A stretch of DNA of 64,000 bases. Source: Fusobacterium ulcerans ATCC 49185. Lineage in GTDB: Bacteria > Fusobacteriota > Fusobacteriia > Fusobacteriales > Fusobacteriaceae. A model generated the notes under the pieces. That model did not search any database. It was not told the DNA's origin and saw only the letters and a program-made list of their open reading frames with translations. The stretch covers positions 3,348,001 through 3,412,000 of the forward strand of contig NZ_LR215979.1 in assembly GCF_900683735.1 (NCBI RefSeq), given 5' to 3'. Position numbers and translations under genes: made by a program. Position 1 is the stretch's first letter. Every line of letters starts with the position of its first letter. Below are positions 1-64,000 of the stretch, in pieces.

Positions 1-1054
1 TAGATACTGTTCCACTTCCTTGTGATAATTTAAGGAGTGATGACATTATCATAGGCAGAAGTATAGGTGGAAAACTTGATGAAGCAATTATATTTGCCAC
101 ATAATCTCCTATTCCAGAAGTTCTCAGCACTGAACCTAAGGCTCCTCCTGCTCCAGTTATGCAGATAATTAATCCAGCGTCTGCTAGAGAAGTTTCTAGG
201 GTTTTAATAACTTCACTTCTTGAAACTCTTGCAGTTAATCCATAAATAGCAATAAGAGTACCAATTAAAATTGCAGTTATAGGATTACCAACAAGAGAGA
301 TTATAGAATTATTAATTCCCTTTGCTGCACTTACTGTATTAATAAGAATTAATACAACAGGAACAAGTATTGGTAAAAAAGACATAAGTCCACTGGGAAG
401 ATTTTCATCTGTAAATTTTACTTCACTTGTTGATTCAGGAATTATATCTGGAATTTTGTTTGATATATATTTAGAGTAAATAAGAGGAATAGGCATCATC
501 AATATTGAAACTGTAGTTCCCCATATAATCAATTGCCCAACATCAACTCCTAAAATAGCAGCAACACCAAGTGGTCCAGGTGTAGGAGGAACTAAATGGT
601 GTGTCAAATATAATCCAGCTCCCAGACAACAACCTAACTTAACCATAGATTTTTTTGTATTACGAGAAAATTCTTTTGCCAGCTCTGATAATATAACAAA
701 ACCAGAATCACAGAATACAGGGATGGAAATTAACCAACCAGATAATAATAGAACTATTTCTGTTCTCTGGATACCTACCAATTTTAAAATTACAGAAGCC
801 ATTTTTTTAGCCCCACCTGTAACTTCAAGTATTTTTCCCATCATAACACCAAGACCAATTACTATTCCTATACTTGATAATGTTCCACCAAATCCTGATG
901 ATATAGAAGCCATTATTTCATTAGTTGACATACCTGCAAGTAATCCTATAAATATAGCACTTATAAGTAATGCTGGAAATGCTTGGACTTTAGTTTTAAG
1001 TATAAAAAATATAACAAGGGCCAATCCTAATAGTAATGCTATTACCAACTGCAT
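1..1054 (-). CDS. GntP-family permease (gluconate/organic acid:H+ symporter), partial
   Basis: Reading the minus strand from an ATG at 1054 gives an open frame of about 351 codons that runs off the left edge; GntP proteins are usually about 440 residues, so roughly the last fifth is missing. An AAAGGAGGT Shine-Dalgarno lies just upstream at about 1060-1068. The protein is almost all membrane-spanning and carries the family-typical stretches CDSGFVIL (about residue 113) and HHLVPPTPGPLG (about residue 146). Family knowledge: inner-membrane proton symporters for gluconate or related sugar acids and hydroxy acids. The substrate cannot be read from sequence. No kinase or dehydrogenase partner is visible in the window; a catabolic partner could lie to the left. 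Family assignment is solid, substrate is open. Confidence 0.9.
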   Translation of the reverse strand, partial: MQLVIALLLGLALVIFFILKTKVQAFPALLISAIFIGLLAGMSTNEIMASISSGFGGTLSSIGIVIGLGVMMGKILEVTGGAKKMASVILKLVGIQRTEIVLLLSGWLISIPVFCDSGFVILSELAKEFSRNTKKSMVKLGCCLGAGLYLTHHLVPPTPGPLGVAAILGVDVGQLIIWGTTVSILMMPIPLIYSKYISNKIPDIIPESTSEVKFTDENLPSGLMSFLPILVPVVLILINTVSAAKGINNSIISLVGNPITAILIGTLIAIYGLTARVSRSEVIKTLETSLADAGLIICITGAGGALGSVLRTSGIGDYVANIIASSSFPPILLPMIMSSLLKLSQGSGTVS

Positions 1055-1702
1055 ATTTTACCTCCTTTGTATAGTTACATAATTAATTTTTGTTAATTAT
1101 ATTTTTATAAAACTTTTCTCTACATCGTTTCTTTGTTTTTATTGGATTAATATAGAAAAATTATAAATTTAAATTTTTAAGTATTTGGAAATATAATTGA
1201 TTTTGGAAGAATATTTCAAGTAGGATTAAAAATATATTGGCAAAAGAAATTTGTAAATTTATAGATATACAAACTAAATTATTCAAGAAAGGATACTTTT
1301 TAGTTAAAAAGAATAATCTAATTTTTAGCCATAGCAGAAAAATAAGTATTAAATTTGTGTAAATATTATTAAAAGCTAAAAAAATTAAATTTTTTTAATT
1401 TCAAATAATAATTTTCCTTTTCATATATGTAAAGTATACTATTTGAAAAATCAAACTTCAATCTTGTCAACAACTTTATTATTGATTTGACTGTATTATT
1501 ATGATGTTTTATTTTCTTATAACAGTGTATTTTTCGTTTAATGGACATAGTTGTAGATGAGTGTTGATATTAACTCTGATTAAAAAACTTGAGAGAAGAT
1601 TAAAAAAATAATGAAAGAATTGAATAAAAAACTGGAAATAATGTAAATTAGATTAAATAAGAAAGGGGATGACAAAAAGAGGAAATACAAAAAAGTAAAA
1701 AT

Positions 1703-1816
1703 TTATAAGCATAAAAATATCATTTTTATAAAGCAAAGAAAGAAGTAGATAGCTGTTCCCATACAAAAAAATGTAAAAATAAAGAAAATAATTAAGGTTA
1801 ATATAAGCCCTTTCAT
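1703..1816 (-). CDS. Possible 37-residue hydrophobic membrane peptide
   Basis: ATG at 1816 on the minus strand, preceded by a good GGAGGT at a spacing of 8 (about 1825-1830). It encodes 37 residues beginning MKGLILTLIIFFIFTFF, nearly entirely hydrophobic with one predicted membrane span and a second hydrophobic half, and ends at a TAA at 1703. It is too short for statistical support. Size and composition resemble small membrane proteins or type I toxins (established class), but no antisense RNA promoter was identified with confidence, so the toxin idea is only inference. A 10-bp hairpin lies 65 nt upstream, in the putative leader. It could equally be a chance ORF in AT-rich DNA; the Shine-Dalgarno is the main argument for it. 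Confidence 0.35.
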   Translation of the reverse strand: MKGLILTLIIFFIFTFFCMGTAIYFFLCFIKMIFLCL

Positions 1817-1880
1817 TAAAATACCTCCATGTCTTAATGTTAAAAAATATTTGAAAATTTTTTAAATATTTCTAATTAGT

Positions 1881-1913
1881 GAAAAGGAGCCTCTGGGGAA
1901 GAAGCTCCTTTTC
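1881..1913. terminator. Perfect 10-bp hairpin, terminator-like, possibly a leader stem
   Basis: GAAAAGGAGC and GCTCCTTTTC form a perfect 10-bp stem around a 13-nt loop. The plus-strand side continues TTTTC then TATATAT, a weak U-tract; the minus-strand side continues TTTTCAC. It lies between no two recognised genes, but upstream of the small minus-strand ORF ending at 1703. It could terminate an unrecognised transcript or be a leader structure. Confidence 0.45.
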
Positions 1914-2224
1914 TATATATAAAACATCTTGGGGAAAGATTATATTATAGTTTTACTATATTAATTTTATTTTCCTTTTTTAATTTATATATTTATTTTT
2001 TCTTACTTTTATGATATTACAAAGTTTGGAGTACAAACAGCTTCATCAAACATCAAAGATATGTATTATCAATTCCAATGATATAACCTTTCTACAGTAA
2101 TTAACCACATTCAGATAACTCTAACTATAACAAAAAATCTATGTTTGATAAAAATATACTTGGAATAAACTAATATTATTTTTATTTATATCAATTAAAT
2201 CTTAATTTTTTGCTTTGATTTTCG

Positions 2225-2253
2225 TTGTAAGCATAGGGGCATTGTGATATACT
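2225..2253 (+). promoter_or_regulatory. Sigma-70-type promoter for the SLH protein and pgi
   Basis: TTGTAA (2225-2230), a 17-nt spacer, then TATACT (2248-2253). It is well placed about 90 nt before the next gene, with an A/T-rich leader between. Position and match are seen directly; activity is inferred. Confidence 0.6.
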
Positions 2254-2341
2254 GAAAGTAGAGTATCACTATTTAAAATAATTATTAAATAAGAGGATTA
2301 TTCAGAAATTATACAGGAAGAGGTGAGGGAAAATTAAGATT

Positions 2342-2779
2342 TTGAAAAAAATATTAATAGTTAACTTTATGATTTTCAACATAGGATTTGCTGCTTTGAG
2401 TTATGAAGATCTTAACAAAGAGCATTGGGCTTATTCCTCAATAGAAAATCTTGTAAAAAAAGGAATAATAAAAGAGAATTCATATAAATTCAATGGTGAA
2501 GACTCTGTATCCAGATACGAATTTGCTTATGATCTTTCAAAAGTACTGGATAAGGTAGACCTTGAAAAAGCTAATAAAGAGGATTTAAATATACTTGAAG
2601 CCTTAATTCTTGAATTTTCAAAAGAATTAAATAAGATAGGATTTGATACAGAAACATATAATTCTAAAATAGATAATATAAATGAAACTGTAGAATTATT
2701 GAAAAAAAGAGTAAATGAAAATGAAATAGTAATAGATCAACTTAAAAAAAGGATTGAAAAACTAGAAAACAAGAAATAG
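2342..2779 (+). CDS. SLH-domain envelope protein with coiled-coil tail
   Basis: 145 residues. The N-terminus has a basic start, a hydrophobic core and an Ala-rich end typical of a signal peptide. Residues about 20-70 match an S-layer homology (SLH) module (LNKEHWAYSSIENLVKKGII, then a SRYEFAYDLSKVL segment). Residues about 75-145 are a charged heptad-like coiled coil ending in KKRIEKLENKK. In Fusobacteria and Negativicutes, SLH domains on outer-membrane porins bind peptidoglycan and a coiled coil spans the periplasm; here no beta-barrel follows, so this would be a free periplasmic linker. The start is a TTG at 2342 with a GAGGTGAG element rather far upstream, so the exact start is uncertain. 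Pgi follows 28 nt later and may be cotranscribed. Confidence 0.75.
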   Translation: MKKILIVNFMIFNIGFAALSYEDLNKEHWAYSSIENLVKKGIIKENSYKFNGEDSVSRYEFAYDLSKVLDKVDLEKANKEDLNILEALILEFSKELNKIGFDTETYNSKIDNINETVELLKKRVNENEIVIDQLKKRIEKLENKK

Positions 2780-2807
2780 ATAAGGTAATAAACAGGGAGG
2801 AAACAAA

Positions 2808-4160
2808 ATGGAAAAACTGTCATTGGATTATTCAAAAGCATTGGGATTTTTTAATGAAGCTGAGCTATCTATGATGAAAGAACAGGTGGCTGTAGCTGAG
2901 AAATTTCTAATTGAAAAAACAGGAGCAGGGAATGACTATCTAGGGTGGATAGAGCTTCCTACTAACTATGATAAAGAGGAATTTCAAAGAATAAAAGCAG
3001 CAGCAGAGAAAATAAAAAAAGATTCTGATGTATTGCTTGTAGTGGGGATAGGAGGATCATATTTAGGAGCAAGAGCTGCTATTGATTTTCTTTCTCACAC
3101 TTTCTATAACAGCCTTTCAAAAGAAAAGAGAAATGCACCTGAAATATACTATGTAGGAAATAATATTTCTGGAACATATCTTTCACATCTTTTAGATTTA
3201 TTAGATGGAAAAGATTTCTCTATTAATGTTATATCTAAATCAGGAACTACTACAGAGCCTGCAATAGCTTTCAGAGTATTGAAAAAACATATTGAAGAAA
3301 AATATGGAAAAGCAGGAGCAAAGGATAGAATATATGCTACTACTGACAAAGCTAAGGGAGCATTAAAAAAACTTGCTGATGAGGAAGGGTATGAAACTTT
3401 TGTTATCCCTGATGATGTAGGAGGAAGATTCTCAGTGCTTACACCTGTAGGACTTCTGCCAATTGCATGCAGTGGAGTAAATATTGATGAACTAATGGAA
3501 GGGGCAAGAGCAGCTCAGGTAGCATATACAGCACCATATGAAGAAAATGATTGCTATAAATATGCTGCTATCAGAAATATTCTTAACAGAAAAGGAAAGA
3601 ATATTGAAATGCTAATCAATTATGAACCAAGATTACATTATCTTGGAGAATGGTGGAAACAATTATTTGGAGAATCAGAAGGTAAAGATGGAAAAGGGCT
3701 TTTCCCAGCAGCAGCAGATTTCAGTACTGATCTTCATTCAATGGGACAATATATACAAGATGGAAGAAGAGAACTATTTGAAACAGCTGTATTGATAGGA
3801 AAACCAGAAAAAGATATAATTATAGAAGAGGAAGCAGTAGATTTAGATGGACTTAATTATTTAAGTGGAAAAGGAATGGACTTTGTAAATAAGAAAGCAT
3901 CACAAGGAACACTTTTAGCCCATGTAGATGGAGGGGTACCAAATCTAGTGGTAACTATACCAGAAGCTACTCCTTTTAATCTTGGATACCTGTTCTACTT
4001 CTTTGAAAAAGCATGTGGAATCAGTGGATATCTTCTAGGAGTAAATCCTTTCAATCAGCCAGGAGTAGAGTCTTACAAAGCTAATATGTTTGCTCTTCTT
4101 GGAAAAAAAGGTTATGAAAAAGAAGCTGAAATATTAAATAAAAGACTAGAAAATAAATAG
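2808..4160 (+). CDS. pgi: Glucose-6-phosphate isomerase
   Basis: 450 residues, the length of the shorter bacterial PGI class. It interconverts glucose-6-phosphate and fructose-6-phosphate in glycolysis and supplies hexose phosphate for cell-wall sugars. Visible motifs: the sugar-phosphate-binding SKSGTTTEP loop (about 144-152), [12 protein letters not shown] (about 205-216), ESEGKDGKG with the likely catalytic Glu (about 289), and the C-terminal NQPGVESYK carrying the ring-opening Lys region (about 415-423). GGGAGG sits 7 nt before the ATG. It follows the SLH gene closely and ends in a strong terminator. Confidence 0.98.
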
Positions 4161-4170
4161 TATAAAACCA

Positions 4171-4200
4171 GAGGATAGGAAATTTCTTATCCTCTTTTTT
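4171..4200 (+). terminator. Rho-independent terminator after pgi
   Basis: GAGGATA and TATCCTC arms extend through a nearly fully paired GAAA/TTTC centre, followed by six T residues. It begins 10 nt after the pgi stop codon. Confidence 0.9.
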
Positions 4201-4289
4201 ATGACTGATATAAAAAAATAATATTTTGGGAAGTATTTAGGTTTATGAATATGAAAATATTTTGCAAAGATATATTTCTGAATAAGTTC

Positions 4290-4319
4290 TTGCTAATGGC
4301 AATTGAATAAAGATATAAT
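4290..4319 (+). promoter_or_regulatory. Candidate promoter for tag
   Basis: TTGCTA (4290-4295), an 18-nt spacer and a consensus TATAAT (4314-4319), 35 nt upstream of the tag start codon. It lies downstream of the pgi terminator, as expected for an independent transcription unit. Confidence 0.5.
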
Positions 4320-4354
4320 AAATTAAAAGCTAAAAGCATAGGAGGTATACTGTA

Positions 4355-4927
4355 ATGAAAGAAATCAAAAGATGTGAATGGGCAAAAGAGGAACTGGATA
4401 TAAAATACCATGATGAAGAGTGGGGAAAACCAGAATTTAATGATGAAAAACTTTTTGAGATATTTATTCTGGAAACTATGCAGGCAGGTTTGAGCTGGAG
4501 TACTATTTTGAGAAAAAGAGAAAACATGAGAAAAGCTTTTGACAAATTTGATTATAAAGTAATTGCTGAATATGATGATAAAAAGAAAAAATCTCTTTTG
4601 GAAGATGAAGGGATAATTCGTAACAGGCTCAAAATAGATGCACTTATTTCTAATGCTAAAGCTTTTATGAAAATACAGGAAGAATATGGAAGCTTCAGTA
4701 AATATATATGGAAATTTACTAATGATAAACCAATAGTAAATAAATGGGAAAATATTTCTGAAGTTCCAGCTAAGACTGAGATATCTGATAAAATGAGCAA
4801 GGAATTGAAGAAAAAAGGATTCAAATTTGCTGGTTCAACTATTTGTTATGCCTTTATGCAAGCCACTGGAATGGTAAATGATCATATGGTATGGTGTGAA
4901 GAATATAAGAGGTCTAAAGTTAAATAG
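4355..4927 (+). CDS. tag: DNA-3-methyladenine glycosylase I
   Basis: 190 residues, the usual Tag length. It excises 3-methyladenine from alkylated DNA to start base-excision repair. The zinc-site residues of the Tag family are visible: Cys7 (RCEW), His19 (HDEEWG), and a C-terminal His and Cys in DHMVWCEEY (about 178 and 182). The central helix-hairpin-helix region with QAGLSWSTILRKRE (about 45-58) is also family-typical. AGGAGG precedes the ATG at about 4340-4345. It appears monocistronic, with its own promoter. Confidence 0.96.
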   Translation: MKEIKRCEWAKEELDIKYHDEEWGKPEFNDEKLFEIFILETMQAGLSWSTILRKRENMRKAFDKFDYKVIAEYDDKKKKSLLEDEGIIRNRLKIDALISNAKAFMKIQEEYGSFSKYIWKFTNDKPIVNKWENISEVPAKTEISDKMSKELKKKGFKFAGSTICYAFMQATGMVNDHMVWCEEYKRSKVK

Positions 4928-4971
4928 AATAATGACATATTAAACAGGATAAAAATTCATAAAACAAGTAC

Positions 4972-5000
4972 TTGTCAAAATTTAAAAAGAGATATATAAT
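4972..5000 (+). promoter_or_regulatory. Promoter of the 33-codon ORF
   Basis: TTGTCA (4972-4977), exactly 17 nt, then consensus TATAAT (4995-5000). It sits 67 nt upstream of a short ORF that has a perfect Shine-Dalgarno and its own terminator, so together they form a complete miniature transcription unit. Confidence 0.7.
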
Positions 5001-5066
5001 AACCTTCTATGTCATATTAGAAATTAAAAAATTTATATAAATATTTAATCTGATACAGGAGGAAAA

Positions 5067-5168
5067 ATGTACAACAAAACTAAAGAAGTTTTAGCAGCAG
5101 AACAAGTAATAAGTGAAGATATGCTGGAGCAGCTGACATTATGGGCAGATGCAGAGATGGCAAAATAG
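5067..5168 (+). CDS. Unrecognised 33-residue protein
   Basis: ATG at 5067 with AGGAGG ending 4 nt before it; stop TAG at 5166-5168. The product (MYNKTKEVLAAEQVISEDML, then a segment rich in Leu, Trp, Ala and Met) is acidic and probably amphipathic helical, without a signal peptide. A consensus promoter lies before it and a good terminator right after, which is why I believe it is expressed. I recognise no family. It could instead be a small regulatory RNA whose ORF is incidental, but the codon-phase and Shine-Dalgarno argue for translation. Confidence 0.6.
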   Translation: MYNKTKEVLAAEQVISEDMLEQLTLWADAEMAK

Positions 5169-5183
5169 AATGAAAAAACATCA

Positions 5184-5218
5184 GAGAAAGTATAGAAAAT
5201 TATAACTTTCTCTTTTTT
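5184..5218 (+). terminator. Rho-independent terminator of the small ORF
   Basis: GAGAAAGT and ACTTTCTC form an 8-bp stem with a 13-nt loop, followed by six T residues. It begins 16 nt after the small ORF's stop. Confidence 0.85.
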
Positions 5219-5307
5219 ATTTTCTATCCTCTCTTCTTTCTTATTTAGAAAAGCTTTAATATATGGTATACTGTGAGAGTGAGATAGCATCTAAAAAGGA
5301 GATGGTA

Positions 5308-6693
5308 ATGATGAATTACAAAAAAGAAAATGGATGGAATTGTATTGACAGCAGAGAAGCAGTATTTGATTTCTCTGAAGGATATAAAAAATTTCTGGAT
5401 GGGGCAAAAACTGAAAGAGAATTTGTAACTGAAGGGATAAAACTTGCTGAAAAAAATGGATTTGTAAATGCTGAGAAAAAAGATAAGCTGACAGTTGGAG
5501 ATAAAATATACTATGTAAATAGAGGAAAAAATCTTGTTCTTGCTGTTATAGGTAAAGAAGATATAGAAAATGGAATAAATTATGTAGTATCTCATGTAGA
5601 TTCTCCAAGGCTGGACTTAAAGGGAAATCCTCTATATGAAGACCTTGATCTTGCATATATGAAAACTCACTACTATGGAGGAATAAAGAAATATCAATGG
5701 GCTTCTCTTCCGTTAGCTTTACATGGAGTAGTAGTATTAGCTTCAGGAGAAAAAGTTGAAATAATTATTGGAGAAAAGGATGATGATCCTGTATTTACAA
5801 TTCCAGATATATTACCTCATCTTTCTGCTAAAATACAGGGAGATAGAAAAACTGGGGAGGTAATAAAAGGGGAGGAACTTCAAATAATAGTTGGAAGTAT
5901 TCCATCTTCTATAGAAGATAAAGATGTAAAAGAAAAAATAAAATATACAGTTCTTGAAATATTAAACAGAGATTATGGAATGATAGAAGAAGACTTTATT
6001 TCTGCTGAATTGGAATTAGTTCCAGCTGGAAGATGCAGAGATTTAGGATTTGACAGATCGATGATAGGCGGATACGGACAGGATGACAGAATATGTGGTT
6101 ATACTTCTATGATGGCTATAATAGATCTTAAAGAAATTCCAGAAAGAACAGCAGTATGTTTTCTAGCTGATAAAGAGGAAATAGGTTCTACAGGTAGTAC
6201 AGGACTTAAATCAGACTACATCAACTATATCACAGGAGATATGGTGCATAAACTAAAAGGAAACTTTAATGAAATGATGCTTAGAAAAACATTATGGAAC
6301 TCTAATGCAATGTCATCAGATGTAAATGCAGGGATAGACCCTATATTCAGAGGGGTACATGATGCACAGAATGCTGCTAAAATAGGGTATGGAGTAGTAG
6401 TTACAAAATATACTGGAGCAAGAGGAAAGAGCGGAACTAATGACGCTGATGCAGAGTATGTAGGAAAGATAAGAAAAATGCTTAATGATGCTAAAGTTAA
6501 CTGGCAGATAGGAGAACTTGGAAAGGTTGATGAAGGTGGAGGAGGAACAGTTGCTATGTACCTTGCTCATCTAGGTATAAATACTATTGATATAGGTCCA
6601 GCTTTGCTAGCTATGCACTCGCCTTTTGAAGTTTCATCTAAGTTAGATGTATATGAAACTTACAGAGCTTATAAAGTATTTTATAGAAATTAA
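5308..6693 (+). CDS. M18-family (aspartyl) aminopeptidase
   Basis: 461 residues from the ATG at 5308, chosen because AGGAG lies 6 nt upstream; the longest frame would start inside a -10-like TATACT at 5267-5272. Members are cytosolic dinuclear-zinc aminopeptidases that release N-terminal residues, often acidic ones, from peptides. Motifs seen: HVDSPR with a metal His (about 96), YGGIKKYQWASLPLALHG (about 118-135), DKEEIGSTGSTG with the catalytic/metal acid residues (about 288) and a C-terminal AMHSPFEVSS with a metal His (about 435). It fits peptide catabolism in an amino-acid fermenter. A GNAT gene begins 9 nt later. An apeB-type gene; I leave the symbol empty because several names are in use. 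Confidence 0.93.
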   Translation: MMNYKKENGWNCIDSREAVFDFSEGYKKFLDGAKTEREFVTEGIKLAEKNGFVNAEKKDKLTVGDKIYYVNRGKNLVLAVIGKEDIENGINYVVSHVDSPRLDLKGNPLYEDLDLAYMKTHYYGGIKKYQWASLPLALHGVVVLASGEKVEIIIGEKDDDPVFTIPDILPHLSAKIQGDRKTGEVIKGEELQIIVGSIPSSIEDKDVKEKIKYTVLEILNRDYGMIEEDFISAELELVPAGRCRDLGFDRSMIGGYGQDDRICGYTSMMAIIDLKEIPERTAVCFLADKEEIGSTGSTGLKSDYINYITGDMVHKLKGNFNEMMLRKTLWNSNAMSSDVNAGIDPIFRGVHDAQNAAKIGYGVVVTKYTGARGKSGTNDADAEYVGKIRKMLNDAKVNWQIGELGKVDEGGGGTVAMYLAHLGINTIDIGPALLAMHSPFEVSSKLDVYETYRAYKVFYRN

Positions 6694-6702
6694 GGTGATA
6701 AA

Positions 6703-7203
6703 GTGGAATATGGAGAAGTAAGTTTTAGAAAAGGTGTAAAAACTGATGTGGAAGCTGTTGTAGAACTCTTGAAAGAAAGATGCAGATGGATGGACAGAAA
6801 AGGTATACAGCAGTGGAATAATGAAGGATATTTAAGTTTCTATAATCATAATTATTTTTCAAGCAAAGCAGATAATGGAGAATTGTATGTAGCAGAAATA
6901 GGAGAAAAGATAGTTGGAATGTTTGTTCTTTTAGAGAATGACAAGAGATGGGATGATGATATTTCAGCTTACTATCTTCATAATTTTACTACTGATCCAG
7001 AGATAAGAGGACTTGGAGAAATAATACTCAAGTATTGTGAGAAAAAAGCTGTTCAAGATGGAAAAGAAAGATTCCGTTTAGATTGTGGTGTGAAAAGCAA
7101 AGAATTAAATGATTACTATGAAAGCAGAGGGTTTGTTTTTGTGGGAATATGTGATGAAAGTCCTTATTATATAGGGAATAAAAGAGAGAAAAAATTAAGT
7201 TGA
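6703..7203 (+). CDS. GNAT-family N-acetyltransferase
   Basis: 166 residues starting at GTG 6703, with AAGGTGAT just upstream. The acetyl-CoA-binding motif A is readable as LHNFTTDPEIRGLGEIILKY (about 90-109), followed by a typical C-terminal YESRGFVFVG beta-alpha end. The family transfers acetyl from acetyl-CoA to an amine on a small molecule or protein; the substrate cannot be told. It is in an operon with the upstream aminopeptidase (9-nt gap) and is followed by a terminator. Confidence 0.85.
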   Translation: MEYGEVSFRKGVKTDVEAVVELLKERCRWMDRKGIQQWNNEGYLSFYNHNYFSSKADNGELYVAEIGEKIVGMFVLLENDKRWDDDISAYYLHNFTTDPEIRGLGEIILKYCEKKAVQDGKERFRLDCGVKSKELNDYYESRGFVFVGICDESPYYIGNKREKKLS

Positions 7204-7224
7204 AATAATTTTTAAATATAAAGT

Positions 7225-7256
7225 GTGGGTGGCTAATTAGTCACCTACTTTTTTTA
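7225..7256 (+). terminator. Rho-independent terminator after the GNAT gene
   Basis: GTGGGTGGC and GTCACCTAC form a 9-bp stem with two G-U pairs around a 6-nt loop, followed by eight T residues. Confidence 0.9.
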
Positions 7257-7351
7257 TTTACATTTATTTTACAAAAAAGAAAAACTCCTTTAACATTCTG
7301 AGGGTAGAATACCTTTGAAAACAAGAATAAAATATCAAGGAGGAAATGACA

Positions 7352-8725
7352 ATGAACAGGAAAAAAATGGTTTTGGCAGGTATGCTTCTTATGGCAGCTA
7401 CAAGTTTTGCACAGGCAAAATATATATTCTATTTTATAGGTGACGGTATGGGAGCCGCTCAAAGACAGATTACAGAAGAGTACAAAAAAGGGGTAATGAA
7501 AGAAGATGGAAAACTTCTTATGAATTCACTTCCATTTTCAGCAATAACTACTACATATTCAGCAGATACTCTTATCACAGACTCAGCAGCAGCAGGAACA
7601 GCACTAGCTACAGGGCATAAAACAAACAATGGATATATAGCAAAAGATACAAAGGGAAATAATTTAAAGACTCTGCTTGAAATGGCTCAGGAAGATGGAA
7701 GAGCAACAGGGTTAGTAACAACAACAAGAATCACTCATGCTACACCAGCAGTATTTGCTTCTCATAACATAGATAGAGATGATGAAAATGGAATAGCATC
7801 AGATTATGTAAAAAGCAATGTTGATTACTTCGCAGGAGGAGGGTACAGACACTTCACTCCTAAAGATGGAGAACTTGCAAGTAAAAGAAAAGATGACAGA
7901 AATCTTGTAAAAGAATTTCAGGATAAAGGATACAAAACATTTGTAGGACAGAAGTCAGCACAGGATTTTAAGAAGTGGGCTCCTAAAGATGGAGAAAAAA
8001 TATTTGCAGCCTTTGAAGCTTCTCATATGCCTTATGAGATAGACAGAAAATCTGATAGTCCAAGTCTTAGTGCAATGACTGAGAAAGGAATTGAACTATT
8101 GAAAAAAGATAAAGATGGTTTCTTTATGATGGTAGAGGGTGGAAGAATCGACCATGCTTCACATGCTAATGATGTTATGGGAACTATTTATGATACTATA
8201 GCTTTTGATGATGCCCTTAAAACAGCTTACAAATTCTATAAAGAAAATCCAAATGATACTTTGATAGTGGTAGCTGCAGACCATGAAACAGGAGGTATGG
8301 GACTTGGATTTGGAGCAAACTATTTCTTAAAACTTGATGAGCTTAAAAATGTAAAAGTTTCTGTTGAAGATGTTCTGCAGAAAGCTTACACAGGGGATAG
8401 AGATAAATTCTTTGAATATATTGGACAGAATATGGGATTATCAAAACTTACACCAGAAGAAAAAGATAAAATAGTGAAAGCTATGGATTTTCAGGATAAA
8501 AACAAGAATGCAAGCGAAATGTATGGAGGATACAGTCCAGTGGCTATTGCAGTAACTCATATAGTTTCTGAAAGATCAGGAATGCAGTGGACATCTTATG
8601 CACATACAGCTGTACAAGTACCTTTAGCAGCAGTAGGAAAAGATTCTCAAAACTTTATTGGATTTAAAGATAATACAGAAGTAGCAAAGCTTATCGGGCA
8701 AAGTATGGGAAAAGAGATAAAATAA
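7352..8725 (+). CDS. Secreted alkaline phosphatase (PhoA superfamily)
   Basis: 457 residues from ATG 7352. AAGGAGG is 8 nt before this ATG but only 2 nt before the in-frame ATG at 7346, so 7352 is preferred. A signal peptide ends at about SFAQA (residue 21). The product hydrolyses phosphate monoesters outside the cytoplasm. Motifs: GDGMGAAQ with a metal Asp (about 31), TDSAAAGTALATGHKT with the nucleophilic Ser (about 79), GRIDHASHAND metal ligands (about 267) and ADHETGGMG (about 310). A YibE/F membrane protein gene follows 18 nt later and may be cotranscribed. I see no obvious Pho box. Confidence 0.95.
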   Translation: MNRKKMVLAGMLLMAATSFAQAKYIFYFIGDGMGAAQRQITEEYKKGVMKEDGKLLMNSLPFSAITTTYSADTLITDSAAAGTALATGHKTNNGYIAKDTKGNNLKTLLEMAQEDGRATGLVTTTRITHATPAVFASHNIDRDDENGIASDYVKSNVDYFAGGGYRHFTPKDGELASKRKDDRNLVKEFQDKGYKTFVGQKSAQDFKKWAPKDGEKIFAAFEASHMPYEIDRKSDSPSLSAMTEKGIELLKKDKDGFFMMVEGGRIDHASHANDVMGTIYDTIAFDDALKTAYKFYKENPNDTLIVVAADHETGGMGLGFGANYFLKLDELKNVKVSVEDVLQKAYTGDRDKFFEYIGQNMGLSKLTPEEKDKIVKAMDFQDKNKNASEMYGGYSPVAIAVTHIVSERSGMQWTSYAHTAVQVPLAAVGKDSQNFIGFKDNTEVAKLIGQSMGKEIK

Positions 8726-8743
8726 CCTCAGGGGGATAAAAAG

Positions 8744-9892
8744 GTGAAGAAAATAGGAATAGCAGTTGTAGTGACATTCCTTGCCCTTCTAGTTTTCAGT
8801 GGAAAGCTGGAGGGGTATTTCTTTAAAAAAGAAAATATAGGAAAAGTTCTTACAGTTGATAATAGTGATGCAATAGTTCAGGGGATATCTAAAGTAGGAT
8901 GTCAGCATCTTACTGTAGAAGTTCTCACAGGAAAATTTAAGGGGAAAATATTAGAGATAAATAATCTTTTGAGTGGAAGCATGGAATATGATGAGTTTTA
9001 TGCAGAAAAAGATAAAGTTCTTATGGCAGTCATGGAAAATAATGGGAAAATAGATGGAAAGGTATTATCTCTTTTGAGAGTAGAGAAAATAGCTGTATTA
9101 GCTTTTATATTTGTTGCCCTTCTTATTATCTATGCAGGAAAAGTAGGATTTAAATCTCTTCTTTCCTTTGCAGGAAGCATTGTGATAATCTGGGAATATC
9201 TTATACCAGCTTTGAGAAAAGGAGAAAATGTATTTGCTGTAACAGTATCTGCTCTTGTTCTTTTGTCAGCTTTAATAATATTTTTAGTAGCAGGATTTAC
9301 TAAAAAAGGATTTAGTGCTTTTCTTGGAACTATGTCAGGACTTTTTGTCACTGCTGCTCTCACATTTCTTTTTGGAGATACATTCAGAATAGATGGAATG
9401 AATCAGCCTCTTGCTCAAAGTGTTGTATTTTCAAGTTTTATGAGTATAAATATTCTTGATATTTTCTATGCAGCAATAGTAATAGGAGCAAGTGGAGCAG
9501 CTATGGATATAGCCATGGATATGACAGCAACTATTGAGGAATTGAAACTTCACAATCCAGATATTTCTAGAAAAGCTTTGATAAAATCAGGATTTAATGT
9601 TGGAAGGTCAGTTATAGGAACTATGACAACTACTCTTTTACTTGCGTATTCAGGAGGATTTCTTACTTTGATGATGTTGTTTATGGAAAGAAATACAACT
9701 ATACTTCAGATATTAAATATGAAGATGGTAACTTCAGAAATTATTAAAATAATAATAGGAAGTATAGGGTTGGTAGTAGTTGCACCTATTACTACTTATA
9801 TAGCTTCATTCATTTACTCTATGAAAGAAAAAAGCAGAGAAAAGAGAACTTTCAGTATAGCAATGTTTTATAAAAAACAGCAGGAACTTTAA
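8744..9892 (+). CDS. YibE/F-like multispanning membrane protein
   Basis: 382 residues from GTG 8744; GGGGGAT lies 6 nt upstream. One N-terminal membrane anchor is followed by a roughly 90-residue soluble domain (the YibE-type part, with VLTGKFKGKILEINNLLSG), then about seven or eight hydrophobic spans (about 115-370) containing IGASGAAMDIAMDM, a family-typical stretch. The biochemical function of the YibE/F family is not established. It lies immediately after the alkaline phosphatase. The C-terminus is basic, as expected for a cytoplasmic tail. Confidence 0.85.
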   Translation: MKKIGIAVVVTFLALLVFSGKLEGYFFKKENIGKVLTVDNSDAIVQGISKVGCQHLTVEVLTGKFKGKILEINNLLSGSMEYDEFYAEKDKVLMAVMENNGKIDGKVLSLLRVEKIAVLAFIFVALLIIYAGKVGFKSLLSFAGSIVIIWEYLIPALRKGENVFAVTVSALVLLSALIIFLVAGFTKKGFSAFLGTMSGLFVTAALTFLFGDTFRIDGMNQPLAQSVVFSSFMSINILDIFYAAIVIGASGAAMDIAMDMTATIEELKLHNPDISRKALIKSGFNVGRSVIGTMTTTLLLAYSGGFLTLMMLFMERNTTILQILNMKMVTSEIIKIIIGSIGLVVVAPITTYIASFIYSMKEKSREKRTFSIAMFYKKQQEL

Positions 9893-10261
9893 TTTCTATT
9901 TATATTTAAAAGAATTTTATAAATTTTTATATTTAAATTAATTAAAGATATCATATAGGGTAACTAATGAATAAAAAAATTTCTTAAAGATTATATTATT
10001 TCTAATTTTTAATCTGAATTGATGACAGCAGATAAAATTACTGACTGCTTAATCACAGGAAATTTAATTTTATTTTTTAGTTGCTTTTTTTATAATTTTT
10101 TATAAAAATTTTTAAAATATTTTTTAGATAATTTTTTAATATTTAAGATAAAAACAAAATAAAAATAAATATTTTTTAAACTCTATTCTATAGAGAGCCC
10201 AATAAAATAAAGGGTTCTTTAAAAGAATAAAAAATATTTGAAAATAATTGAAAAAAAGTTG
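9893..10261. other. AT-rich region upstream of the rRNA promoter
   Basis: No gene. Long A/T tracts precede the rRNA promoter, which would suit UP-element-like activation and DNA bending (inference). A small stem AGAGCCC/GGGTTCT (10194-10218) followed by only TTT could be a weak terminator protecting the rRNA promoter. Confidence 0.5.
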
Positions 10262-10293
10262 TTGACGGAAAGTATTATTTATGATATTATAAT
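10262..10293 (+). promoter_or_regulatory. rRNA operon promoter
   Basis: TTGACG (10262-10267), 17 nt, TATTAT (10285-10290), merging into TATAAT at 10288-10293. The same TATTATAAT element stands before the Val-Asp-Phe-Cys tRNA cluster. It lies about 145 nt upstream of mature 16S, leaving a leader with a small CCGC/GCGG hairpin near 10301-10314. Confidence 0.75.
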
Positions 10294-10438
10294 CAATGTG
10301 CCGCAGGAAAGCGGAACAAAAGAAGAAATAAATCAAATAAAGAAAATAAGGACATTAACAACAGAATAGAGAGAGATGAAAAAATCAACAAACAATAAAT
10401 AGGTGTAAACAATCAGTTAAAAAACTGAGTAAATAGAT

Positions 10439-11946
<1,508 letters not shown>

Positions 11947-12119
11947 CTAAGGAGATCATTTCTCTTTCTCTATTCTATTGATAATGTTCTTGCAGCGTAT
12001 TAAGCGCTGGATAACTTATCAAATGGACATTGGAAACTATATAGTAGATAAAATACAATTTTAACTCTTGTTTATATAAACAGAGTTAGCTGTCAATCAA
12101 ATTAAACAAAAACAAAATA

Positions 12120-15030
<2,911 letters not shown>

Positions 15031-15099
15031 AAGATTGAAAGCGCGAAAGCGTATGCTACTATATAGTTTCAAGTGTCTATTAGAAAAAATAAAGACACA

Positions 15100-15217
15100 G
15101 CTTGGTAAGAATAGCTGCGGGGGTACACCTGGTCCCATTCCGAACCCAGAAGTTAAGCCCGTAAACGCTGAAAGTACTTGGAGGGAAGCCTCCTGGGAGG
15201 ATAGGAACTTGCCAAGC
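15100..15217 (+). rRNA. rrf: 5S ribosomal RNA with overlapping terminator
   Basis: About 118 nt. Terminal arms GCTTGG.. and ..CCAAGC pair, and the central CCCATTCCGAACCCAGAAGT is the typical 5S loop. Eight T residues follow directly (15218-15225), so the terminal 5S helix region probably doubles as the end of the rRNA transcript. It lies about 70 nt after 23S. Confidence 0.95.
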
Positions 15218-15357
15218 TTTTTTTTATTTTTTGAAAAAAATTATGTACAAAAAATAAAATATAATGTATCATTTTAAGTGGTTGTTTTTTACTGAAAGAG
15301 AGAATAAGACATTCAGAAAATATACCCGAAACTATAAAGAAATGAAGGATGTTATAA

Positions 15358-15906
15358 ATGAAAAAAGCAATTTTACTGGATAGAGATGGAACTATAAATG
15401 TAGAAAAAGACTATCTTCATAAGATAGAAGATTTTGAATTTGAGAAAAATGTGGTAGAAGCCTTAAAAATATTTTCATCTTTAGGGTATACAATGGCAGT
15501 TGTAACTAACCAGTCTGGAATAGCAAGAGGATACTATACAGAGGATGATCTTCAGAAATTAAATGAATATATAAAAAAAGAGCTGGAAAAATATGGAGTA
15601 ATAATAGAAAAATTCTATTACTGTCCACATCATCCAGAAAAGGGTGTTGGAAAATATAAAACTGATTGTTTGTGCAGAAAACCAAATACTGGTATGCTAG
15701 ATGCTGCAATAAAAGAATTTAATATAGATACAGCAGTTTCTTTTATGGTAGGAGATACTCTTGCTGATATAGATGCTGGACAAAAAGCTGGTCTTACTCC
15801 TGTCTTGGTAAAAACAGGACATGGAATGGAAACCTTGGAAAAAATTGGAGATAGAAAAATAGATATTTATAACTCTCTTTATGATTTTGCATTAAGCTTG
15901 AAATAA
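15358..15906 (+). CDS. gmhB: D-glycero-D-manno-heptose-1,7-bisphosphate 7-phosphatase
   Basis: 182 residues, HAD superfamily. The nucleophile motif DRDGTIN (8-14) has Asp8 and Asp10. The GmhB-type zinc loop is visible as CPHHPEKG...CLCRKP (about 89-110), and motif IV is VGDTLADIDAG (about 131-141). The family removes the C7 phosphate of heptose bisphosphate in the ADP-heptose pathway for LPS core; histidinol-phosphatase-type relatives exist, but this zinc loop and length favour GmhB. GAAGGATG lies about 8 nt before the ATG. MurF begins about 70 nt later. Confidence 0.9.
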   Translation: MKKAILLDRDGTINVEKDYLHKIEDFEFEKNVVEALKIFSSLGYTMAVVTNQSGIARGYYTEDDLQKLNEYIKKELEKYGVIIEKFYYCPHHPEKGVGKYKTDCLCRKPNTGMLDAAIKEFNIDTAVSFMVGDTLADIDAGQKAGLTPVLVKTGHGMETLEKIGDRKIDIYNSLYDFALSLK

Positions 15907-15978
15907 TTATTAAAATTCTTGTGTACAAAAGTTTTTAATGATAAAATAAAGGTATTTAAAAGGAAAAGGAATGATAAA

Positions 15979-17265
15979 ATGAAAATACTTTTCAATATTC
16001 TAGATGAAATATTTGGAATAAAGAGGTTAGTTGAAAAAAATGAGATAGGGCATACAAATATGGACAGTAGAAAAGTTCAAAAAGGTGACCTGTTTTTTGC
16101 TATAAATAATGGCAACAGCTATATAGATGATGTACTTGAAAAAGGTGCAGCTTTAGTAATAGCTGATAATTACAATGGGAATGATAAAAGAGTAATTAAA
16201 GTAGGAAATACTATAAAATGTATGCAGGAGTTAGCTGAGAAATATAGAAAAGCTCTAGATATAAAAATTATTGCTATAACAGGAAGCAATGGGAAAACAA
16301 CTACAAAGGATATAATATATTCTGTACTGTCACAAAAATACGTGACAGCTAAAACTATGGGAAATCTCAATAACCATATAGGAGTTCCATTTACAATTCT
16401 ACAGTTAGATGAAAAATGTGAAGTAGCAGTTCTTGAATTAGGTATGAGTAACTTTGGAGAGATAGATTTGTTATCCAGTATAGTTAAACCTGATATAGGG
16501 GTTATAACTAATATAGGAGACTCTCATCTAGAATTTCTGAAAACCAGAGAAAATGTTTTCAAAGCAAAAACTGAATTAGTGAATTATGTTTCCGATGGAA
16601 ATCTTATCGTATTTGGAGATGATCCATTTCTAAGAAATCTTAATGGTATAAAAGTAGGATATGGGGATAATAATAATTATCAAATTAAAAATTTTACTGA
16701 TAGTGATAAAGGATTATCTTTTGAGCTGGAACAGGAAAAATATAGTATAGTTTTAAATGGAAAACATAATTGCGTAAATGCAGCTATGGCTGTAGTTATA
16801 GGGAAAAAAATGGAAGTATCTTATAAAGAAATAGAAAAAGGATTGAAAAATCTTGAACTTACGCCAATGAGATTTCAAAAGATAGAGAAAGAAAATATTA
16901 TTTATATAAATGATGCATATAATGCCAGTCCTATATCAGTAAGCTTCTCACTTGAAACTTTTGATAAGTTGTACAATGATACTTTAAAAATAGTAGTTTT
17001 AGGAGATATGCTGGAACTTGGAGAAAAAGAGATAGAGTATCATAAAGATATTATAGAAAAAGCTTTGACTGTCAATTCAGATAAGATATATTTATATGGA
17101 GAGAGAATGAAAAAAGCTTTAGAAATAGTAAAAAGCAACAAAGAAAAAGTAATTCATTTTACAAATAAAGAAGATATAAAAAAACTTCTTGAAAAAGAAC
17201 AGAAAAAAACTGCTGTTCTTTTAAAAGGATCTCGTGGAATGAAGCTTGAAGAGATAATAAGATAA
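15979..17265 (+). CDS. murF: UDP-N-acetylmuramoyl-tripeptide--D-alanyl-D-alanine ligase
   Basis: 428 residues from ATG 15979, chosen for AAAAGGA 8 nt upstream; the longer frame from 15919 lacks a ribosome-binding site. It is the cytoplasmic ATP-dependent ligase that adds D-Ala-D-Ala to the UDP-MurNAc peptide. Mur-ligase signs: N-terminal HTNMDSRKVQKGDLFFAI (UDP-binding, about 24-41), P-loop TGSNGKTTTKD (about 99-109), LELGMSNFGEIDLL and the C-terminal domain with NDAYNASPISVSFSLE (about 310). First gene of the mur/fts cluster; murE is not upstream. Confidence 0.96.
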   Translation: MKILFNILDEIFGIKRLVEKNEIGHTNMDSRKVQKGDLFFAINNGNSYIDDVLEKGAALVIADNYNGNDKRVIKVGNTIKCMQELAEKYRKALDIKIIAITGSNGKTTTKDIIYSVLSQKYVTAKTMGNLNNHIGVPFTILQLDEKCEVAVLELGMSNFGEIDLLSSIVKPDIGVITNIGDSHLEFLKTRENVFKAKTELVNYVSDGNLIVFGDDPFLRNLNGIKVGYGDNNNYQIKNFTDSDKGLSFELEQEKYSIVLNGKHNCVNAAMAVVIGKKMEVSYKEIEKGLKNLELTPMRFQKIEKENIIYINDAYNASPISVSFSLETFDKLYNDTLKIVVLGDMLELGEKEIEYHKDIIEKALTVNSDKIYLYGERMKKALEIVKSNKEKVIHFTNKEDIKKLLEKEQKKTAVLLKGSRGMKLEEIIR

Positions 17266-17318
17266 TTTTAGATAAATAAAAAAAACAGAAAAAATATTGT
17301 GAGGAGATTAATAATAGA

Positions 17319-18407
17319 ATGTTATATATAATAGGGGAGTACTTTGAGAGTTTTGCTTTCTTAAAGTCTATGTATTTGAGAGGATTCATAAGTTTTACAC
17401 TTTCTTTTGTTTTAGTTTTGATCTTAGGAAAACCATTCATAAACTATCTTAAAGCTAAAAAATTTGGCGAAAAAATCAGAGATGATGGACCTGCTACGCA
17501 TCTTTCAAAAAAGGGAACCCCTACAATGGGTGGAGTTCTTATCGTTGTGGTAATGTTGGTAACAAATCTGCTTGTATCAGATATTTCTAATATATTTATA
17601 GATGTGCTTCTTGTTGCAATGATGGGATTTGCCTCTATAGGATTTATTGATGATTATAAAAAATTTACTGTAAATAAAAAGGGACTTTCTGGAAAGAAAA
17701 AGCTTTTAGGACAGGCTCTCATAGCTATTTTAGTATGGCTTTTTGTGAGTCAGATAGGATTGACAGGAGACAGAGCATTTGATCTTTCAATAATAAATCC
17801 CTTGATTTCTGGAAGTATGTTCTACATAGGAAGCATAGGTATGTTGATTTTCATTCTTATAATTCTTATGGGAACATCAAATGCAGTAAATATAACTGAT
17901 GGATTAGATGGGCTGGCTATAATGCCAATGATAATATGTTCTACTATCCTTGGAGCAATCTCTTATTTCACAGGAAACGTAAATATGAGTGAGCACTTGA
18001 AACTTTTTTATATACCAGGTTCTGGAGAAATGTCTGTATTTCTTGCAACTATTTGTGGATCAGGGCTTGGTTTTTTGTGGTATAACTTCTATCCAGCTCA
18101 GATATTTATGGGGGATACAGGTTCACTTACTTTAGGTGGAGTACTGGGAGTAGTTGCTATTCTTTTGAAGCAGGAACTTATTCTTCCAATAATTGGTGGA
18201 GTATTTGTAATGGAAGCTCTTTCAGTTATACTTCAGGTGGGATCTTTTAAGCTGAGAGGAAAAAGGATATTTAAGATGGCACCTATTCATCATCACTTTG
18301 AACTCAGTGGTTTGGCTGAAACAAAGGTTACAATGAGATTCTGGATAACTACATTGATATTTGGAATGGTAGCACTTGGAATAATAAGATTAAGAGGAAT
18401 TCTCTAA
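17319..18407 (+). CDS. mraY: Phospho-N-acetylmuramoyl-pentapeptide transferase
   Basis: 362 residues with about ten membrane spans. It transfers phospho-MurNAc-pentapeptide onto undecaprenyl phosphate to make lipid I. Family motifs: GIRDDGPATHLSKKGTPTMGG-like segment (about 49-67), FIDDYKKFTVNKKGLSGK (about 109-126), NITDGLDGLA (about 190), FMGDTGSLTLGG (about 264) and PIHHHFELSG (about 325). GAGGAG lies about 13 nt before the ATG. It sits in the conserved murF-mraY-murD order. Confidence 0.97.
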   Translation: MLYIIGEYFESFAFLKSMYLRGFISFTLSFVLVLILGKPFINYLKAKKFGEKIRDDGPATHLSKKGTPTMGGVLIVVVMLVTNLLVSDISNIFIDVLLVAMMGFASIGFIDDYKKFTVNKKGLSGKKKLLGQALIAILVWLFVSQIGLTGDRAFDLSIINPLISGSMFYIGSIGMLIFILIILMGTSNAVNITDGLDGLAIMPMIICSTILGAISYFTGNVNMSEHLKLFYIPGSGEMSVFLATICGSGLGFLWYNFYPAQIFMGDTGSLTLGGVLGVVAILLKQELILPIIGGVFVMEALSVILQVGSFKLRGKRIFKMAPIHHHFELSGLAETKVTMRFWITTLIFGMVALGIIRLRGIL

Positions 18408-18413
18408 TAAAAG

Positions 18414-18438
18414 AACCACGGAAACCCCGTGGTTTTCC
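18414..18438 (+). terminator. Hairpin between mraY and murD, likely attenuator or processing stem
   Basis: AACCACGG and CCGTGGTT form a perfect 8-bp stem with a 5-nt loop right after the mraY stop. Only TTTT-CC follows, overlapping the stem end, so it would terminate only partly. It sits inside an otherwise continuous operon. Confidence 0.55.
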
Positions 18439-18476
18439 GTCTATATTGGAAACATAAAAAAAGGAAGGGATATTTT

Positions 18477-19784
18477 ATGAAAAAAGCAATGGTCTTCGGA
18501 ATTGGTGTAAGTGGTCTTGGTGCTGAACATTTATTGAAAAATATGGGGTATGAAGTAATACTTGTTGATGATAAAAAAGGGATATCTTCTAATGAAGGTA
18601 TGGAATATTTAGATGAAATTGAAATTTTTGTTAAAAGTCCAGGAGTACCATATAACGAGCTTGTGATGAAAGTTAAAGAAAAAAAAATAAAATTAATAGA
18701 TGAAATTGAATTAAGTTATGAATATATGTTACAATATGAAATAAAAAGTAAAATAATTGCGGTAACAGGAACAAATGGAAAAACTACTACTACTTCTAAA
18801 ATTACAGAACTCCTTCAATATGCTGGCTATAAAGCTGAATATGCTGGAAATATAGGAGTTTCATATGCAGAACTGCTTTTAAAGCATAAAGATCTGGATT
18901 ATATTGTTTTGGAGTTAAGTTCGTACCAACTTGAAAATCTTCTTGATTTTAAACCATGGATAACTATGGTAATAAACCTTACTCCTGACCATCTTTCTAG
19001 ATATAAGGGTATAGATGATTACTACAGAACAAAATTCAATATTGGTAAAAATCAAACTCAAGAAGATTATTTTATCTTTAATCTTGATTCAAAAGAAGTA
19101 GTGGAAAGAGAAGCACTTATATCTGGGAAAAAGATAAAAATATCTCAAAATACTAGTGAAGGATGTGATTTCTGGGTAGAAAATGGAAAACTCTATGGAA
19201 AAGATGGAGAGATATTAGAATGCTCTAAACTTTCGCTAAAGGGAAAACATAATCTTGAAAATGTACTCTTTATTACAGCAGCGGCTGAAATAATAGGAAT
19301 ATCAAATGAGAAAATAAGAGAGTTTTTGTATAACACAGAAACTATTGAACATAGGATGGAAGACTTTTTTAATTATGGAAAAGTAAAATTTATAAATGAT
19401 TCTAAAGGGACAAATATTGATTCAACAAAATTTGCAGTGGAGGCTTTTGACCAGTGTATCCTTATTTGTGGTGGATTTGATAAGAAACTTGACTGGACTC
19501 CTCTTGCAGACCTGATAAAGATTCATGCAAAAGAAACTTATCTCATAGGGGATACTGCTGATGAAATTAACAGGATACTTTTAGAAAAAGGCTATGATAG
19601 AAGCAGAATATTTCTTCTTAGAGATTTAAAAAGCTGCCTGTTAAATATGAAGGAGAGATTTAATCCAAAAGAACATCAAGTGGTACTGCTTTCCCCAGCA
19701 ACTTCCAGCTTTGATCAGTTCAAAAGTTATGAACACAGAGGGGAAGTATTCAAGGAATTAGTAAGAGAAATTTTTGGTAGGTGA
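18477..19784 (+). CDS. murD: UDP-N-acetylmuramoyl-L-alanine--D-glutamate ligase
   Basis: 435 residues from ATG 18477, with AGGAAGGG 7 nt upstream; the longer frame from 18429 overlaps the mraY-murD hairpin and is rejected. It adds D-Glu to UDP-MurNAc-L-Ala. Motifs: Rossmann-like N-terminus GIGVSGLGAEHLL, P-loop TGTNGKTTTTSK (about 97-108), ELSSYQLE (about 143), NLTPDHLSRY (about 162), and the C-terminal LSPATSSFDQFKSYEHRGE (about 402). Its stop overlaps the murG start region; ftsW, often between murD and murG, is absent. Confidence 0.96.
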   Translation: MKKAMVFGIGVSGLGAEHLLKNMGYEVILVDDKKGISSNEGMEYLDEIEIFVKSPGVPYNELVMKVKEKKIKLIDEIELSYEYMLQYEIKSKIIAVTGTNGKTTTTSKITELLQYAGYKAEYAGNIGVSYAELLLKHKDLDYIVLELSSYQLENLLDFKPWITMVINLTPDHLSRYKGIDDYYRTKFNIGKNQTQEDYFIFNLDSKEVVEREALISGKKIKISQNTSEGCDFWVENGKLYGKDGEILECSKLSLKGKHNLENVLFITAAAEIIGISNEKIREFLYNTETIEHRMEDFFNYGKVKFINDSKGTNIDSTKFAVEAFDQCILICGGFDKKLDWTPLADLIKIHAKETYLIGDTADEINRILLEKGYDRSRIFLLRDLKSCLLNMKERFNPKEHQVVLLSPATSSFDQFKSYEHRGEVFKELVREIFGR

Positions 19785-19789
19785 GAAAT

Positions 19790-20857
19790 TTGAAAAAAAT
19801 TATTTTAACGACTGGAGGAACAGGAGGGCATATTTATCCTGCTCTGGCTGTAGCTGAAGGTCTTAAATTAAAAAATATAGATGTCCTTTTTGTAGGAACC
19901 AGTATCAGAATGGAAAAGGATATAGTTCCTGAAGCAGGATTTAGATTTATTGGTCTAGATATAAAACCTCCTAAAAATATAAAAAGTATACTTAAATATA
20001 TAAAAGGGGTATGGCAAGGAATAAAAATAGTTGCAAAGGAAAAGCCTGATGCAATAATAGGATTTGGAAACTATATTTCTGTTCCAGTTATAATTGGAGG
20101 GATACTTCTAAGAAAAAAAGTTTATCTTCAGGAGCAGAATGCTAATTTAGGATGGACAAATAAAGTATTATATAAATTTGCAGAAAAAACATTTCTTGCA
20201 TTTGATAAAACATATGATGATATTCCTTTGAAATACCAGAAAAGATTTGATGTAACTGGGAATCCTTTAAGAGAAGAAATCAATTATGTAAATGAAAATG
20301 AGGAAAGAGAGAGATTAAAACTGGAAGAGGATGAGAAAGTTATCCTTATAACAGGAGGAAGTCTAGGTGCAAAAGATATAAATGATGCAGTAATAAAAAA
20401 CTGGGACAAGTTCCTTGAAGATAAAAAATTGAGAGTTTACTGGGCAACTGGAGAGAATAACTTTGAAGACATCAGTAAAAGAATAGTAAAAACGAAGATG
20501 TCTGATACAGTAAAACCATATTTTAATAATATGATAAATATTATGGCTGCTGCTGACTTAATAATATGTCGTGCAGGAGCTTTGACGATTTCTGAAATAA
20601 TAGAACTAGAGAAACCATCAATTATTATTCCATATAATTCTTTAAAAGTTGGACAATATGACAATGCAAAGATATTAGAAGAAAATAATTCTGCACTTGT
20701 ATACACTAATACAGAGGCAGATACTGCAATTGAAAAGGCTCTTGAGTTAATAAAGAATGAGGAAGCATTGAAGTCAATGAGAGTAAGGATAAGATCATTG
20801 AAAAAATCCAACGCTGTGGAAAAGATTATAAATGATTTAGATATTTGGAGGAATTAG
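19790..20857 (+). CDS. murG: Undecaprenyl-PP-MurNAc-pentapeptide GlcNAc transferase
   Basis: About 355 residues. It adds GlcNAc to lipid I, giving lipid II on the cytoplasmic face. The N-terminal G-loop is LTTGGTGGHIYPALAVAEGL; the UDP-GlcNAc-binding GGSLGAKDIN (about 187) and the C-terminal CRAGALTISEIIELEKPSI (about 260) are present. I prefer the TTG at 19790, since AGGTGAG lies 6 nt before it; a GTG at 19781 overlapping the murD stop is the alternative. Translational coupling to murD is likely. Confidence 0.95.
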   Translation: MKKIILTTGGTGGHIYPALAVAEGLKLKNIDVLFVGTSIRMEKDIVPEAGFRFIGLDIKPPKNIKSILKYIKGVWQGIKIVAKEKPDAIIGFGNYISVPVIIGGILLRKKVYLQEQNANLGWTNKVLYKFAEKTFLAFDKTYDDIPLKYQKRFDVTGNPLREEINYVNENEERERLKLEEDEKVILITGGSLGAKDINDAVIKNWDKFLEDKKLRVYWATGENNFEDISKRIVKTKMSDTVKPYFNNMINIMAAADLIICRAGALTISEIIELEKPSIIIPYNSLKVGQYDNAKILEENNSALVYTNTEADTAIEKALELIKNEEALKSMRVRIRSLKKSNAVEKIINDLDIWRN

Positions 20858-20861
20858 GTTG

Positions 20862-22217
20862 ATGAAAAAAATTTATTTTATTGGTATAAACGGTATAGGA
20901 ATGAGCGGTCTTGCTAAAATAATGAAAACAAAAGGTTATGAAGTAAATGGGGCTGACTTAAATAGAGGATATGTGACAGAAGAATTGGAAAATATGGGTA
21001 TAACTGTATATAATACTCATGAGGGAGAACATATAAAAGGATGTGATATGGTAATTGCTTCAAGTGCCATAAAATATGATAATCCTGAATATAAATATGC
21101 AGTGGATAATGGAATAAAAATAGTAAAAAGAGGAGAGCTTTTAGCTATGCTTCTAAATGATGAAACTGGAATAGCAGTGGCAGGAACACATGGTAAGACT
21201 ACTACAAGTTCTATGATGTCTTCTGTTATGCTTGATTTAGATCCAACTATTGTAGTAGGAGGAATACTTCCTGAAATAGGGTCAAATGCCAAGCCGGGAA
21301 AATCAGAATACTTTGTAGCTGAAGCTGATGAAAGTGACAATTCTTTTCTATATATGAATCCATCATATGCAGTGATAACTAATATAGAGGAAGACCATCT
21401 GGATACTCATGGATGTCTTGAAAATATAAATAAATCTTTTTCTCAATTTATTGATCAGACTAAGAATGAAGCAGTGGTATGTATAGACTGCGAAAACCTA
21501 AAAAAATTAGTTGAAGGAAAAGAAAAAGAAAAGATAGTAACATACAGTATAAAAGATAAAGATGCAGATATATTTGCTTATGATATTTGTATTGAAAATG
21601 GAAAAACAAGCTATAATGTAGCGATAAGAGGAGAGGATACTGGAAGATATACTATATCTATTCCAGGACATCACAATATCCTTAACTCTCTGCCAGTTAT
21701 TTACTATGCTAAAAAATTTGGAGTAAATGAGGAATTTTTGAAAAAAGCTTTGGAAAACTTTAAAGGATCAAAAAGAAGATATGATATTCTTTATTGTAAT
21801 GAAGATAAAGGAATAAAAATAATAGATGACTATGCACATCATCCAACTGAGATTAAAGCAACACTTCAAGGAGCAAAATCTATTGAGCATGAAAAACTTA
21901 CTATAATATTTCAACCTCATCGTTACAGCAGAGTTAAATTTCTTCTTCAAAGTTTCAAAGATGCATTTGATGGAGCTGAAGAGGTATTTCTTCTTCCAAT
22001 ATACAGTGCTGGGGAAAAAGATGAATTTGGAGTAACTGTAGAAGATCTTGGAAATATATTAAAAAATAAAAAAGTAATAATTGAAAAAAACAGTGAAAAA
22101 ATAGATGAAAGAGTATTAAACTGTCAAGGACATGAAGTATTTATGTTTATGGGAGCAGGAGATATCTCTAAAGTAGCTCACAGGATAGCTGATAAATTAG
22201 AAGGGAAAAACAGATAA
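20862..22217 (+). CDS. murC: UDP-N-acetylmuramate--L-alanine ligase
   Basis: 451 residues from ATG 20862 (an adjacent in-frame TTG at 20859 is equally well spaced from GGAGG). It adds the first L-Ala to UDP-MurNAc. Motifs: GINGIGMSGLAKIM dinucleotide-like loop (7-20), P-loop GTHGKTTTSSM (about 107-117), EADESDNSFLYM (about 148), ITNIEEDHLDTH (about 168), DDYAHHPTEI (about 326) and FQPHRYSR (about 347). It sits between murG and murB and overlaps the murB start by the TAATG arrangement. Confidence 0.97.
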   Translation: MKKIYFIGINGIGMSGLAKIMKTKGYEVNGADLNRGYVTEELENMGITVYNTHEGEHIKGCDMVIASSAIKYDNPEYKYAVDNGIKIVKRGELLAMLLNDETGIAVAGTHGKTTTSSMMSSVMLDLDPTIVVGGILPEIGSNAKPGKSEYFVAEADESDNSFLYMNPSYAVITNIEEDHLDTHGCLENINKSFSQFIDQTKNEAVVCIDCENLKKLVEGKEKEKIVTYSIKDKDADIFAYDICIENGKTSYNVAIRGEDTGRYTISIPGHHNILNSLPVIYYAKKFGVNEEFLKKALENFKGSKRRYDILYCNEDKGIKIIDDYAHHPTEIKATLQGAKSIEHEKLTIIFQPHRYSRVKFLLQSFKDAFDGAEEVFLLPIYSAGEKDEFGVTVEDLGNILKNKKVIIEKNSEKIDERVLNCQGHEVFMFMGAGDISKVAHRIADKLEGKNR

Positions 22218-23068
22218 TGAAGATACTTGAAAATCATGAAATGAAGCTGCACTCTAATATGAAAGTAGGGGGAACAGCAAAAAAATTTATAACTGTAGAA
22301 GATAAAAATGAACTTAAAGAGATATTTGAAAAAAATAGTAATATTTTTCTCATTGGAAATGGAACTAATACTCTGATAGATGAGGGAAATTTAGATATGA
22401 CTTTTGTTTCTCTGAAAGAGTTTGATAGTATAAGAGAACTGGAAAGAGGTCTGATAGAAGTAGAAGCTGGGCTGGATTTCAATAAGCTTATTGCTTATAT
22501 GAACAAAAATAACTACAGCGGGCTGGAAAATCTTGCTGGAATACCTGGAAGTGTAGGGGGACTTGTCTACATGAATGGGGGAGCTTATGGAAGTGAAATC
22601 TTTGACTGTATAAGTGAAGTTGAAATATTTGATGAAAATCATGAAATAAGAAGAATAAAAAAAGAGGATTTAGATTTTTCTTATAGAAGAACTGAGATAC
22701 AAAGTAAAAAATGGATAATAATAAGTGCTGTATTTAAGTTCAAAGATGGATTTAATCTCCAAAAAGTTGTAGAAATACAAGCTTTGAGAGAGAGTAAACA
22801 GCCTTTGGATCTCCCTAATCTTGGAAGTACTTTCAAAAATCCAGCTGGGGACTTCTCAGCAAGGCTTATATCAGAGGCTGGATTGAAAGGGACTGTTATA
22901 GGTGGAGCTCAGATATCAGAAAAACACCCTAATTTCATAGTCAATAAAGGAACTGCTACATTCAAAGATATTTCTGAAATACTGAAGCTGGTAAAGAAGA
23001 CTATAAGCGAAAAATATGGAATAAACCTTGAAGAAGAAATAATAATAATTAAAAATTCGGATAAATAG
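22217..23068 (+). CDS. murB: UDP-N-acetylenolpyruvoylglucosamine reductase
   Basis: 283 residues, FAD enzyme that reduces UDP-GlcNAc-enolpyruvate to UDP-MurNAc. FAD-binding GNGTNTLIDEG (about 46-56) and LAGIPGSVGGLVYMNGGAYG (about 106-125) are visible; SYRRTEIQ (about 156), the catalytic-Ser segment NLGSTFKNP (about 201) and a C-terminal Glu (NLEEEI) complete the active site. Size and lack of the Tyr-loop insert fit type II MurB. The ATG overlaps the murC stop, so translation is coupled. Confidence 0.96.
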   Translation: MKILENHEMKLHSNMKVGGTAKKFITVEDKNELKEIFEKNSNIFLIGNGTNTLIDEGNLDMTFVSLKEFDSIRELERGLIEVEAGLDFNKLIAYMNKNNYSGLENLAGIPGSVGGLVYMNGGAYGSEIFDCISEVEIFDENHEIRRIKKEDLDFSYRRTEIQSKKWIIISAVFKFKDGFNLQKVVEIQALRESKQPLDLPNLGSTFKNPAGDFSARLISEAGLKGTVIGGAQISEKHPNFIVNKGTATFKDISEILKLVKKTISEKYGINLEEEIIIIKNSDK

Positions 23069-23079
23069 GGGGAATAATT

Positions 23080-23946
23080 TTGAAGATAGCAGTATTTATG
23101 GGAGGAATATCTTCTGAAAGAGAAGTATCTCTCAACAGTGGAAAAGCAATTTTAGAAAGCCTTTTAAAACAAGGCTATGATGCATATGGAATCGATGTTA
23201 CAAAAGAAAATCTTGTTTCAGCTTTTATTGAAAATGAATATGATTTTGCATATCTTGCATTTCATGGAGGATTTGGAGAAGATGGAAGAGTACAGGGACT
23301 TCTTGATATGCTTGGAAAACCATATACTGGATCAGGAGCAGAGGCAAGCGGAATAGCTATGGATAAAGTTATTACTAAAAAACTTGCTGAAAGTGCAGGA
23401 GTAAGAACTGCAAAGAATTATGATAAGGTATCTGATATAGATTCATATCCTGTTGTAATCAAACCTGCTCTAGAAGGTTCAAGTGTAGGAATATTCTTCT
23501 GCCATAACAGAGAAGAAGCTGAAAAAGCAGCAGCAGAACTTGCTGGGAAAAAAATAGTTATAGAAGAAATGATAACTGGGGATGAACTTACTGTTGGAGT
23601 TATCAATGGAGAGGGAATTGGAGTACTTAGAATAATTCCTAAAAATGAATTTTATGACTATGAATCAAAATATGCTGAAGGGGGATCAGTACATGAATAC
23701 CCTGCTAAAATAGATAAAAAAGCATATGATGAGGCTCTTGAAAATGCTGTAAAGGTACATAATGTGCTTGGACTTGCAGGAATATCAAGAAGTGATTTTA
23801 TTCTTAAAGATGATAAAGTATATTTCCTTGAAGTAAATACACTTCCTGGAATGACAAAAACAAGTCTTATTCCAGATCTGGCAACTTTAAAAGGATATAC
23901 ATATGATGATGTTGTAAAAATAATGGTAGAAACATTTAAAAGATAG
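23080..23946 (+). CDS. ddl: D-alanine--D-alanine ligase
   Basis: 288 residues, slightly shorter than E. coli DdlB. ATP-grasp enzyme making the D-Ala-D-Ala dipeptide used by MurF. Motifs: GGISSEREVSLNSG (5-18), AFHGGFGEDGRVQGLL (about 60-75), VVIKPALEGSSVG (about 126), EVNTLPGMT (about 248). TTG start at 23080 follows GGGGGAA at a spacing of 5. It sits directly before ftsQ, as in many bacteria. Confidence 0.96.
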   Translation: MKIAVFMGGISSEREVSLNSGKAILESLLKQGYDAYGIDVTKENLVSAFIENEYDFAYLAFHGGFGEDGRVQGLLDMLGKPYTGSGAEASGIAMDKVITKKLAESAGVRTAKNYDKVSDIDSYPVVIKPALEGSSVGIFFCHNREEAEKAAAELAGKKIVIEEMITGDELTVGVINGEGIGVLRIIPKNEFYDYESKYAEGGSVHEYPAKIDKKAYDEALENAVKVHNVLGLAGISRSDFILKDDKVYFLEVNTLPGMTKTSLIPDLATLKGYTYDDVVKIMVETFKR

Positions 23947-23973
23947 ATCAAATCTAAAAGTGAGGAGATTTTT

Positions 23974-24669
23974 TTGAAATTTATAATAAGACTTTTCACA
24001 ATATTAGGAATAAGCTTTTTAGTTTTCTCTATTCCTTCTCAATTTTTAAAGCTGGATTTCTTTAAGATAAAGAAGGTTAATATAAAAGGTGAGCCAAAAT
24101 TATTATTAAGGGAATTGACAGAACTAGGGAAAACAACATATAATAAGAACATATGGGATTTAGATTTTAAGAGCATAGAAGATATATTGAAAAAGGATGT
24201 CAGAGTAAAAAATGCCAGTGTAGAAAATAATGCATTGGGAGAACTCACTATAATTGTAGAGGAAAAAGAGCTATTTTACTACGCCCAGATCAAGGATAAA
24301 ATATATTTAGTGGATTCAGAAGGAGTAGTCTTTGGGACTTTTAATGAAAAAGAAAAGAAGGATATTCCCCTTATTTCAGTAAATGAAAAAGAGGATATAA
24401 AGAGCCTGCTAAATGTTTTAGTTTTGATGGATGACTACATATTAAAAGAATTAGTGTCTCAAATCTACATAAAAGATAAAAATTGCATTGAAATAATCCT
24501 TGTAGATGGTACAATAATAAAAACCAATGAAGAGATAAAAAGAGAAAAATATAAGGTTGTAGAAACTTTATATTCGGAACTTATCAAAAGCAAAAAAGTA
24601 GAATATATAGATTTGAGATTCAATGACTTTATAGTAAAAAGTTTGGGGGATAAAAGCGATGACAGATAA
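23974..24669 (+). CDS. ftsQ: Cell division protein FtsQ/DivIB-like (POTRA domain)
   Basis: 231 residues: short cytoplasmic tail, one membrane span (about 5-20), then a POTRA-like domain (FKIKKVNIKGEPKLL onward, about 29-95) and a beta domain. Known role: bitopic scaffold of the divisome that recruits FtsL/FtsB and activates septal synthesis. Identity rests on topology and on location between ddl and ftsA more than on sequence conservation. TTG start 23974 after GAGGAG. It overlaps ftsA by 11 nt. Confidence 0.88.
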   Translation: MKFIIRLFTILGISFLVFSIPSQFLKLDFFKIKKVNIKGEPKLLLRELTELGKTTYNKNIWDLDFKSIEDILKKDVRVKNASVENNALGELTIIVEEKELFYYAQIKDKIYLVDSEGVVFGTFNEKEKKDIPLISVNEKEDIKSLLNVLVLMDDYILKELVSQIYIKDKNCIEIILVDGTIIKTNEEIKREKYKVVETLYSELIKSKKVEYIDLRFNDFIVKSLGDKSDDR

Positions 24670-25960
24670 TAGAGATAGTATAATAAAAACAGCAGTAGAT
24701 ATAGGAAATATGAAAATAAAAGCTGTCACTGGAGAATTATCTGCTGACGGTGAACACCTGAGGATATTAGGATATGTGGAAGTTCCAAGCCGTGGTATGA
24801 AAAAATCAGTCGTGGAAAATCCAGAGGAGCTTAGTCACTGTCTAGCTTATGCACTGGGACAGCTGAGAGAGCAGACTAGTATTCCTATTGAAAAAGTATC
24901 CATAGGTATAGGTGGAGAAGCTATTAAATCAAGAACTACCAATGTGAGATATTCTTTTGATGAAAAAGAAATCGGAGAGAAAGAGGTAGATACACTGATC
25001 AGAATGGCTGAACATGAGCTTCTTACAGGCAAAGAAAGAGTATTAAAAAGAGAAATATATAATATTAGAGTAAATAATTCAGGGATAATCAAAAACCCAA
25101 TAGGAGTAACTGGAAAAGAGATGCAGGGAGATGTCCATCTGATATATATAGATGAAGCAGAAGCTGAGAAATTGGTGGAAGTAGTAAATAGAGTGGGATT
25201 GGAAGCAGAAAATGTTCTTTTAAATGCTTATGCCTCTGCTAAAGCTTCTCTTGATGATGAAGATAGGAGAATGGGAGTTGCTCTGATTGATATTGGGGAA
25301 GGCTCAACAGATATAATCCTATTTAAGAACGATAAACTTATCTATTCAAAATCACTTCCATTAGGTGGAATGCACTATGTCAATGACATAAGTTATCTAT
25401 TCCAGATATCTAAACAGGAAGCTTTTGAAATTTTATCAAAACTGAAAGATAAAGATATACACGAAGAACATATATTCTGTGGTGATACTAAAAAGGTATC
25501 AGTAGCAGATATAAAAAATATAATAGATGCAAGAACAGAAGACATAATCAGCTTTATTACTCAAACTATTGAGGAATCTGGATTTAACGGATACCTTGGA
25601 AAAGGTTTGGTTTTAACAGGAGGAGCTATTGTTATTGATGGCCTTCTTGAAAAAATAAATAAAAAAACAGGATATGTTGTGAGAAAGGTGCTTCCTCATG
25701 CTTTTCGAGGTTTGGAGGATGTAGATGCCAGTATGGCTACAGTTATAGGAATCTTCAGTGAAATAATGGAAGAAGAGTATAACAGAATGCAGTCAGGTTT
25801 TTATTCGCAGCAGAATGAATCTGAAGATCCTTCAAGAGTTACAGCAGAAGAGTCTGAAGAGGACGACTTGGATAAATTACTAGAAAATGATAAAAATAAC
25901 AGCAAAAAGAAAAGTGGAACACTCAGCAGTATAAAAAACTGGTTTTCTAATTTTATTTAA
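24659..25960 (+). CDS. ftsA: Cell division protein FtsA
   Basis: 433 residues, actin-like ATPase that tethers FtsZ to the membrane. Visible: N-terminal TAVDIGNMKIKAVTGEL phosphate loop (10-26), a 1C domain, DIGEGSTDIILF phosphate 2 (about 211), LTGGAIVIDGL adenosine motif (about 321). An acidic/charged linker (about 383-420) leads to a C-terminal amphipathic helix ending LSSIKNWFSNFI, the membrane-targeting sequence. Overlaps ftsQ and precedes ftsZ. Confidence 0.97.
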   Translation: MTDNRDSIIKTAVDIGNMKIKAVTGELSADGEHLRILGYVEVPSRGMKKSVVENPEELSHCLAYALGQLREQTSIPIEKVSIGIGGEAIKSRTTNVRYSFDEKEIGEKEVDTLIRMAEHELLTGKERVLKREIYNIRVNNSGIIKNPIGVTGKEMQGDVHLIYIDEAEAEKLVEVVNRVGLEAENVLLNAYASAKASLDDEDRRMGVALIDIGEGSTDIILFKNDKLIYSKSLPLGGMHYVNDISYLFQISKQEAFEILSKLKDKDIHEEHIFCGDTKKVSVADIKNIIDARTEDIISFITQTIEESGFNGYLGKGLVLTGGAIVIDGLLEKINKKTGYVVRKVLPHAFRGLEDVDASMATVIGIFSEIMEEEYNRMQSGFYSQQNESEDPSRVTAEESEEDDLDKLLENDKNNSKKKSGTLSSIKNWFSNFI

Positions 25961-25990
25961 ATTCGGAAGGAAATGATAAAAGGGGGTATT

Positions 25991-27064
25991 ATGTTGATAG
26001 ATCAAGATTTAGTTAAGATAAAGGTATTAGGAGCTGGAGGAGCTGGAGGAAATGCGATCAATGATATGATCGAATCTGGAGTAGGAGGAGTAGAATATAT
26101 TGCTGCCAACACAGATGCTCAAGATTTAAATAAATCTCTGGCTGACATAAGAATTCAACTTGGAGAAAAATTAACAAGAGGACTTGGAGCTGGAGCTGAT
26201 CCTGAAATAGGGAGACAGGCAGCAGAAGAGGATGTAGAAAAAATCAAAAATCTTTTAGAAGAAACAGATATGCTTTTCATAACAGCAGGAATGGGAGGAG
26301 GAACTGGAACAGGAGCTGCTCCAGTAATTGCTAAGGTAGCAAAAGAACTTGGAGTATTGACTGTAGCAGTTGTAACAAGACCATTCTCTTTTGAAGGGAA
26401 GAAAAGAAAAAATAATGCTGATATAGGTGTTGAGAACCTTAAAAAAGCTGTAGATGCTTTAGTAATAATACCAAATGACAAACTTTTTGAATTACCTGAT
26501 AAAACAATAACTTTGCAAAATGCATTCAAAGAAGCAAATAATATCCTGAAAATAGGTATCAGAGGTGTTGCAGACCTTATGATTGGTAATGGACTTATTA
26601 ATCTGGATTTTGCTGATATCAAAGCAACAATGATGAATTCTGGTGTGGCTGTCCTTGGATTTGGAGAGGGAGAAGGGGAAAACAGAGCTGTAAAAGCTAC
26701 TGAAAAAGCATTGCTATCTCCATTACTTGAAAAATCTATACTTGGAGCAAGCAAAATACTTATTAATATAACTGGTGCACCTGATATAACTCTTATGGAA
26801 GCTCAGACAATTTCTGATATGATTAGAGATGCAGCTGGAAAAACTGCTGATGATGTTATGTTCGGGCTTGTTATTGATCCAGAAGTTGGGGATAGAGTAC
26901 AAGTTACTATTATAGCTAACAACTTTGTAAATGAACAGGAGAAAAGCGAGCCATTTATCAATGTAGATGCTAAGAAACCTGTAACAGTTGTTACTCCAGA
27001 AGAAGCAGATGTAAAAAGATCTGAACTTGATCTTCCACCTTGGATAAGAAGTTCTAAAAAATAA
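25991..27064 (+). CDS. ftsZ: Cell division protein FtsZ
   Basis: 357 residues from ATG 25991 (AGGGGG 4 nt upstream; an ATG at 25973 is the alternative). Tubulin-like GTPase forming the Z ring. The tubulin signature GGGTGTGAAP (about 99-108), N-terminal GAGGAGGNAIN and synergy-loop NLDFADIKATM (about 203) are present. The C-terminal linker is only about 30 residues and ends in the FtsA/ZapA-binding peptide DLPPWIRSSKK. Last gene of the mur/fts cluster. Confidence 0.98.
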   Translation: MLIDQDLVKIKVLGAGGAGGNAINDMIESGVGGVEYIAANTDAQDLNKSLADIRIQLGEKLTRGLGAGADPEIGRQAAEEDVEKIKNLLEETDMLFITAGMGGGTGTGAAPVIAKVAKELGVLTVAVVTRPFSFEGKKRKNNADIGVENLKKAVDALVIIPNDKLFELPDKTITLQNAFKEANNILKIGIRGVADLMIGNGLINLDFADIKATMMNSGVAVLGFGEGEGENRAVKATEKALLSPLLEKSILGASKILINITGAPDITLMEAQTISDMIRDAAGKTADDVMFGLVIDPEVGDRVQVTIIANNFVNEQEKSEPFINVDAKKPVTVVTPEEADVKRSELDLPPWIRSSKK

Positions 27065-27075
27065 TAAATAAATAC

Positions 27076-27104
27076 TTGAAAAAATCATTGGAAAATGGTA
27101 TAGT
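27076..27104 (+). promoter_or_regulatory. Promoter of rpsF-rpsR
   Basis: TTGAAA (27076-27081), 17 nt, TATAGT (27099-27104), starting 12 nt after the ftsZ stop. The leader contains GCCC...GGGC and AAAA...TTTT complementary segments (27113-27141), which could form a small hairpin; I do not see enough to call the S6:S18-binding motif. Confidence 0.65.
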
Positions 27105-27166
27105 ATTTATTGCCCTGCTCAAAATCAATGTGTTTTGGGCTAAAACCATAGGGAGGAGGTTAAGAA

Positions 27167-27451
27167 ATGAAAAAATATGAAATCATGTACATCATCAACC
27201 CAACAATTTTAGAAGAAGGTAGAGATGCAGTAGTTGAAAAAGTAACAGGAATTTTAACTGCAGCTGGAGCTACAGTAGCTAAAAGTGAAAAATGGGGAGA
27301 AAGAAAATTAGCTTATCCTATTGATAAGAAAAAAACTGGATTCTATGTACTAGCAACTTTTGATATTGATGGAACTCAATTATCAGCAGTTGAAGGAAAG
27401 CTTAACATTACTGAAGAAGTAATGAGATATATCATCGTTAAGCAAGACTAA
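27167..27451 (+). CDS. rpsF: 30S ribosomal protein S6
   Basis: 94 residues, standard S6 length, starting MKKYEIMYIINPTILEEGRD. It binds 16S rRNA with S18 in the platform of the small subunit; its S18 partner is the next gene. GGGAGGAGG lies 6 nt before the ATG. ssb, often between rpsF and rpsR, is absent here. Confidence 0.98.
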   Translation: MKKYEIMYIINPTILEEGRDAVVEKVTGILTAAGATVAKSEKWGERKLAYPIDKKKTGFYVLATFDIDGTQLSAVEGKLNITEEVMRYIIVKQD

Positions 27452-27492
27452 TTATTTTAGAATGTAGTTAAAATCAAGAGGAGGTTATAAAA

Positions 27493-27711
27493 ATGGCAGA
27501 ATTCAGAAGAAGAAGAGCTAAATTAAGAGTTAAAGCTGAAGAAATTGATTATAAAAATGTAGACCTTTTAAAAAGATTTGTATCTGATAAAGGAAAAATC
27601 AATCCTTCTAGAGTAACTGGAGCTAATGCTAAGTTACAAAGAAGAATAGCTAAAGCTATAAAAAGAGCTAGAAACATTGCTTTGATTCCTTATACAAGAG
27701 TTGAAAAATAG
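27493..27711 (+). CDS. rpsR: 30S ribosomal protein S18
   Basis: 72 residues with the conserved core [18 protein letters not shown] and the basic tail [20 protein letters not shown]. It heterodimerises with S6 on the 30S platform. No zinc CxxC ribbon is present, so this is the Zn-independent form. AGAGGAGG precedes the ATG; a terminator follows. Confidence 0.98.
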
Positions 27712-27719
27712 TTTCTTAC

Positions 27720-27748
27720 AGGTTGGACGTTAAAGTTCAGCCTTTTTT
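27720..27748 (+). terminator. Rho-independent terminator after rpsR
   Basis: AGGTTGGAC and GTTCAGCCT form a 9-bp stem with a 6-nt loop, followed by TTTTTT and further T-rich sequence. Confidence 0.9.
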
Positions 27749-27869
27749 CTTTTTTTGATAATTGTCATAAATACTAATATAAATTCATTTTAAAAGTAAT
27801 TATCAAAAAAATATTATAGACTTTTGGTACTAACATATAAAATGTTTTAGTAGTGTATAGTGGGAACAA

Positions 27870-28043
27870 ATGCATAAATTTCTGATAATAGCAGCAATAG
27901 AATTGCTTCTAGCATTTTCATCTTTTAGCTATAACAGTAATGTACATTCCTGTAATTGCTGGGGCATTTTTTCTAGGATCTTTTATACAGTAAAAATAGA
28001 GGAAGAGATGGATATGCCTTCTGGAAAGAATAATAATATATAA
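27870..28043 (+). pseudogene. 57-codon ORF, possibly a frameshifted small membrane protein
   Basis: ATG 27870 to TAA 28043 encodes 57 residues with a hydrophobic start MHKFLIIAAIELLLAFSSF. After about residue 20 the product becomes polar and Cys-containing, while another frame of the same DNA (about 27930-27993) reads AITVMYIPVIAGAFFLGSFI, a convincing second membrane segment. This suggests one original two-span protein split by a frameshift near 27925. No strong Shine-Dalgarno is seen. The family is not recognised. Confidence 0.35.
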
Positions 28044-28048
28044 AATTA

Positions 28049-28078
28049 GGACCAGTTGAGATAATCAACTGGCCCTTT
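28049..28078. terminator. Bidirectional terminator before the sigma-54 regulator's 3' end
   Basis: CCAGTTGA and TCAACTGG form a perfect 8-bp stem with a 5-nt loop, extended by GG/CC beyond one bulge. CTTTTG follows on the plus strand and TAATTTTA on the minus strand. It lies between convergent units. Confidence 0.75.
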
Positions 28079-28085
28079 TGAATTT

Positions 28086-29477
28086 TTAGTAATTAATATC
28101 TTTTTTTAAATCATATTTTTTAATTTTATGATTAAGAAGCTGTCGAGAAATTTTAAGAGTATCTGCCAATTCTGAAAATGAGCAAGTGTTTTTAGAAGCT
28201 GTGATTATATAATTTTTTTCAAAATTTTCAAGAGCAGTATTTAAAGATTCATTTTTATAAGTACTATTAGGTACAGGACTGCTGCAATGGTTTAATTTAT
28301 TATCAGCTGTTAAAATATAATCAGGAATGTCACATAATTCTATGATATCAGATGAGGCAAAGTTGAAAGCTGTTTCAATTACATTTTTTAATTCTCTCAC
28401 ATTTCCAGGCCATGTATAATCACCAAAGATATTCAAAACATTTTTTGAAATACCAGATATAGACATATTCATTTTTTTATTGTAAAGGTTGATAAAAAAA
28501 TGGGATAGTTTTTCTATATCTTTTTTTCTTTCAGCTAGTGCAGGAGTTTTTAACTGAACACTTGATAATCTGTAAAAGAGATCAGGGCGAATTCTTTTTT
28601 CAGCAAGACAGACTTCAGGAACTTCATTGATTGCTGCTATTATACGAACATCTACTTCTTTAGTTTCGATTCCTCCTATCCTTGTTATTTTTTTGTCTTC
28701 TATTATTCTTAAAAGTTTTGCCTGCATATTGAGGTTCATAGAGTTGATTTCATCTAAAAAAATTGTTCCCCCATCTGCCATCTCAAAAATTCCAGGTCTA
28801 TTTATAGCATCAGTATAACTCCCTTTTGTAGTTCCAAATAAAATACTCTCCAAAAGGTTATCAGGGATAGCTGCACAGTTTTGTGAAATAAATATTTTGT
28901 TTTTCCTGTCACTGTTGCTATGAATAGACTGAGCTACCATTTCTTTTCCTGTTCCTGTTTCTCCATATATAAATACATTTGAATTAGTTCTGGAAACTTT
29001 GGATATCTTATTTTTTAAGGCTGTAATTTCTTCAGAAGTTCCTATTATATCATCAATAGTATAGAGTTCATTGGAACATGGAGCTAATATATTTGAATGG
29101 TTGGTAAAGTTATTTTTTTTAAAGTTGCTTACAAACCTTACTGTATTTACAGCTCCTATGACTTTATCATCTGCAATGATAGGGATTGTACTGTCAACTA
29201 TAGGTTCTTTTTTTCCATTGCTGTAAATAATAACCTGAGTATTATTCAGAGAAGTTTCTCTATATTTTACTGCTTTGTAGAAAGTAGAAGATTCCTCAGT
29301 AATATTTGCAAAAATATCAAGAGGTGTTTTTCCAATAGCTGCTTTTACATCAACACTTCCAAGTCCAGAAGCAGAAAAATATTTACAGTACCTTATAATC
29401 AGGTTTTCGTCTACAACCATTATTCCATCAAAGGAATTATCTATCATTTTTATTAAATCAATATAGTTCTCAATCAT
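28086..29477 (-). CDS. Sigma-54-dependent enhancer-binding regulator (PAS-AAA+-Fis HTH)
   Basis: 463 residues. A PAS sensor (about 10-118) is followed by the AAA+ domain with Walker A GETGTGK (172-178), Walker B GGTIFLDE (236-243), an RPDLFYRL sensor segment and the WPGNVREL motif, then a Fis-type helix-turn-helix (about 425-458, SFSELADTLKISRQLLNHKI). The sigma-54 contact loop reads GSYTDA (219-224) instead of GAFTGA. Overall it resembles RocR-type regulators of amino-acid catabolism. GGGAGGG precedes the ATG. It is transcribed divergently from an amidohydrolase-BrnQ operon that has a consensus -24/-12 promoter, so that operon is its probable target. The ligand is unknown. Confidence 0.92.
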   Translation of the reverse strand: MIENYIDLIKMIDNSFDGIMVVDENLIIRYCKYFSASGLGSVDVKAAIGKTPLDIFANITEESSTFYKAVKYRETSLNNTQVIIYSNGKKEPIVDSTIPIIADDKVIGAVNTVRFVSNFKKNNFTNHSNILAPCSNELYTIDDIIGTSEEITALKNKISKVSRTNSNVFIYGETGTGKEMVAQSIHSNSDRKNKIFISQNCAAIPDNLLESILFGTTKGSYTDAINRPGIFEMADGGTIFLDEINSMNLNMQAKLLRIIEDKKITRIGGIETKEVDVRIIAAINEVPEVCLAEKRIRPDLFYRLSSVQLKTPALAERKKDIEKLSHFFINLYNKKMNMSISGISKNVLNIFGDYTWPGNVRELKNVIETAFNFASSDIIELCDIPDYILTADNKLNHCSSPVPNSTYKNESLNTALENFEKNYIITASKNTCSFSELADTLKISRQLLNHKIKKYDLKKDINY

Positions 29478-29522
29478 TTTAATCCCTCCCTTTGAATTAC
29501 TTTAACATATTTGTAATAGTAA

Positions 29523-29559
29523 TGTAAAATATTTTTTACAAAAGAGTAAAAAAATTTAC
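29523..29559. promoter_or_regulatory. Two tandem inverted repeats, candidate enhancer (UAS)
   Basis: TGTAAAA-TATT-TTTTACA (29523-29540) and GTAAA-AAAA-TTTAC (29546-29559) share the GTAAA/TTTAC arms. Their centres are 21 bp apart, two helical turns. They lie about 80-110 bp upstream of the -24/-12 promoter, the normal distance for an enhancer bound by a Fis-type regulator. The binding protein is inferred from context. Confidence 0.6.
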
Positions 29560-29634
29560 AGTTTCTTAAATGAATAGAAATGTATTTGAGTATAAAAATT
29601 ATATATTTTAGAGAAAAGTGGAGCTAATAAAATA

Positions 29635-29651
29635 TTGGCATAAAAATTGCT
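29635..29651 (+). promoter_or_regulatory. Sigma-54 (-24/-12) promoter
   Basis: TTGGCATAAAAATTGCT matches the YTGGCAYRNNNNTTGCW consensus at every defined position, with GG at 29637-29638 and GC at 29649-29650. It sits 38 nt before the amidohydrolase ATG and faces away from the regulator gene. RpoN itself is not in the window. Confidence 0.85.
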
Positions 29652-29688
29652 TTTAATTAAAACAATGAAATTTAAGGAGGGGAATAAA

Positions 29689-31299
29689 ATGACTTTAGAC
29701 ACGTTACTGTATAATGGAGAGTTTCATTCAATGGATGAGGCTAATTCTATTTATGAGGCAATTGGAATAAAGGATGGAAAAATATCTTTTCTTGGAAAAG
29801 ATAAAGAGAGTGAGAATTTGAAAGCAAAAGAAAAAATAGATATGAAAGGAAAATTAGTTTTTCCTGGATTTGTAGATACACATCTTCATGCTTTGGATTA
29901 TGCAGAAACAAAAAAATTTGTAAAATTAAATGGGTCAGAATCAGTAGAGGAAGTTATCAAAAGAGGCAAAGAGCATTATAAGAAAAATGGATTGAGTCAA
30001 GGATGGTTAATTGGATGGGGTTGGAATCAATCAGAATTTAAAGATGGAAATGATTTTATTTATAAAAAGGACTTGGATAAAATATCTACAGATTATCCTA
30101 TAATTTTATTGAGAGTTTGTGCTCATGTTGCTGTAGTAAATTCAAAGGCTATGGAAATGATAATGAAAAATAAAATTTCAGAAGAAGCTATGGAGTATAT
30201 AGATATAGAAAAAGGTACCTTGAGAGAATCTTCAATAACAGTATATAGAAAGACTTTAGAAAAACCTACTATTGAATATATTAAAGAGATGATTCTTCTG
30301 GCACAGGAAGATTTTCTGAAAGAGGGGATAACACAGGTACATAGTGCTGACTATTTTTCAGCAGTTCCAGAGGAGGATTGGGAAAAGGTAATAACAGCAT
30401 ATACAGAGCTTGAAAAAGAAGGAAAATTGAAAGTAAGAACCTATGAACAGAATATGTTTTTTGTTTATGAAAATTTTGAAGAATTTATAAATAAAGGATA
30501 CAGAACAGGGCAAGGTGGGGAATACTTTAAAATTGGACCTTTAAAAGTTATATCAGATGGATCTCTTGGAGCAAGAACAGCCTATATGAATGAACCATAT
30601 ACTGATGATTCAAGTACTTGTGGAATACAGATTTTAGATGAAGATCAATTAAGAAAATTTTTTAGAAAAGCTAAAGAAAATAATATGCAGGTAGCAGTAC
30701 ATGGAATAGGAGATGGAGCTATTGAAATAGCAGCAGATATTTTAAATGAAGTAAATAAAGATAATCTTTCAAATCCTATGAGAAATGGAATAGTACATGC
30801 TCAAATTACAAATAAAAGAATTCTTAATAAAATGGTAAAAGGGAATATAACTGCTTATATACAGCCAGTTTTTATAGATACAGATATGGAAATAGCAGAA
30901 GAAAGGCTGGGAAAAGAAAGAACAGATTCATCATATGCATGGAAAACAATGCTAGATGAGGGATTACATATTTCAGGGGGATCAGATGCACCAGTGGTGA
31001 GTTTTAATATTCTGGAAAATATATATTTTGCAGTGACAAGTAAGAATATAAAAGGGTTGCCAGAGGGAGGGTGGATGCCATCTCAAAGATTGAGTATAGA
31101 TGAGGCTGTAAGATTATTTACAATAAATGCTGCTTACCAGTCTTTTGAAGAAAATATCAAGGGAACATTGGAGATTGGAAAATATGCAGATATAACAGGA
31201 TTAGAAAAAAATATTTACAATATTCCAAAGGATGAAATAAAAGATGTAAAAATCTCTTTTACAATGGTTAATGGAGAAATTGTATATAAAAAAGACTAA
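29689..31299 (+). CDS. Amidohydrolase (YtcJ-like, amidohydrolase-3 family)
   Basis: 536 residues from ATG 29689, with AAGGAGGGG 6 nt upstream. The longest frame would begin inside the sigma-54 promoter and is rejected. Metal-dependent TIM-barrel hydrolase: HLHALD after GFVDT (about 62-71) supplies two metal His, AVHGIGDGAIE (about 337) and HAQITNKRIL (about 366) further ligands, and GSDAPV (about 430) the catalytic Asp. Relatives hydrolyse N-acyl, amide or ring C-N bonds; the substrate is unknown. Cotranscription with a BrnQ carrier suggests an amino-acid derivative (inference). Confidence 0.88.
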   Translation: MTLDTLLYNGEFHSMDEANSIYEAIGIKDGKISFLGKDKESENLKAKEKIDMKGKLVFPGFVDTHLHALDYAETKKFVKLNGSESVEEVIKRGKEHYKKNGLSQGWLIGWGWNQSEFKDGNDFIYKKDLDKISTDYPIILLRVCAHVAVVNSKAMEMIMKNKISEEAMEYIDIEKGTLRESSITVYRKTLEKPTIEYIKEMILLAQEDFLKEGITQVHSADYFSAVPEEDWEKVITAYTELEKEGKLKVRTYEQNMFFVYENFEEFINKGYRTGQGGEYFKIGPLKVISDGSLGARTAYMNEPYTDDSSTCGIQILDEDQLRKFFRKAKENNMQVAVHGIGDGAIEIAADILNEVNKDNLSNPMRNGIVHAQITNKRILNKMVKGNITAYIQPVFIDTDMEIAEERLGKERTDSSYAWKTMLDEGLHISGGSDAPVVSFNILENIYFAVTSKNIKGLPEGGWMPSQRLSIDEAVRLFTINAAYQSFEENIKGTLEIGKYADITGLEKNIYNIPKDEIKDVKISFTMVNGEIVYKKD

Positions 31300-31335
31300 A
31301 TCATAAAATAAATAAAAAGAGGAGAGGGAAATTTT

Positions 31336-32631
31336 ATGGATAGTAAAGTGATTAAGAAAGGAATTATTGTTGGATTTGCTCTTTTTTCAACTTTTTTTGG
31401 AGCAGGGAATTTAATATTTCCTCCTGGAATAGGAGTAGCAAGCGGGACGGAATGGATATCAGGAGCTTTGGGATTATTTTGTTCAGGGATATTACTTCCA
31501 GTAATTGCTGTAATTGCAGTGAATAACTCTGGAGGAAATGTTAAAAATCTTTTAAATCCTATTGCACCTTGGTTTTATAACTTCTTTTATCTTATAATGG
31601 TATTGATGCTTGCAATGACTTCAACTATGCCGAAATTAGCGGCTACAACACATGAAATGGGAATTCGTGCTTTAACAGATAAAGTTCCAATGCCAGTTAC
31701 AATATTGATTTTTTTTGTAATTATATTCTTTATAGCAAAAGATGCTAAATCTGTGGTAGATAAAATTGGGAAATATCTGACACCAGCACTTTTGATTGCA
31801 TTATTAGTAATAGTGGCAGCAGCAGTTATCAAACCAATAGGAACACCTATTCCTACAGGAATAGAAAAACCATTTGTTGATGCCCTTATAACAGGATATA
31901 ATACTGGAGATCTTACTCTTGGATTGATGTGTGCAGCTCTGTTCTTTAATGCTCTAAGAGATGGAGAGATAAAGAAAAGTCAGATAAATATGGGAATATA
32001 TATTACAGCCCTTGTAGCCATTATAGGACTGACAATTATCTATATAGGATTGCTGTATCTGGGAGCAACAGGTGATGAATATATTAATTCAAATATGTCT
32101 ATGGCAACAATGCTTATAGTTCTTGTAGAACAACTGCTTGGAAAAGCAGGATCAGGAGTTCTGGCAGTTATTGTTATGCTTGCATGCTTGACAACAGGAG
32201 TAGGGATAGCTGCTATTGCAGGAGAATTTGTAGAAGAATTTACAAAAGGGAGAATAAAATATTCAACATGGCTGATAGTTGTATGTATAGTTGGAGGAGT
32301 TTTAGGAATTCTTGGAGTTAACAGAATAGTAGGATATGCTTCATTTATGTTTGCAGTAATCTATCCAATATGTATAGTGATAACTTTCCTTGGATTGATA
32401 AAGAAATTTCTTCCAAATGATGGACCATTTAAAGGTGGAGTTTTAATGGCTTTTCTCTTTAGCTTAATGGAAACTCTAGTAAATGGTGGATTGAATATTT
32501 CTATATTCAGAATTATTTTAAGTAAGATGCCTTTGTCTGAATATGGATTTTCATGGCTTGTGCCAGCAATAATAGGAATGATAATAGGAGCATTTATAGG
32601 GAAAAGAAAAGTTTCAGATGTAATTGAATAA
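31336..32631 (+). CDS. brnQ: Branched-chain amino acid transport system II carrier (BrnQ/LIVCS)
   Basis: 431 residues with about 12 membrane spans. The N-terminus FALFSTFFGAGNLIFPPGIG (about 16-35) is the diagnostic BrnQ segment. Family proteins are Na+- or H+-coupled symporters for Leu, Ile and Val, though paralogues may take other substrates. It follows the amidohydrolase by 36 nt and shares its sigma-54 promoter, so this paralogue is likely a dedicated, inducible transporter rather than a housekeeping one. GAGGAGAGGG precedes the ATG. Confidence 0.93.
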   Translation: MDSKVIKKGIIVGFALFSTFFGAGNLIFPPGIGVASGTEWISGALGLFCSGILLPVIAVIAVNNSGGNVKNLLNPIAPWFYNFFYLIMVLMLAMTSTMPKLAATTHEMGIRALTDKVPMPVTILIFFVIIFFIAKDAKSVVDKIGKYLTPALLIALLVIVAAAVIKPIGTPIPTGIEKPFVDALITGYNTGDLTLGLMCAALFFNALRDGEIKKSQINMGIYITALVAIIGLTIIYIGLLYLGATGDEYINSNMSMATMLIVLVEQLLGKAGSGVLAVIVMLACLTTGVGIAAIAGEFVEEFTKGRIKYSTWLIVVCIVGGVLGILGVNRIVGYASFMFAVIYPICIVITFLGLIKKFLPNDGPFKGGVLMAFLFSLMETLVNGGLNISIFRIILSKMPLSEYGFSWLVPAIIGMIIGAFIGKRKVSDVIE

Positions 32632-32649
32632 TGATATAAGATAAAAAAA

Positions 32650-32682
32650 GGGGCTGTTTTAAATTTACAACAGTCCCTTTTT
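32650..32682. terminator. Bidirectional terminator between brnQ and the AraC gene
   Basis: GGGGCTGTT and AACAGTCCC form a 9-bp stem; TTTTT follows on the plus strand and seven Ts on the minus strand. It lies between two convergent genes. Confidence 0.9.
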
Positions 32683-32691
32683 AATATATAT

Positions 32692-33552
32692 TTATTTTCT
32701 CTCAACAGGGATCCATAGTTCACAGAATATATTTTCATTATTTTCATAATAATATTCTAAGTCAGCTTGGGCAGTCATTTTATAAGGAGAGGCTGGTAGA
32801 AATTCACTGAATATTCTTTCCCACATATTAGCGATACATTGTCCATCACTGCCAATACATTTAAAAATGGCCCACATAGATGGTTCTACAGTCCATATTT
32901 CAAAATTTTCTATAGGATTGAGAATATCATCATTTTTTATCCCAATTCCATATTTAAAACTGTCAGATTCTTTAGATGTAGGAAGGCATAAGCCATATAT
33001 TCCTCCATCAACTGAACTTTTCTTCAGTGTTTCTATAGTTCCATTTTTAAAAGATTCAGTCCAGAAATCAGAAATTTCTCGATTCTCCTTTTCGTTTATT
33101 ATCTCATTCAGAAAGCTTTTAGATGCAGTTAAAAATTTCATAGAACCTTTTTCTTCAATTTTGTAATCCATAATTTTACCCCCTTCAACTTTTACTTTAA
33201 TAGAAAAACGAGAGAATTTTTTCAGAGATGTTCCAGATTTTTTAGCTTCACTTGGGTTAAATCCATGAAAGCGGCTAAAAGCTTTTGAAAAACTTTCTGG
33301 AGTTTCATAACCATATTTAAATGCAATATCAATGATTTTAGCATTAGACATAGAAAGTTCTTCACCAGCCATTGATAATCTTCTTTTACGAATATATTCA
33401 TTTGCTGTCATTCCTGCAAGGAGAGCAAAGGTTCTGTGAAAATGAAAATTAGAAAAACCAATTTGTTCTGCCACATCATTGTAATCAATAGCTTCAAGAA
33501 TATTATCTTCTATATAGTCAATAGCATTCTGTATATAAAATATCCAATCCAT
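32692..33552 (-). CDS. AraC-family regulator with GyrI-like effector domain
   Basis: 286 residues. The N-terminal half holds two AraC helix-turn-helix units (about 8-105; VAEQIGFSNFHFHRTFALLAG and FKYGYETPESFSKAFSRFHG). The C-terminal half (about 125-286) is a GyrI-like/AraC effector-binding fold ending ADLEYYYENNENIFCELWIPV. Relatives (Rob, BmrR-type) sense hydrophobic drugs or metabolites and activate efflux or stress genes. No efflux gene is adjacent, so the target is unknown. GAGGAGAG precedes the ATG at 33552. Confidence 0.9.
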   Translation of the reverse strand: MDWIFYIQNAIDYIEDNILEAIDYNDVAEQIGFSNFHFHRTFALLAGMTANEYIRKRRLSMAGEELSMSNAKIIDIAFKYGYETPESFSKAFSRFHGFNPSEAKKSGTSLKKFSRFSIKVKVEGGKIMDYKIEEKGSMKFLTASKSFLNEIINEKENREISDFWTESFKNGTIETLKKSSVDGGIYGLCLPTSKESDSFKYGIGIKNDDILNPIENFEIWTVEPSMWAIFKCIGSDGQCIANMWERIFSEFLPASPYKMTAQADLEYYYENNENIFCELWIPVERK

Positions 33553-33642
33553 AACATCTCTCCTCTCAAATAAAGTATAACCTAAAAGTAAAATAAAGTC
33601 CTGTTCAGCATTGCTGTTATTTGTCAGGGTAAAAAAAGATAT

Positions 33643-33679
33643 AAAAAAAAGACATGCTTTTGTTAAGCTGTCTTTTTTT
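33643..33679. terminator. Terminator of rpmB (minus), bidirectional shape
   Basis: GACA...TGTC with an inner GCTT/AAGC pairing forms the stem, flanked by A8 on one side and T7 on the other. It is 30 nt downstream of the rpmB stop on the minus strand. Confidence 0.8.
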
Positions 33680-33709
33680 ATTAAAGGTATCCCATTGTTA
33701 AGATTAAGA

Positions 33710-33967
33710 CTATTTGCTTAAGAATTTAGCAAGCCTAGCACTTAAAGTAGAAGCGTTAGCTTTTAGCATATTCATTACTTCAACTTCACTGGCACCTCTT
33801 AAAGTTTTTAAAGTTCTTGAACAAACTTTAACTTTAACTGGAGATCCGTTTACAACGATAGTAGTAACTTGTAAGTTTGGTTTCCATACTCTTCTAGTAA
33901 GTCTATGAGAGTGAGAAATTTGGTTACCACTAATAATTCCAGTTCCTGTAATTTCACATCTTTGCAT
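33710..33967 (-). CDS. rpmB: 50S ribosomal protein L28
   Basis: 85 residues from ATG 33967 (GAGGTGA 6 nt upstream; the longer frame extends into the promoter region and is rejected). Core sequence [21 protein letters not shown] is L28-typical. It lacks the Zn-binding cysteine pairs of the C+ form. Monocistronic, own promoter and terminator, divergent from mutS2. Confidence 0.97.
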
Positions 33968-33987
33968 CTTTGTCACCTCTTTCCTGA

Positions 33988-34043
33988 TTGCAATTGAACA
34001 CACAATTGCAAATAATTGTATCATTAAATAAAGAAAATATCAA
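33988..34043 (-). promoter_or_regulatory. rpmB promoter and 9-bp inverted repeat at the transcript start
   Basis: On the minus strand TTGATA (34043-34038), 17 nt, TACAAT (34020-34015). Right at the expected start, TTGCAATTG and CAATTGCAA (33988-34011) form a perfect 9-bp inverted repeat with a 6-nt loop, either a 5' RNA stem or an operator. Confidence 0.65.
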
Positions 34044-34133
34044 GTTTTTTTTAAATTTCTTCAACTTTCTTTAAGAAAAATAGAGATTTGTGATATAATA
34101 AAATGAACGTAAATATATAACAAGGTGGTAGAA

Positions 34134-36470
34134 ATGAATAGACATAGTTATACAGTTTTGGAATTTGACAAGCTAAGAGAAGAAATTTCAAATTATAGTG
34201 CTATAGAAGAGAACCATTACAAAATATTGGGGCTTGAACCTTTCAAAGACTTCAGCTCTTTAAATAGAGAGCTTGATGTATTGAGAGATTTCACAGATTT
34301 TTTGAAATTTGATGGTGGACTGGAAACTGCTGGAATGAAAGATATATGTAAGATGACAAAGAAATCACAGCTGATTGGAACATATCTGGATGTGGAAGAT
34401 TTGTGGGATATCAATCATAACCTAAGACTTTTCAGAGTATTTAAAAACAGATTGGATGATTTGAACAAATATAAAGATTTAAGAGATAAATTTAATGATG
34501 TACCTATTTTGAGAGGGATAGAAGATACTATTAACAAGGCTATTGATAATAACAAAGAGATAAAAGACGATGCATCTCTTGATTTAAGAGATATCAGAAT
34601 ACATAAAAAGACTCTTGCTATGAATATCAAGAGAAAGTTTGATGAACTTTTTAATGAACCTCAGTTTGCTAAAGTATTTCAGGAAAAGATAATCACTGAA
34701 AGAGATGGAAGAAGTGTAGTTCCTGTAAAGGCAGATTTTAAAGGACAGCTAAAAGGTATTGAACATGACAGATCATCAAGTGGGCAGACAGTATTTATTG
34801 AGCCATTATCAATAGTTGCTCTAAATAATAAAAATAGAGAACTGGAAATAAAGGAAAGAGAAGAAATAAGAAAAATACTTCTTAGAATAACTGATTATAT
34901 AAGAAACAGCAAAGATGATATAGATAGAGTTGGGGAAGCAGTTATCACACTGGATATACTTAATGCCAGAGCTATGTATGGGATAGAAAAAAAATGTGTA
35001 GTTCCTAATATCAATAATAGAGAGATATTGACACTGGTAGATGCAAGACATCCATTTATACCAGCTTCATCAGTTGTTCCTCTTACATTTGAAATAGGAA
35101 AAGATTATAATACTCTTCTTATAACAGGTCCAAATACAGGAGGAAAAACAGTTGCATTGAAAACAGCTGGTCTTCTAACACTAATGGCATTGAGTGGAAT
35201 ACCTATTCCAGCTCATGAGCATTCAAGCATTGGATTTTTCACAGGGGTTTATGCTGATATAGGGGATGAGCAAAGTATTGAACAATCACTATCTTCATTC
35301 TCAGCTCACTTAAAAAATGTTCAGGAGATACTTGAAAATGTAACAAGAGCTTCTCTTGTATTATTAGATGAATTAGGATCAGGAACAGACCCTGCTGAAG
35401 GGTCAGCTTTTGCTATGGCAGTTATAGATTATCTGAAAGATAAAAAATGCAAATCAATAATAACTACTCACTACAGTGAAGTAAAAGCTCATGGTTATAA
35501 TGAAGAAGGAATAGAAACAGCATCAATGGAATTTAATGTAGAAACTCTTTCACCTACTTATAGACTATTAATAGGAATACCTGGGGAAAGTAATGCTCTT
35601 ACTATTGCCAGAAGACTTGGAGTATCTGAAGAGGTAATCAACAAAGCTAAGAGTTACATAAGCGATGATAATAAAAAAATAGAAAAAATGATAAGCAATA
35701 TTAAGGATAAAGCAGATGAACTTGATATAATGAAAAGACAGGTAGAGTTTTTGAAAGAAGCTGCTCAAAGAGATAAAGAAGCTTTTGAAGAAAAACTTAG
35801 AGTTTTGGAAAAAGAAAAGAATGATATATTGAAAGAAGCTTATGAAAAAGCAGATAGAATGATGAAAGAAATGCAGTCTAAAGCAGCAGCTCTGGTTGAG
35901 AAGATACAAAAAGAAGATAATAAGAAAGAAGATATTAAGAATGTTCAGAAAAGTTTGAATATGCTTAGATCGGCTCTGCAGGATGATAAGACTAAAACTG
36001 TTGCAGAGAAACCAAAAGTTGCAAGAAAAGTTGATTTCAAAGTGGGAGAAAGAGTGTTTGTCAATAGTCTTAACCAATTCGCAAATGTATTAAAGATAAA
36101 TCTTTCTAAAGAAACAGTACAGGTACAAGCAGGAATATTAAAACTGGAAGTATCTTTAGATGATGTAAAAGTAGTAGAAGAGAAAAAACAGAAAGTATAT
36201 AATTCATTCTCTCATAAGAAAACCGCTGTAAGAAGCGAAATAGATCTAAGAGGAAAAATGGTAGATGAAGCAGTGTATGAACTGGAAACTTATCTGGACA
36301 GAGCTGTTATGAATTCATATAATGAAGTTTATGTGATACATGGAAAAGGTACTGGAGCGCTGAGAGAAGGAATACTTAATTACCTAAAAAAATGTCCTTA
36401 TGTAAAAGAATACAGAATAGGAGGACATGGAGAGGGAGGATTAGGATGTACAGTAGTGACTCTGAAATAA
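34134..36470 (+). CDS. mutS2: Endonuclease MutS2 with Smr domain
   Basis: 778 residues from ATG 34134 (AAGGTGG 5 nt upstream). MutS-type ATPase: Walker A GPNTGGKTVALKTAG (about 330-344), DIGDEQSIEQSLSSFSAH (about 379), Walker B LVLLDELGSGTDPAEGSAFA (about 408) and TTHYSEVK. A long charged coiled coil (about 500-610) leads to a C-terminal Smr nuclease domain with DLRGKMVDEAVYELE (about 704) and VIHGKGTGALREG. No mismatch-recognition domain. Family roles: suppression of recombination and, in Firmicutes, rescue of collided ribosomes. IspD overlaps its end. Confidence 0.97.
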   Translation: MNRHSYTVLEFDKLREEISNYSAIEENHYKILGLEPFKDFSSLNRELDVLRDFTDFLKFDGGLETAGMKDICKMTKKSQLIGTYLDVEDLWDINHNLRLFRVFKNRLDDLNKYKDLRDKFNDVPILRGIEDTINKAIDNNKEIKDDASLDLRDIRIHKKTLAMNIKRKFDELFNEPQFAKVFQEKIITERDGRSVVPVKADFKGQLKGIEHDRSSSGQTVFIEPLSIVALNNKNRELEIKEREEIRKILLRITDYIRNSKDDIDRVGEAVITLDILNARAMYGIEKKCVVPNINNREILTLVDARHPFIPASSVVPLTFEIGKDYNTLLITGPNTGGKTVALKTAGLLTLMALSGIPIPAHEHSSIGFFTGVYADIGDEQSIEQSLSSFSAHLKNVQEILENVTRASLVLLDELGSGTDPAEGSAFAMAVIDYLKDKKCKSIITTHYSEVKAHGYNEEGIETASMEFNVETLSPTYRLLIGIPGESNALTIARRLGVSEEVINKAKSYISDDNKKIEKMISNIKDKADELDIMKRQVEFLKEAAQRDKEAFEEKLRVLEKEKNDILKEAYEKADRMMKEMQSKAAALVEKIQKEDNKKEDIKNVQKSLNMLRSALQDDKTKTVAEKPKVARKVDFKVGERVFVNSLNQFANVLKINLSKETVQVQAGILKLEVSLDDVKVVEEKKQKVYNSFSHKKTAVRSEIDLRGKMVDEAVYELETYLDRAVMNSYNEVYVIHGKGTGALREGILNYLKKCPYVKEYRIGGHGEGGLGCTVVTLK

Positions 36471-37147
36471 AAAAGAAGAAAATAACATTGATATTGGCAG
36501 CAGCTGGAATAGGAAAAAGGATGGGACTGGATTATCCAAAACAATTCTTTGAACATAATGGAAAACCTTTATTTATATTCCCATTGGAAACAGCAGAAAA
36601 ATCTTCTTTGATAGATGAAATAATTATTGTAACTAATGAAAATAATATTGACTTAGTGGAAAAACAATGTAATAAATATAATATAAAAAAAGTTAAAAAA
36701 GTTCTTGCAGGTGGAAGAGAGAGGCAAGACTCTATTTATAATGCCTTGAAAGAAGATGAAGGAAGCACTTACATACTGGTACAAGATGGAGTGAGACCTT
36801 TTATGAAAGAAAAATATATAAAAATGACCTGCGAAGCACTGGATAATGATAAAACTCTTGCTGGAGCAGTGATAGGAGTACCTGTAAAGGACACTATAAA
36901 AGTAGTGGGAATAGATGGCGAAATACTTACTACGCCAAGCAGAGCAGGACTTATAGCTGTTCATACTCCTCAAACATTCAGAGGAGATATACTAAAAGAA
37001 GCATATAAAAAAGCAGAAATTGAAAAAATTCTTGGGACAGACGATTCTTTCCTTGTAGAGAGAGTAGGAGAAAAAGTAAAAGTAATCACAGGAGATTATG
37101 ATAATATAAAGATAACTACATTAGAAGATTTGTTATCTCTTAAATAG
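36446..37147 (+). CDS. ispD: 2-C-methyl-D-erythritol 4-phosphate cytidylyltransferase
   Basis: 233 residues from ATG 36446, with GGGAGGA 5 nt upstream; it overlaps the mutS2 end by 25 nt. MEP pathway enzyme activating MEP with CTP for isoprenoid (undecaprenyl, quinone) synthesis. The nucleotide-binding LAAAGIGKRMGLDYPKQF (about 15-32), GGRERQDSIYNAL (about 92), VQDGVRPF (about 112) and TPQTFRGDILKEAY (about 174) are IspD-typical. Related TarI-type ribitol cytidylyltransferases are less likely without teichoic acid genes. Confidence 0.93.
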   Translation: MYSSDSEIKKKKITLILAAAGIGKRMGLDYPKQFFEHNGKPLFIFPLETAEKSSLIDEIIIVTNENNIDLVEKQCNKYNIKKVKKVLAGGRERQDSIYNALKEDEGSTYILVQDGVRPFMKEKYIKMTCEALDNDKTLAGAVIGVPVKDTIKVVGIDGEILTTPSRAGLIAVHTPQTFRGDILKEAYKKAEIEKILGTDDSFLVERVGEKVKVITGDYDNIKITTLEDLLSLK

Positions 37148-37155
37148 GGGGAACT

Positions 37156-37986
37156 ATGAATATTCGTATTGAGCAGATGAAACCTGTATTGGGAAATACA
37201 GAGCAAAACTTATTGAAAATGGTAGAGTTAATTGAAAAGGGAATAGAAGCTGGAGATGATATCATAGTGTTTCCTGAATTGGCATTAAATGGATATATGT
37301 TGGAGGATATAGTTTTTGAAACAGCTATGAAAAATGTTCCAGAAATACTATTGGAGAAAAGTAAAGAGATAAGTATAATATTTGGTATGGCAGAGCTGGG
37401 AGAAGAGGAATATCCATATAATACAGCTTACTATCTGGAAGATGGGAGGATCATATATAAGCATAGAAAAGTTTACCTTCCTGATTATGGAATGTTTTCT
37501 GAAGGAAGATACTTTGCAGAGGGAGAAAAAATAAGAGCATTTAATACAAAGTTTGGAAGAATGGGAATGCTTATATGTGAAGATGCTTGGCACCAGTCAG
37601 CTCACTACATTCTTGCACAAGATGGAGCTAAGTATATATTCTCTATAGCTAATGCTCCTGCCAGACTTGGAATGAATAAAACTTCTGTATCAGCTACATG
37701 GAAAGCTTTATTAAAGAGCAGTTCTATATCTAATGGAATATTTAATATAATGACAAATAGAGTAGGAGTTGAAGATGGAGTGACATTCTTTGGAAACTCT
37801 GCTGTAATAGATCCAGCTGGAGAAATTATAAAAGAAGCAGAATATTTTAAAGAGGAAACTTTATGTTGTTGTATTAATCCATGTTGTATAAGAAGAGTAA
37901 GAACAAGTGCTCCAGTATTCAAGGCTGAAAAGCTTGATTTAACTATCAGAGAGTTAAAAAGAATACAGGAAAATAGATTTGAATAA
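37156..37986 (+). CDS. Carbon-nitrogen hydrolase (nitrilase superfamily)
   Basis: 276 residues with the complete Glu-Lys-Cys triad: Glu41 (FPELALNGY), Lys105 (HRKVYLPDYG) and Cys141 (MLICEDAWH). The LPDYGMFSEGRYF stretch resembles the glutaminase half of glutamine-dependent NAD synthetases and aliphatic amidases. It starts 8 nt after ispD with GGGGG before the ATG. Substrate unknown; amide or deaminated-glutathione-type substrates are possible. Cys-rich CCCINPCC near residue 235 is unusual and could be oxidation-sensitive. Confidence 0.88.
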   Translation: MNIRIEQMKPVLGNTEQNLLKMVELIEKGIEAGDDIIVFPELALNGYMLEDIVFETAMKNVPEILLEKSKEISIIFGMAELGEEEYPYNTAYYLEDGRIIYKHRKVYLPDYGMFSEGRYFAEGEKIRAFNTKFGRMGMLICEDAWHQSAHYILAQDGAKYIFSIANAPARLGMNKTSVSATWKALLKSSSISNGIFNIMTNRVGVEDGVTFFGNSAVIDPAGEIIKEAEYFKEETLCCCINPCCIRRVRTSAPVFKAEKLDLTIRELKRIQENRFE

Positions 37987-37998
37987 GGAGAAGAGCTT

Positions 37999-39243
37999 AT
38001 GAAAAAAAGATATATACTGCTTTTGGTTGTAGTTATTTTTATTGGTTTTCTAGTGGGATATAGATTTGGATATAAAGTATCTCCAAGAGATTTTATAGCA
38101 GAAGATACAAAAATAATATATGCAAATGAAGGTATATCAGATAAAAATTTTAAAGGGATAACACCTCTGATAAATGCAGTTGAAAAAGAAGTAGATTATA
38201 AGAAATTTGAGGAAATAAAAAAATATATTTCAAAAATATATGCTTTTTCTGATTCGGATTTTTATAATAAAGATATAAAAAGTGCAGTAGTTGTAGATAC
38301 AGGATACTGGTATTTCTTTATATTGAAAGATAGTGTAAAATACTTTGATAAAGATGGAGAATTTTATAGACTGAAAAGCAAATATATGGAAAAATATGGT
38401 TTAAAAAAAGATGTATATATGTCTTTCTATAGAGGTCTGATAATTTTTTCTGAAAATAAATCGGTTTTGAAAAAAATAATTAACAAAAAAGGAATTTATA
38501 ATGCTAAAATAGAAAATATAATAGATGAAACTAGAGATAATCTTCTTGGAACTCTTATATATAATAATACAAAAACTAAAGATCTTGGTATAGAAGTAAT
38601 ATCTCTTACAGGAACTATAGATAAAAATACAGTAAAGTTACAAGGTAAGATTACTGGAGATAAAGATATATTTTCTACATTTAATGAGCAGCCAGAAGAG
38701 AGAAAATTATTGAAATATACTGGAAAAAATATTTTGTATCTTTCAATGAAAGATTTTTCGAAACTTGAAAAACTCATCTTTAATTCATATACACTTGGAA
38801 ATAACAAAGATTTGATACTTGCTATGTGGCAGGGATTTATTGGAGCAAAACCATCAGAACTTCTTAGAGAAATAGATGGAGAGATAATAGCTGACAGTAA
38901 TAATGCAACAGTAATGATACCTTTAAAAGATGCTGAAAAAGTGAGAAAAGCTTTAAGTATATTCAGAACAGAAGATGGATATCGTATTTCAAACAGAGCA
39001 AGATTATTCTTTAAAGATGAAAATACACTTATTTATGGAAAAGATAGTTTTGTAGAAAATGTTCAGCCAGCAGCATTAGTAAGGGGACAATTCCTATATG
39101 GTTCTTTAGATATTTACAGTAATTTTGGTATAGAGGAATTGAAAGGAACAGATTTGAACATAACAGGAATCGGAAGTGAAATAATTTTTGAAGCAGAAAC
39201 TGATTCTAAAAATATAGAAAAACTATTAAGGAGGATAAAATGA
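37999..39243 (+). CDS. Unrecognised membrane-anchored protein, 414 residues
   Basis: One N-terminal membrane span (about 5-22, LLLVVVIFIGFLVGYRFGY) followed by a roughly 390-residue extracytoplasmic part rich in Lys, Ile and Tyr, with no recognised motif. AAGGAGAAG lies 8 nt before the ATG. It is packed between the nitrilase (12-nt gap) and cysS (4-nt ATGA overlap), so it is certainly expressed. The repeated pattern of predicted beta strands and paired tyrosines hints at a lipocalin- or DUF3352-like fold, but I cannot support a name. Confidence 0.8.
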   Translation: MKKRYILLLVVVIFIGFLVGYRFGYKVSPRDFIAEDTKIIYANEGISDKNFKGITPLINAVEKEVDYKKFEEIKKYISKIYAFSDSDFYNKDIKSAVVVDTGYWYFFILKDSVKYFDKDGEFYRLKSKYMEKYGLKKDVYMSFYRGLIIFSENKSVLKKIINKKGIYNAKIENIIDETRDNLLGTLIYNNTKTKDLGIEVISLTGTIDKNTVKLQGKITGDKDIFSTFNEQPEERKLLKYTGKNILYLSMKDFSKLEKLIFNSYTLGNNKDLILAMWQGFIGAKPSELLREIDGEIIADSNNATVMIPLKDAEKVRKALSIFRTEDGYRISNRARLFFKDENTLIYGKDSFVENVQPAALVRGQFLYGSLDIYSNFGIEELKGTDLNITGIGSEIIFEAETDSKNIEKLLRRIK

Positions 39244-40661
39244 TAAAGATATATAACACACTCAGTGGAAAAGTTGACGAATTTAAACCTGTAAAAGAAG
39301 GGGAAGTGTCAATGTATGTCTGCGGGCCTACAGTATATAACTATATTCATATTGGAAATGCAAGACCAGCTATTTTCTTTGATACAGTAAGAAGATATTT
39401 TGAATATAGAGGTTATAAAGTGAAGTATGTACAGAACTTTACTGATGTAGATGATAAAATGATAAGAAAAGCTAATGAAGAGGGAGTTTCTCTTAAGGAT
39501 ATAGCTGAAAAATATATAAAAGCATATTTTGAAGATACTTCAAAAGTAAACTTAAAAGAATCTGGAATGATAAGACCTAAAGCTACTGAACATATTGGAG
39601 ATATGATAGAAATAATTCAAAATCTTATAGAAAAAGGATATGCTTATGAAGCTGAAGGAGATGTATACTTCAATGTAGAAAAATACAAAGATGGATATGG
39701 AGCTCTTTCTAAACAAAATGTAGATGATCTTAAAAGTGGAGCAAGAATTGAAGTGGCAGATATAAAAAAATCTCCTGTGGACTTTGCTCTTTGGAAAGCT
39801 GCAAAAGAAGGAGAGCCAAGCTGGGAATCTCCTTGGGGAAAAGGCAGACCAGGATGGCATATAGAATGTTCAGCAATGTCTCATAAATATCTAGGAGATA
39901 CTTTTGATATACATGGTGGAGGACAGGATTTAATATTCCCACACCATGAGAATGAAATAGCACAATCTAAATGTTCTTGTGGAGGAGAGTTCGCAAGATA
40001 CTGGATGCATAATGGATACATCAATATCAATGGAGAAAAAATGTCTAAGTCAGGAACATTTATGCTTCTTAGACAAGTGCTGGATCAATTTGAAGGAAGA
40101 GTAATAAGATTATTCATACTTGGAGCTCATTATAGAAAACCTATGGATTTCTCTAACTATGAATTAAATCAAGCTAAATCATCATTAGAAAGAATAGAAA
40201 ATGCTCTATTAAGGGCTAAAGATGCATTGGCAGTAGTTACAAAAGAGGGTGGAGCAGACTGTGCTGAACTGGCAGAAGTGCTTAAATCTTCAAGTGAAAA
40301 ATTTGTAACTGCTATGGATGATGACTTTAATACTGCACAAGGACTTGGAGCTATATTTGAACTTATTAAAGAATTGAACAAAGCTCTTGAAGGAGATAAG
40401 CTAAGTGCAAAAGGAAAAGAAACTGTAAAAGAAACTGTGGACTATGTAGTTAATATAATGCAGGAAGTTTTAGGTGTTATACTTAAACTTGATAATGAAG
40501 TTGGAAATCTGACTTCTGAGCTTGTTGAATTTATTCTTGAATTAAGAAGAGAAGCAAGAGCTGACAAAAATTGGGCTATGTCTGATAAAATTAGAGATAG
40601 ACTAGCAGAGATAGGTATAAAAATCAAAGATGGAAAGGATACAACTACATGGAGCATGTAG
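39240..40661 (+). CDS. cysS: Cysteinyl-tRNA synthetase
   Basis: 473 residues. Class I synthetase charging tRNA-Cys, a gene for which lies at 44329 in this window. Zn-ligand Cys28 in YVCGPTVYNYIHIGN with HIGN as the HIGH motif (37-40), WHIECSAMSHKYLG (about 205), HHENEIAQS (about 234) and EKMSKSG (about 266) are present. It overlaps the preceding gene by 4 nt and mrnC by 13 nt. Confidence 0.98.
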   Translation: MIKIYNTLSGKVDEFKPVKEGEVSMYVCGPTVYNYIHIGNARPAIFFDTVRRYFEYRGYKVKYVQNFTDVDDKMIRKANEEGVSLKDIAEKYIKAYFEDTSKVNLKESGMIRPKATEHIGDMIEIIQNLIEKGYAYEAEGDVYFNVEKYKDGYGALSKQNVDDLKSGARIEVADIKKSPVDFALWKAAKEGEPSWESPWGKGRPGWHIECSAMSHKYLGDTFDIHGGGQDLIFPHHENEIAQSKCSCGGEFARYWMHNGYININGEKMSKSGTFMLLRQVLDQFEGRVIRLFILGAHYRKPMDFSNYELNQAKSSLERIENALLRAKDALAVVTKEGGADCAELAEVLKSSSEKFVTAMDDDFNTAQGLGAIFELIKELNKALEGDKLSAKGKETVKETVDYVVNIMQEVLGVILKLDNEVGNLTSELVEFILELRREARADKNWAMSDKIRDRLAEIGIKIKDGKDTTTWSM

Positions 40662-41029
40662 ATTTAAAGGAAACAAGTGGAGTAGTGCTGGCATACCTTG
40701 GAGATGCTGTCTGGGAACTCTGTATAAGGAAATATTGGATAAGTAAAGGATTGAATCTCCAAAATCTCAATAAAAGAGTTAAGGAGTGTGTCAATGCCAA
40801 AAGACAGAGTGTATTGTACAAGGAGATAGTTCCCCTAGTAGAGGAGAAATATCAGATGCTGGGGAACAGAGCAAAAAATGGGAATATAAAGACATTTCCT
40901 AAATCATGCTCAGTTTTGGAGTATAAGGAAGCAACAGCTTTTGAAGCACTTATAGCTGGATTTTATGTTGATGGAAGAGAAGACTTGATTGAATTAGCAA
41001 TAAAAAAATGTATAGAGGGTGAAAAGTGA
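40649..41029 (+). CDS. mrnC: Mini-ribonuclease III
   Basis: 126 residues: an RNase III catalytic domain without the dsRNA-binding domain. LAYLGDAVWELCIRKY (about 14-29) carries the Asp of the active site and EATAFEALIAGFYVDG (about 98-113) the second acidic cluster. Known role: 23S rRNA 3'/5' end maturation. It overlaps cysS by 13 nt, the same cysS-mrnC pairing found in Firmicutes. Confidence 0.95.
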   Translation: MEHVDLKETSGVVLAYLGDAVWELCIRKYWISKGLNLQNLNKRVKECVNAKRQSVLYKEIVPLVEEKYQMLGNRAKNGNIKTFPKSCSVLEYKEATAFEALIAGFYVDGREDLIELAIKKCIEGEK

Positions 41030-42060
41030 TGAAATTATTCCCAAGTTTTAGATTGAATAGAAGTATAGGAATCGATTTAGGAACAGCAAATACGCTGGTT
41101 TATAGTAAAAAGCATAAAAAAATAGTTTTAAATGAACCATCAGTAGTAGCAGTGGAAAGAGAAAGCAGAAAAGTATTAGCAGTAGGAAATGAAGCTAAAG
41201 AAATGCTTGGAAAAACTCCAGATACTATTGTAGCTGTAAAACCTCTTAGTGAAGGAGTTATAGCTGACTATGACATCACTGAAGCTATGATAAAATATTT
41301 TATTAAAAAGGTTTTTGGATCATATAATTTTATTATGCCTGAAATAATGATATGTGTCCCTATAGATGTAACAGGAGTAGAAAAAAGAGCTGTATTGGAA
41401 GCTGCTATATCTGCTGGAGCAAAGAGAGCATATCTTATAGAAGAAGCAAGGGCAGCAGCTCTTGGTTCAGGACTTGATATATCTGTACCTGAAGGAAATA
41501 TGATAATAGATATTGGAGGGGGTTCTACTGATGTAGCTGTTATCTCTCTAGGAGGAACAGTAGTAAGTAAGACTATAAGAACAGCTGGAAATAACTTCGA
41601 TAATGATATAATAAAATATGTAAAGAAAACTCATAATCTTCTTATAGGGGATAAGACAGCTGAGGAAATAAAAATAAGAATAGGAACAGCTTTACCTTTA
41701 GATGAAGATGAAAAAATGACTATTAAAGGTAGAGATCTTATAATAGGACTTCCTAAAACAGTGGAAATAACTTCAGAAGAAGTAAGAGAAGCTATAAATG
41801 ATTCTCTTATGGAAGTTGTAGATTGTGTAAAGTATGTCCTTGAAAGAACCCCTCCTGAACTTGCAGCAGATATAGTTGATAAAGGGATAGTTATGGCTGG
41901 AGGAGGTTCTCTTATTAGAAACTTCCCAGAGATGATAGCTAAATATACTAACCTTAATGTAAGACTGGCTGAAAATCCTCTTGAAAGTGTAGTAAAAGGT
42001 GCTGGATTGGCTCTTGATCAGTTAAATATTCTTAGAAAGATAGAAAAGGCTGAAAGATAA
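41029..42060 (+). CDS. mreB: Rod-shape determining protein MreB
   Basis: 343 residues from ATG 41029 (the ATG overlaps the mrnC TGA). Bacterial actin guiding lateral wall synthesis. Phosphate loop IGIDLGTANTLVY (about 14-26), IIDIGGGSTDVAVISLGG (about 157-174) and the adenosine motif GIVMAGGGSLIRNFPEM (about 285) are seen. The family's membrane-binding N-terminus is present. mreC and mreD do not follow; holB' overlaps its end by TAATG. Confidence 0.96.
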   Translation: MKLFPSFRLNRSIGIDLGTANTLVYSKKHKKIVLNEPSVVAVERESRKVLAVGNEAKEMLGKTPDTIVAVKPLSEGVIADYDITEAMIKYFIKKVFGSYNFIMPEIMICVPIDVTGVEKRAVLEAAISAGAKRAYLIEEARAAALGSGLDISVPEGNMIIDIGGGSTDVAVISLGGTVVSKTIRTAGNNFDNDIIKYVKKTHNLLIGDKTAEEIKIRIGTALPLDEDEKMTIKGRDLIIGLPKTVEITSEEVREAINDSLMEVVDCVKYVLERTPPELAADIVDKGIVMAGGGSLIRNFPEMIAKYTNLNVRLAENPLESVVKGAGLALDQLNILRKIEKAER

Positions 42061-42965
42061 TGATAAAAGATATTGTTTCTAATGAAGAGGTTAAAACTTT
42101 TTTTAGAAATGAACTTAAAGCAGGAAAAAAATCAGGAACATATCTTTTTTATGGAAGTGACACTGATCAATTAATGGAGTTTGCTCTTTATTTTACTAAG
42201 GGGTTATGCTGTGAAACTCTGGAAGGGGACTTTTGCAATACATGCAGTACATGTAGAAAAATAGATAAACTTATTTATAGTGATTTGGAAGTGCTGAACG
42301 ATCCAAGCGGAATAAAAGTAGATGCTGTAAGAGAACTTGCATATAAGTCTTCATCAAGTTCTTATGAAGGTGGAAGAAAGATATTTATACTGAAAGATAT
42401 ACAAAAAATGAAAAAAGAGGCAGGGAACTCTCTTTTAAAACTTATAGAGGAACCTAATGAAGGAAGTTTTTTTCTTCTTCTCAGCAGCAGTCTGAATATA
42501 CTTCCTACGATAAAATCAAGAAGTATATTGGTAAAGATAAAGAAGAGAAATGCAGAAGAATTAGATGTAGACGATTTTACATATTCATTCTATATGGGAA
42601 ATAGTGAAGATATAAAAGGTTTTAAAGAATCAGAACTGGATTTAAATAAATCTGAGTTTTATGGAAACATAGGGAATTTTTTAAAGAAATATACTGAAAC
42701 TAAGGAACTTGAATATAAGACAGGAATATATAAATGCATAAGGGACTTTATTAAAGGAAAATACTATATATCACCTCAGGAAAAAATATTCTTTGTAGAG
42801 GAGATAATGAGAGGAACCTCAGATAAAGAGATATATCGAAAAATCATAGAATACACTATCTATGTATTAGGAGATATAAAAGGTTTGGAGGAAAGGCTTA
42901 CTCTGAAGGGAATGTTGAGGTATCCCATCAATATGAAACTTGTGCTTCTTGAACTGTTTTTATAG
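42060..42965 (+). CDS. holB: DNA polymerase III delta' subunit-like protein
   Basis: 301 residues. A clamp-loader AAA+ protein: degenerate P-loop region YLFYGSDTDQLMEFAL, a zinc-finger-type CC...CNTCSTCRK (about 51-67), sensor KIFILKDIQKMKKEAGNSLLKLIEEP (in parts, about 104-129) and a SRS motif in place of SRC (about 150). Lack of a canonical Walker A fits delta', which binds but does not hydrolyse ATP. ATG overlaps the mreB stop. Last gene of this operon. Confidence 0.9.
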   Translation: MIKDIVSNEEVKTFFRNELKAGKKSGTYLFYGSDTDQLMEFALYFTKGLCCETLEGDFCNTCSTCRKIDKLIYSDLEVLNDPSGIKVDAVRELAYKSSSSSYEGGRKIFILKDIQKMKKEAGNSLLKLIEEPNEGSFFLLLSSSLNILPTIKSRSILVKIKKRNAEELDVDDFTYSFYMGNSEDIKGFKESELDLNKSEFYGNIGNFLKKYTETKELEYKTGIYKCIRDFIKGKYYISPQEKIFFVEEIMRGTSDKEIYRKIIEYTIYVLGDIKGLEERLTLKGMLRYPINMKLVLLELFL

Positions 42966-43079
42966 TTGAGGAAAGTATAAAAAAATGAAGTGAAAATTAA
43001 GATAAGTATTATGAAAGAAAAGAAAAATCTGATATATTAAAGGTAGAGATAAAAGATTTCAAAAAATGTCAAAAAACTA
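42966..43079. other. Short AT-rich gap before the transposase relic
   Basis: No ORF with a ribosome-binding site, no clear terminator stem. It may contain the eroded end of the insertion element whose transposase relic follows. Confidence 0.4.
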
Positions 43080-43960
43080 TACGGGTGAGATATGGTTTGA
43101 GAAAATATGAAGTCTTTAATTCATGGAGATGAACTTTTAGGAAAGATAATGCCATAGGTGCAATGAAAAATTTCAATGAGGTTAAAAGTTGAATTACGCT
43201 TATTGCATATAAAAAGATTAACTCCATAAGTCTTAAAAATTTTTTGAGCCCATGTAATTTTAGGAATGAAAATTCATGGGTTTTTTTAATATTAGAATTT
43301 CTAGAATAAATACCAAATCTCCTAACCATTTTAAAATTAGAAGGATAAATATGAGCAAATAGCCTTCAAATGAATGTAGTGATATCAAGAGAAAGTAAAA
43401 TTTTGTTTTTAGAGTCAGGATTTTTAAACCAAAATTTAACAATGGAAGAATTTAAAAAAGTAATTCTATACTCAGAAATAGCAGGTCTGGCAAGATAACA
43501 CCTAATATATTTAACTATTTATTTAGGATTGTTGATTAAATTATCGCTATTAACATAGATATCCATTAGGATATTTACGTTAAAAACAATATTTTTTAGA
43601 GGGATAGAATTATTTTTCTAGCAAAATCACTAAGGATATCTAAAGTACATTTTTGCCAAGAAGCTCTTAAAACTTCCCAAGGTAGGGATTTAAAAGAAAT
43701 CCAATTATTATTGGAGTCAACCTCTATGGTAAATATGCAGTGAATATGAGGATTCCAAGAAATATATCTAGCAAAAGTATTAATAACACAAATGTTGCCA
43801 TAATGTTCAACACCAAATTTATTAAAATTATATTATTTAATCATACTTTCAGCAATATCAAGGTTAAACGAAAGATTTCTTAAATTATAGGTAAATTCAG
43901 AAGAAAAAATATATTTTTTTATAAAATGAAGATAATGAAAGCATATATATAAATAACAAA
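43080..43960 (-). pseudogene. Decayed IS91-like (Y2/HUH) transposase
   Basis: The minus strand, read across several frames, gives the order of a Y2_Tnp transposase. Around 43755-43700 it reads FARYISWNPHIHCIF, holding the HUH motif HIH (codons 43748-43740), then WISFKSLPWEVLRASWQKC. At 43496-43462 it reads ARPAISEYRIT, followed by IVKFWFKNPDSKNKI, then at 43329 MVRRFGIYSRNSNIKK. In active elements this last piece is MVRYYG.YS with catalytic tyrosines; here the first tyrosine is lost. Stops and frameshifts separate the pieces and the N-terminal zinc-binding region is not recognisable. It is a dead insertion relic between an operon end and a tRNA cluster; boundaries are approximate. Confidence 0.75.
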
Positions 43961-44000
43961 ATAATTAGATATATTACTGAATAAACTCTAATAACTTAAA

Positions 44001-44029
44001 TTGCTTTATTGAATAAAATGAGGTATTAT
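44001..44029 (+). promoter_or_regulatory. Promoter of the Val-Asp-Phe-Cys tRNA cluster
   Basis: TTGCTT (44001-44006), 17 nt, TATTAT (44024-44029) running into TATAAT, the same TATTATAAT element as at the rRNA promoter. Confidence 0.6.
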
Positions 44030-44051
44030 AATTAAGCACAGTTAAAGAAAT

Positions 44052-44127
44052 GGTCGCATAGCTCAGTTGGGAGAGCACCTGCCTTACAAGCAGGGGGTCA
44101 TAGGTTCAAGTCCTATTGTGACCACCA
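44052..44127 (+). tRNA. tRNA-Val (UAC)
   Basis: 76 nt with encoded CCA. Acceptor GGTCGCA pairs with TGTGACC; anticodon stem CCTGC/GCAGG encloses CTTACAA, giving anticodon TAC. T-arm GGTTCAAGTCC is regular. Confidence 0.97.
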
Positions 44128-44134
44128 TTATGCT

Positions 44135-44211
44135 GGGGGTGTAGCTCAGTTGGTTAGAGCGCCTGCCTGTCACGCAGGAGGTCGCGAGTTCGACCCTCGT
44201 CACTCCCGCCA
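44135..44211 (+). tRNA. tRNA-Asp (GUC)
   Basis: 77 nt with encoded CCA. Acceptor GGGGGTG pairs with CACTCCC; anticodon stem CCTGC/GCAGG encloses CTGTCAC, anticodon GTC. Only 7 nt separate it from tRNA-Val, so the two are cotranscribed. Confidence 0.97.
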
Positions 44212-44237
44212 TTTTTATTTCTTACTGATTGTTAAAT

Positions 44238-44313
44238 GCCCAGATAGCTCAGTCGGTAGAGCAGGGGACTGAAAATCCCCGTGTCGGTGGTTCGATTCCG
44301 CCTCTGGGCACCA
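44238..44313 (+). tRNA. tRNA-Phe (GAA)
   Basis: 76 nt with encoded CCA. Acceptor GCCCAGA/TCTGGGC; anticodon stem GGGGA/TCCCC around CTGAAAA, anticodon GAA. Confidence 0.97.
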
Positions 44314-44328
44314 CTAAAATTTTATAGT

Positions 44329-44402
44329 GGCGACGTCGCCAAGCGGTAAGGCAGAGGTCTGCAAAATCTCCACCACCAGTTCAAATCTGGTCGTCGCCTC
44401 CA
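44329..44402 (+). tRNA. tRNA-Cys (GCA)
   Basis: 74 nt with encoded CCA. Acceptor GGCGACG/CGTCGCC, discriminator T; anticodon loop CTGCAAA gives GCA. The short D-loop is typical of tRNA-Cys. Its synthetase gene cysS is 4 kb upstream. Confidence 0.97.
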
Positions 44403-44414
44403 AGTGAGGATAAG

Positions 44415-44440
44415 AGCAATCATAATTGGTTGCTTTTTTT
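44415..44440 (+). terminator. Terminator of the first tRNA cluster
   Basis: AGCAA and TTGCT pair, with a weaker inner AT/AT extension, followed by seven T residues; 12 nt after tRNA-Cys. Confidence 0.8.
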
Positions 44441-44598
44441 ATTTTTTGTATTATAAGTTTTTATTGCAATATTTAGAAAAATGACCTTAAAGATTACTGT
44501 AAACACTGAAATATATGGAAAATATTTGGAATAAATTAGGTTGCTTTTTTTCTATTTTCGAGAGATAATTAACTAAGAAACAGTGGGAGGTACTTGAT

Positions 44599-45570
44599 AT
44601 GGATAAGAAACCCAAAGTTGTTGTTATAGGGGGAGGAAGCGGTATTTCAGTAGTATTGAGAGGCTTGAAATATCTTCCAGTAGACCTGACAGCCATAGTG
44701 ACTGTGGCAGATGATGGGGGAAGCAGCGGACTTTTGAGAGAAGAGTTTGATGTTCCTGCTCCTGGAGATCTTAGGAATGTAATGGTAGCATTGAGCGATG
44801 TAGAACCTTTAATAGAAGAGGTGTTTCAATATAGATTTAAAAAAGATAGTTTTTTAGAGGGACATCCATTGGGAAATCTTTTGATAATAGCCATGAAAGA
44901 ACTTACAGGAGATATAAGAAGCGCAGTGGATAATCTTAGAAAACTGTTTAATATAAAAGGAAAGATACTTCCAGCAACAAGTGAAAAAGTTATCCTTATG
45001 GCTGAAAAAGAAAATGGAAAGATAATAGAAGGAGAATCAAATATTCCAGTTGTAGGAGAAAAGATAAAAAGAGTATTCTATAAAGAATCAGTAGAAGCAC
45101 CAGAAGAAAATCTTAAAGCTTTAGAAGATGCAGATCTTGTAATATTCGGAATAGGAAGCTTGTATACAAGCATTATCCCTAATCTTCTTTTAGATGGAAT
45201 AAAGGAAAGTCTAAAAAAATGCAGAGGAAAAAGGATATACATATGTAATGCTATGCAACAGCCAGGAGAAACAGAGGGATATACAGTTTCAGATCATATA
45301 AAAGCTATAAATGAAAACGTTGAGGAAGGAATAATCAATGAAGTTATTGTTGATTCAAGAGAAATTCCAAAGGAAATCCTTGAAAGATATAGAATGATGA
45401 ATAGTGATAGGGTAACACTGGACAGAGATAAATTAGAAGAATGCAGAATAAAAATAATAGATAGAGATATATTGGAAATAGACTCTAAGGGAATGGTAAG
45501 ACATCATCCTTACAAACTTGCAGCAACTATTTATTCTCTAATTGAAAATTGGGAGGAATTTTATGTATAA
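44599..45570 (+). CDS. yvcK: YvcK/CofD-like protein (gluconeogenesis factor family)
   Basis: 323 residues. N-terminal VVVIGGGSGISVVLRGLK (8-25) and TVADDGGSSGLLREEF (about 35-50) are the nucleotide/UDP-sugar-binding loops of the YvcK branch; GHPLGNLLIIAMKELTG and GIGSLYTSIIPNLL (about 190) follow. In Firmicutes YvcK binds UDP-GlcNAc and links cell-wall synthesis with carbon source. Without a F420 pathway here, the CofD transferase role is unlikely. GGGAGG precedes the ATG. Overlaps the radical SAM gene by 8 nt. whiA and rapZ, usual neighbours, are absent. Confidence 0.92.
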   Translation: MDKKPKVVVIGGGSGISVVLRGLKYLPVDLTAIVTVADDGGSSGLLREEFDVPAPGDLRNVMVALSDVEPLIEEVFQYRFKKDSFLEGHPLGNLLIIAMKELTGDIRSAVDNLRKLFNIKGKILPATSEKVILMAEKENGKIIEGESNIPVVGEKIKRVFYKESVEAPEENLKALEDADLVIFGIGSLYTSIIPNLLLDGIKESLKKCRGKRIYICNAMQQPGETEGYTVSDHIKAINENVEEGIINEVIVDSREIPKEILERYRMMNSDRVTLDRDKLEECRIKIIDRDILEIDSKGMVRHHPYKLAATIYSLIENWEEFYV

Positions 45571-46411
45571 ATATGTTTTTGGACCAGTACCATCTAGAAG
45601 ATTAGGAATATCTTTAGGAGTGGATTTGGTAAAACCTAAAAGCTGTAATATGAATTGTGTATTTTGTGAGTGTGGAGTTACTCCAAAGCTTGCAGAACAA
45701 AGAGAAAGTTTTAAAGATATAAAAGAGGTAGAAAATGAGATACAATCGGTTTTAAAAGATGTAAAACCTGATTATATAACATTTTCTGGAAGTGGAGAAC
45801 CTACTCTTAGCAAAGATTTAGGAGAAATAATCAATTGGATAAAAGATAATACAGATGTGAATGTTTGTCTAATTACTAATAGTCTTCTTTTAAATAATGA
45901 TGAAGTTATAAAAGAAGTACAAAGAGCAGATCTTATAATTCCAACATTAAATAGTGTAGATGATGAGATATTTCATAAGATAAACAGACCTTCAAAGGAT
46001 ATTCATGTATCCATGCTTATGTCAGGACTGAAAAAGCTTTCAGCTTCATATAATGGAAAAGTTTTTTTAGAAACTTTTATAATAGAAGGATTAAATGACA
46101 GCGAAGATCATATAAAAAGAATGGCTGAATTTTTGAAAACTATAAGGTTTACTAAAATACAGCTTAATTCTTTGGCCAGAAGAGGAGCTGAAAGTTGGGT
46201 AAAACCAGCTTCTATAGAAGCACTCAATAATGTAAAAAGAATATTTGCAGAAAATGGAATTGAAAATGTAGAAATAGTAAAAGAGCTTTCAGAAAGAAAA
46301 GAAAAAATTGAAATGGAAGAAGATTTAATAGAAAATATGAAATCAATAAGAGAATATAGTGAAGAAGAAATGGAAAAAATTTTTAAAATTAAGAATGATG
46401 AAAAGCATTGA
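45563..46411 (+). CDS. Radical SAM protein (CNMNCVFC type)
   Basis: 282 residues from ATG 45563, with GGGAGG 7 nt upstream and overlapping yvcK. The iron-sulfur cysteines are Cys28, Cys32 and Cys35 (CNMNCVFC), followed by a further Cys37. YVFGPVPSRRLGISLG at the N-terminus and TFSGSGEPTLSKDLG (about 74) are typical of a small family of uncharacterised radical SAM enzymes. An acidic helical tail (about 250-282) may replace a C-terminal accessory domain. Substrate unknown; the fusion-like overlap with yvcK implies coupled expression. Confidence 0.9.
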   Translation: MYKYVFGPVPSRRLGISLGVDLVKPKSCNMNCVFCECGVTPKLAEQRESFKDIKEVENEIQSVLKDVKPDYITFSGSGEPTLSKDLGEIINWIKDNTDVNVCLITNSLLLNNDEVIKEVQRADLIIPTLNSVDDEIFHKINRPSKDIHVSMLMSGLKKLSASYNGKVFLETFIIEGLNDSEDHIKRMAEFLKTIRFTKIQLNSLARRGAESWVKPASIEALNNVKRIFAENGIENVEIVKELSERKEKIEMEEDLIENMKSIREYSEEEMEKIFKIKNDEKH

Positions 46412-46468
46412 AAATGTTAAGGTTGTAGCATGTGATGAAAATAATTGAAAAAAATAAGAAAAAAAAGT

Positions 46469-46497
46469 TTGACAAAAAATGAAAAATATTGTAATAT
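46469..46497 (+). promoter_or_regulatory. Promoter of the Thr-Glu-Tyr tRNA/tuf unit
   Basis: Consensus TTGACA (46469-46474), 17 nt, TAATAT (46492-46497), about 50 nt before tRNA-Thr. No comparable promoter is obvious directly before tuf. Confidence 0.75.
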
Positions 46498-46546
46498 AAC
46501 AAATGTCCGAGAGAACAAGTAGGACACCAAAACAATGATATGAAAT

Positions 46547-46622
<76 letters not shown>

Positions 46623-46630
46623 TATATGAT

Positions 46631-46705
46631 GCCCCGTTCGTTCAGTGGTAAGGACATCAGATTTTCACTCTGGCAACAGGGGTTCGATTCCCCTACGGGG
46701 TACCA
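46631..46705 (+). tRNA. tRNA-Glu (UUC)
   Basis: 75 nt with encoded CCA. Acceptor GCCCCGT/ACGGGGT with a G-U first pair; anticodon loop TTTTCAC gives TTC. T-arm GGGGTTCGATTCCCC is perfect. Confidence 0.95.
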
Positions 46706-46723
46706 CTTAACAATATAATAATC

Positions 46724-46808
46724 GGTGAGGTTCCCGAGCGGCCAAAGGGATCAGACTGTAAATCTGACGGCTCTGCCTTCGAAGGTTCGAATCCTTCCCT
46801 CACCACCA
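46724..46808 (+). tRNA. tRNA-Tyr (GUA)
   Basis: 85 nt class II tRNA with encoded CCA. Acceptor GGTGAGG/CCTCACC; anticodon loop CTGTAAA gives GTA; a long variable arm CGGCTCTGCCTTCG is visible. Confidence 0.97.
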
Positions 46809-46931
46809 TTATTACTACACTAGAATGCAAAAGCATATTGTGTGGATTTTTTTTTAATAAATAGTGCAATATATTAAGTAATACAATATAAACTTAAAAT
46901 AATAAATGAGATATTTCGGAGGTAAGAAAGA

Positions 46932-48116
46932 ATGGCTAAGGCAAAATTCGAAAGAAGCAAACCCCATGTAAACATTGGAACAATTGGACACGTTGACCAC
47001 GGAAAAACAACTACAACAGCAGCTATTTCTAAAGTTTTATCAGACTTAGGACTAGCTCAAAAAGTTGATTTTGATAAAATCGACGTAGCTCCAGAAGAAA
47101 GAGAAAGAGGAATCACAATCAACACAGCTCACATTGAGTATGAAACAGAAAAAAGACACTACGCACACGTTGACTGTCCAGGACATGCTGACTATGTAAA
47201 AAACATGATCACAGGAGCAGCTCAAATGGATGGAGCTATTCTAGTTGTATCAGCAGCAGATGGACCTATGCCACAAACAAGAGAGCACATCCTACTATCA
47301 AGACAGGTTGGAGTTCCATATATCGTAGTATATTTAAATAAAGCAGATATGGTAGACGATCCAGAATTACTAGAACTAGTAGAAATGGAAGTAAGAGAAT
47401 TACTAACAGAGTATGGATTCCCAGGAGATGACATTCCAGTAATAACAGGATCATCACTAGGAGCATTAAATGGAGAACAAAAATGGGTAGATCAAATAAT
47501 GGCGCTAATGAACGCAGTAGATGAGTATATTCCAACTCCAGAAAGAGCAGTAGATCAACCATTCTTGATGCCAATAGAAGACGTGTTCACAATAACAGGA
47601 AGAGGAACAGTTGTAACAGGAAGAGTAGAAAGAGGAATAGTAAAAGTAGGAGAAGAATTAGAAATAATAGGAATCAAACCTACAGCAAAGACAACATGTA
47701 CAGGAGTAGAAATGTTTAGAAAACTACTTGATCAAGGTCAAGCAGGAGATAACATAGGAGCTCTATTAAGAGGAACTAAAAAAGAAGATGTAGAAAGAGG
47801 ACAAGTACTAGCAAAACCAGGATCAATCCTACCACATACAGGATTTAGATCAGAAGTATATGTATTGACAAAAGAAGAGGGAGGAAGACATACACCATTC
47901 TTCTCAGGATACAGACCACAATTCTACTTCAGAACTACAGATATAACAGGAGCAGTAACATTACCAGAAGGAGTAGAAATGGTAATGCCAGGAGATAACA
48001 TAGAAATGAGAGTAGAATTAATCCACCCAATCGCAATGGAAACAGGATTAAGATTCGCAATCAGAGAAGGTGGAAGAACAGTAGCTTCTGGTGTAGTTGC
48101 TGAAATTACTAAATAG
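46932..48116 (+). CDS. tuf: Elongation factor Tu
   Basis: 394 residues. GTPase delivering aminoacyl-tRNA to the ribosome. G1 GHVDHGKTT (about 19-27), ERERGITIN (about 56), G3 DCPGHADYV (about 81), NKADMVDD (about 136) and SSLGAL (about 174) are complete. CGGAGGT lies 8 nt before the ATG. Codon use is richer in preferred codons than in neighbours (many CTA, GGA, GTA), fitting high expression. The only tuf in the window; it follows tRNA Thr-Glu-Tyr rather than fusA. Confidence 0.99.
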
Positions 48117-48143
48117 TTAGCTAAATCCAAAAATCAAAATATT

Positions 48144-48173
48144 GAGATCAGCTTTATGCTGGTCTCTTTTTTT
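48144..48173 (+). terminator. Rho-independent terminator after tuf
   Basis: GAGATCAGC and GCTGGTCTC form a 9-bp stem with loop TTTAT, followed by seven T residues. Confidence 0.95.
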
Positions 48174-48194
48174 ATCTATAAAAATACAACATAA

Positions 48195-48243
48195 TGACTA
48201 ATTGGTCAAAAATATTGACTAACTAGTCAAAGAGGTATATAAT
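48195..48243 (+). promoter_or_regulatory. Two palindromic operators overlapping a sigma-70 promoter
   Basis: TGACTAATTGGTCA (48195-48208) and TGACTAACTAGTCA (48216-48229) are near-perfect 14-bp palindromes whose centres are 21 bp apart. The second overlaps the -35 TTGACT (48215-48220) of a promoter with a 17-nt spacer and consensus TATAAT (48238-48243). This is the usual layout of TetR-family repression; the regulator gene is not in the window. Confidence 0.75.
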
Positions 48244-48282
48244 TAAGAATTATAGAAAATATCGTAAACAGAGGTAAAAAAT

Positions 48283-49011
48283 ATGCTGGATAAAAATATA
48301 GATAAAGTAAAAGACAAGGTAATAAATATTTTGAGAAAGAGATATAAGGATTTGGATATAAAAAAAGAAAATCTAATTCTGCTGCATAAAGGACAATTTG
48401 CTAATGCTACAGTTTTTAGATATTGTGATGCCAAAATAGATCTTACAATAAAGGATTTTTCTGGTTCACCATGGCTGATAAAGAATATTTTTGGAAGACT
48501 TGCTGTTAACATTGAAGGAAAAACTTTGAAAAAACTTGAGGGAAATAAATCTGTAACTAAACAAGTGAAGTTTCTTTCTCCATATACTTTGTCTTTTGCA
48601 TATATAAAGGGAAAACCTTTAAAAAAATGCGATAATATCCCAAGAGAATTTTTCATTACTTTGGAAAAAAATGTCAAAAAAATGCATGAAAAGGAAATAG
48701 TTCATTTAGATCTGAGGAATTTAGGGAATATAATAATGGGAGAAAATAATTATCCTTATATAATAGATTTCCAATCATGTATCTCTACCAAATATCTACC
48801 TAAAAAATTAAAAAAAATTTTAAGAAAAGTAGATATATCAGGAGTGTATAAGTGTTGGGAAAACAGATGTTCAGAGCCTATTGATGAAAAAAGAAAAAAA
48901 TTTCTCAATAGATTTAAAGAAATAAGAAAAATGTGGGTATTAAAAGGATATCCATTAATGAGAATTTTAAAAAAAATCAAAGCTAAACTTTCTTATAAAC
49001 ATTCATTTTAA
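48283..49011 (+). CDS. WaaP/Kdo-kinase-like protein kinase
   Basis: 242 residues with a kinase-like core: a probable ATP-site Lys58 (LTIKDF), the catalytic loop HLDLRNLGN (141-149, Asp143 and Asn149) and a DFG-equivalent Asp162 (YIIDFQS). The family phosphorylates LPS core sugars (WaaP, KdkA) or acts as RIO-like kinase. The basic C-terminal helix would suit membrane or lipid-A contact. AGAGGT precedes the ATG. It is expressed from the operator-controlled promoter immediately upstream. LPS substrate is inference. Confidence 0.78.
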   Translation: MLDKNIDKVKDKVINILRKRYKDLDIKKENLILLHKGQFANATVFRYCDAKIDLTIKDFSGSPWLIKNIFGRLAVNIEGKTLKKLEGNKSVTKQVKFLSPYTLSFAYIKGKPLKKCDNIPREFFITLEKNVKKMHEKEIVHLDLRNLGNIIMGENNYPYIIDFQSCISTKYLPKKLKKILRKVDISGVYKCWENRCSEPIDEKRKKFLNRFKEIRKMWVLKGYPLMRILKKIKAKLSYKHSF

Positions 49012-49104
49012 AATAATTTCTTTGAAAAAGATAGATTCTGGGTTATAATTCAACGTAATAAAAACAGAATAAAGTTTTTTAAAAATTGAAAGGAAGAAAG
49101 TTTA

Positions 49105-49334
49105 ATGAAAAAAAGAGAGGATGGTCTATTTACTACTATTGCTATAATAGTTGGGATAATTATTGGATCAGGGTTTTTAAAGTGACAATATCTTTATATA
49201 TACTGAGTGGAAGTTTAATAAAAGGAATATTAGTATTTTCAATGGCAGCAGTTGGAATAATATCTGGGAGTTTTTCTATAAGTATATTGGCTTCTAAAAC
49301 TATAAAAGCTGAATGTATTTCTCTTTTTTTATAA
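49105..49334 (+). pseudogene. Truncated, frameshifted amino-acid permease (APC family)
   Basis: ATG 49105 with AGGAAG upstream encodes MKKREDGLFTTIAIIVGIII and stops at a TGA at 49183-49185. The neighbouring frame continues with SGSLIKGILVFSMAAVGIIS and then GSFSISILASKT. Read together they match the first two to three membrane segments of an APC-type amino-acid permease (GLFTTIAIIVGIVIGSGIFFK start). A frameshift lies at about 49176-49190 and the remaining 350 or so residues are gone. It is a gene remnant. Confidence 0.7.
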
Positions 49335-49504
49335 AAGATTAATTTTAATATTAAAAATAATATAATATATAAAGAATAAAAGCAAGAAAAGTGAAATGAA
49401 AAGAAGAAAATAAGTATTTAAAGTATTACATAAATTAAGTAAAAAATTTTTTGAATATGATAAAAGTAAGATACTACTAAAAATATGAGCATCAGGAGGA
49501 AAAT

Positions 49505-49879
49505 ATGAAAAAACCATTTTTTATGAGAGGGATTGGATTAATAATTGTAATAGCAGCAGTTTTAAAACTTTTGGCAGGAATAACAGTTCTTCTCTTTCCA
49601 TTGAATATAGAAGAAGTTCCAAAGATAAATTTATATGGAAACTTGATATTTTCAGGAGAATATATATTTGGAAGTCTTTTATATATTCTCTCAGGAGTGT
49701 TTTTGATTATGGGGAAGAAAAGAGCAAGAGAGATATTTCTTTTCAGCATAATATTTTCTCTTGGAATAACTCTTCTTCCAGGAATGATAATAACTGTAGA
49801 AGAGATGGTGATTTTTGTAATATTTTCCATTTTGCTTTATATAGTAAAAAGTGTACGAGAGTATTTTTCAAAAATTTAA
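49505..49879 (+). CDS. Unrecognised small membrane protein (four spans)
   Basis: 124 residues with four predicted membrane segments (about 9-31, 49-69, 77-97, 99-114) and a positively charged end. AGGAGG lies 5 nt before the ATG. No family recognised; the composition resembles small DUF-type membrane proteins. It lies between the broken permease and the S10 operon and has no clear operon partner. Confidence 0.75.
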   Translation: MKKPFFMRGIGLIIVIAAVLKLLAGITVLLFPLNIEEVPKINLYGNLIFSGEYIFGSLLYILSGVFLIMGKKRAREIFLFSIIFSLGITLLPGMIITVEEMVIFVIFSILLYIVKSVREYFSKI

Positions 49880-50033
49880 TATAAAATATTAAAAAATATC
49901 TAAAAAAAATTATGAGAAAAAATTAAAAAATATGTTTTTGAAGGAAAAAAATCTAAAAAAATATTGTAAAACTATGAATTGAAGTAACGTTGAGAAAATT
50001 ATAAAAAAATATCTAAAAATTTCAAAAAAAGCT

Positions 50034-50061
50034 TTGCTTTTTCTTATAACTATGATATAAT
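50034..50061 (+). promoter_or_regulatory. S10-spc operon promoter
   Basis: TTGCTT (50034-50039), 16 nt, consensus TATAAT (50056-50061) with an extended TG two bases upstream. It lies 62 nt before rpsJ, after a 120-nt A-rich tract. Confidence 0.7.
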
Positions 50062-50123
50062 CCTTAGAGTGTATAAGGATATTTGATCCTTAAAGATGAT
50101 TTTGAAGGAGGTGTAAAGAATAG

Positions 50124-50435
50124 ATGGCTTCTAACAAATTAAGAATCTACTTAAAGGCTTATGACCACACTTTATTAGATCAATCAGCTAAAAGAATAGC
50201 GGAGGTTGCTAAAAAGTCTGGAGCAGAGATTGCAGGACCTATGCCATTACCTACTAAAATTAAAAAGTACACTGTTTTAAGATCAGTGCATGTAAACAAG
50301 GATTCAAGAGAACAATTTGAAATGAGAGTACACAGAAGAATGGTAGAAATTAATAATTCTACACAAAAGACAATCGCTTCGTTAACAGCAGTTAACTTGC
50401 CAGCTGGTGTCGGAATAGAAATCAAACAAATCTAA
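50124..50435 (+). CDS. rpsJ: 30S ribosomal protein S10
   Basis: 103 residues ([20 protein letters not shown] start, [17 protein letters not shown] core). Head protein of the 30S subunit, first gene of the S10 operon. AAGGAGGTG lies 10 nt before the ATG. A 190-nt structured gap, not the usual short gap, follows before rplC. Confidence 0.98.
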
Positions 50436-50456
50436 TTGATTGATGATTTCTTTAAA

Positions 50457-50600
50457 AAGCACTCACGGTTTTAATTCGGGTAATTTGATTGTGCTTGATA
50501 AGATGGTTATCGAAATCCAAATTATCCTTACAGAATAATACAAGTTGACGCTTTTTTTAAAGCTAGACAGTAGAACCACGAGGTCAAGTTGTCAACCAAT
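50457..50600 (+). promoter_or_regulatory. Structured intercistronic region before rplC
   Basis: Several complementary segments: AAGCAC (50457-50462) with GTGCTT (50491-50496); GGTAATTTG (50479-50487) with CAAATTATCC (50518-50527, one bulge) enclosing a GATAA/TTATC hairpin (50497-50511); GCTTT/AAAGC (50550-50563); GTTGAC (50544-50549) with GTCAAC (50591-50596). The first two helices cross, so they are either a pseudoknot or alternative folds. No ORF fits. I infer a regulatory mRNA element. Confidence 0.55.
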
Positions 50601-50625
50601 ATATTATTTGATGGAGGTAAAAACA

Positions 50626-51252
50626 ATGTCAGGAATTTTAGCAAAAAAAATTGGAATGACTCAAATATTTGAGGATGGAAAATTCATTCCAGTAACAGTT
50701 GTTGAAGCGGGTCCTAACTATGTTCTTCAAAAGAAGACTGTAGAAAATGATGGATATACAGCTCTACAATTAGGATTTGATGAGAAAAAGGAAAAAAACA
50801 CTACTAAACCAATTATGGGAATCTTCAAGAAAGCAGGAGTTAATCCTCAAAGATTTGTAAAAGAATTAAGAGTGGATTCTGTTGAAGGTTTTGAACTTGG
50901 ACAAGAAATCAAAGCTGATGTCTTAGCTGAAGTAGAGTATGTAGATATTACTGGTACTTCAAAAGGTAAAGGTACAGCAGGGGTTATGAAGAGACATAAC
51001 TTCGGTGGAAACAGAGCGTCTCACGGGGTTTCTAGAAACCACAGACTTGGAGGATCTATCGGAATGTCATCTTGGCCAGGAAAAGTTCTTAAAGGTAAAA
51101 GAATGGCTGGACAATACGGAAATGCAACTGTAACTGTTCAAAACTTAAAAGTAGTGAAAGTAGATGTTGAAAACAATCTACTATTGATCAAAGGTGCAGT
51201 ACCTGGATCAAAAAACAGTTATATAGTAGTTAAACCAGCAGTAAAAAAATAA
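50626..51252 (+). CDS. rplC: 50S ribosomal protein L3
   Basis: 208 residues from ATG 50626 (GGAGGT 7 nt upstream); the longer frame from 50545 reads through the structured leader and is rejected. MSGILAKKIGMTQIFEDGKF start and GVMKRHNFGGNRASHGVSRN core are L3-typical. Assembly-initiator protein binding 23S domain VI. Confidence 0.98.
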   Translation: MSGILAKKIGMTQIFEDGKFIPVTVVEAGPNYVLQKKTVENDGYTALQLGFDEKKEKNTTKPIMGIFKKAGVNPQRFVKELRVDSVEGFELGQEIKADVLAEVEYVDITGTSKGKGTAGVMKRHNFGGNRASHGVSRNHRLGGSIGMSSWPGKVLKGKRMAGQYGNATVTVQNLKVVKVDVENNLLLIKGAVPGSKNSYIVVKPAVKK

Positions 51253-51282
51253 TAGGTTAGTAGATGTGGAAGGAGGAAAATA

Positions 51283-51915
51283 ATGGCAGTTTTAAACATA
51301 TATGACTTGACAGGAACTCAAACTGGAACTGTTGAAGTTAAAGATACAGTGTTTGGGATTGAACCTAATCAAGCAGTACTTCATGAAGTATTGACTGCAG
51401 AATTAGCAGCTGCTAGACAAGGAACTGCAGCTACTAAGACTAGAGCAATGGTTAGAGGAGGGGGAAGAAAACCTTTCAAACAAAAAGGAACTGGTAGAGC
51501 AAGACAAGGTACTATCAGAGCTCCACATATGGTAGGAGGAGGAGTTACATTTGGTCCTCACCCAAGATCATATGAGAAAAAAGTTAATAAAAAAGTAAGA
51601 AACCTAGCTCTAAGATCAGCTTTATCAGCTAAAGTAGCTAATGGAGATATCCTTGTACTTGATGGTACAATTGATACACCAAAAACAAAAACAATAATAG
51701 CTTTAACAAATGCAGTAAATGCAACTACAAAGCAATTATTCGTAGTAAATGATCTTGCTGAACAAGCAGATTACAACTTATACTTATCAGTAAGAAACCT
51801 TGAAAATGCAGTTGTATTACAACCAAATGAAATTGGTGTATACTGGCTTCTAAAACAAGAAAAAGTAATTCTTACTAAAGAGGCACTAACTACAATAGAG
51901 GAGGTGCTTGGATAA
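51283..51915 (+). CDS. rplD: 50S ribosomal protein L4
   Basis: 210 residues with the conserved extended loop [20 protein letters not shown] (about 50-69) that lines the exit tunnel. In Proteobacteria L4 autoregulates the S10 operon; whether it binds the leader upstream of rplC here is an open question. GGAGG before the ATG; ends 1 nt over the rplW start. Confidence 0.98.
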
Positions 51916-52202
51916 TGACATCATATGATATAGTAAAGAAACCTGTAATAACTGAAAAAACTGAAACACTTAGAAGAGAGTACAACAAGTACACTTTCGA
52001 AGTGAGTCCAAAAGCTAACAAGATTCAAATCAAAAAAGCGATTGAGGAATTATTTAATGTAAAGGTTGAAACAGTATCTACTCTTAACAGCAAACCTGTT
52101 ACTAAAAGACATGGAATGAAACTTTACAAAACTCAAGCTAAAAAGAAGGCAATCGTTAAATTAGCTCAAGGAAATACAATAACTTACTTTAAAGAAGTAT
52201 AA
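51915..52202 (+). CDS. rplW: 50S ribosomal protein L23
   Basis: 95 residues (SYDIVKKPVITEKTETLRRE start). It sits at the tunnel exit and docks SRP and trigger factor. The ATG overlaps the rplD stop (TAATG), so translation is coupled. Confidence 0.98.
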   Translation: MTSYDIVKKPVITEKTETLRREYNKYTFEVSPKANKIQIKKAIEELFNVKVETVSTLNSKPVTKRHGMKLYKTQAKKKAIVKLAQGNTITYFKEV

Positions 52203-52256
52203 AATACTGTAAAACGGCTAAAGATATATATAGGTCTAAACGGAGGTTAAGCAAAA

Positions 52257-53087
52257 ATGGCTATTAGAAAAATGAAAGCAATGACTAATGGAACAAGACA
52301 CATGTCTAGATTAGTCAATGAAGATTTAGATAATGTAAGACCTGAAAAGTCTTTAACTGTACCTTTAAAATCTGCTTATGGTAGAGACAACTATGGACAT
52401 AGAACTTGTAGAGACAGACAAAAAGGACACAAAAGACTTTACAGAATTATCGACTTCAAAAGAAACAAATTAGATGTACCTGCTAGAGTAGAATCTATCG
52501 AGTACGATCCAAATAGAACTGCTAATATAGCTCTTTTATTCTATGTAGATGGAGAGAAAAGATATATACTAGCACCTAAAGGATTAAAAAAGGGCGACAT
52601 GGTTATGGCAGGATCTCAAGCTGAGATTAAACCAGGAAACGCACTAAAAATAAAAGACATGCCAGTAGGGGTTCAAATTCATAATGTTGAACTACAAAGA
52701 GGAAAGGGTGGACAATTAGTAAGATCTGCAGGAACAGCAGCAAGACTTGTTGCTAAAGAAGGAACTTACTGTCACATAGAATTACCATCAGGAGAACTTA
52801 GATTAATCCATGGTGAATGTATGGCAACTATCGGAGAAGTAGGAAACTCTGAACATAGCTTAGTCCAAATCGGTAAAGCTGGAAGAAACAGAAATATGGG
52901 TAAAAGACCTCATGTAAGAGGATCTGTAATGAACCCTGTTGATCACCCTCATGGAGGAGGAGAAGGTAAGAGTCCAGTAGGTAGAAAATCTCCTTTAACA
53001 CCTTGGGGTAAACCAGCAATGGGTGTTAAAACTAGAGGTAAGAAAACTACAGATAAATTTATCGTAAGAAGAAGAAACGATAAATAA
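52257..53087 (+). CDS. rplB: 50S ribosomal protein L2
   Basis: 276 residues. C-terminal [20 protein letters not shown] (about 222-241) with the functionally important His is present, as is [20 protein letters not shown] near the N-terminus. Needed for subunit association and peptidyl transfer. CGGAGG precedes the ATG. Confidence 0.98.
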
Positions 53088-53111
53088 TTTTCGAGAGGAG
53101 GTTAATAGGTA

Positions 53112-53390
53112 ATGGCTAGATCATTAAAAAAAGGACCTTTCTGTGACCACCACTTAATGAAGAAAGTTGAAGATGCAGTTGCAACTGAAAACTTGAAAGC
53201 AGTAATTAAAACTTGGTCAAGAAGATCTACTATATTCCCTAATTTCATTGGAATCACTTTTGGTGTGTACAATGGTAAGAAGCACATACCTGTTCATGTA
53301 ACTGAGCAAATGGTTGGACACAAACTAGGTGAGTTTGCACCAACTAGAACTTACTACGGACACGGTGTGGATAAAAAGAAGAAAAAATAA
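53112..53390 (+). CDS. rpsS: 30S ribosomal protein S19
   Basis: 92 residues, [20 protein letters not shown] start and [20 protein letters not shown] core. Binds the 30S head with S13. GAGAGGAGG lies just upstream. Confidence 0.98.
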
Positions 53391-53442
53391 TAATATAAAA
53401 TACTAAATTTTATTGATGTATGATATAAAGGAGGTTGGACTA

Positions 53443-53775
53443 GTGGAAGCTAGAGCAATAACTAGATTCGTAAGATTGTCTCCTAGAAAAGCTAGGTTAG
53501 TAGCTGACTTAGTAAGAGGAAAATCAGCGCTAGAAGCATTAGATATTCTAGAGTTTACAAACAAAAAAGCAGCTAGAATAATAAAGAAAACATTAGCATC
53601 AGCTGTTGCTAATGCAACTAACAACTTCAAGATGGATGAAGATAAGTTAGTAGTTTCAACAATAATGATTAATGATGGACCAGCTCTTAAAAGAATAATG
53701 CCTAGAGCTATGGGAAGAGCGGATATAATCAGAAAACCAACAGCTCACATTGTAGTGGCAGTTTCTGAAAAGTAG
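53443..53775 (+). CDS. rplV: 50S ribosomal protein L22
   Basis: 110 residues from GTG 53443, chosen because AAAGGAGGT lies 8 nt upstream; the longer frame from 53413 starts before this site. VRLSPRKARLVADLVRGKSA and the tunnel-hairpin PRAMGRADIIRKPTAHI are typical. Confidence 0.97.
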   Translation: MEARAITRFVRLSPRKARLVADLVRGKSALEALDILEFTNKKAARIIKKTLASAVANATNNFKMDEDKLVVSTIMINDGPALKRIMPRAMGRADIIRKPTAHIVVAVSEK

Positions 53776-53792
53776 TTTAAGGAGGTAAGACT

Positions 53793-54449
53793 GTGGGACA
53801 AAAAGTAGACCCTAGAGGACTAAGATTAGGAATAACAAGATCTTGGGATTCTAACTGGTATGCAGATAAGAAGGAATACGCTAAGTACTTCCATGAAGAT
53901 GTAAAAATCAGAGAACTTATCAAGAAGAACTACTTCCATGCAGGGATATCGAAGGTAAAGATCGAAAGAACTTCTCCTTCTAATGTAGTTGTTCTTGTTT
54001 ATACTGCAAAAGCAGGTATAATCATAGGAAGAAAAGGTGCTGAGATAGATAATCTTAGAGTATCACTTGAAAAATTAACTGGGAAAAAAGTAACAGTTAA
54101 AGTTCAAGAAGTAAAAGAATTCAACAAAGATGCTGTACTTGTTGCAGAAAATATTGCTACTTCAATTGAAAAAAGGGTAGCATATAAAAGAGCTGTAAGC
54201 CAAGCTATTATGAGAGCTATGAGAGCTGGAGCTAAAGGAATCAAAGTTATGGTTTCTGGAAGACTAAATGGAGCAGAAATTGCCAGAGCTGAATGGGTAG
54301 TTGAAGGTAAAGTTCCTTTACATACATTAAGAGCTGATATTGATTATGCAGTAGCAACAGCTCACACTACTTATGGAGCTCTAGGAATTAAAGTATGGGT
54401 TTTCCATGGTGAAGTTCTTCCAACTAAAAGGGAAGGAGGAGAAGCGTAG
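53793..54449 (+). CDS. rpsC: 30S ribosomal protein S3
   Basis: 218 residues from GTG 53793 with AAGGAGG upstream. [20 protein letters not shown] start, KH domain with GRKGAEID (about 76) and C-terminal [16 protein letters not shown]. Part of the mRNA entry site helicase. Confidence 0.98.
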
Positions 54450-54451
54450 TC

Positions 54452-54874
54452 ATGTTAATGCCAAAAAGAACAAAACATAGAAAAATGTTTAGAGGTAGAA
54501 TGAAAGGTACTGCTCAAAGAGGAAATACTGTAGCATTCGGAGATTACGGACTACAAGCTCTTGAGCCACATTGGATTACTAATAGACAAATAGAATCATG
54601 TAGGGTTGCTATCAACAGAACTTTCAAAAGAGAAGGAAAAACTTTTATCAGAATATTCCCTGACAAACCAATCACAGCTAGACCAGCTGGAGTGAGAATG
54701 GGTAAAGGTAAAGGAAATGTTGAAGGTTGGGTAGCAGTTGTAAAACCTGGAAGAATCATGTTTGAGGTTTCAGGAGTAACTGAAGAAAGAGCATTAGTAG
54801 CTTTAAGAAAAGCTGCAATGAAACTTCCAATCAGTTGTAAAATCGTAAAAAAAGAGAATGGTGGTGAAAACTAA
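54452..54874 (+). CDS. rplP: 50S ribosomal protein L16
   Basis: 140 residues. [20 protein letters not shown] start matches the canonical MLxPKR N-terminus, which supports ATG 54452 over 54458. Organises the A-site tRNA region. Starts 2 nt after rpsC. Confidence 0.98.
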
Positions 54875-55056
54875 TGAGAGCTAAGGAAATAAGAGAAATG
54901 TCTACTGAAGACTTAGTTGTTAAGTGTAAAGAGCTTAAGGAAGAATTATTCAACCTAAAGTTCCAACTTTCATTAGGTCAACTTACTAACACTGCTAAAA
55001 TTAGAGAAGTTAGAAGAGAAATTGCTAGAATTAACACAATCTTAAATGAAAGATAA
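54874..55056 (+). CDS. rpmC: 50S ribosomal protein L29
   Basis: 60 residues ([20 protein letters not shown], then [20 protein letters not shown]). Two-helix protein at the tunnel exit. ATG overlaps the rplP stop. Confidence 0.98.
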
Positions 55057-55106
55057 TCTCGTTCAGTTTATAGATGTTTGATTCTTAGGAAGAGGAGGTT
55101 AATGTC

Positions 55107-55358
55107 TTGAGAAACGAAAGAAAAGTTAGAGAAGGAATAGTTGTTTCTGACAAGATGGATAAAACAATTGTTATTGCAATAGAAACAATGACTTTGCATC
55201 CTATCTATAAAAAGAGAGTAAAAAGTACTACTAAGTTTAAAGCTCACGATGAAAATAATGTAGCTCAAACTGGAGATAAAGTAAGAATTATGGAAACTAG
55301 ACCATTATCGAGAGATAAAAGATGGAGACTAGTAGAGATTGTCGAGAAAGCTAGATAA
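55107..55358 (+). CDS. rpsQ: 30S ribosomal protein S17
   Basis: 83 residues from TTG 55107 after [27 protein letters not shown] and [19 protein letters not shown] are S17-typical. OB-fold primary 16S binder. Confidence 0.98.
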
Positions 55359-55388
55359 TTCCAATTATTGTGAGAGGAGGATATTTTA

Positions 55389-55757
55389 ATGGTACAACAA
55401 CAAACTATCCTTAATGTTGCTGACAACTCTGGAGCTAAGAAACTTATGATTATAAGAGTTCTTGGTGGATCTAAAAAAAGATTCGGAAGAATTGGTGACA
55501 TCGTTGTCGCATCAGTTAAGGAAGCAATCCCTGGTGGAAACGTTAAAAAAGGTGACGTAGTAAAAGCTGTAATAGTAAGAACAAGAAAAGAATTAAGAAG
55601 AGAAGATGGATCATATATAAAATTTGATGATAACGCAGGAGTTATAATCAATACAAATAATGAACCAAAAGCAACAAGAATATTTGGACCAGTTGCAAGA
55701 GAGCTAAGAGCTAAAAACTTTATGAAAATAGTATCTCTAGCTCCTGAAGTAATCTAA
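55389..55757 (+). CDS. rplN: 50S ribosomal protein L14
   Basis: 122 residues ([20 protein letters not shown] start, [15 protein letters not shown] core, [20 protein letters not shown] end). Contributes to intersubunit bridges. GAGAGGAGG before the ATG. Confidence 0.98.
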
Positions 55758-55778
55758 TAAGAGAGGAGGCTAATAGTC

Positions 55779-56120
55779 GTGGCTAAACCTAAGATCAAAT
55801 TTGTACCTGAATCATTACATGTAAAGACTGGAGATTTAGTATATGTTATCTCTGGAAAAGACAAAGGTAAAACAGGTAAAGTTGTAAAAGTATTCCCAAG
55901 TAAAGGGAAAGTAGTAGTTGAAGGAATAAACATGATTACTAAACATATGAAGCCAACTCCAATAAACCCACAAGGTGGAGTTGTAACTAAGGAAGCTGCT
56001 ATATTTTCATCAAAAGTTATGCTTTTCGATGAAAAAGCAGGTAAACCTACAAGAGTTGGTCATAAAATAGTAGATGGTAAAAAAGTAAGATACTCTAAAG
56101 TATCTGGAGAAGTTCTATAA
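55779..56120 (+). CDS. rplX: 50S ribosomal protein L24
   Basis: 113 residues from GTG 55779 after GAGAGGAGG. KOW motif [20 protein letters not shown] (about 15-34). Assembly-initiator protein. Confidence 0.98.
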
Positions 56121-56138
56121 GAAGGGAGGAAAACGTAA

Positions 56139-56690
56139 GTGTCTAAATACGTTTCTAGATATCACAAATTGTATAACGATGTTATAGTTCCAGCTCTTAT
56201 GAAAGACTTAGGAATCAATAACATTATGGAATGTCCAAAACTAGAAAAAATAATTGTAAACATGGGAGTAGGAGAAGCTACTCAAAATGTGAAATTAATA
56301 GATGCAGCTATGGGTGATTTAACTATCATCTCTGGACAAAAACCACTAGTAAGAAAAGCTAAAAAATCTGAAGCTGGATTTAAGTTAAGAGAAGGAATGC
56401 CAATCGGAGCAAAAGTTACTTTAAGAAAAGAGAGAATGTATGACTTTTTAGATAGATTAGTTAATGTAGTTCTTCCAAGAGTAAGAGACTTCGAAGGAGT
56501 TCCAGCTGACGCATTTGATGGAAGAGGAAACTACTCTCTAGGATTAAGAGATCAATTAGTTTTCCCTGAAATTGAATTCGATAAAGTTGATAAACTTTTA
56601 GGAATGTCTATCACTATGGTTTCTTCTGCAAAAGATGACGAAGAAGGAAGAGCTTTACTTAAGGCGTTTGGAATGCCTTTCAAAAAGTAA
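56139..56690 (+). CDS. rplE: 50S ribosomal protein L5
   Basis: 183 residues from GTG 56139 after [29 protein letters not shown] and [20 protein letters not shown] are L5-typical. Binds 5S rRNA in the central protuberance. Confidence 0.98.
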
Positions 56691-56712
56691 TAGTGAGGAG
56701 GGTAAGGAATAG

Positions 56713-57000
56713 ATGGCAAAGAAGTCAATGATCGCTAGAGATGCGAAAAGAGCTGAACTATGTGATAAATATGCTGAAAAAAGAGCAGAACTTAAAAAGA
56801 GAGTTGCAGAGGGAGATATGGAAGCTATGTTTGAATTAAACAAACTTCCAAAAGACTCTTCAGCAGTTAGAAAAAGAAATAGATGTCAGTTAGACGGAAG
56901 ACCAAGAGGATTCATGAGAGAATTTGGAATTTCAAGAGTAAAATTCAGACAGCTTGCAGGAGCTGGAGTTATACCAGGAGTTAAGAAATCATCTTGGTAA
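56713..57000 (+). CDS. rpsN: 30S ribosomal protein S14 (zinc-independent form)
   Basis: 95 residues, [20 protein letters not shown] start. This is the longer C-minus form without CxxC zinc pairs; the C-terminal [19 protein letters not shown] is intact. Having the long Zn-free form as the operon copy is worth noting, since many low-GC bacteria carry the short zinc form here. GTGAGGAGGG upstream. Confidence 0.98.
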
Positions 57001-57026
57001 TTTGATAGGAAGGAGGATTTTCGTAG

Positions 57027-57422
57027 ATGTATTTAACAGATCCAATCGCTGATATGTTAACAAGAATCAGAAATGCAAATGCAGTAATGCATGAAAAAGT
57101 AGATATACCTCATTCAACTTTAAAAGACAAAATAGCTGAAATTCTTAAGGAAGAAGGTTACATTGCAAATTATAAAGTTGTTACTGATGGGAACAAAAAA
57201 AGTATAAGAGTGTACTTAAAATATGATGGTAAAGACAGAATTATCAAAGGAATCAAAAGAATTTCTAAACCAGGTAGAAGAGTGTATTCTTCAGTTGAAG
57301 ATATGCCAAGAGTTTTATCAGGACTAGGAATTGCAATCGTATCCACTTCTAAGGGAATCGTTACTGACAGAGTAGCTAGAAGAGAAAACGTAGGTGGAGA
57401 AATACTTGCATTTGTTTGGTAA
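57027..57422 (+). CDS. rpsH: 30S ribosomal protein S8
   Basis: 131 residues ([20 protein letters not shown] start, [17 protein letters not shown] end region). Key assembly protein; in Proteobacteria the translational repressor of spc. GGAAGGAGG before the ATG. Confidence 0.98.
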
Positions 57423-57447
57423 TTAAAACTTAGGAGGTGTCTAGTAA

Positions 57448-58005
57448 ATGTCAAGAGTAGGTAAAAAACCTATTGTTGTGCCTTCTGGAGTTGAAGTTAC
57501 AGTTAATGGAAATGAAGTTACTGTAAAAGGTCCTAAAGGTACTTTAAAAAAAGAATTTAACAAAGAATTAGTAATAAAACATGCAAAAGAAGAAAAACAT
57601 CATGAAAGTTTGAACGAAATCGTTATTGAAAGACCTAATGATTTACCAGAAGTTAGAGCTATACATGGAACAACTAGAGCTCTATTAAACAATATGGTAA
57701 TAGGAGTTTCAGAAGGATTCAAGAAAACTTTAAACCTAGTAGGGGTTGGATACAGAGCTGCTGAAAAAGGAAAAGGATTAGAACTATCTTTAGGATATTC
57801 TCACCCTGTCATCATTGATGAGATTCCTGGAATCAAATTCACTGTAGAAAAAAATACTACTATTCATATTGAAGGAATTGAAAAAGAAGTAGTAGGTCAA
57901 GTAGCAGCTAATATTAGAGCTAAAAGACCACCTGAACCATACAAAGGAAAAGGTGTTAAATATTCTGATGAAGTTATTAGAAGAAAAGAAGGTAAAAAGT
58001 CGTAA
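57448..58005 (+). CDS. rplF: 50S ribosomal protein L6
   Basis: 185 residues. [20 protein letters not shown] start and the C-terminal [19 protein letters not shown] are L6 hallmarks. Stabilises the factor-binding region. TAGGAGGTG before the ATG. Confidence 0.98.
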
Positions 58006-58034
58006 GGTAGCTTAACTATAAGGAGGTAAGACAG

Positions 58035-58403
58035 TTGTTTAAGAAGGTAGATAGACAAGCTGTAAGAACAAGAAAGCATTTATCAATCAGAAATAAAATT
58101 TCTGGTACAGCTGATAGACCAAGACTTTCTGTATATAGATCAAACAACAATATCTTTGCTCAATTAATCGACGATGTGAATGGAGTAACATTAGTTTCTG
58201 CATCTACAATAGATAAAGAATTAAAAGCAAATATTGCAAATGGTGGAAATGTTGAAGCTGCAAAAACTGTTGGTAAAGCGCTTGCAGAAAGAGCAACAGG
58301 AAAAGGGATAACAGCTATAGTATTTGATAGATCTGGGTATAAATACACAGGAAGAATAGCCGCTCTTGCAGAAGCAGCTAGAGAAGCAGGATTAAGCTTC
58401 TAA
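58035..58403 (+). CDS. rplR: 50S ribosomal protein L18
   Basis: 122 residues from TTG 58035 after [27 protein letters not shown] core and [20 protein letters not shown] end. Partner of 5S rRNA. Confidence 0.98.
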
Positions 58404-58428
58404 ATCTTTAGAGAGAGGAGGATTTCAC

Positions 58429-58932
58429 TTGTCTAAGTTAGCAAATAGAGAAGAAAAACAATATCAAGAAAAATTATTGAAAATTTCAAGAGTTTCTAAG
58501 ACAACTAAAGGAGGAAGAACAATATCTTTCTCAGTTTTAGCAGCAATTGGAGATGGAGAAGGAAAGATCGGATTAGGATTAGGGAAAGCAAATGGTGTAC
58601 CTGATGCTATAAAGAAAGCTATCGCTTCTGCTAAAAAGAACATGGTAGAGGTTTCTTTAAAAGGAAAAACTATTCCTCATGAAATCACTGGAAAATGGGG
58701 TGCAACAAATTTATGGATGGCACCTGCATATGAAGGAACTGGAGTTATTGCTGGATCTGCAGCAAGAGAAATATTAGAACTTGTAGGAGTTCATGATATT
58801 TTAACAAAAATCAAAGGTTCTAGAAATAAGCACAACGTAGCAAGAGCTACTGTTGAAGCATTGAAAATGTTAAGATCAGCTGAACAAATAGCTGCTCAAA
58901 GAGGAAAAGAAGTTAAAGATATCTTAAGCTAG
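58429..58932 (+). CDS. rpsE: 30S ribosomal protein S5
   Basis: 167 residues from TTG 58429 after GAGAGGAGG. GGRTISFSVLAAIGDGEGKI (about 27) and GTGVIAGSAAREILELVGVH (about 103) are typical. Acts in decoding fidelity and mRNA entry. Confidence 0.98.
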   Translation: MSKLANREEKQYQEKLLKISRVSKTTKGGRTISFSVLAAIGDGEGKIGLGLGKANGVPDAIKKAIASAKKNMVEVSLKGKTIPHEITGKWGATNLWMAPAYEGTGVIAGSAAREILELVGVHDILTKIKGSRNKHNVARATVEALKMLRSAEQIAAQRGKEVKDILS

Positions 58933-58944
58933 GAGGGAATTTAG

Positions 58945-59130
58945 ATGGTAAAGCTTAGAATAGAGCTTGTGAAAAGCATAATCGGAAGAAAGCCTAACCA
59001 CATAGCAACTGTAAAGTCGCTAGGGCTTAAGAAGATGAACGATGTAGTGGAGCATGTAGAAACTCCTGAGTTAAAAGGAAAACTAGCTCAAGTTTCTTAC
59101 TTACTTAAAGTAGAGGAGGTGCAAGCATAA
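58945..59130 (+). CDS. rpmD: 50S ribosomal protein L30
   Basis: 61 residues ([20 protein letters not shown] start). Starts 12 nt after rpsE with GGAGGG upstream and ends 1 nt before rplO. Confidence 0.98.
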
Positions 59131-59131
59131 G

Positions 59132-59611
59132 ATGAAATTAAATGAATTAATGCCTTCTGTACCTAGAAAAGCTAGAAAAAGAGTTGGAAGAGGAGAATCT
59201 TCTGGATTAGGAAAAACATCTGGAAAAGGAAGTAACGGACAAAACTCGAGAGCGGGTGGAGGAGTTAAAACTTATTTCGAAGGTGGACAAATGCCTATCT
59301 ATAGAAGAGTTCCAAAAAGAGGTTTCTCAAATGCTATATTCAAAAAAGAATATGCTTTAATAAGCTTAGATTTATTGAATAAATTTGAAGATGGAGCAGT
59401 AGTTACTCCTGAAGTTTTATTCGAAAGTGGATTAGTAAGAGACTTAAAAGATGGAATCAAAGTGCTAGGAAATGGATCACTTGATAAAAAAGTAACTGTT
59501 AAAGCTCATAAAGTTTCTGGATCAGCTAAAGCTGCTATTGAAGCAAAAGGTGGATCTGTAGAAATACTAGAAGTTAAAACATTTGCTGATGTTGCTGGAA
59601 ACAACAAATAG
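59132..59611 (+). CDS. rplO: 50S ribosomal protein L15
   Basis: 159 residues with the glycine-rich [20 protein letters not shown] extension (about 20-39) and [17 protein letters not shown]. Late-assembly protein. Its Shine-Dalgarno AGAGGAGGTG lies inside the end of rpmD. Confidence 0.98.
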
Positions 59612-59648
59612 TTTTTATTGTTAGTTTGAGAAGCGAGGTGAAGTTGTT

Positions 59649-60929
59649 TTGACTTTGATGGAAAAATTTTATGCAAAATTGAGTAGCATTAGGAGAATTC
59701 CTGAGCTAAGAGATAGAATTATCTTCACCTTGTTAATGTTCTTAGTTGCTAGAGTTGGAACATATATTCCAGCTCCTGGCATAGATGTAGATAGACTTGC
59801 AACTATGACAGCACAAAGTGACATATTGGGATACATTAATATGTTTTCAGGTGGAGCTTTTAAAAGAGTTTCTATCTTTGCTCTAGGTATTGTTCCTTAT
59901 ATTAACGCTTCAATCGTTTTCAGCCTTTTGGCTGTAATCATTCCTAAAATTGAAGAAATTCAAAAAGATGGAGAAGCAGGAAGAAACAGGATCAATCAAT
60001 GGACAAGATACTTGACAATAGCTATTGCTATAGTTCAAGGTTTTGGAGTATGTATGTGGCTTCAGTCTGTAGGACTGGTTACTACACCAGGAACATTATT
60101 CTTCTTGACAACAGTAGTTACACTGACTGCAGGTACTGTTTTTCTTATGTGGATAGGAGAGCAGATATCAATAAAAGGAATTGGAAATGGGGTTTCATTA
60201 CTTATTTTCTTAAATGTAATATCTGGAGGACCTTCAAGTGTTGTTCAGACTATACAAACAATGAAAGGAAGTAAATTCCTTATACCAGTACTAATCCTTA
60301 TAGCAGGTGCAGCGATACTTACAGTGGCAGGGATAGTAATTTTCCAATTAGGACAAAGAAAAATACCTATTCATTATGTAGGAAAAGGATTTAGTGGAAA
60401 AGGAGGTATGGGTCAAAACTCATATATACCTTTAAAACTTAACAGTGCAGGAGTAATGCCTGTTATCTTTGCATCAGTAGTTATGATGATACCATCAGTA
60501 ATTATAAATGCAATACCTTCACAATATACTTTTAAAACTACATTAGCAATGGTATTCAGTCAAAAACATCCAGTATATATGGTAGTATATGCTGCAGTTA
60601 TTATATTTTTCTCATTCTTCTATACTGCTATAGTTTTCGATCCTGAAAAGGTTGCAGATAACTTAAAACAAGGTGGAGGAACAATTCCAGGAATAAGACC
60701 TGGGAATGAAACAGTTGAATATTTAGAAGGTGTTGTAACAAGGATAACTTGGGGTGGTGCTTTCTTCTTAGCGATCATATCTATACTTCCATATACAATT
60801 TTTACTACTTTTAATCTTCCTGTATTCTTTGGAGGAACTGGTATAATAATCGTAGTTGGAGTTGCTATAGATACTGTTCAGCAAATTAATGCTCATCTTG
60901 TTATGAGAGAATACAAAGGGTTTATATAA
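59649..60929 (+). CDS. secY: Protein translocase subunit SecY
   Basis: 426 residues and ten membrane spans; core channel of the Sec translocon. LARVGTYIPAPGID-type segment (about 36), NMFSGGAFKRVSIFALGIVP (about 64-83) and the cytoplasmic loop GIRPGNETVEYLEGVVTRIT (about 349-368) are diagnostic. TTG 59649 has GAGGTGA 8 nt upstream and is preferred over ATG 59658. Last gene of the operon; adk, map and infA do not follow. Confidence 0.98.
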   Translation: MTLMEKFYAKLSSIRRIPELRDRIIFTLLMFLVARVGTYIPAPGIDVDRLATMTAQSDILGYINMFSGGAFKRVSIFALGIVPYINASIVFSLLAVIIPKIEEIQKDGEAGRNRINQWTRYLTIAIAIVQGFGVCMWLQSVGLVTTPGTLFFLTTVVTLTAGTVFLMWIGEQISIKGIGNGVSLLIFLNVISGGPSSVVQTIQTMKGSKFLIPVLILIAGAAILTVAGIVIFQLGQRKIPIHYVGKGFSGKGGMGQNSYIPLKLNSAGVMPVIFASVVMMIPSVIINAIPSQYTFKTTLAMVFSQKHPVYMVVYAAVIIFFSFFYTAIVFDPEKVADNLKQGGGTIPGIRPGNETVEYLEGVVTRITWGGAFFLAIISILPYTIFTTFNLPVFFGGTGIIIVVGVAIDTVQQINAHLVMREYKGFI

Positions 60930-60948
60930 AGCTTTATATAAATAAAGA

Positions 60949-60976
60949 CACAACTTTAAAGGTTGTGCCTTTTTTT
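60949..60976 (+). terminator. Rho-independent terminator after secY
   Basis: CACAAC and GTTGTG form the stem with a 7-nt loop, followed by CC and seven T residues. It closes the S10-spc operon 20 nt after secY. Confidence 0.85.
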
Positions 60977-61048
60977 ATTTTTTGAATATTTGACATAAGA
61001 GGAAATTTAAAATATAATTTAAAAAAAGATATATAAGCGGGGTTAGAA

Positions 61049-61273
61049 ATGGTAAAATTTACAGATGAGGATAAAGAATTTATAAATGGGAATTTTGATG
61101 AAGCGTATGATATAATTCACATGTATGATGTTGAAGGAGTTCTGATAACTATTGCTAAATTTATAGCAGCTTATTGCTATGATGATGAGTATGAATTGAC
61201 AGAGCTGGGAGAAATAGCTCAGAGAGCCTATACAAGAATATATGAAAATAATAGAGATGTGCTTGAAAAATAG
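61049..61273 (+). CDS. Unrecognised 74-residue acidic protein
   Basis: MVKFTDEDKEFINGNFDEAY start; strongly acidic and helical, no signal peptide or membrane span. GGGGT lies 7 nt before the ATG. No family recognised. It sits alone between the secY terminator and ldhA. The composition with repeated Asp/Glu and Tyr suggests a small cytosolic binding protein, but this is only inference. Confidence 0.65.
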   Translation: MVKFTDEDKEFINGNFDEAYDIIHMYDVEGVLITIAKFIAAYCYDDEYELTELGEIAQRAYTRIYENNRDVLEK

Positions 61274-61516
61274 GAGATTTATTGAAAAAATAAAAATAGC
61301 ATTGATAATTTTATTTTTAATTACTAGAAGTATAGATTATCATGAAGAAAAAATATATAAGGTATAAAATTGAAAATAGTTATAATCATTGATATGTAAA
61401 TAATGGCGATGAGAATAATAACGAAATTTTAAATCAAAAAATAGTTATATATATAAAAGAAAAGAGTGATAAACTCCGAAATATATCATAGATGAAGATA
61501 TACTATGGAGGTAATT

Positions 61517-62518
61517 ATGAAAATACTATTTTATGACACAAAACCATATGATAAGGAATTTTTTAATAAATATAATAAGGGCTATGGATTTGATATAAAA
61601 TATCTGACAGGAAAATTGACTGAAGAAAGTGCTGATCTTGCAAAAGGATATGATATCATTTCTATTTTTGTTAATGATACTGTAGATAAGAAAGTAATAG
61701 ATATACTTGTAGAATGTGGAGTAAAGCTTATAGCTATGAGATGTGCAGGATATAATAATGTATCTTTAAAAGATATAGATGGAAAAATAAAAGTAGTGAG
61801 AGTACCAGCTTATTCACCATATTCTATTGCAGAATATACTGCTGGAATGATAATGACATTGAATAGAAAGATTCATAAAGCATATATTCGCACAAGAGAA
61901 GGAAATTTCTCAATAACAGGACTTATGGGATATGATTTGCATGAGAAAACAGCAGGAATAATAGGAGCTGGCAAAATAGCTCAGATTTTAATAAAGATAT
62001 TAAAAGGGTTTGGGATGAAAGTTATAGCTTATGATCCATATCCTAATTATGAAAAAGCAAAAGAATTAGGATTTGAATTTACTGATTTGGATACTCTATA
62101 TAAAGAAGCTGATATAATATCTTTGAATTGTCCTTTAACTAAGGAAACCAGATATATGATAAATAGAAATTCTATGAATAAGATGAAAGATGGAGTAATG
62201 ATAGTAAATACAGGTAGAGGAATGCTGATTGATACAGTAGATTTGATAGAGGCATTGAAAGATAAAAAAATAGGAGCTGCTGCATTAGATGTATATGAAG
62301 AAGAGGCAGATTATTTCTTTGAAGATTATTCAAATATGGTAATAGAGGATGATATTTTAGGAAGACTGCTCTCATTCAATAATGTGCTTGTAACATCACA
62401 TCAGGCTTTTTTTACTAAAGAAGCAGTGGAAGAAATAACTAGAGTAACTATGGAAAATATAAAGAGATTTCAGGAAGGAAAACCTTTAGAAAATGAAGTA
62501 AAATATATAGAAAAATAA
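61517..62518 (+). CDS. ldhA: Fermentative D-lactate dehydrogenase
   Basis: 333 residues from ATG 61517 (GGAGGT 6 nt upstream; the in-frame ATG at 61505 overlaps that site). NAD-dependent 2-hydroxyacid dehydrogenase: RCAGYNNV (about 75), GIIGAGKIAQIL Rossmann loop (about 148-159), NTGRGMLIDT with the substrate Arg (about 234), and SHQAFFT with the catalytic His (about 295). DVYEEEADYFFEDYSN (about 255) is the LdhA-type insert that separates it from other family members. It reoxidises NADH by reducing pyruvate. Confidence 0.94.
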   Translation: MKILFYDTKPYDKEFFNKYNKGYGFDIKYLTGKLTEESADLAKGYDIISIFVNDTVDKKVIDILVECGVKLIAMRCAGYNNVSLKDIDGKIKVVRVPAYSPYSIAEYTAGMIMTLNRKIHKAYIRTREGNFSITGLMGYDLHEKTAGIIGAGKIAQILIKILKGFGMKVIAYDPYPNYEKAKELGFEFTDLDTLYKEADIISLNCPLTKETRYMINRNSMNKMKDGVMIVNTGRGMLIDTVDLIEALKDKKIGAAALDVYEEEADYFFEDYSNMVIEDDILGRLLSFNNVLVTSHQAFFTKEAVEEITRVTMENIKRFQEGKPLENEVKYIEK

Positions 62519-62570
62519 AATATAGATTAGGAATAGTTAAAAATTTACATAATATTTATCTTTTAATGAA

Positions 62571-62607
62571 ACTCTGACAACCTAAATTAGTTGTCAGAGT
62601 CTTTTTT
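62571..62607. terminator. Terminator after ldhA, shared with the convergent Fur-family gene
   Basis: ACTCTGACAAC and GTTGTCAGAGT form a perfect 11-bp stem with an 8-nt loop, then C and six Ts on the plus strand. The minus side has a weaker T-tract. Confidence 0.92.
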
Positions 62608-62613
62608 ATTAAA

Positions 62614-62994
62614 TTATATTTTTTTATTATTACAGTTAGGGCAGGTACCATATAAAATTAAATCGAAATGCTTTATTTCTATATTTTTATCTGTTATTGC
62701 ATTTTCTAACAATGTTATATCAAAATTATCAATATCAGTAATTGTTTTACAACTATTGCAAATTAAATGTATATGTGATTTCAAATTTCTATCAAATCTA
62801 TCATTTTGATTGGGAAAACTCACTTTTTTTATTAAGTTCATTTCTACAAGTTTAGCTAAATTTCTATATACCGTTCCTAGACTTAGTTCTGGATTATTGG
62901 CTTTTAAAGAGATATAAATATCATCAGCAGTAGAATGCTTATCATCATTTAGTACATAATTTAATATTAATTCCCTTTGTCTAGAAAATTTCAT
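62614..62994 (-). CDS. Fur-family metalloregulator
   Basis: 126 residues from ATG 62994 (AAAGGAG 8 nt upstream). Winged-helix DNA-binding part (about 1-70, HSTADDIYISLKANNPELSL, GTVYRNLAKL) and a dimer domain with HIHLIC (74-79) and two structural zinc pairs, C79-x2-C82 and C118-x2-C121. It is divergent from a PTPS-family gene, and both promoters contain palindromes. Whether it is a Fur, Zur or PerR cannot be read; the short HIH segment and the linked pterin gene leave Zur or PerR possible. Confidence 0.93.
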   Translation of the reverse strand: MKFSRQRELILNYVLNDDKHSTADDIYISLKANNPELSLGTVYRNLAKLVEMNLIKKVSFPNQNDRFDRNLKSHIHLICNSCKTITDIDNFDITLLENAITDKNIEIKHFDLILYGTCPNCNNKKI

Positions 62995-63020
62995 AATATT
63001 AACTCCTTTCAAATAAAGTT

Positions 63021-63049
63021 CTATTATTATATAATAATATATTTTTCAA
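63021..63049 (-). promoter_or_regulatory. Promoter of the Fur-family gene with an 18-bp palindrome
   Basis: Minus strand TTGAAA (63049-63044), 17 nt, TAATAG (63026-63021). A perfect palindrome TATTATTAT/ATAATAATA (63022-63039) covers the spacer and most of the -10, a layout for autorepression. Confidence 0.65.
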
Positions 63050-63087
63050 GATTTAGGAATATATTTTTTAATATTTTTGATTTATTA

Positions 63088-63163
63088 TTGACATTAGGTA
63101 ATAAAAAGGTTATACTCTCTATATAATAATAATAATCATTACTGTTATTATATAGAGAGTATA
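63088..63163 (+). promoter_or_regulatory. Consensus promoter overlapped by a 53-bp palindrome
   Basis: TTGACA (63088-63093), 17 nt, TATACT (63111-63116). From 63111 to 63163 the DNA is a near-perfect palindrome centred on C63137: outer arms of 19 bp pair without mismatch, and of the seven inner pairs only two fail. The centre TAATAATCATTACTG resembles a 7-1-7 Fur-family box. The -10 lies inside the left arm. Confidence 0.8.
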
Positions 63164-63176
63164 AGGGAGGAAATAT

Positions 63177-63653
63177 ATGAGATCAGTAACTAAGTTAAAT
63201 ATTCAATATGCACATCGTTTTTTAGGATATGAGGGAGAGGCAGAATATCTTCATGGACATTCTGGGTTTTTGACAATTGAAGTAGAAGGAGATGTAGATA
63301 AAAGAACAGGTTTTGTTTATCCTTGTAATGGAATAAAGTCTATAGCATGGGATTATTTAAAGAATTTTGATCATGCATTAATTATGCAAGAAAATGATCC
63401 ATTACTGCCAAAAATTTTAGAAGTATATGAAAAGCAAGGAATAAAAGAAGGAACAAAAACAAATACTAATATGGGGTTACCAATAGAGAATGAATTAGCA
63501 AAAGCCTATCCAGAATGTAGATTAGTAGTTGTAAAAAAAGTGGCTACATGTGAAAATTTAATAGAAGTATTCTATTCTTTATTAAAGGATAAACTTAATA
63601 TTAAAAAAATGGTATTTGCATCAGGAGATAATTGTGCATCAACTGAATTTTAA
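63177..63653 (+). CDS. PTPS-family pterin enzyme (QueD/PTPS-III-like)
   Basis: 158 residues. Zinc-binding His13 (AHRF), His26 and His28 (LHGHSG) of the 6-pyruvoyl-tetrahydropterin synthase fold are present, as are FDHALI (about 64) and the C-terminal CENLIEVF with the pterin-anchoring Glu. At the catalytic Cys of QueD (CxxxHGH) there is Ala22, while Glu23 makes an ExxHGH motif, as described for PTPS-III proteins that replace FolB in folate synthesis. So a folate role is more likely than queuosine, though untested. GGGAGG precedes the ATG. Expressed from the palindrome-covered promoter. Confidence 0.82.
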   Translation: MRSVTKLNIQYAHRFLGYEGEAEYLHGHSGFLTIEVEGDVDKRTGFVYPCNGIKSIAWDYLKNFDHALIMQENDPLLPKILEVYEKQGIKEGTKTNTNMGLPIENELAKAYPECRLVVVKKVATCENLIEVFYSLLKDKLNIKKMVFASGDNCASTEF

Positions 63654-63717
63654 TATTGTAATATAAAATTAAATTCATAAATAATTTTATATAGTTAATT
63701 ATTTGTAAAACAAATGA

Positions 63718-63752
63718 GATTGAAAGAGTTAAAATTCTTTCAGTCTTTTTTT
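63718..63752 (+). terminator. Terminator after the PTPS-family gene
   Basis: GATTGAAAG and CTTTCAGTC form a 9-bp stem with one G-U pair and a 10-nt loop, followed by a T-run through 63752. Confidence 0.88.
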
Positions 63753-63789
63753 ATTTATCAAGAGGATGAATGGATAATATCAGCAGTAT

Positions 63790-64000
63790 TTATTTAAATT
63801 TTTTATATATCTTCTTATCATTGTACTTCATAAATAAATTTTTGAATTCTATTATTTCCATCTCATTATTAAAAACTCTTTTTGGAATTAAAGTATACAT
63901 CTCTTTTGAATGAATTATGTAAAAGAAATTATCATTTTCCCATAGAGCTTCATAAAAATTCCAATCCAACTCAGAATTGATACCATTAGTTTTAAATAGT
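63790..64000 (-). CDS. YcxB-like protein, C-terminal part
   Basis: About 70 codons on the minus strand, running off the right edge and ending in TAA at 63792-63790. The readable part (LDWNFYEALWENDNFFYIIH, then YTLIPKRVFNNEMEIIEFKN) matches the C-terminal domain of YcxB-like membrane proteins, which usually begins with two membrane spans. Function of that family is unknown. Identification rests on the LIPKRVF core. Confidence 0.65.
   Translation of the reverse strand, partial: LFKTNGINSELDWNFYEALWENDNFFYIIHSKEMYTLIPKRVFNNEMEIIEFKNLFMKYNDKKIYKKFK

What the first reader, a model, noticed from the sequence alone, without database searches (positions are those of the whole stretch)
63111..63163. 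53-bp near-perfect palindrome over the promoter of a PTPS-family gene, centred on a Fur-like box
Nineteen outer base pairs are perfect and five of seven inner pairs match around a single central C. The -10 hexamer lies within the left arm, so the transcript would start inside it; this argues for a DNA operator, not a full RNA hairpin. The divergent neighbour encodes a Fur-family regulator. The symmetric size suggests two or more dimers bound side by side, more extended than a normal 19-bp box.
Basis: partly seen in the sequence, partly recalled or inferred. Interest (0 to 1): 0.72.

Follow-up and report, generated by a model that had tools for sequence, protein, structure and literature searches.

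The report
Peroxide-regulator switch for pterin-type gene
The long palindrome is a real DNA control site where a neighbouring peroxide-sensor-type (PerR-like) repressor most likely turns off a poorly understood pterin-enzyme-like gene, and relatives in several phyla tie this gene to the oxygen-defence machinery of anaerobic bacteria.

Summary
The palindrome is real: 63110-63164, 55 bp, 25 of 27 pairs around C63137, far beyond chance. Comparison splits it in two. The inner 25 bp (63125-63149) is a conserved operator, AATAATAGTAATNATTACTATTATT. Among 61 family genomes a close match occurs once each in ten: the nine that carry the neighbouring Fur-type regulator, plus one decayed locus that kept the operator after losing the regulator. 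In other bacteria the same or a similar box lies just downstream of a TTGACA promoter before rubrerythrin-perR, perR-PTPS, an [FeFe] hydrogenase, a peroxiredoxin unit and the same PTPS gene, and it matches predicted Desulfovibrio PerR sites. The regulator keeps all PerR metal ligands. So this is most likely a PerR-type operator repressing PTPS, not a Zur box or an RNA hairpin. The outer perfect arms are private to this genome and do not argue for extra dimers; a template-switch copying accident explains them better. The newer point is the target: a PTPS subfamily lacking the known catalytic signatures, attached to Fur/PerR-type sites in two ways and twice fused to a rubrerythrin-type rubredoxin domain. 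Binding and function are untested.

The parts
63110..63164 (.). 55-bp near-perfect palindrome, centre C63137
63125..63149 (.). conserved 25-bp operator core, AATAATAATAATCATTACTGTTATT (2 mismatches to AATAATAGTAATNATTACTATTATT)
63128..63146 (.). 19-bp centre matching the predicted Desulfovibrio PerR site type AwnAGnAAtngTTnCTnwT
   Evidence: PMC545781 Tables 7 and 11; comparison by eye
63088..63093 (+). -35 hexamer TTGACA of the PTPS promoter
   Evidence: same element in the related sites
63111..63116 (+). -10 hexamer TATACT, inside the left arm
63122..63124 (+). expected transcription start (inferred from the -10)
   Evidence: inference
63151..63164 (.). right outer arm, exact reverse complement of 63110-63123; no counterpart in relatives; probable template-switch copy
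   Evidence: origin is inference
63165..63170 (+). ribosome-binding site GGGAGG of the PTPS gene
   Evidence: sequence
63177..63653 (+). PTPS-family gene, 158 aa; subfamily motif GEA[QE]YLHGH, invariant Cys50
62614..62994 (-). PerR-like Fur-family regulator, 126 aa from ATG 62994 (the listed TTG start at 63012 is less likely)
63022..63039 (.). TATTATTATATAATAATA, perfect 18-bp palindrome 30-48 nt before the regulator's start codon; possible weak autoregulatory site
   Evidence: function is a guess

Best explanation
The inner 25 or so bp of the palindrome is the operator of the divergently encoded PerR-like repressor. With its metal bound (Fe or Mn in known PerR), the dimer, possibly two overlapping dimers, sits just downstream of the -10 and over the start point of the PTPS gene and blocks RNA polymerase. 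Peroxide oxidises the metal site, the repressor leaves, and the PTPS gene is expressed. Shown here: the symmetry, its conservation, the one-box-per-genome pairing with the regulator, the box in front of known peroxide-defence genes in other bacteria, the promoter geometry and the conserved ligands. Inferred: binding, repression, peroxide as the signal, and a defence role of the PTPS protein. The outer perfect pairs are probably a recent inverted copy of the left promoter flank, made by a template switch at the palindrome, and not part of the recognition code.
For: Box with at most 2 mismatches occurs once per genome in 10 of 61 family genomes; the regulator orthologue (52-60% identity) is in exactly nine of these and nowhere else; the tenth, G025, keeps the box but has lost the regulator and half of PTPS. 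In G056 box and regulator stand before a small ORF and a 1-Cys peroxiredoxin instead of PTPS. In Clostridium sp. CCUG 7971 the box precedes rubrerythrin-perR, PTPS and an [FeFe] hydrogenase. Regulator: closest solved structure B. subtilis PerR (2fe3, 1.6e-20), PerR models ahead of Fur and far ahead of Zur; H20, D68, H74, H76, D87 and four Cys invariant in nine regulators with the recognition stretch LSLGTVYRNL. Core matches predicted Desulfovibrio PerR sites. Box centre lies 10-26 nt after the -10 in 17 sites.
Against: No binding or expression data. PerR model scores are below the curated equivalog cut-offs. The window's own core carries two mismatches. The relaxed 19-bp pattern shows no excess over its control in this genome (32 against 31), so no further targets can be claimed. 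Co-occurrence is counted on related genomes. The -35/-10 positions in relatives were chosen as best matches, which flatters the geometry.
Confidence: 0.74

Rival explanations
1. Extended operator: the full 53-55 bp is bound by several side-by-side dimers and the outer arms are functional contacts.
For: Chance pairing of the outer 12 pairs is about 4e-6 on local base composition, and relatives also extend 1-6 pairs beyond the 25-bp core with symmetric but varying bases.
Against: Pairs 16-27 have no counterpart in nine related sites (2-7 of 12). The outer arms are more perfect than the conserved core, the reverse of selection on an operator. The left arm is partly fixed by the -10.
Confidence: 0.15
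2. Zur operator: zinc limitation derepresses a zinc-sparing, QueD2-like paralogue.
For: The PTPS fold matches QueD2 of Acinetobacter baumannii among others, and the GTAATNATTAC core resembles the Gram-positive Zur consensus TAAATCGTAATNATTACGATTTA quoted in PMC545781.
Against: The Zur model scores 30 bits against 100 for PerR. Ligands are of PerR type. The same box stands before rubrerythrin-perR and peroxiredoxin units. No zinc-transport gene was seen next to a box; this was looked at in few loci.
Confidence: 0.08
3. Fur operator responding to iron.
For: Fur models score second (77 bits); box architecture is shared across the family.
Against: No iron-uptake target was seen; targets in relatives are peroxide and oxygen defence genes.
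Confidence: 0.07
4. RNA hairpin: the palindrome acts in the 5' untranslated region of the PTPS mRNA.
For: If transcribed whole it would fold at -25.3 kcal/mol (z -6.9) next to the ribosome-binding site; symmetric flanks covary in relatives.
Against: From the predicted start at 63123 the RNA folds at only -4.5 kcal/mol, z -0.4. The box keeps its sequence while its distance to the -10 varies from 10 to 26 nt, so in several relatives the left half would not be transcribed.
Confidence: 0.05

Closest known systems
PerR boxes of anaerobes: Desulfovibrio perR-rbr-rdl, rbr2 and ahpC sites (predicted, PMC545781)
   Same: 19-bp centre AATAGTAATNATTACTATT fits the consensus AwnAGnAAtngTTnCTnwT; target set is peroxide defence
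   Different: Symmetry here runs at least three more pairs out on each side, and the target is a PTPS gene
B. subtilis PerR and its box TTATAATNATTATAA (consensus quoted in PMC545781)
   Same: Fur-family fold, metal ligands and structural zinc cysteines; 7-1-7 dyad symmetry
   Different: GTAAT rather than ATAAT half-sites; one strong site in the genome instead of a multi-gene regulon
C. difficile rbr1-perR-rbo operon (PMC8546684, PMC11841134)
   Same: PerR-like gene beside rubrerythrin, as in Clostridium sp. CCUG 7971 (L041); small regulon around the perR locus; peroxide induction and binding shown there
   Different: No PTPS gene is reported in that regulon; its box sequence is not given in the text that was read
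QueD and other COG0720 proteins (PTPS-I, II, III; PMC5041015)
   Same: Predicted fold matches 3jyg, 2oba, QueD and QueD2; HxH and Asp-His residues invariant
   Different: No CxxxHGH or CxxxxxHGH motif; residue of the ExxHGH position is Gln in 47 of 49; invariant Cys50; longer insertion; Fur/PerR-type regulation
E. coli Zur on znuABC (PMC4219657)
   Same: Fur-family repressor on an extended inverted repeat that can hold two dimers
   Different: Metal, targets and sequence differ; dimer number here unknown

Membership tests
PerR regulator | Fur-family fold with His-Asp-His-His-Asp regulatory metal ligands | tested here: met
   H20, D68, H74, H76, D87 align with the B. subtilis PerR positions and are invariant in nine regulators
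PerR regulator | Structural zinc site of two CxxC pairs | tested here: met
   C79/C82 and C118/C121 invariant
PerR regulator | Passes a curated PerR model cut-off | tested here: not met
   Best NCBIfam model is PerR, 100.2 bits against a cut-off of 180; no other curated model passes either
PerR regulator | Peroxide-sensitive DNA binding | not testable with these tools
   Needs gel shifts and expression data
PerR operator | Dyad-symmetric box over a promoter of peroxide-defence genes | tested here: met
   Rubrerythrin-perR, peroxiredoxin and [FeFe] hydrogenase units in relatives
PerR operator | Sequence fits a published PerR site type | tested here: met
   Fits the predicted Desulfovibrio type, not the B. 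subtilis consensus TTATAATNATTATAA
Zur | Best match to Zur models and Zur-type targets | tested here: not met
   30.1 bits for the Zur model; no zinc gene seen beside a box in the loci read
PTPS-I (QueD) | CxxxHGH | tested here: not met
   GEA[QE]YLHGH in 49 of 49; QueD model 51 bits, cut-off 89
PTPS-II | CxxxxxHGH | tested here: not met
   Gly at that position in 49 of 49
PTPS-III (folate bypass) | ExxHGH and missing FolB | tested here: not met
   The window protein has Glu but 47 of 49 relatives have Gln; FolB is present, 126 bits
Dispersed palindromic repeat | Several copies in the genome | tested here: not met
   Single copy
5' UTR RNA element | Both arms transcribed and structure stable | tested here: inconclusive
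   Stable only if transcription starts upstream of 63110; start site not measured

The most novel reading that the evidence does not exclude
The PTPS subfamily with the GEA[QE]YLHGH motif and invariant Cys50 is an unrecognised oxygen- or peroxide-defence protein of anaerobes, working with rubredoxin-type electron carriers and spread horizontally across phyla, with or without its own PerR-like repressor.
Probability: 0.35. Interest if true: 0.8.

Novelty: new variant of a known kind. Interest (0 to 1): 0.55.

Why it matters
PerR-type control of a PTPS-family gene did not turn up in the literature searches run here, and a 2025 review of aerobic stress in Fusobacterium nucleatum (PMC12288474) mentions neither PerR, Fur nor a pterin synthase. 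If right, this gives a testable role to a widely transferred protein whose nearest annotated relatives are pterin enzymes, a compact one-regulator, one-site peroxide switch, and a clear operator motif for this branch of PerR-like regulators in anaerobes.

Tried and rejected
Zur/QueD2 reading (ligands, model scores, targets in relatives). PTPS-III folate bypass: the window protein has ExxHGH, but 47 of 49 relatives have Gln there and FolB is present. RNA hairpin. Dispersed repeat. Intrinsic terminator: the scan lists only 62571-62600 and 63716-63747. Further sites of the regulator in this genome: the relaxed 19-bp pattern gave 32 matches against 31 for the control, so uninformative; the relaxed scan of seven other genomes was at control level too, and only exact or near-exact matches there were followed. 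One pair-counting call failed on string length and one report call on format. Literature searches for PerR together with pterin synthase genes gave nothing direct.

Full report
What is there. The palindrome spans 63110-63164, TTATACTCTCTATATAATAATAATAAT C ATTACTGTTATTATATAGAGAGTATAA, with 25 of 27 pairs. It is the top palindrome of the window by a wide margin and is not reached in randomised sequence. It is single-copy in the 3.84-Mb genome. It lies between a divergent Fur-family gene (62614-62994, minus strand) and a PTPS-family gene (63177-63653), with a predicted TTGACA-17-TATACT promoter whose -10 is inside the left arm. The genome belongs to Fusobacteriaceae: members of its family group include contigs that agree in length and locus with records titled Fusobacteriaceae (G060/L060) and Cetobacterium (G012/L069).

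Conserved core against private arms. PTPS upstream regions from relatives share AATAATAGTAATNATTACTATTATT. Counting outward from the centre, pairs 1-12 are conserved in sequence. Pairs 13-15 are mostly symmetric but vary in base, and the whole set shows more covariation than all 500 shuffles, a test that related sequences can pass without structure. Pairs 16-27 are complete only in this genome (12 of 12, against 2-7 of 12 in nine relatives), while this genome's inner core has two mismatched pairs. Perfect outside and worn inside is the opposite of what selection on an operator would leave. The left outer arm shares 11 of 14 bases with the closest relative locus (G025) and contains the -10; the right arm is its exact reverse complement. 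The simplest account is a recent template switch that copied the left flank onto the right. This is inference: the right flank of G025 is deleted, so the ancestral state cannot be read.

Regulator and box travel together. Of 61 genomes of the family, ten have a box with two or fewer mismatches, each exactly one. Nine genomes have the regulator (the own copy and eight orthologues at 52-60% identity), and all nine are among the ten. In eight of them the box lies between regulator and PTPS. In G056 it lies between the regulator and a 61-aa ORF followed by a 1-Cys peroxiredoxin, while the PTPS of that genome, elsewhere, has no box. In G025 the regulator is gone and PTPS is truncated but the box remains: a decaying locus. 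PTPS genes without the neighbouring orthologue have no box in this family. The genomes are related, so the nominal probability of 6e-10 overstates the evidence.

Which regulator type. Nine aligned regulators keep H20, D68, H74, H76, D87 and the four cysteines, corresponding to the B. subtilis PerR ligands and structural zinc (residue roles from general knowledge of PerR), and share the recognition stretch LSLGTVYRNL. PerR models score best, though below the equivalog cut-offs. In Clostridium sp. CCUG 7971 the box lies before the rubrerythrin-perR operon, before the divergent PTPS gene and before an [FeFe] hydrogenase. In a Bacillales MAG a weaker box with four mismatches lies before a perR-PTPS operon. 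A three-mismatch version precedes PTPS in a Negativicutes MAG with the regulator adjacent, and in a Clostridium and a Spirochaetia MAG without one in the stretch held. The 19-bp centre fits the predicted Desulfovibrio PerR consensus in PMC545781. All 17 sites measured have a TTGACA-like -35 (at most one mismatch) and a box centred 10-26 nt after the best -10, as expected for a repressor over the start point. The varying register, and the lack of RNA structure from the predicted start, speak against an RNA hairpin.

A second, independent wiring. Five genomes of the same genus group lack this regulator but carry TTGTAATNATTACAA upstream of PTPS, the only perfect copy in each genome. In the present genome the only perfect copy precedes a pyridine-nucleotide oxidoreductase with three rubrerythrin-type rubredoxin domains. 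Which paralogue reads that box is not known. The PTPS gene is thus attached to Fur-family-type sites in two ways, both linked to rubredoxin-based defence.

The target. The protein has the PTPS fold (mean pLDDT 93.4; best matches 3jyg, 2oba, QueD, QueD2) and invariant H13, H26, H28, D65, H66 and Cys50, but none of the three published catalytic signatures as a conserved feature. Eighteen members carry a C-terminal CxxC...CxxC ribbon, and two from different phyla are fused to a RUBY_RBDX domain. The window's PTPS groups with Clostridia and not with other Fusobacteriaceae (95/85 support), so it was probably acquired horizontally. A defence role is a hypothesis from context only.

Limits. No binding, start site or expression was measured. 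Promoters are consensus matches. Regulons were examined in few genomes, and relaxed motif scans were at background. Two-dimer binding, known for E. coli Zur (PMC4219657), is compatible with the 25-bp core but untested.

Noticed in passing
L034 and L177 (G000:C1, about 674188-676700): A second PerR-like Fur paralogue sits directly upstream of an [FeFe] hydrogenase whose reading frame continues through a rubredoxin-like domain into a rubrerythrin domain. A homologous hydrogenase carries the window-type box in Clostridium sp. CCUG 7971 (L133).
   Followed up: partly
L152 (G000:C1:2419391-2419405) and L147-L151: TTGTAATNATTACAA occurs perfectly once per genome: before PTPS in five genomes of the same genus group, and in the present genome before a triple-rubredoxin pyridine-nucleotide oxidoreductase.
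   Followed up: partly
L178 (G000:C1:2527305-2527643): A rubrerythrin-family gene with an N-terminal rubredoxin-like stretch has TGTAATGGTTACAA downstream of its promoter, two mismatches from the box above.
   Followed up: no
L065 2875-3474 and L068 2755-3402: PTPS proteins of this subfamily in a Spirochaetia and a Synergistaceae genome are fused to an N-terminal rubrerythrin-type rubredoxin domain.
   Followed up: partly
window 63177-63653: The window's PTPS is 79-83% identical to proteins from Clostridia, Kiritimatiellota, Lentisphaerota and Desulfovibrionaceae but only 56-62% to most Fusobacteriaceae copies, pointing to wide horizontal transfer.
   Followed up: yes
L023/L081 (G025): A close relative holds a decayed version of the locus: operator intact, regulator gone, PTPS reduced to its last 69 codons.
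   Followed up: yes
L015 and the same-strand regulator-PTPS pairs L036, L037, L043, L045, L047, L048, L050, L051, L053, L057: Other Fur-family regulators with different recognition helices sit directly upstream of PTPS on the same strand in several phyla; their operators were not worked out, apart from a box-like site in L057.
   Followed up: no
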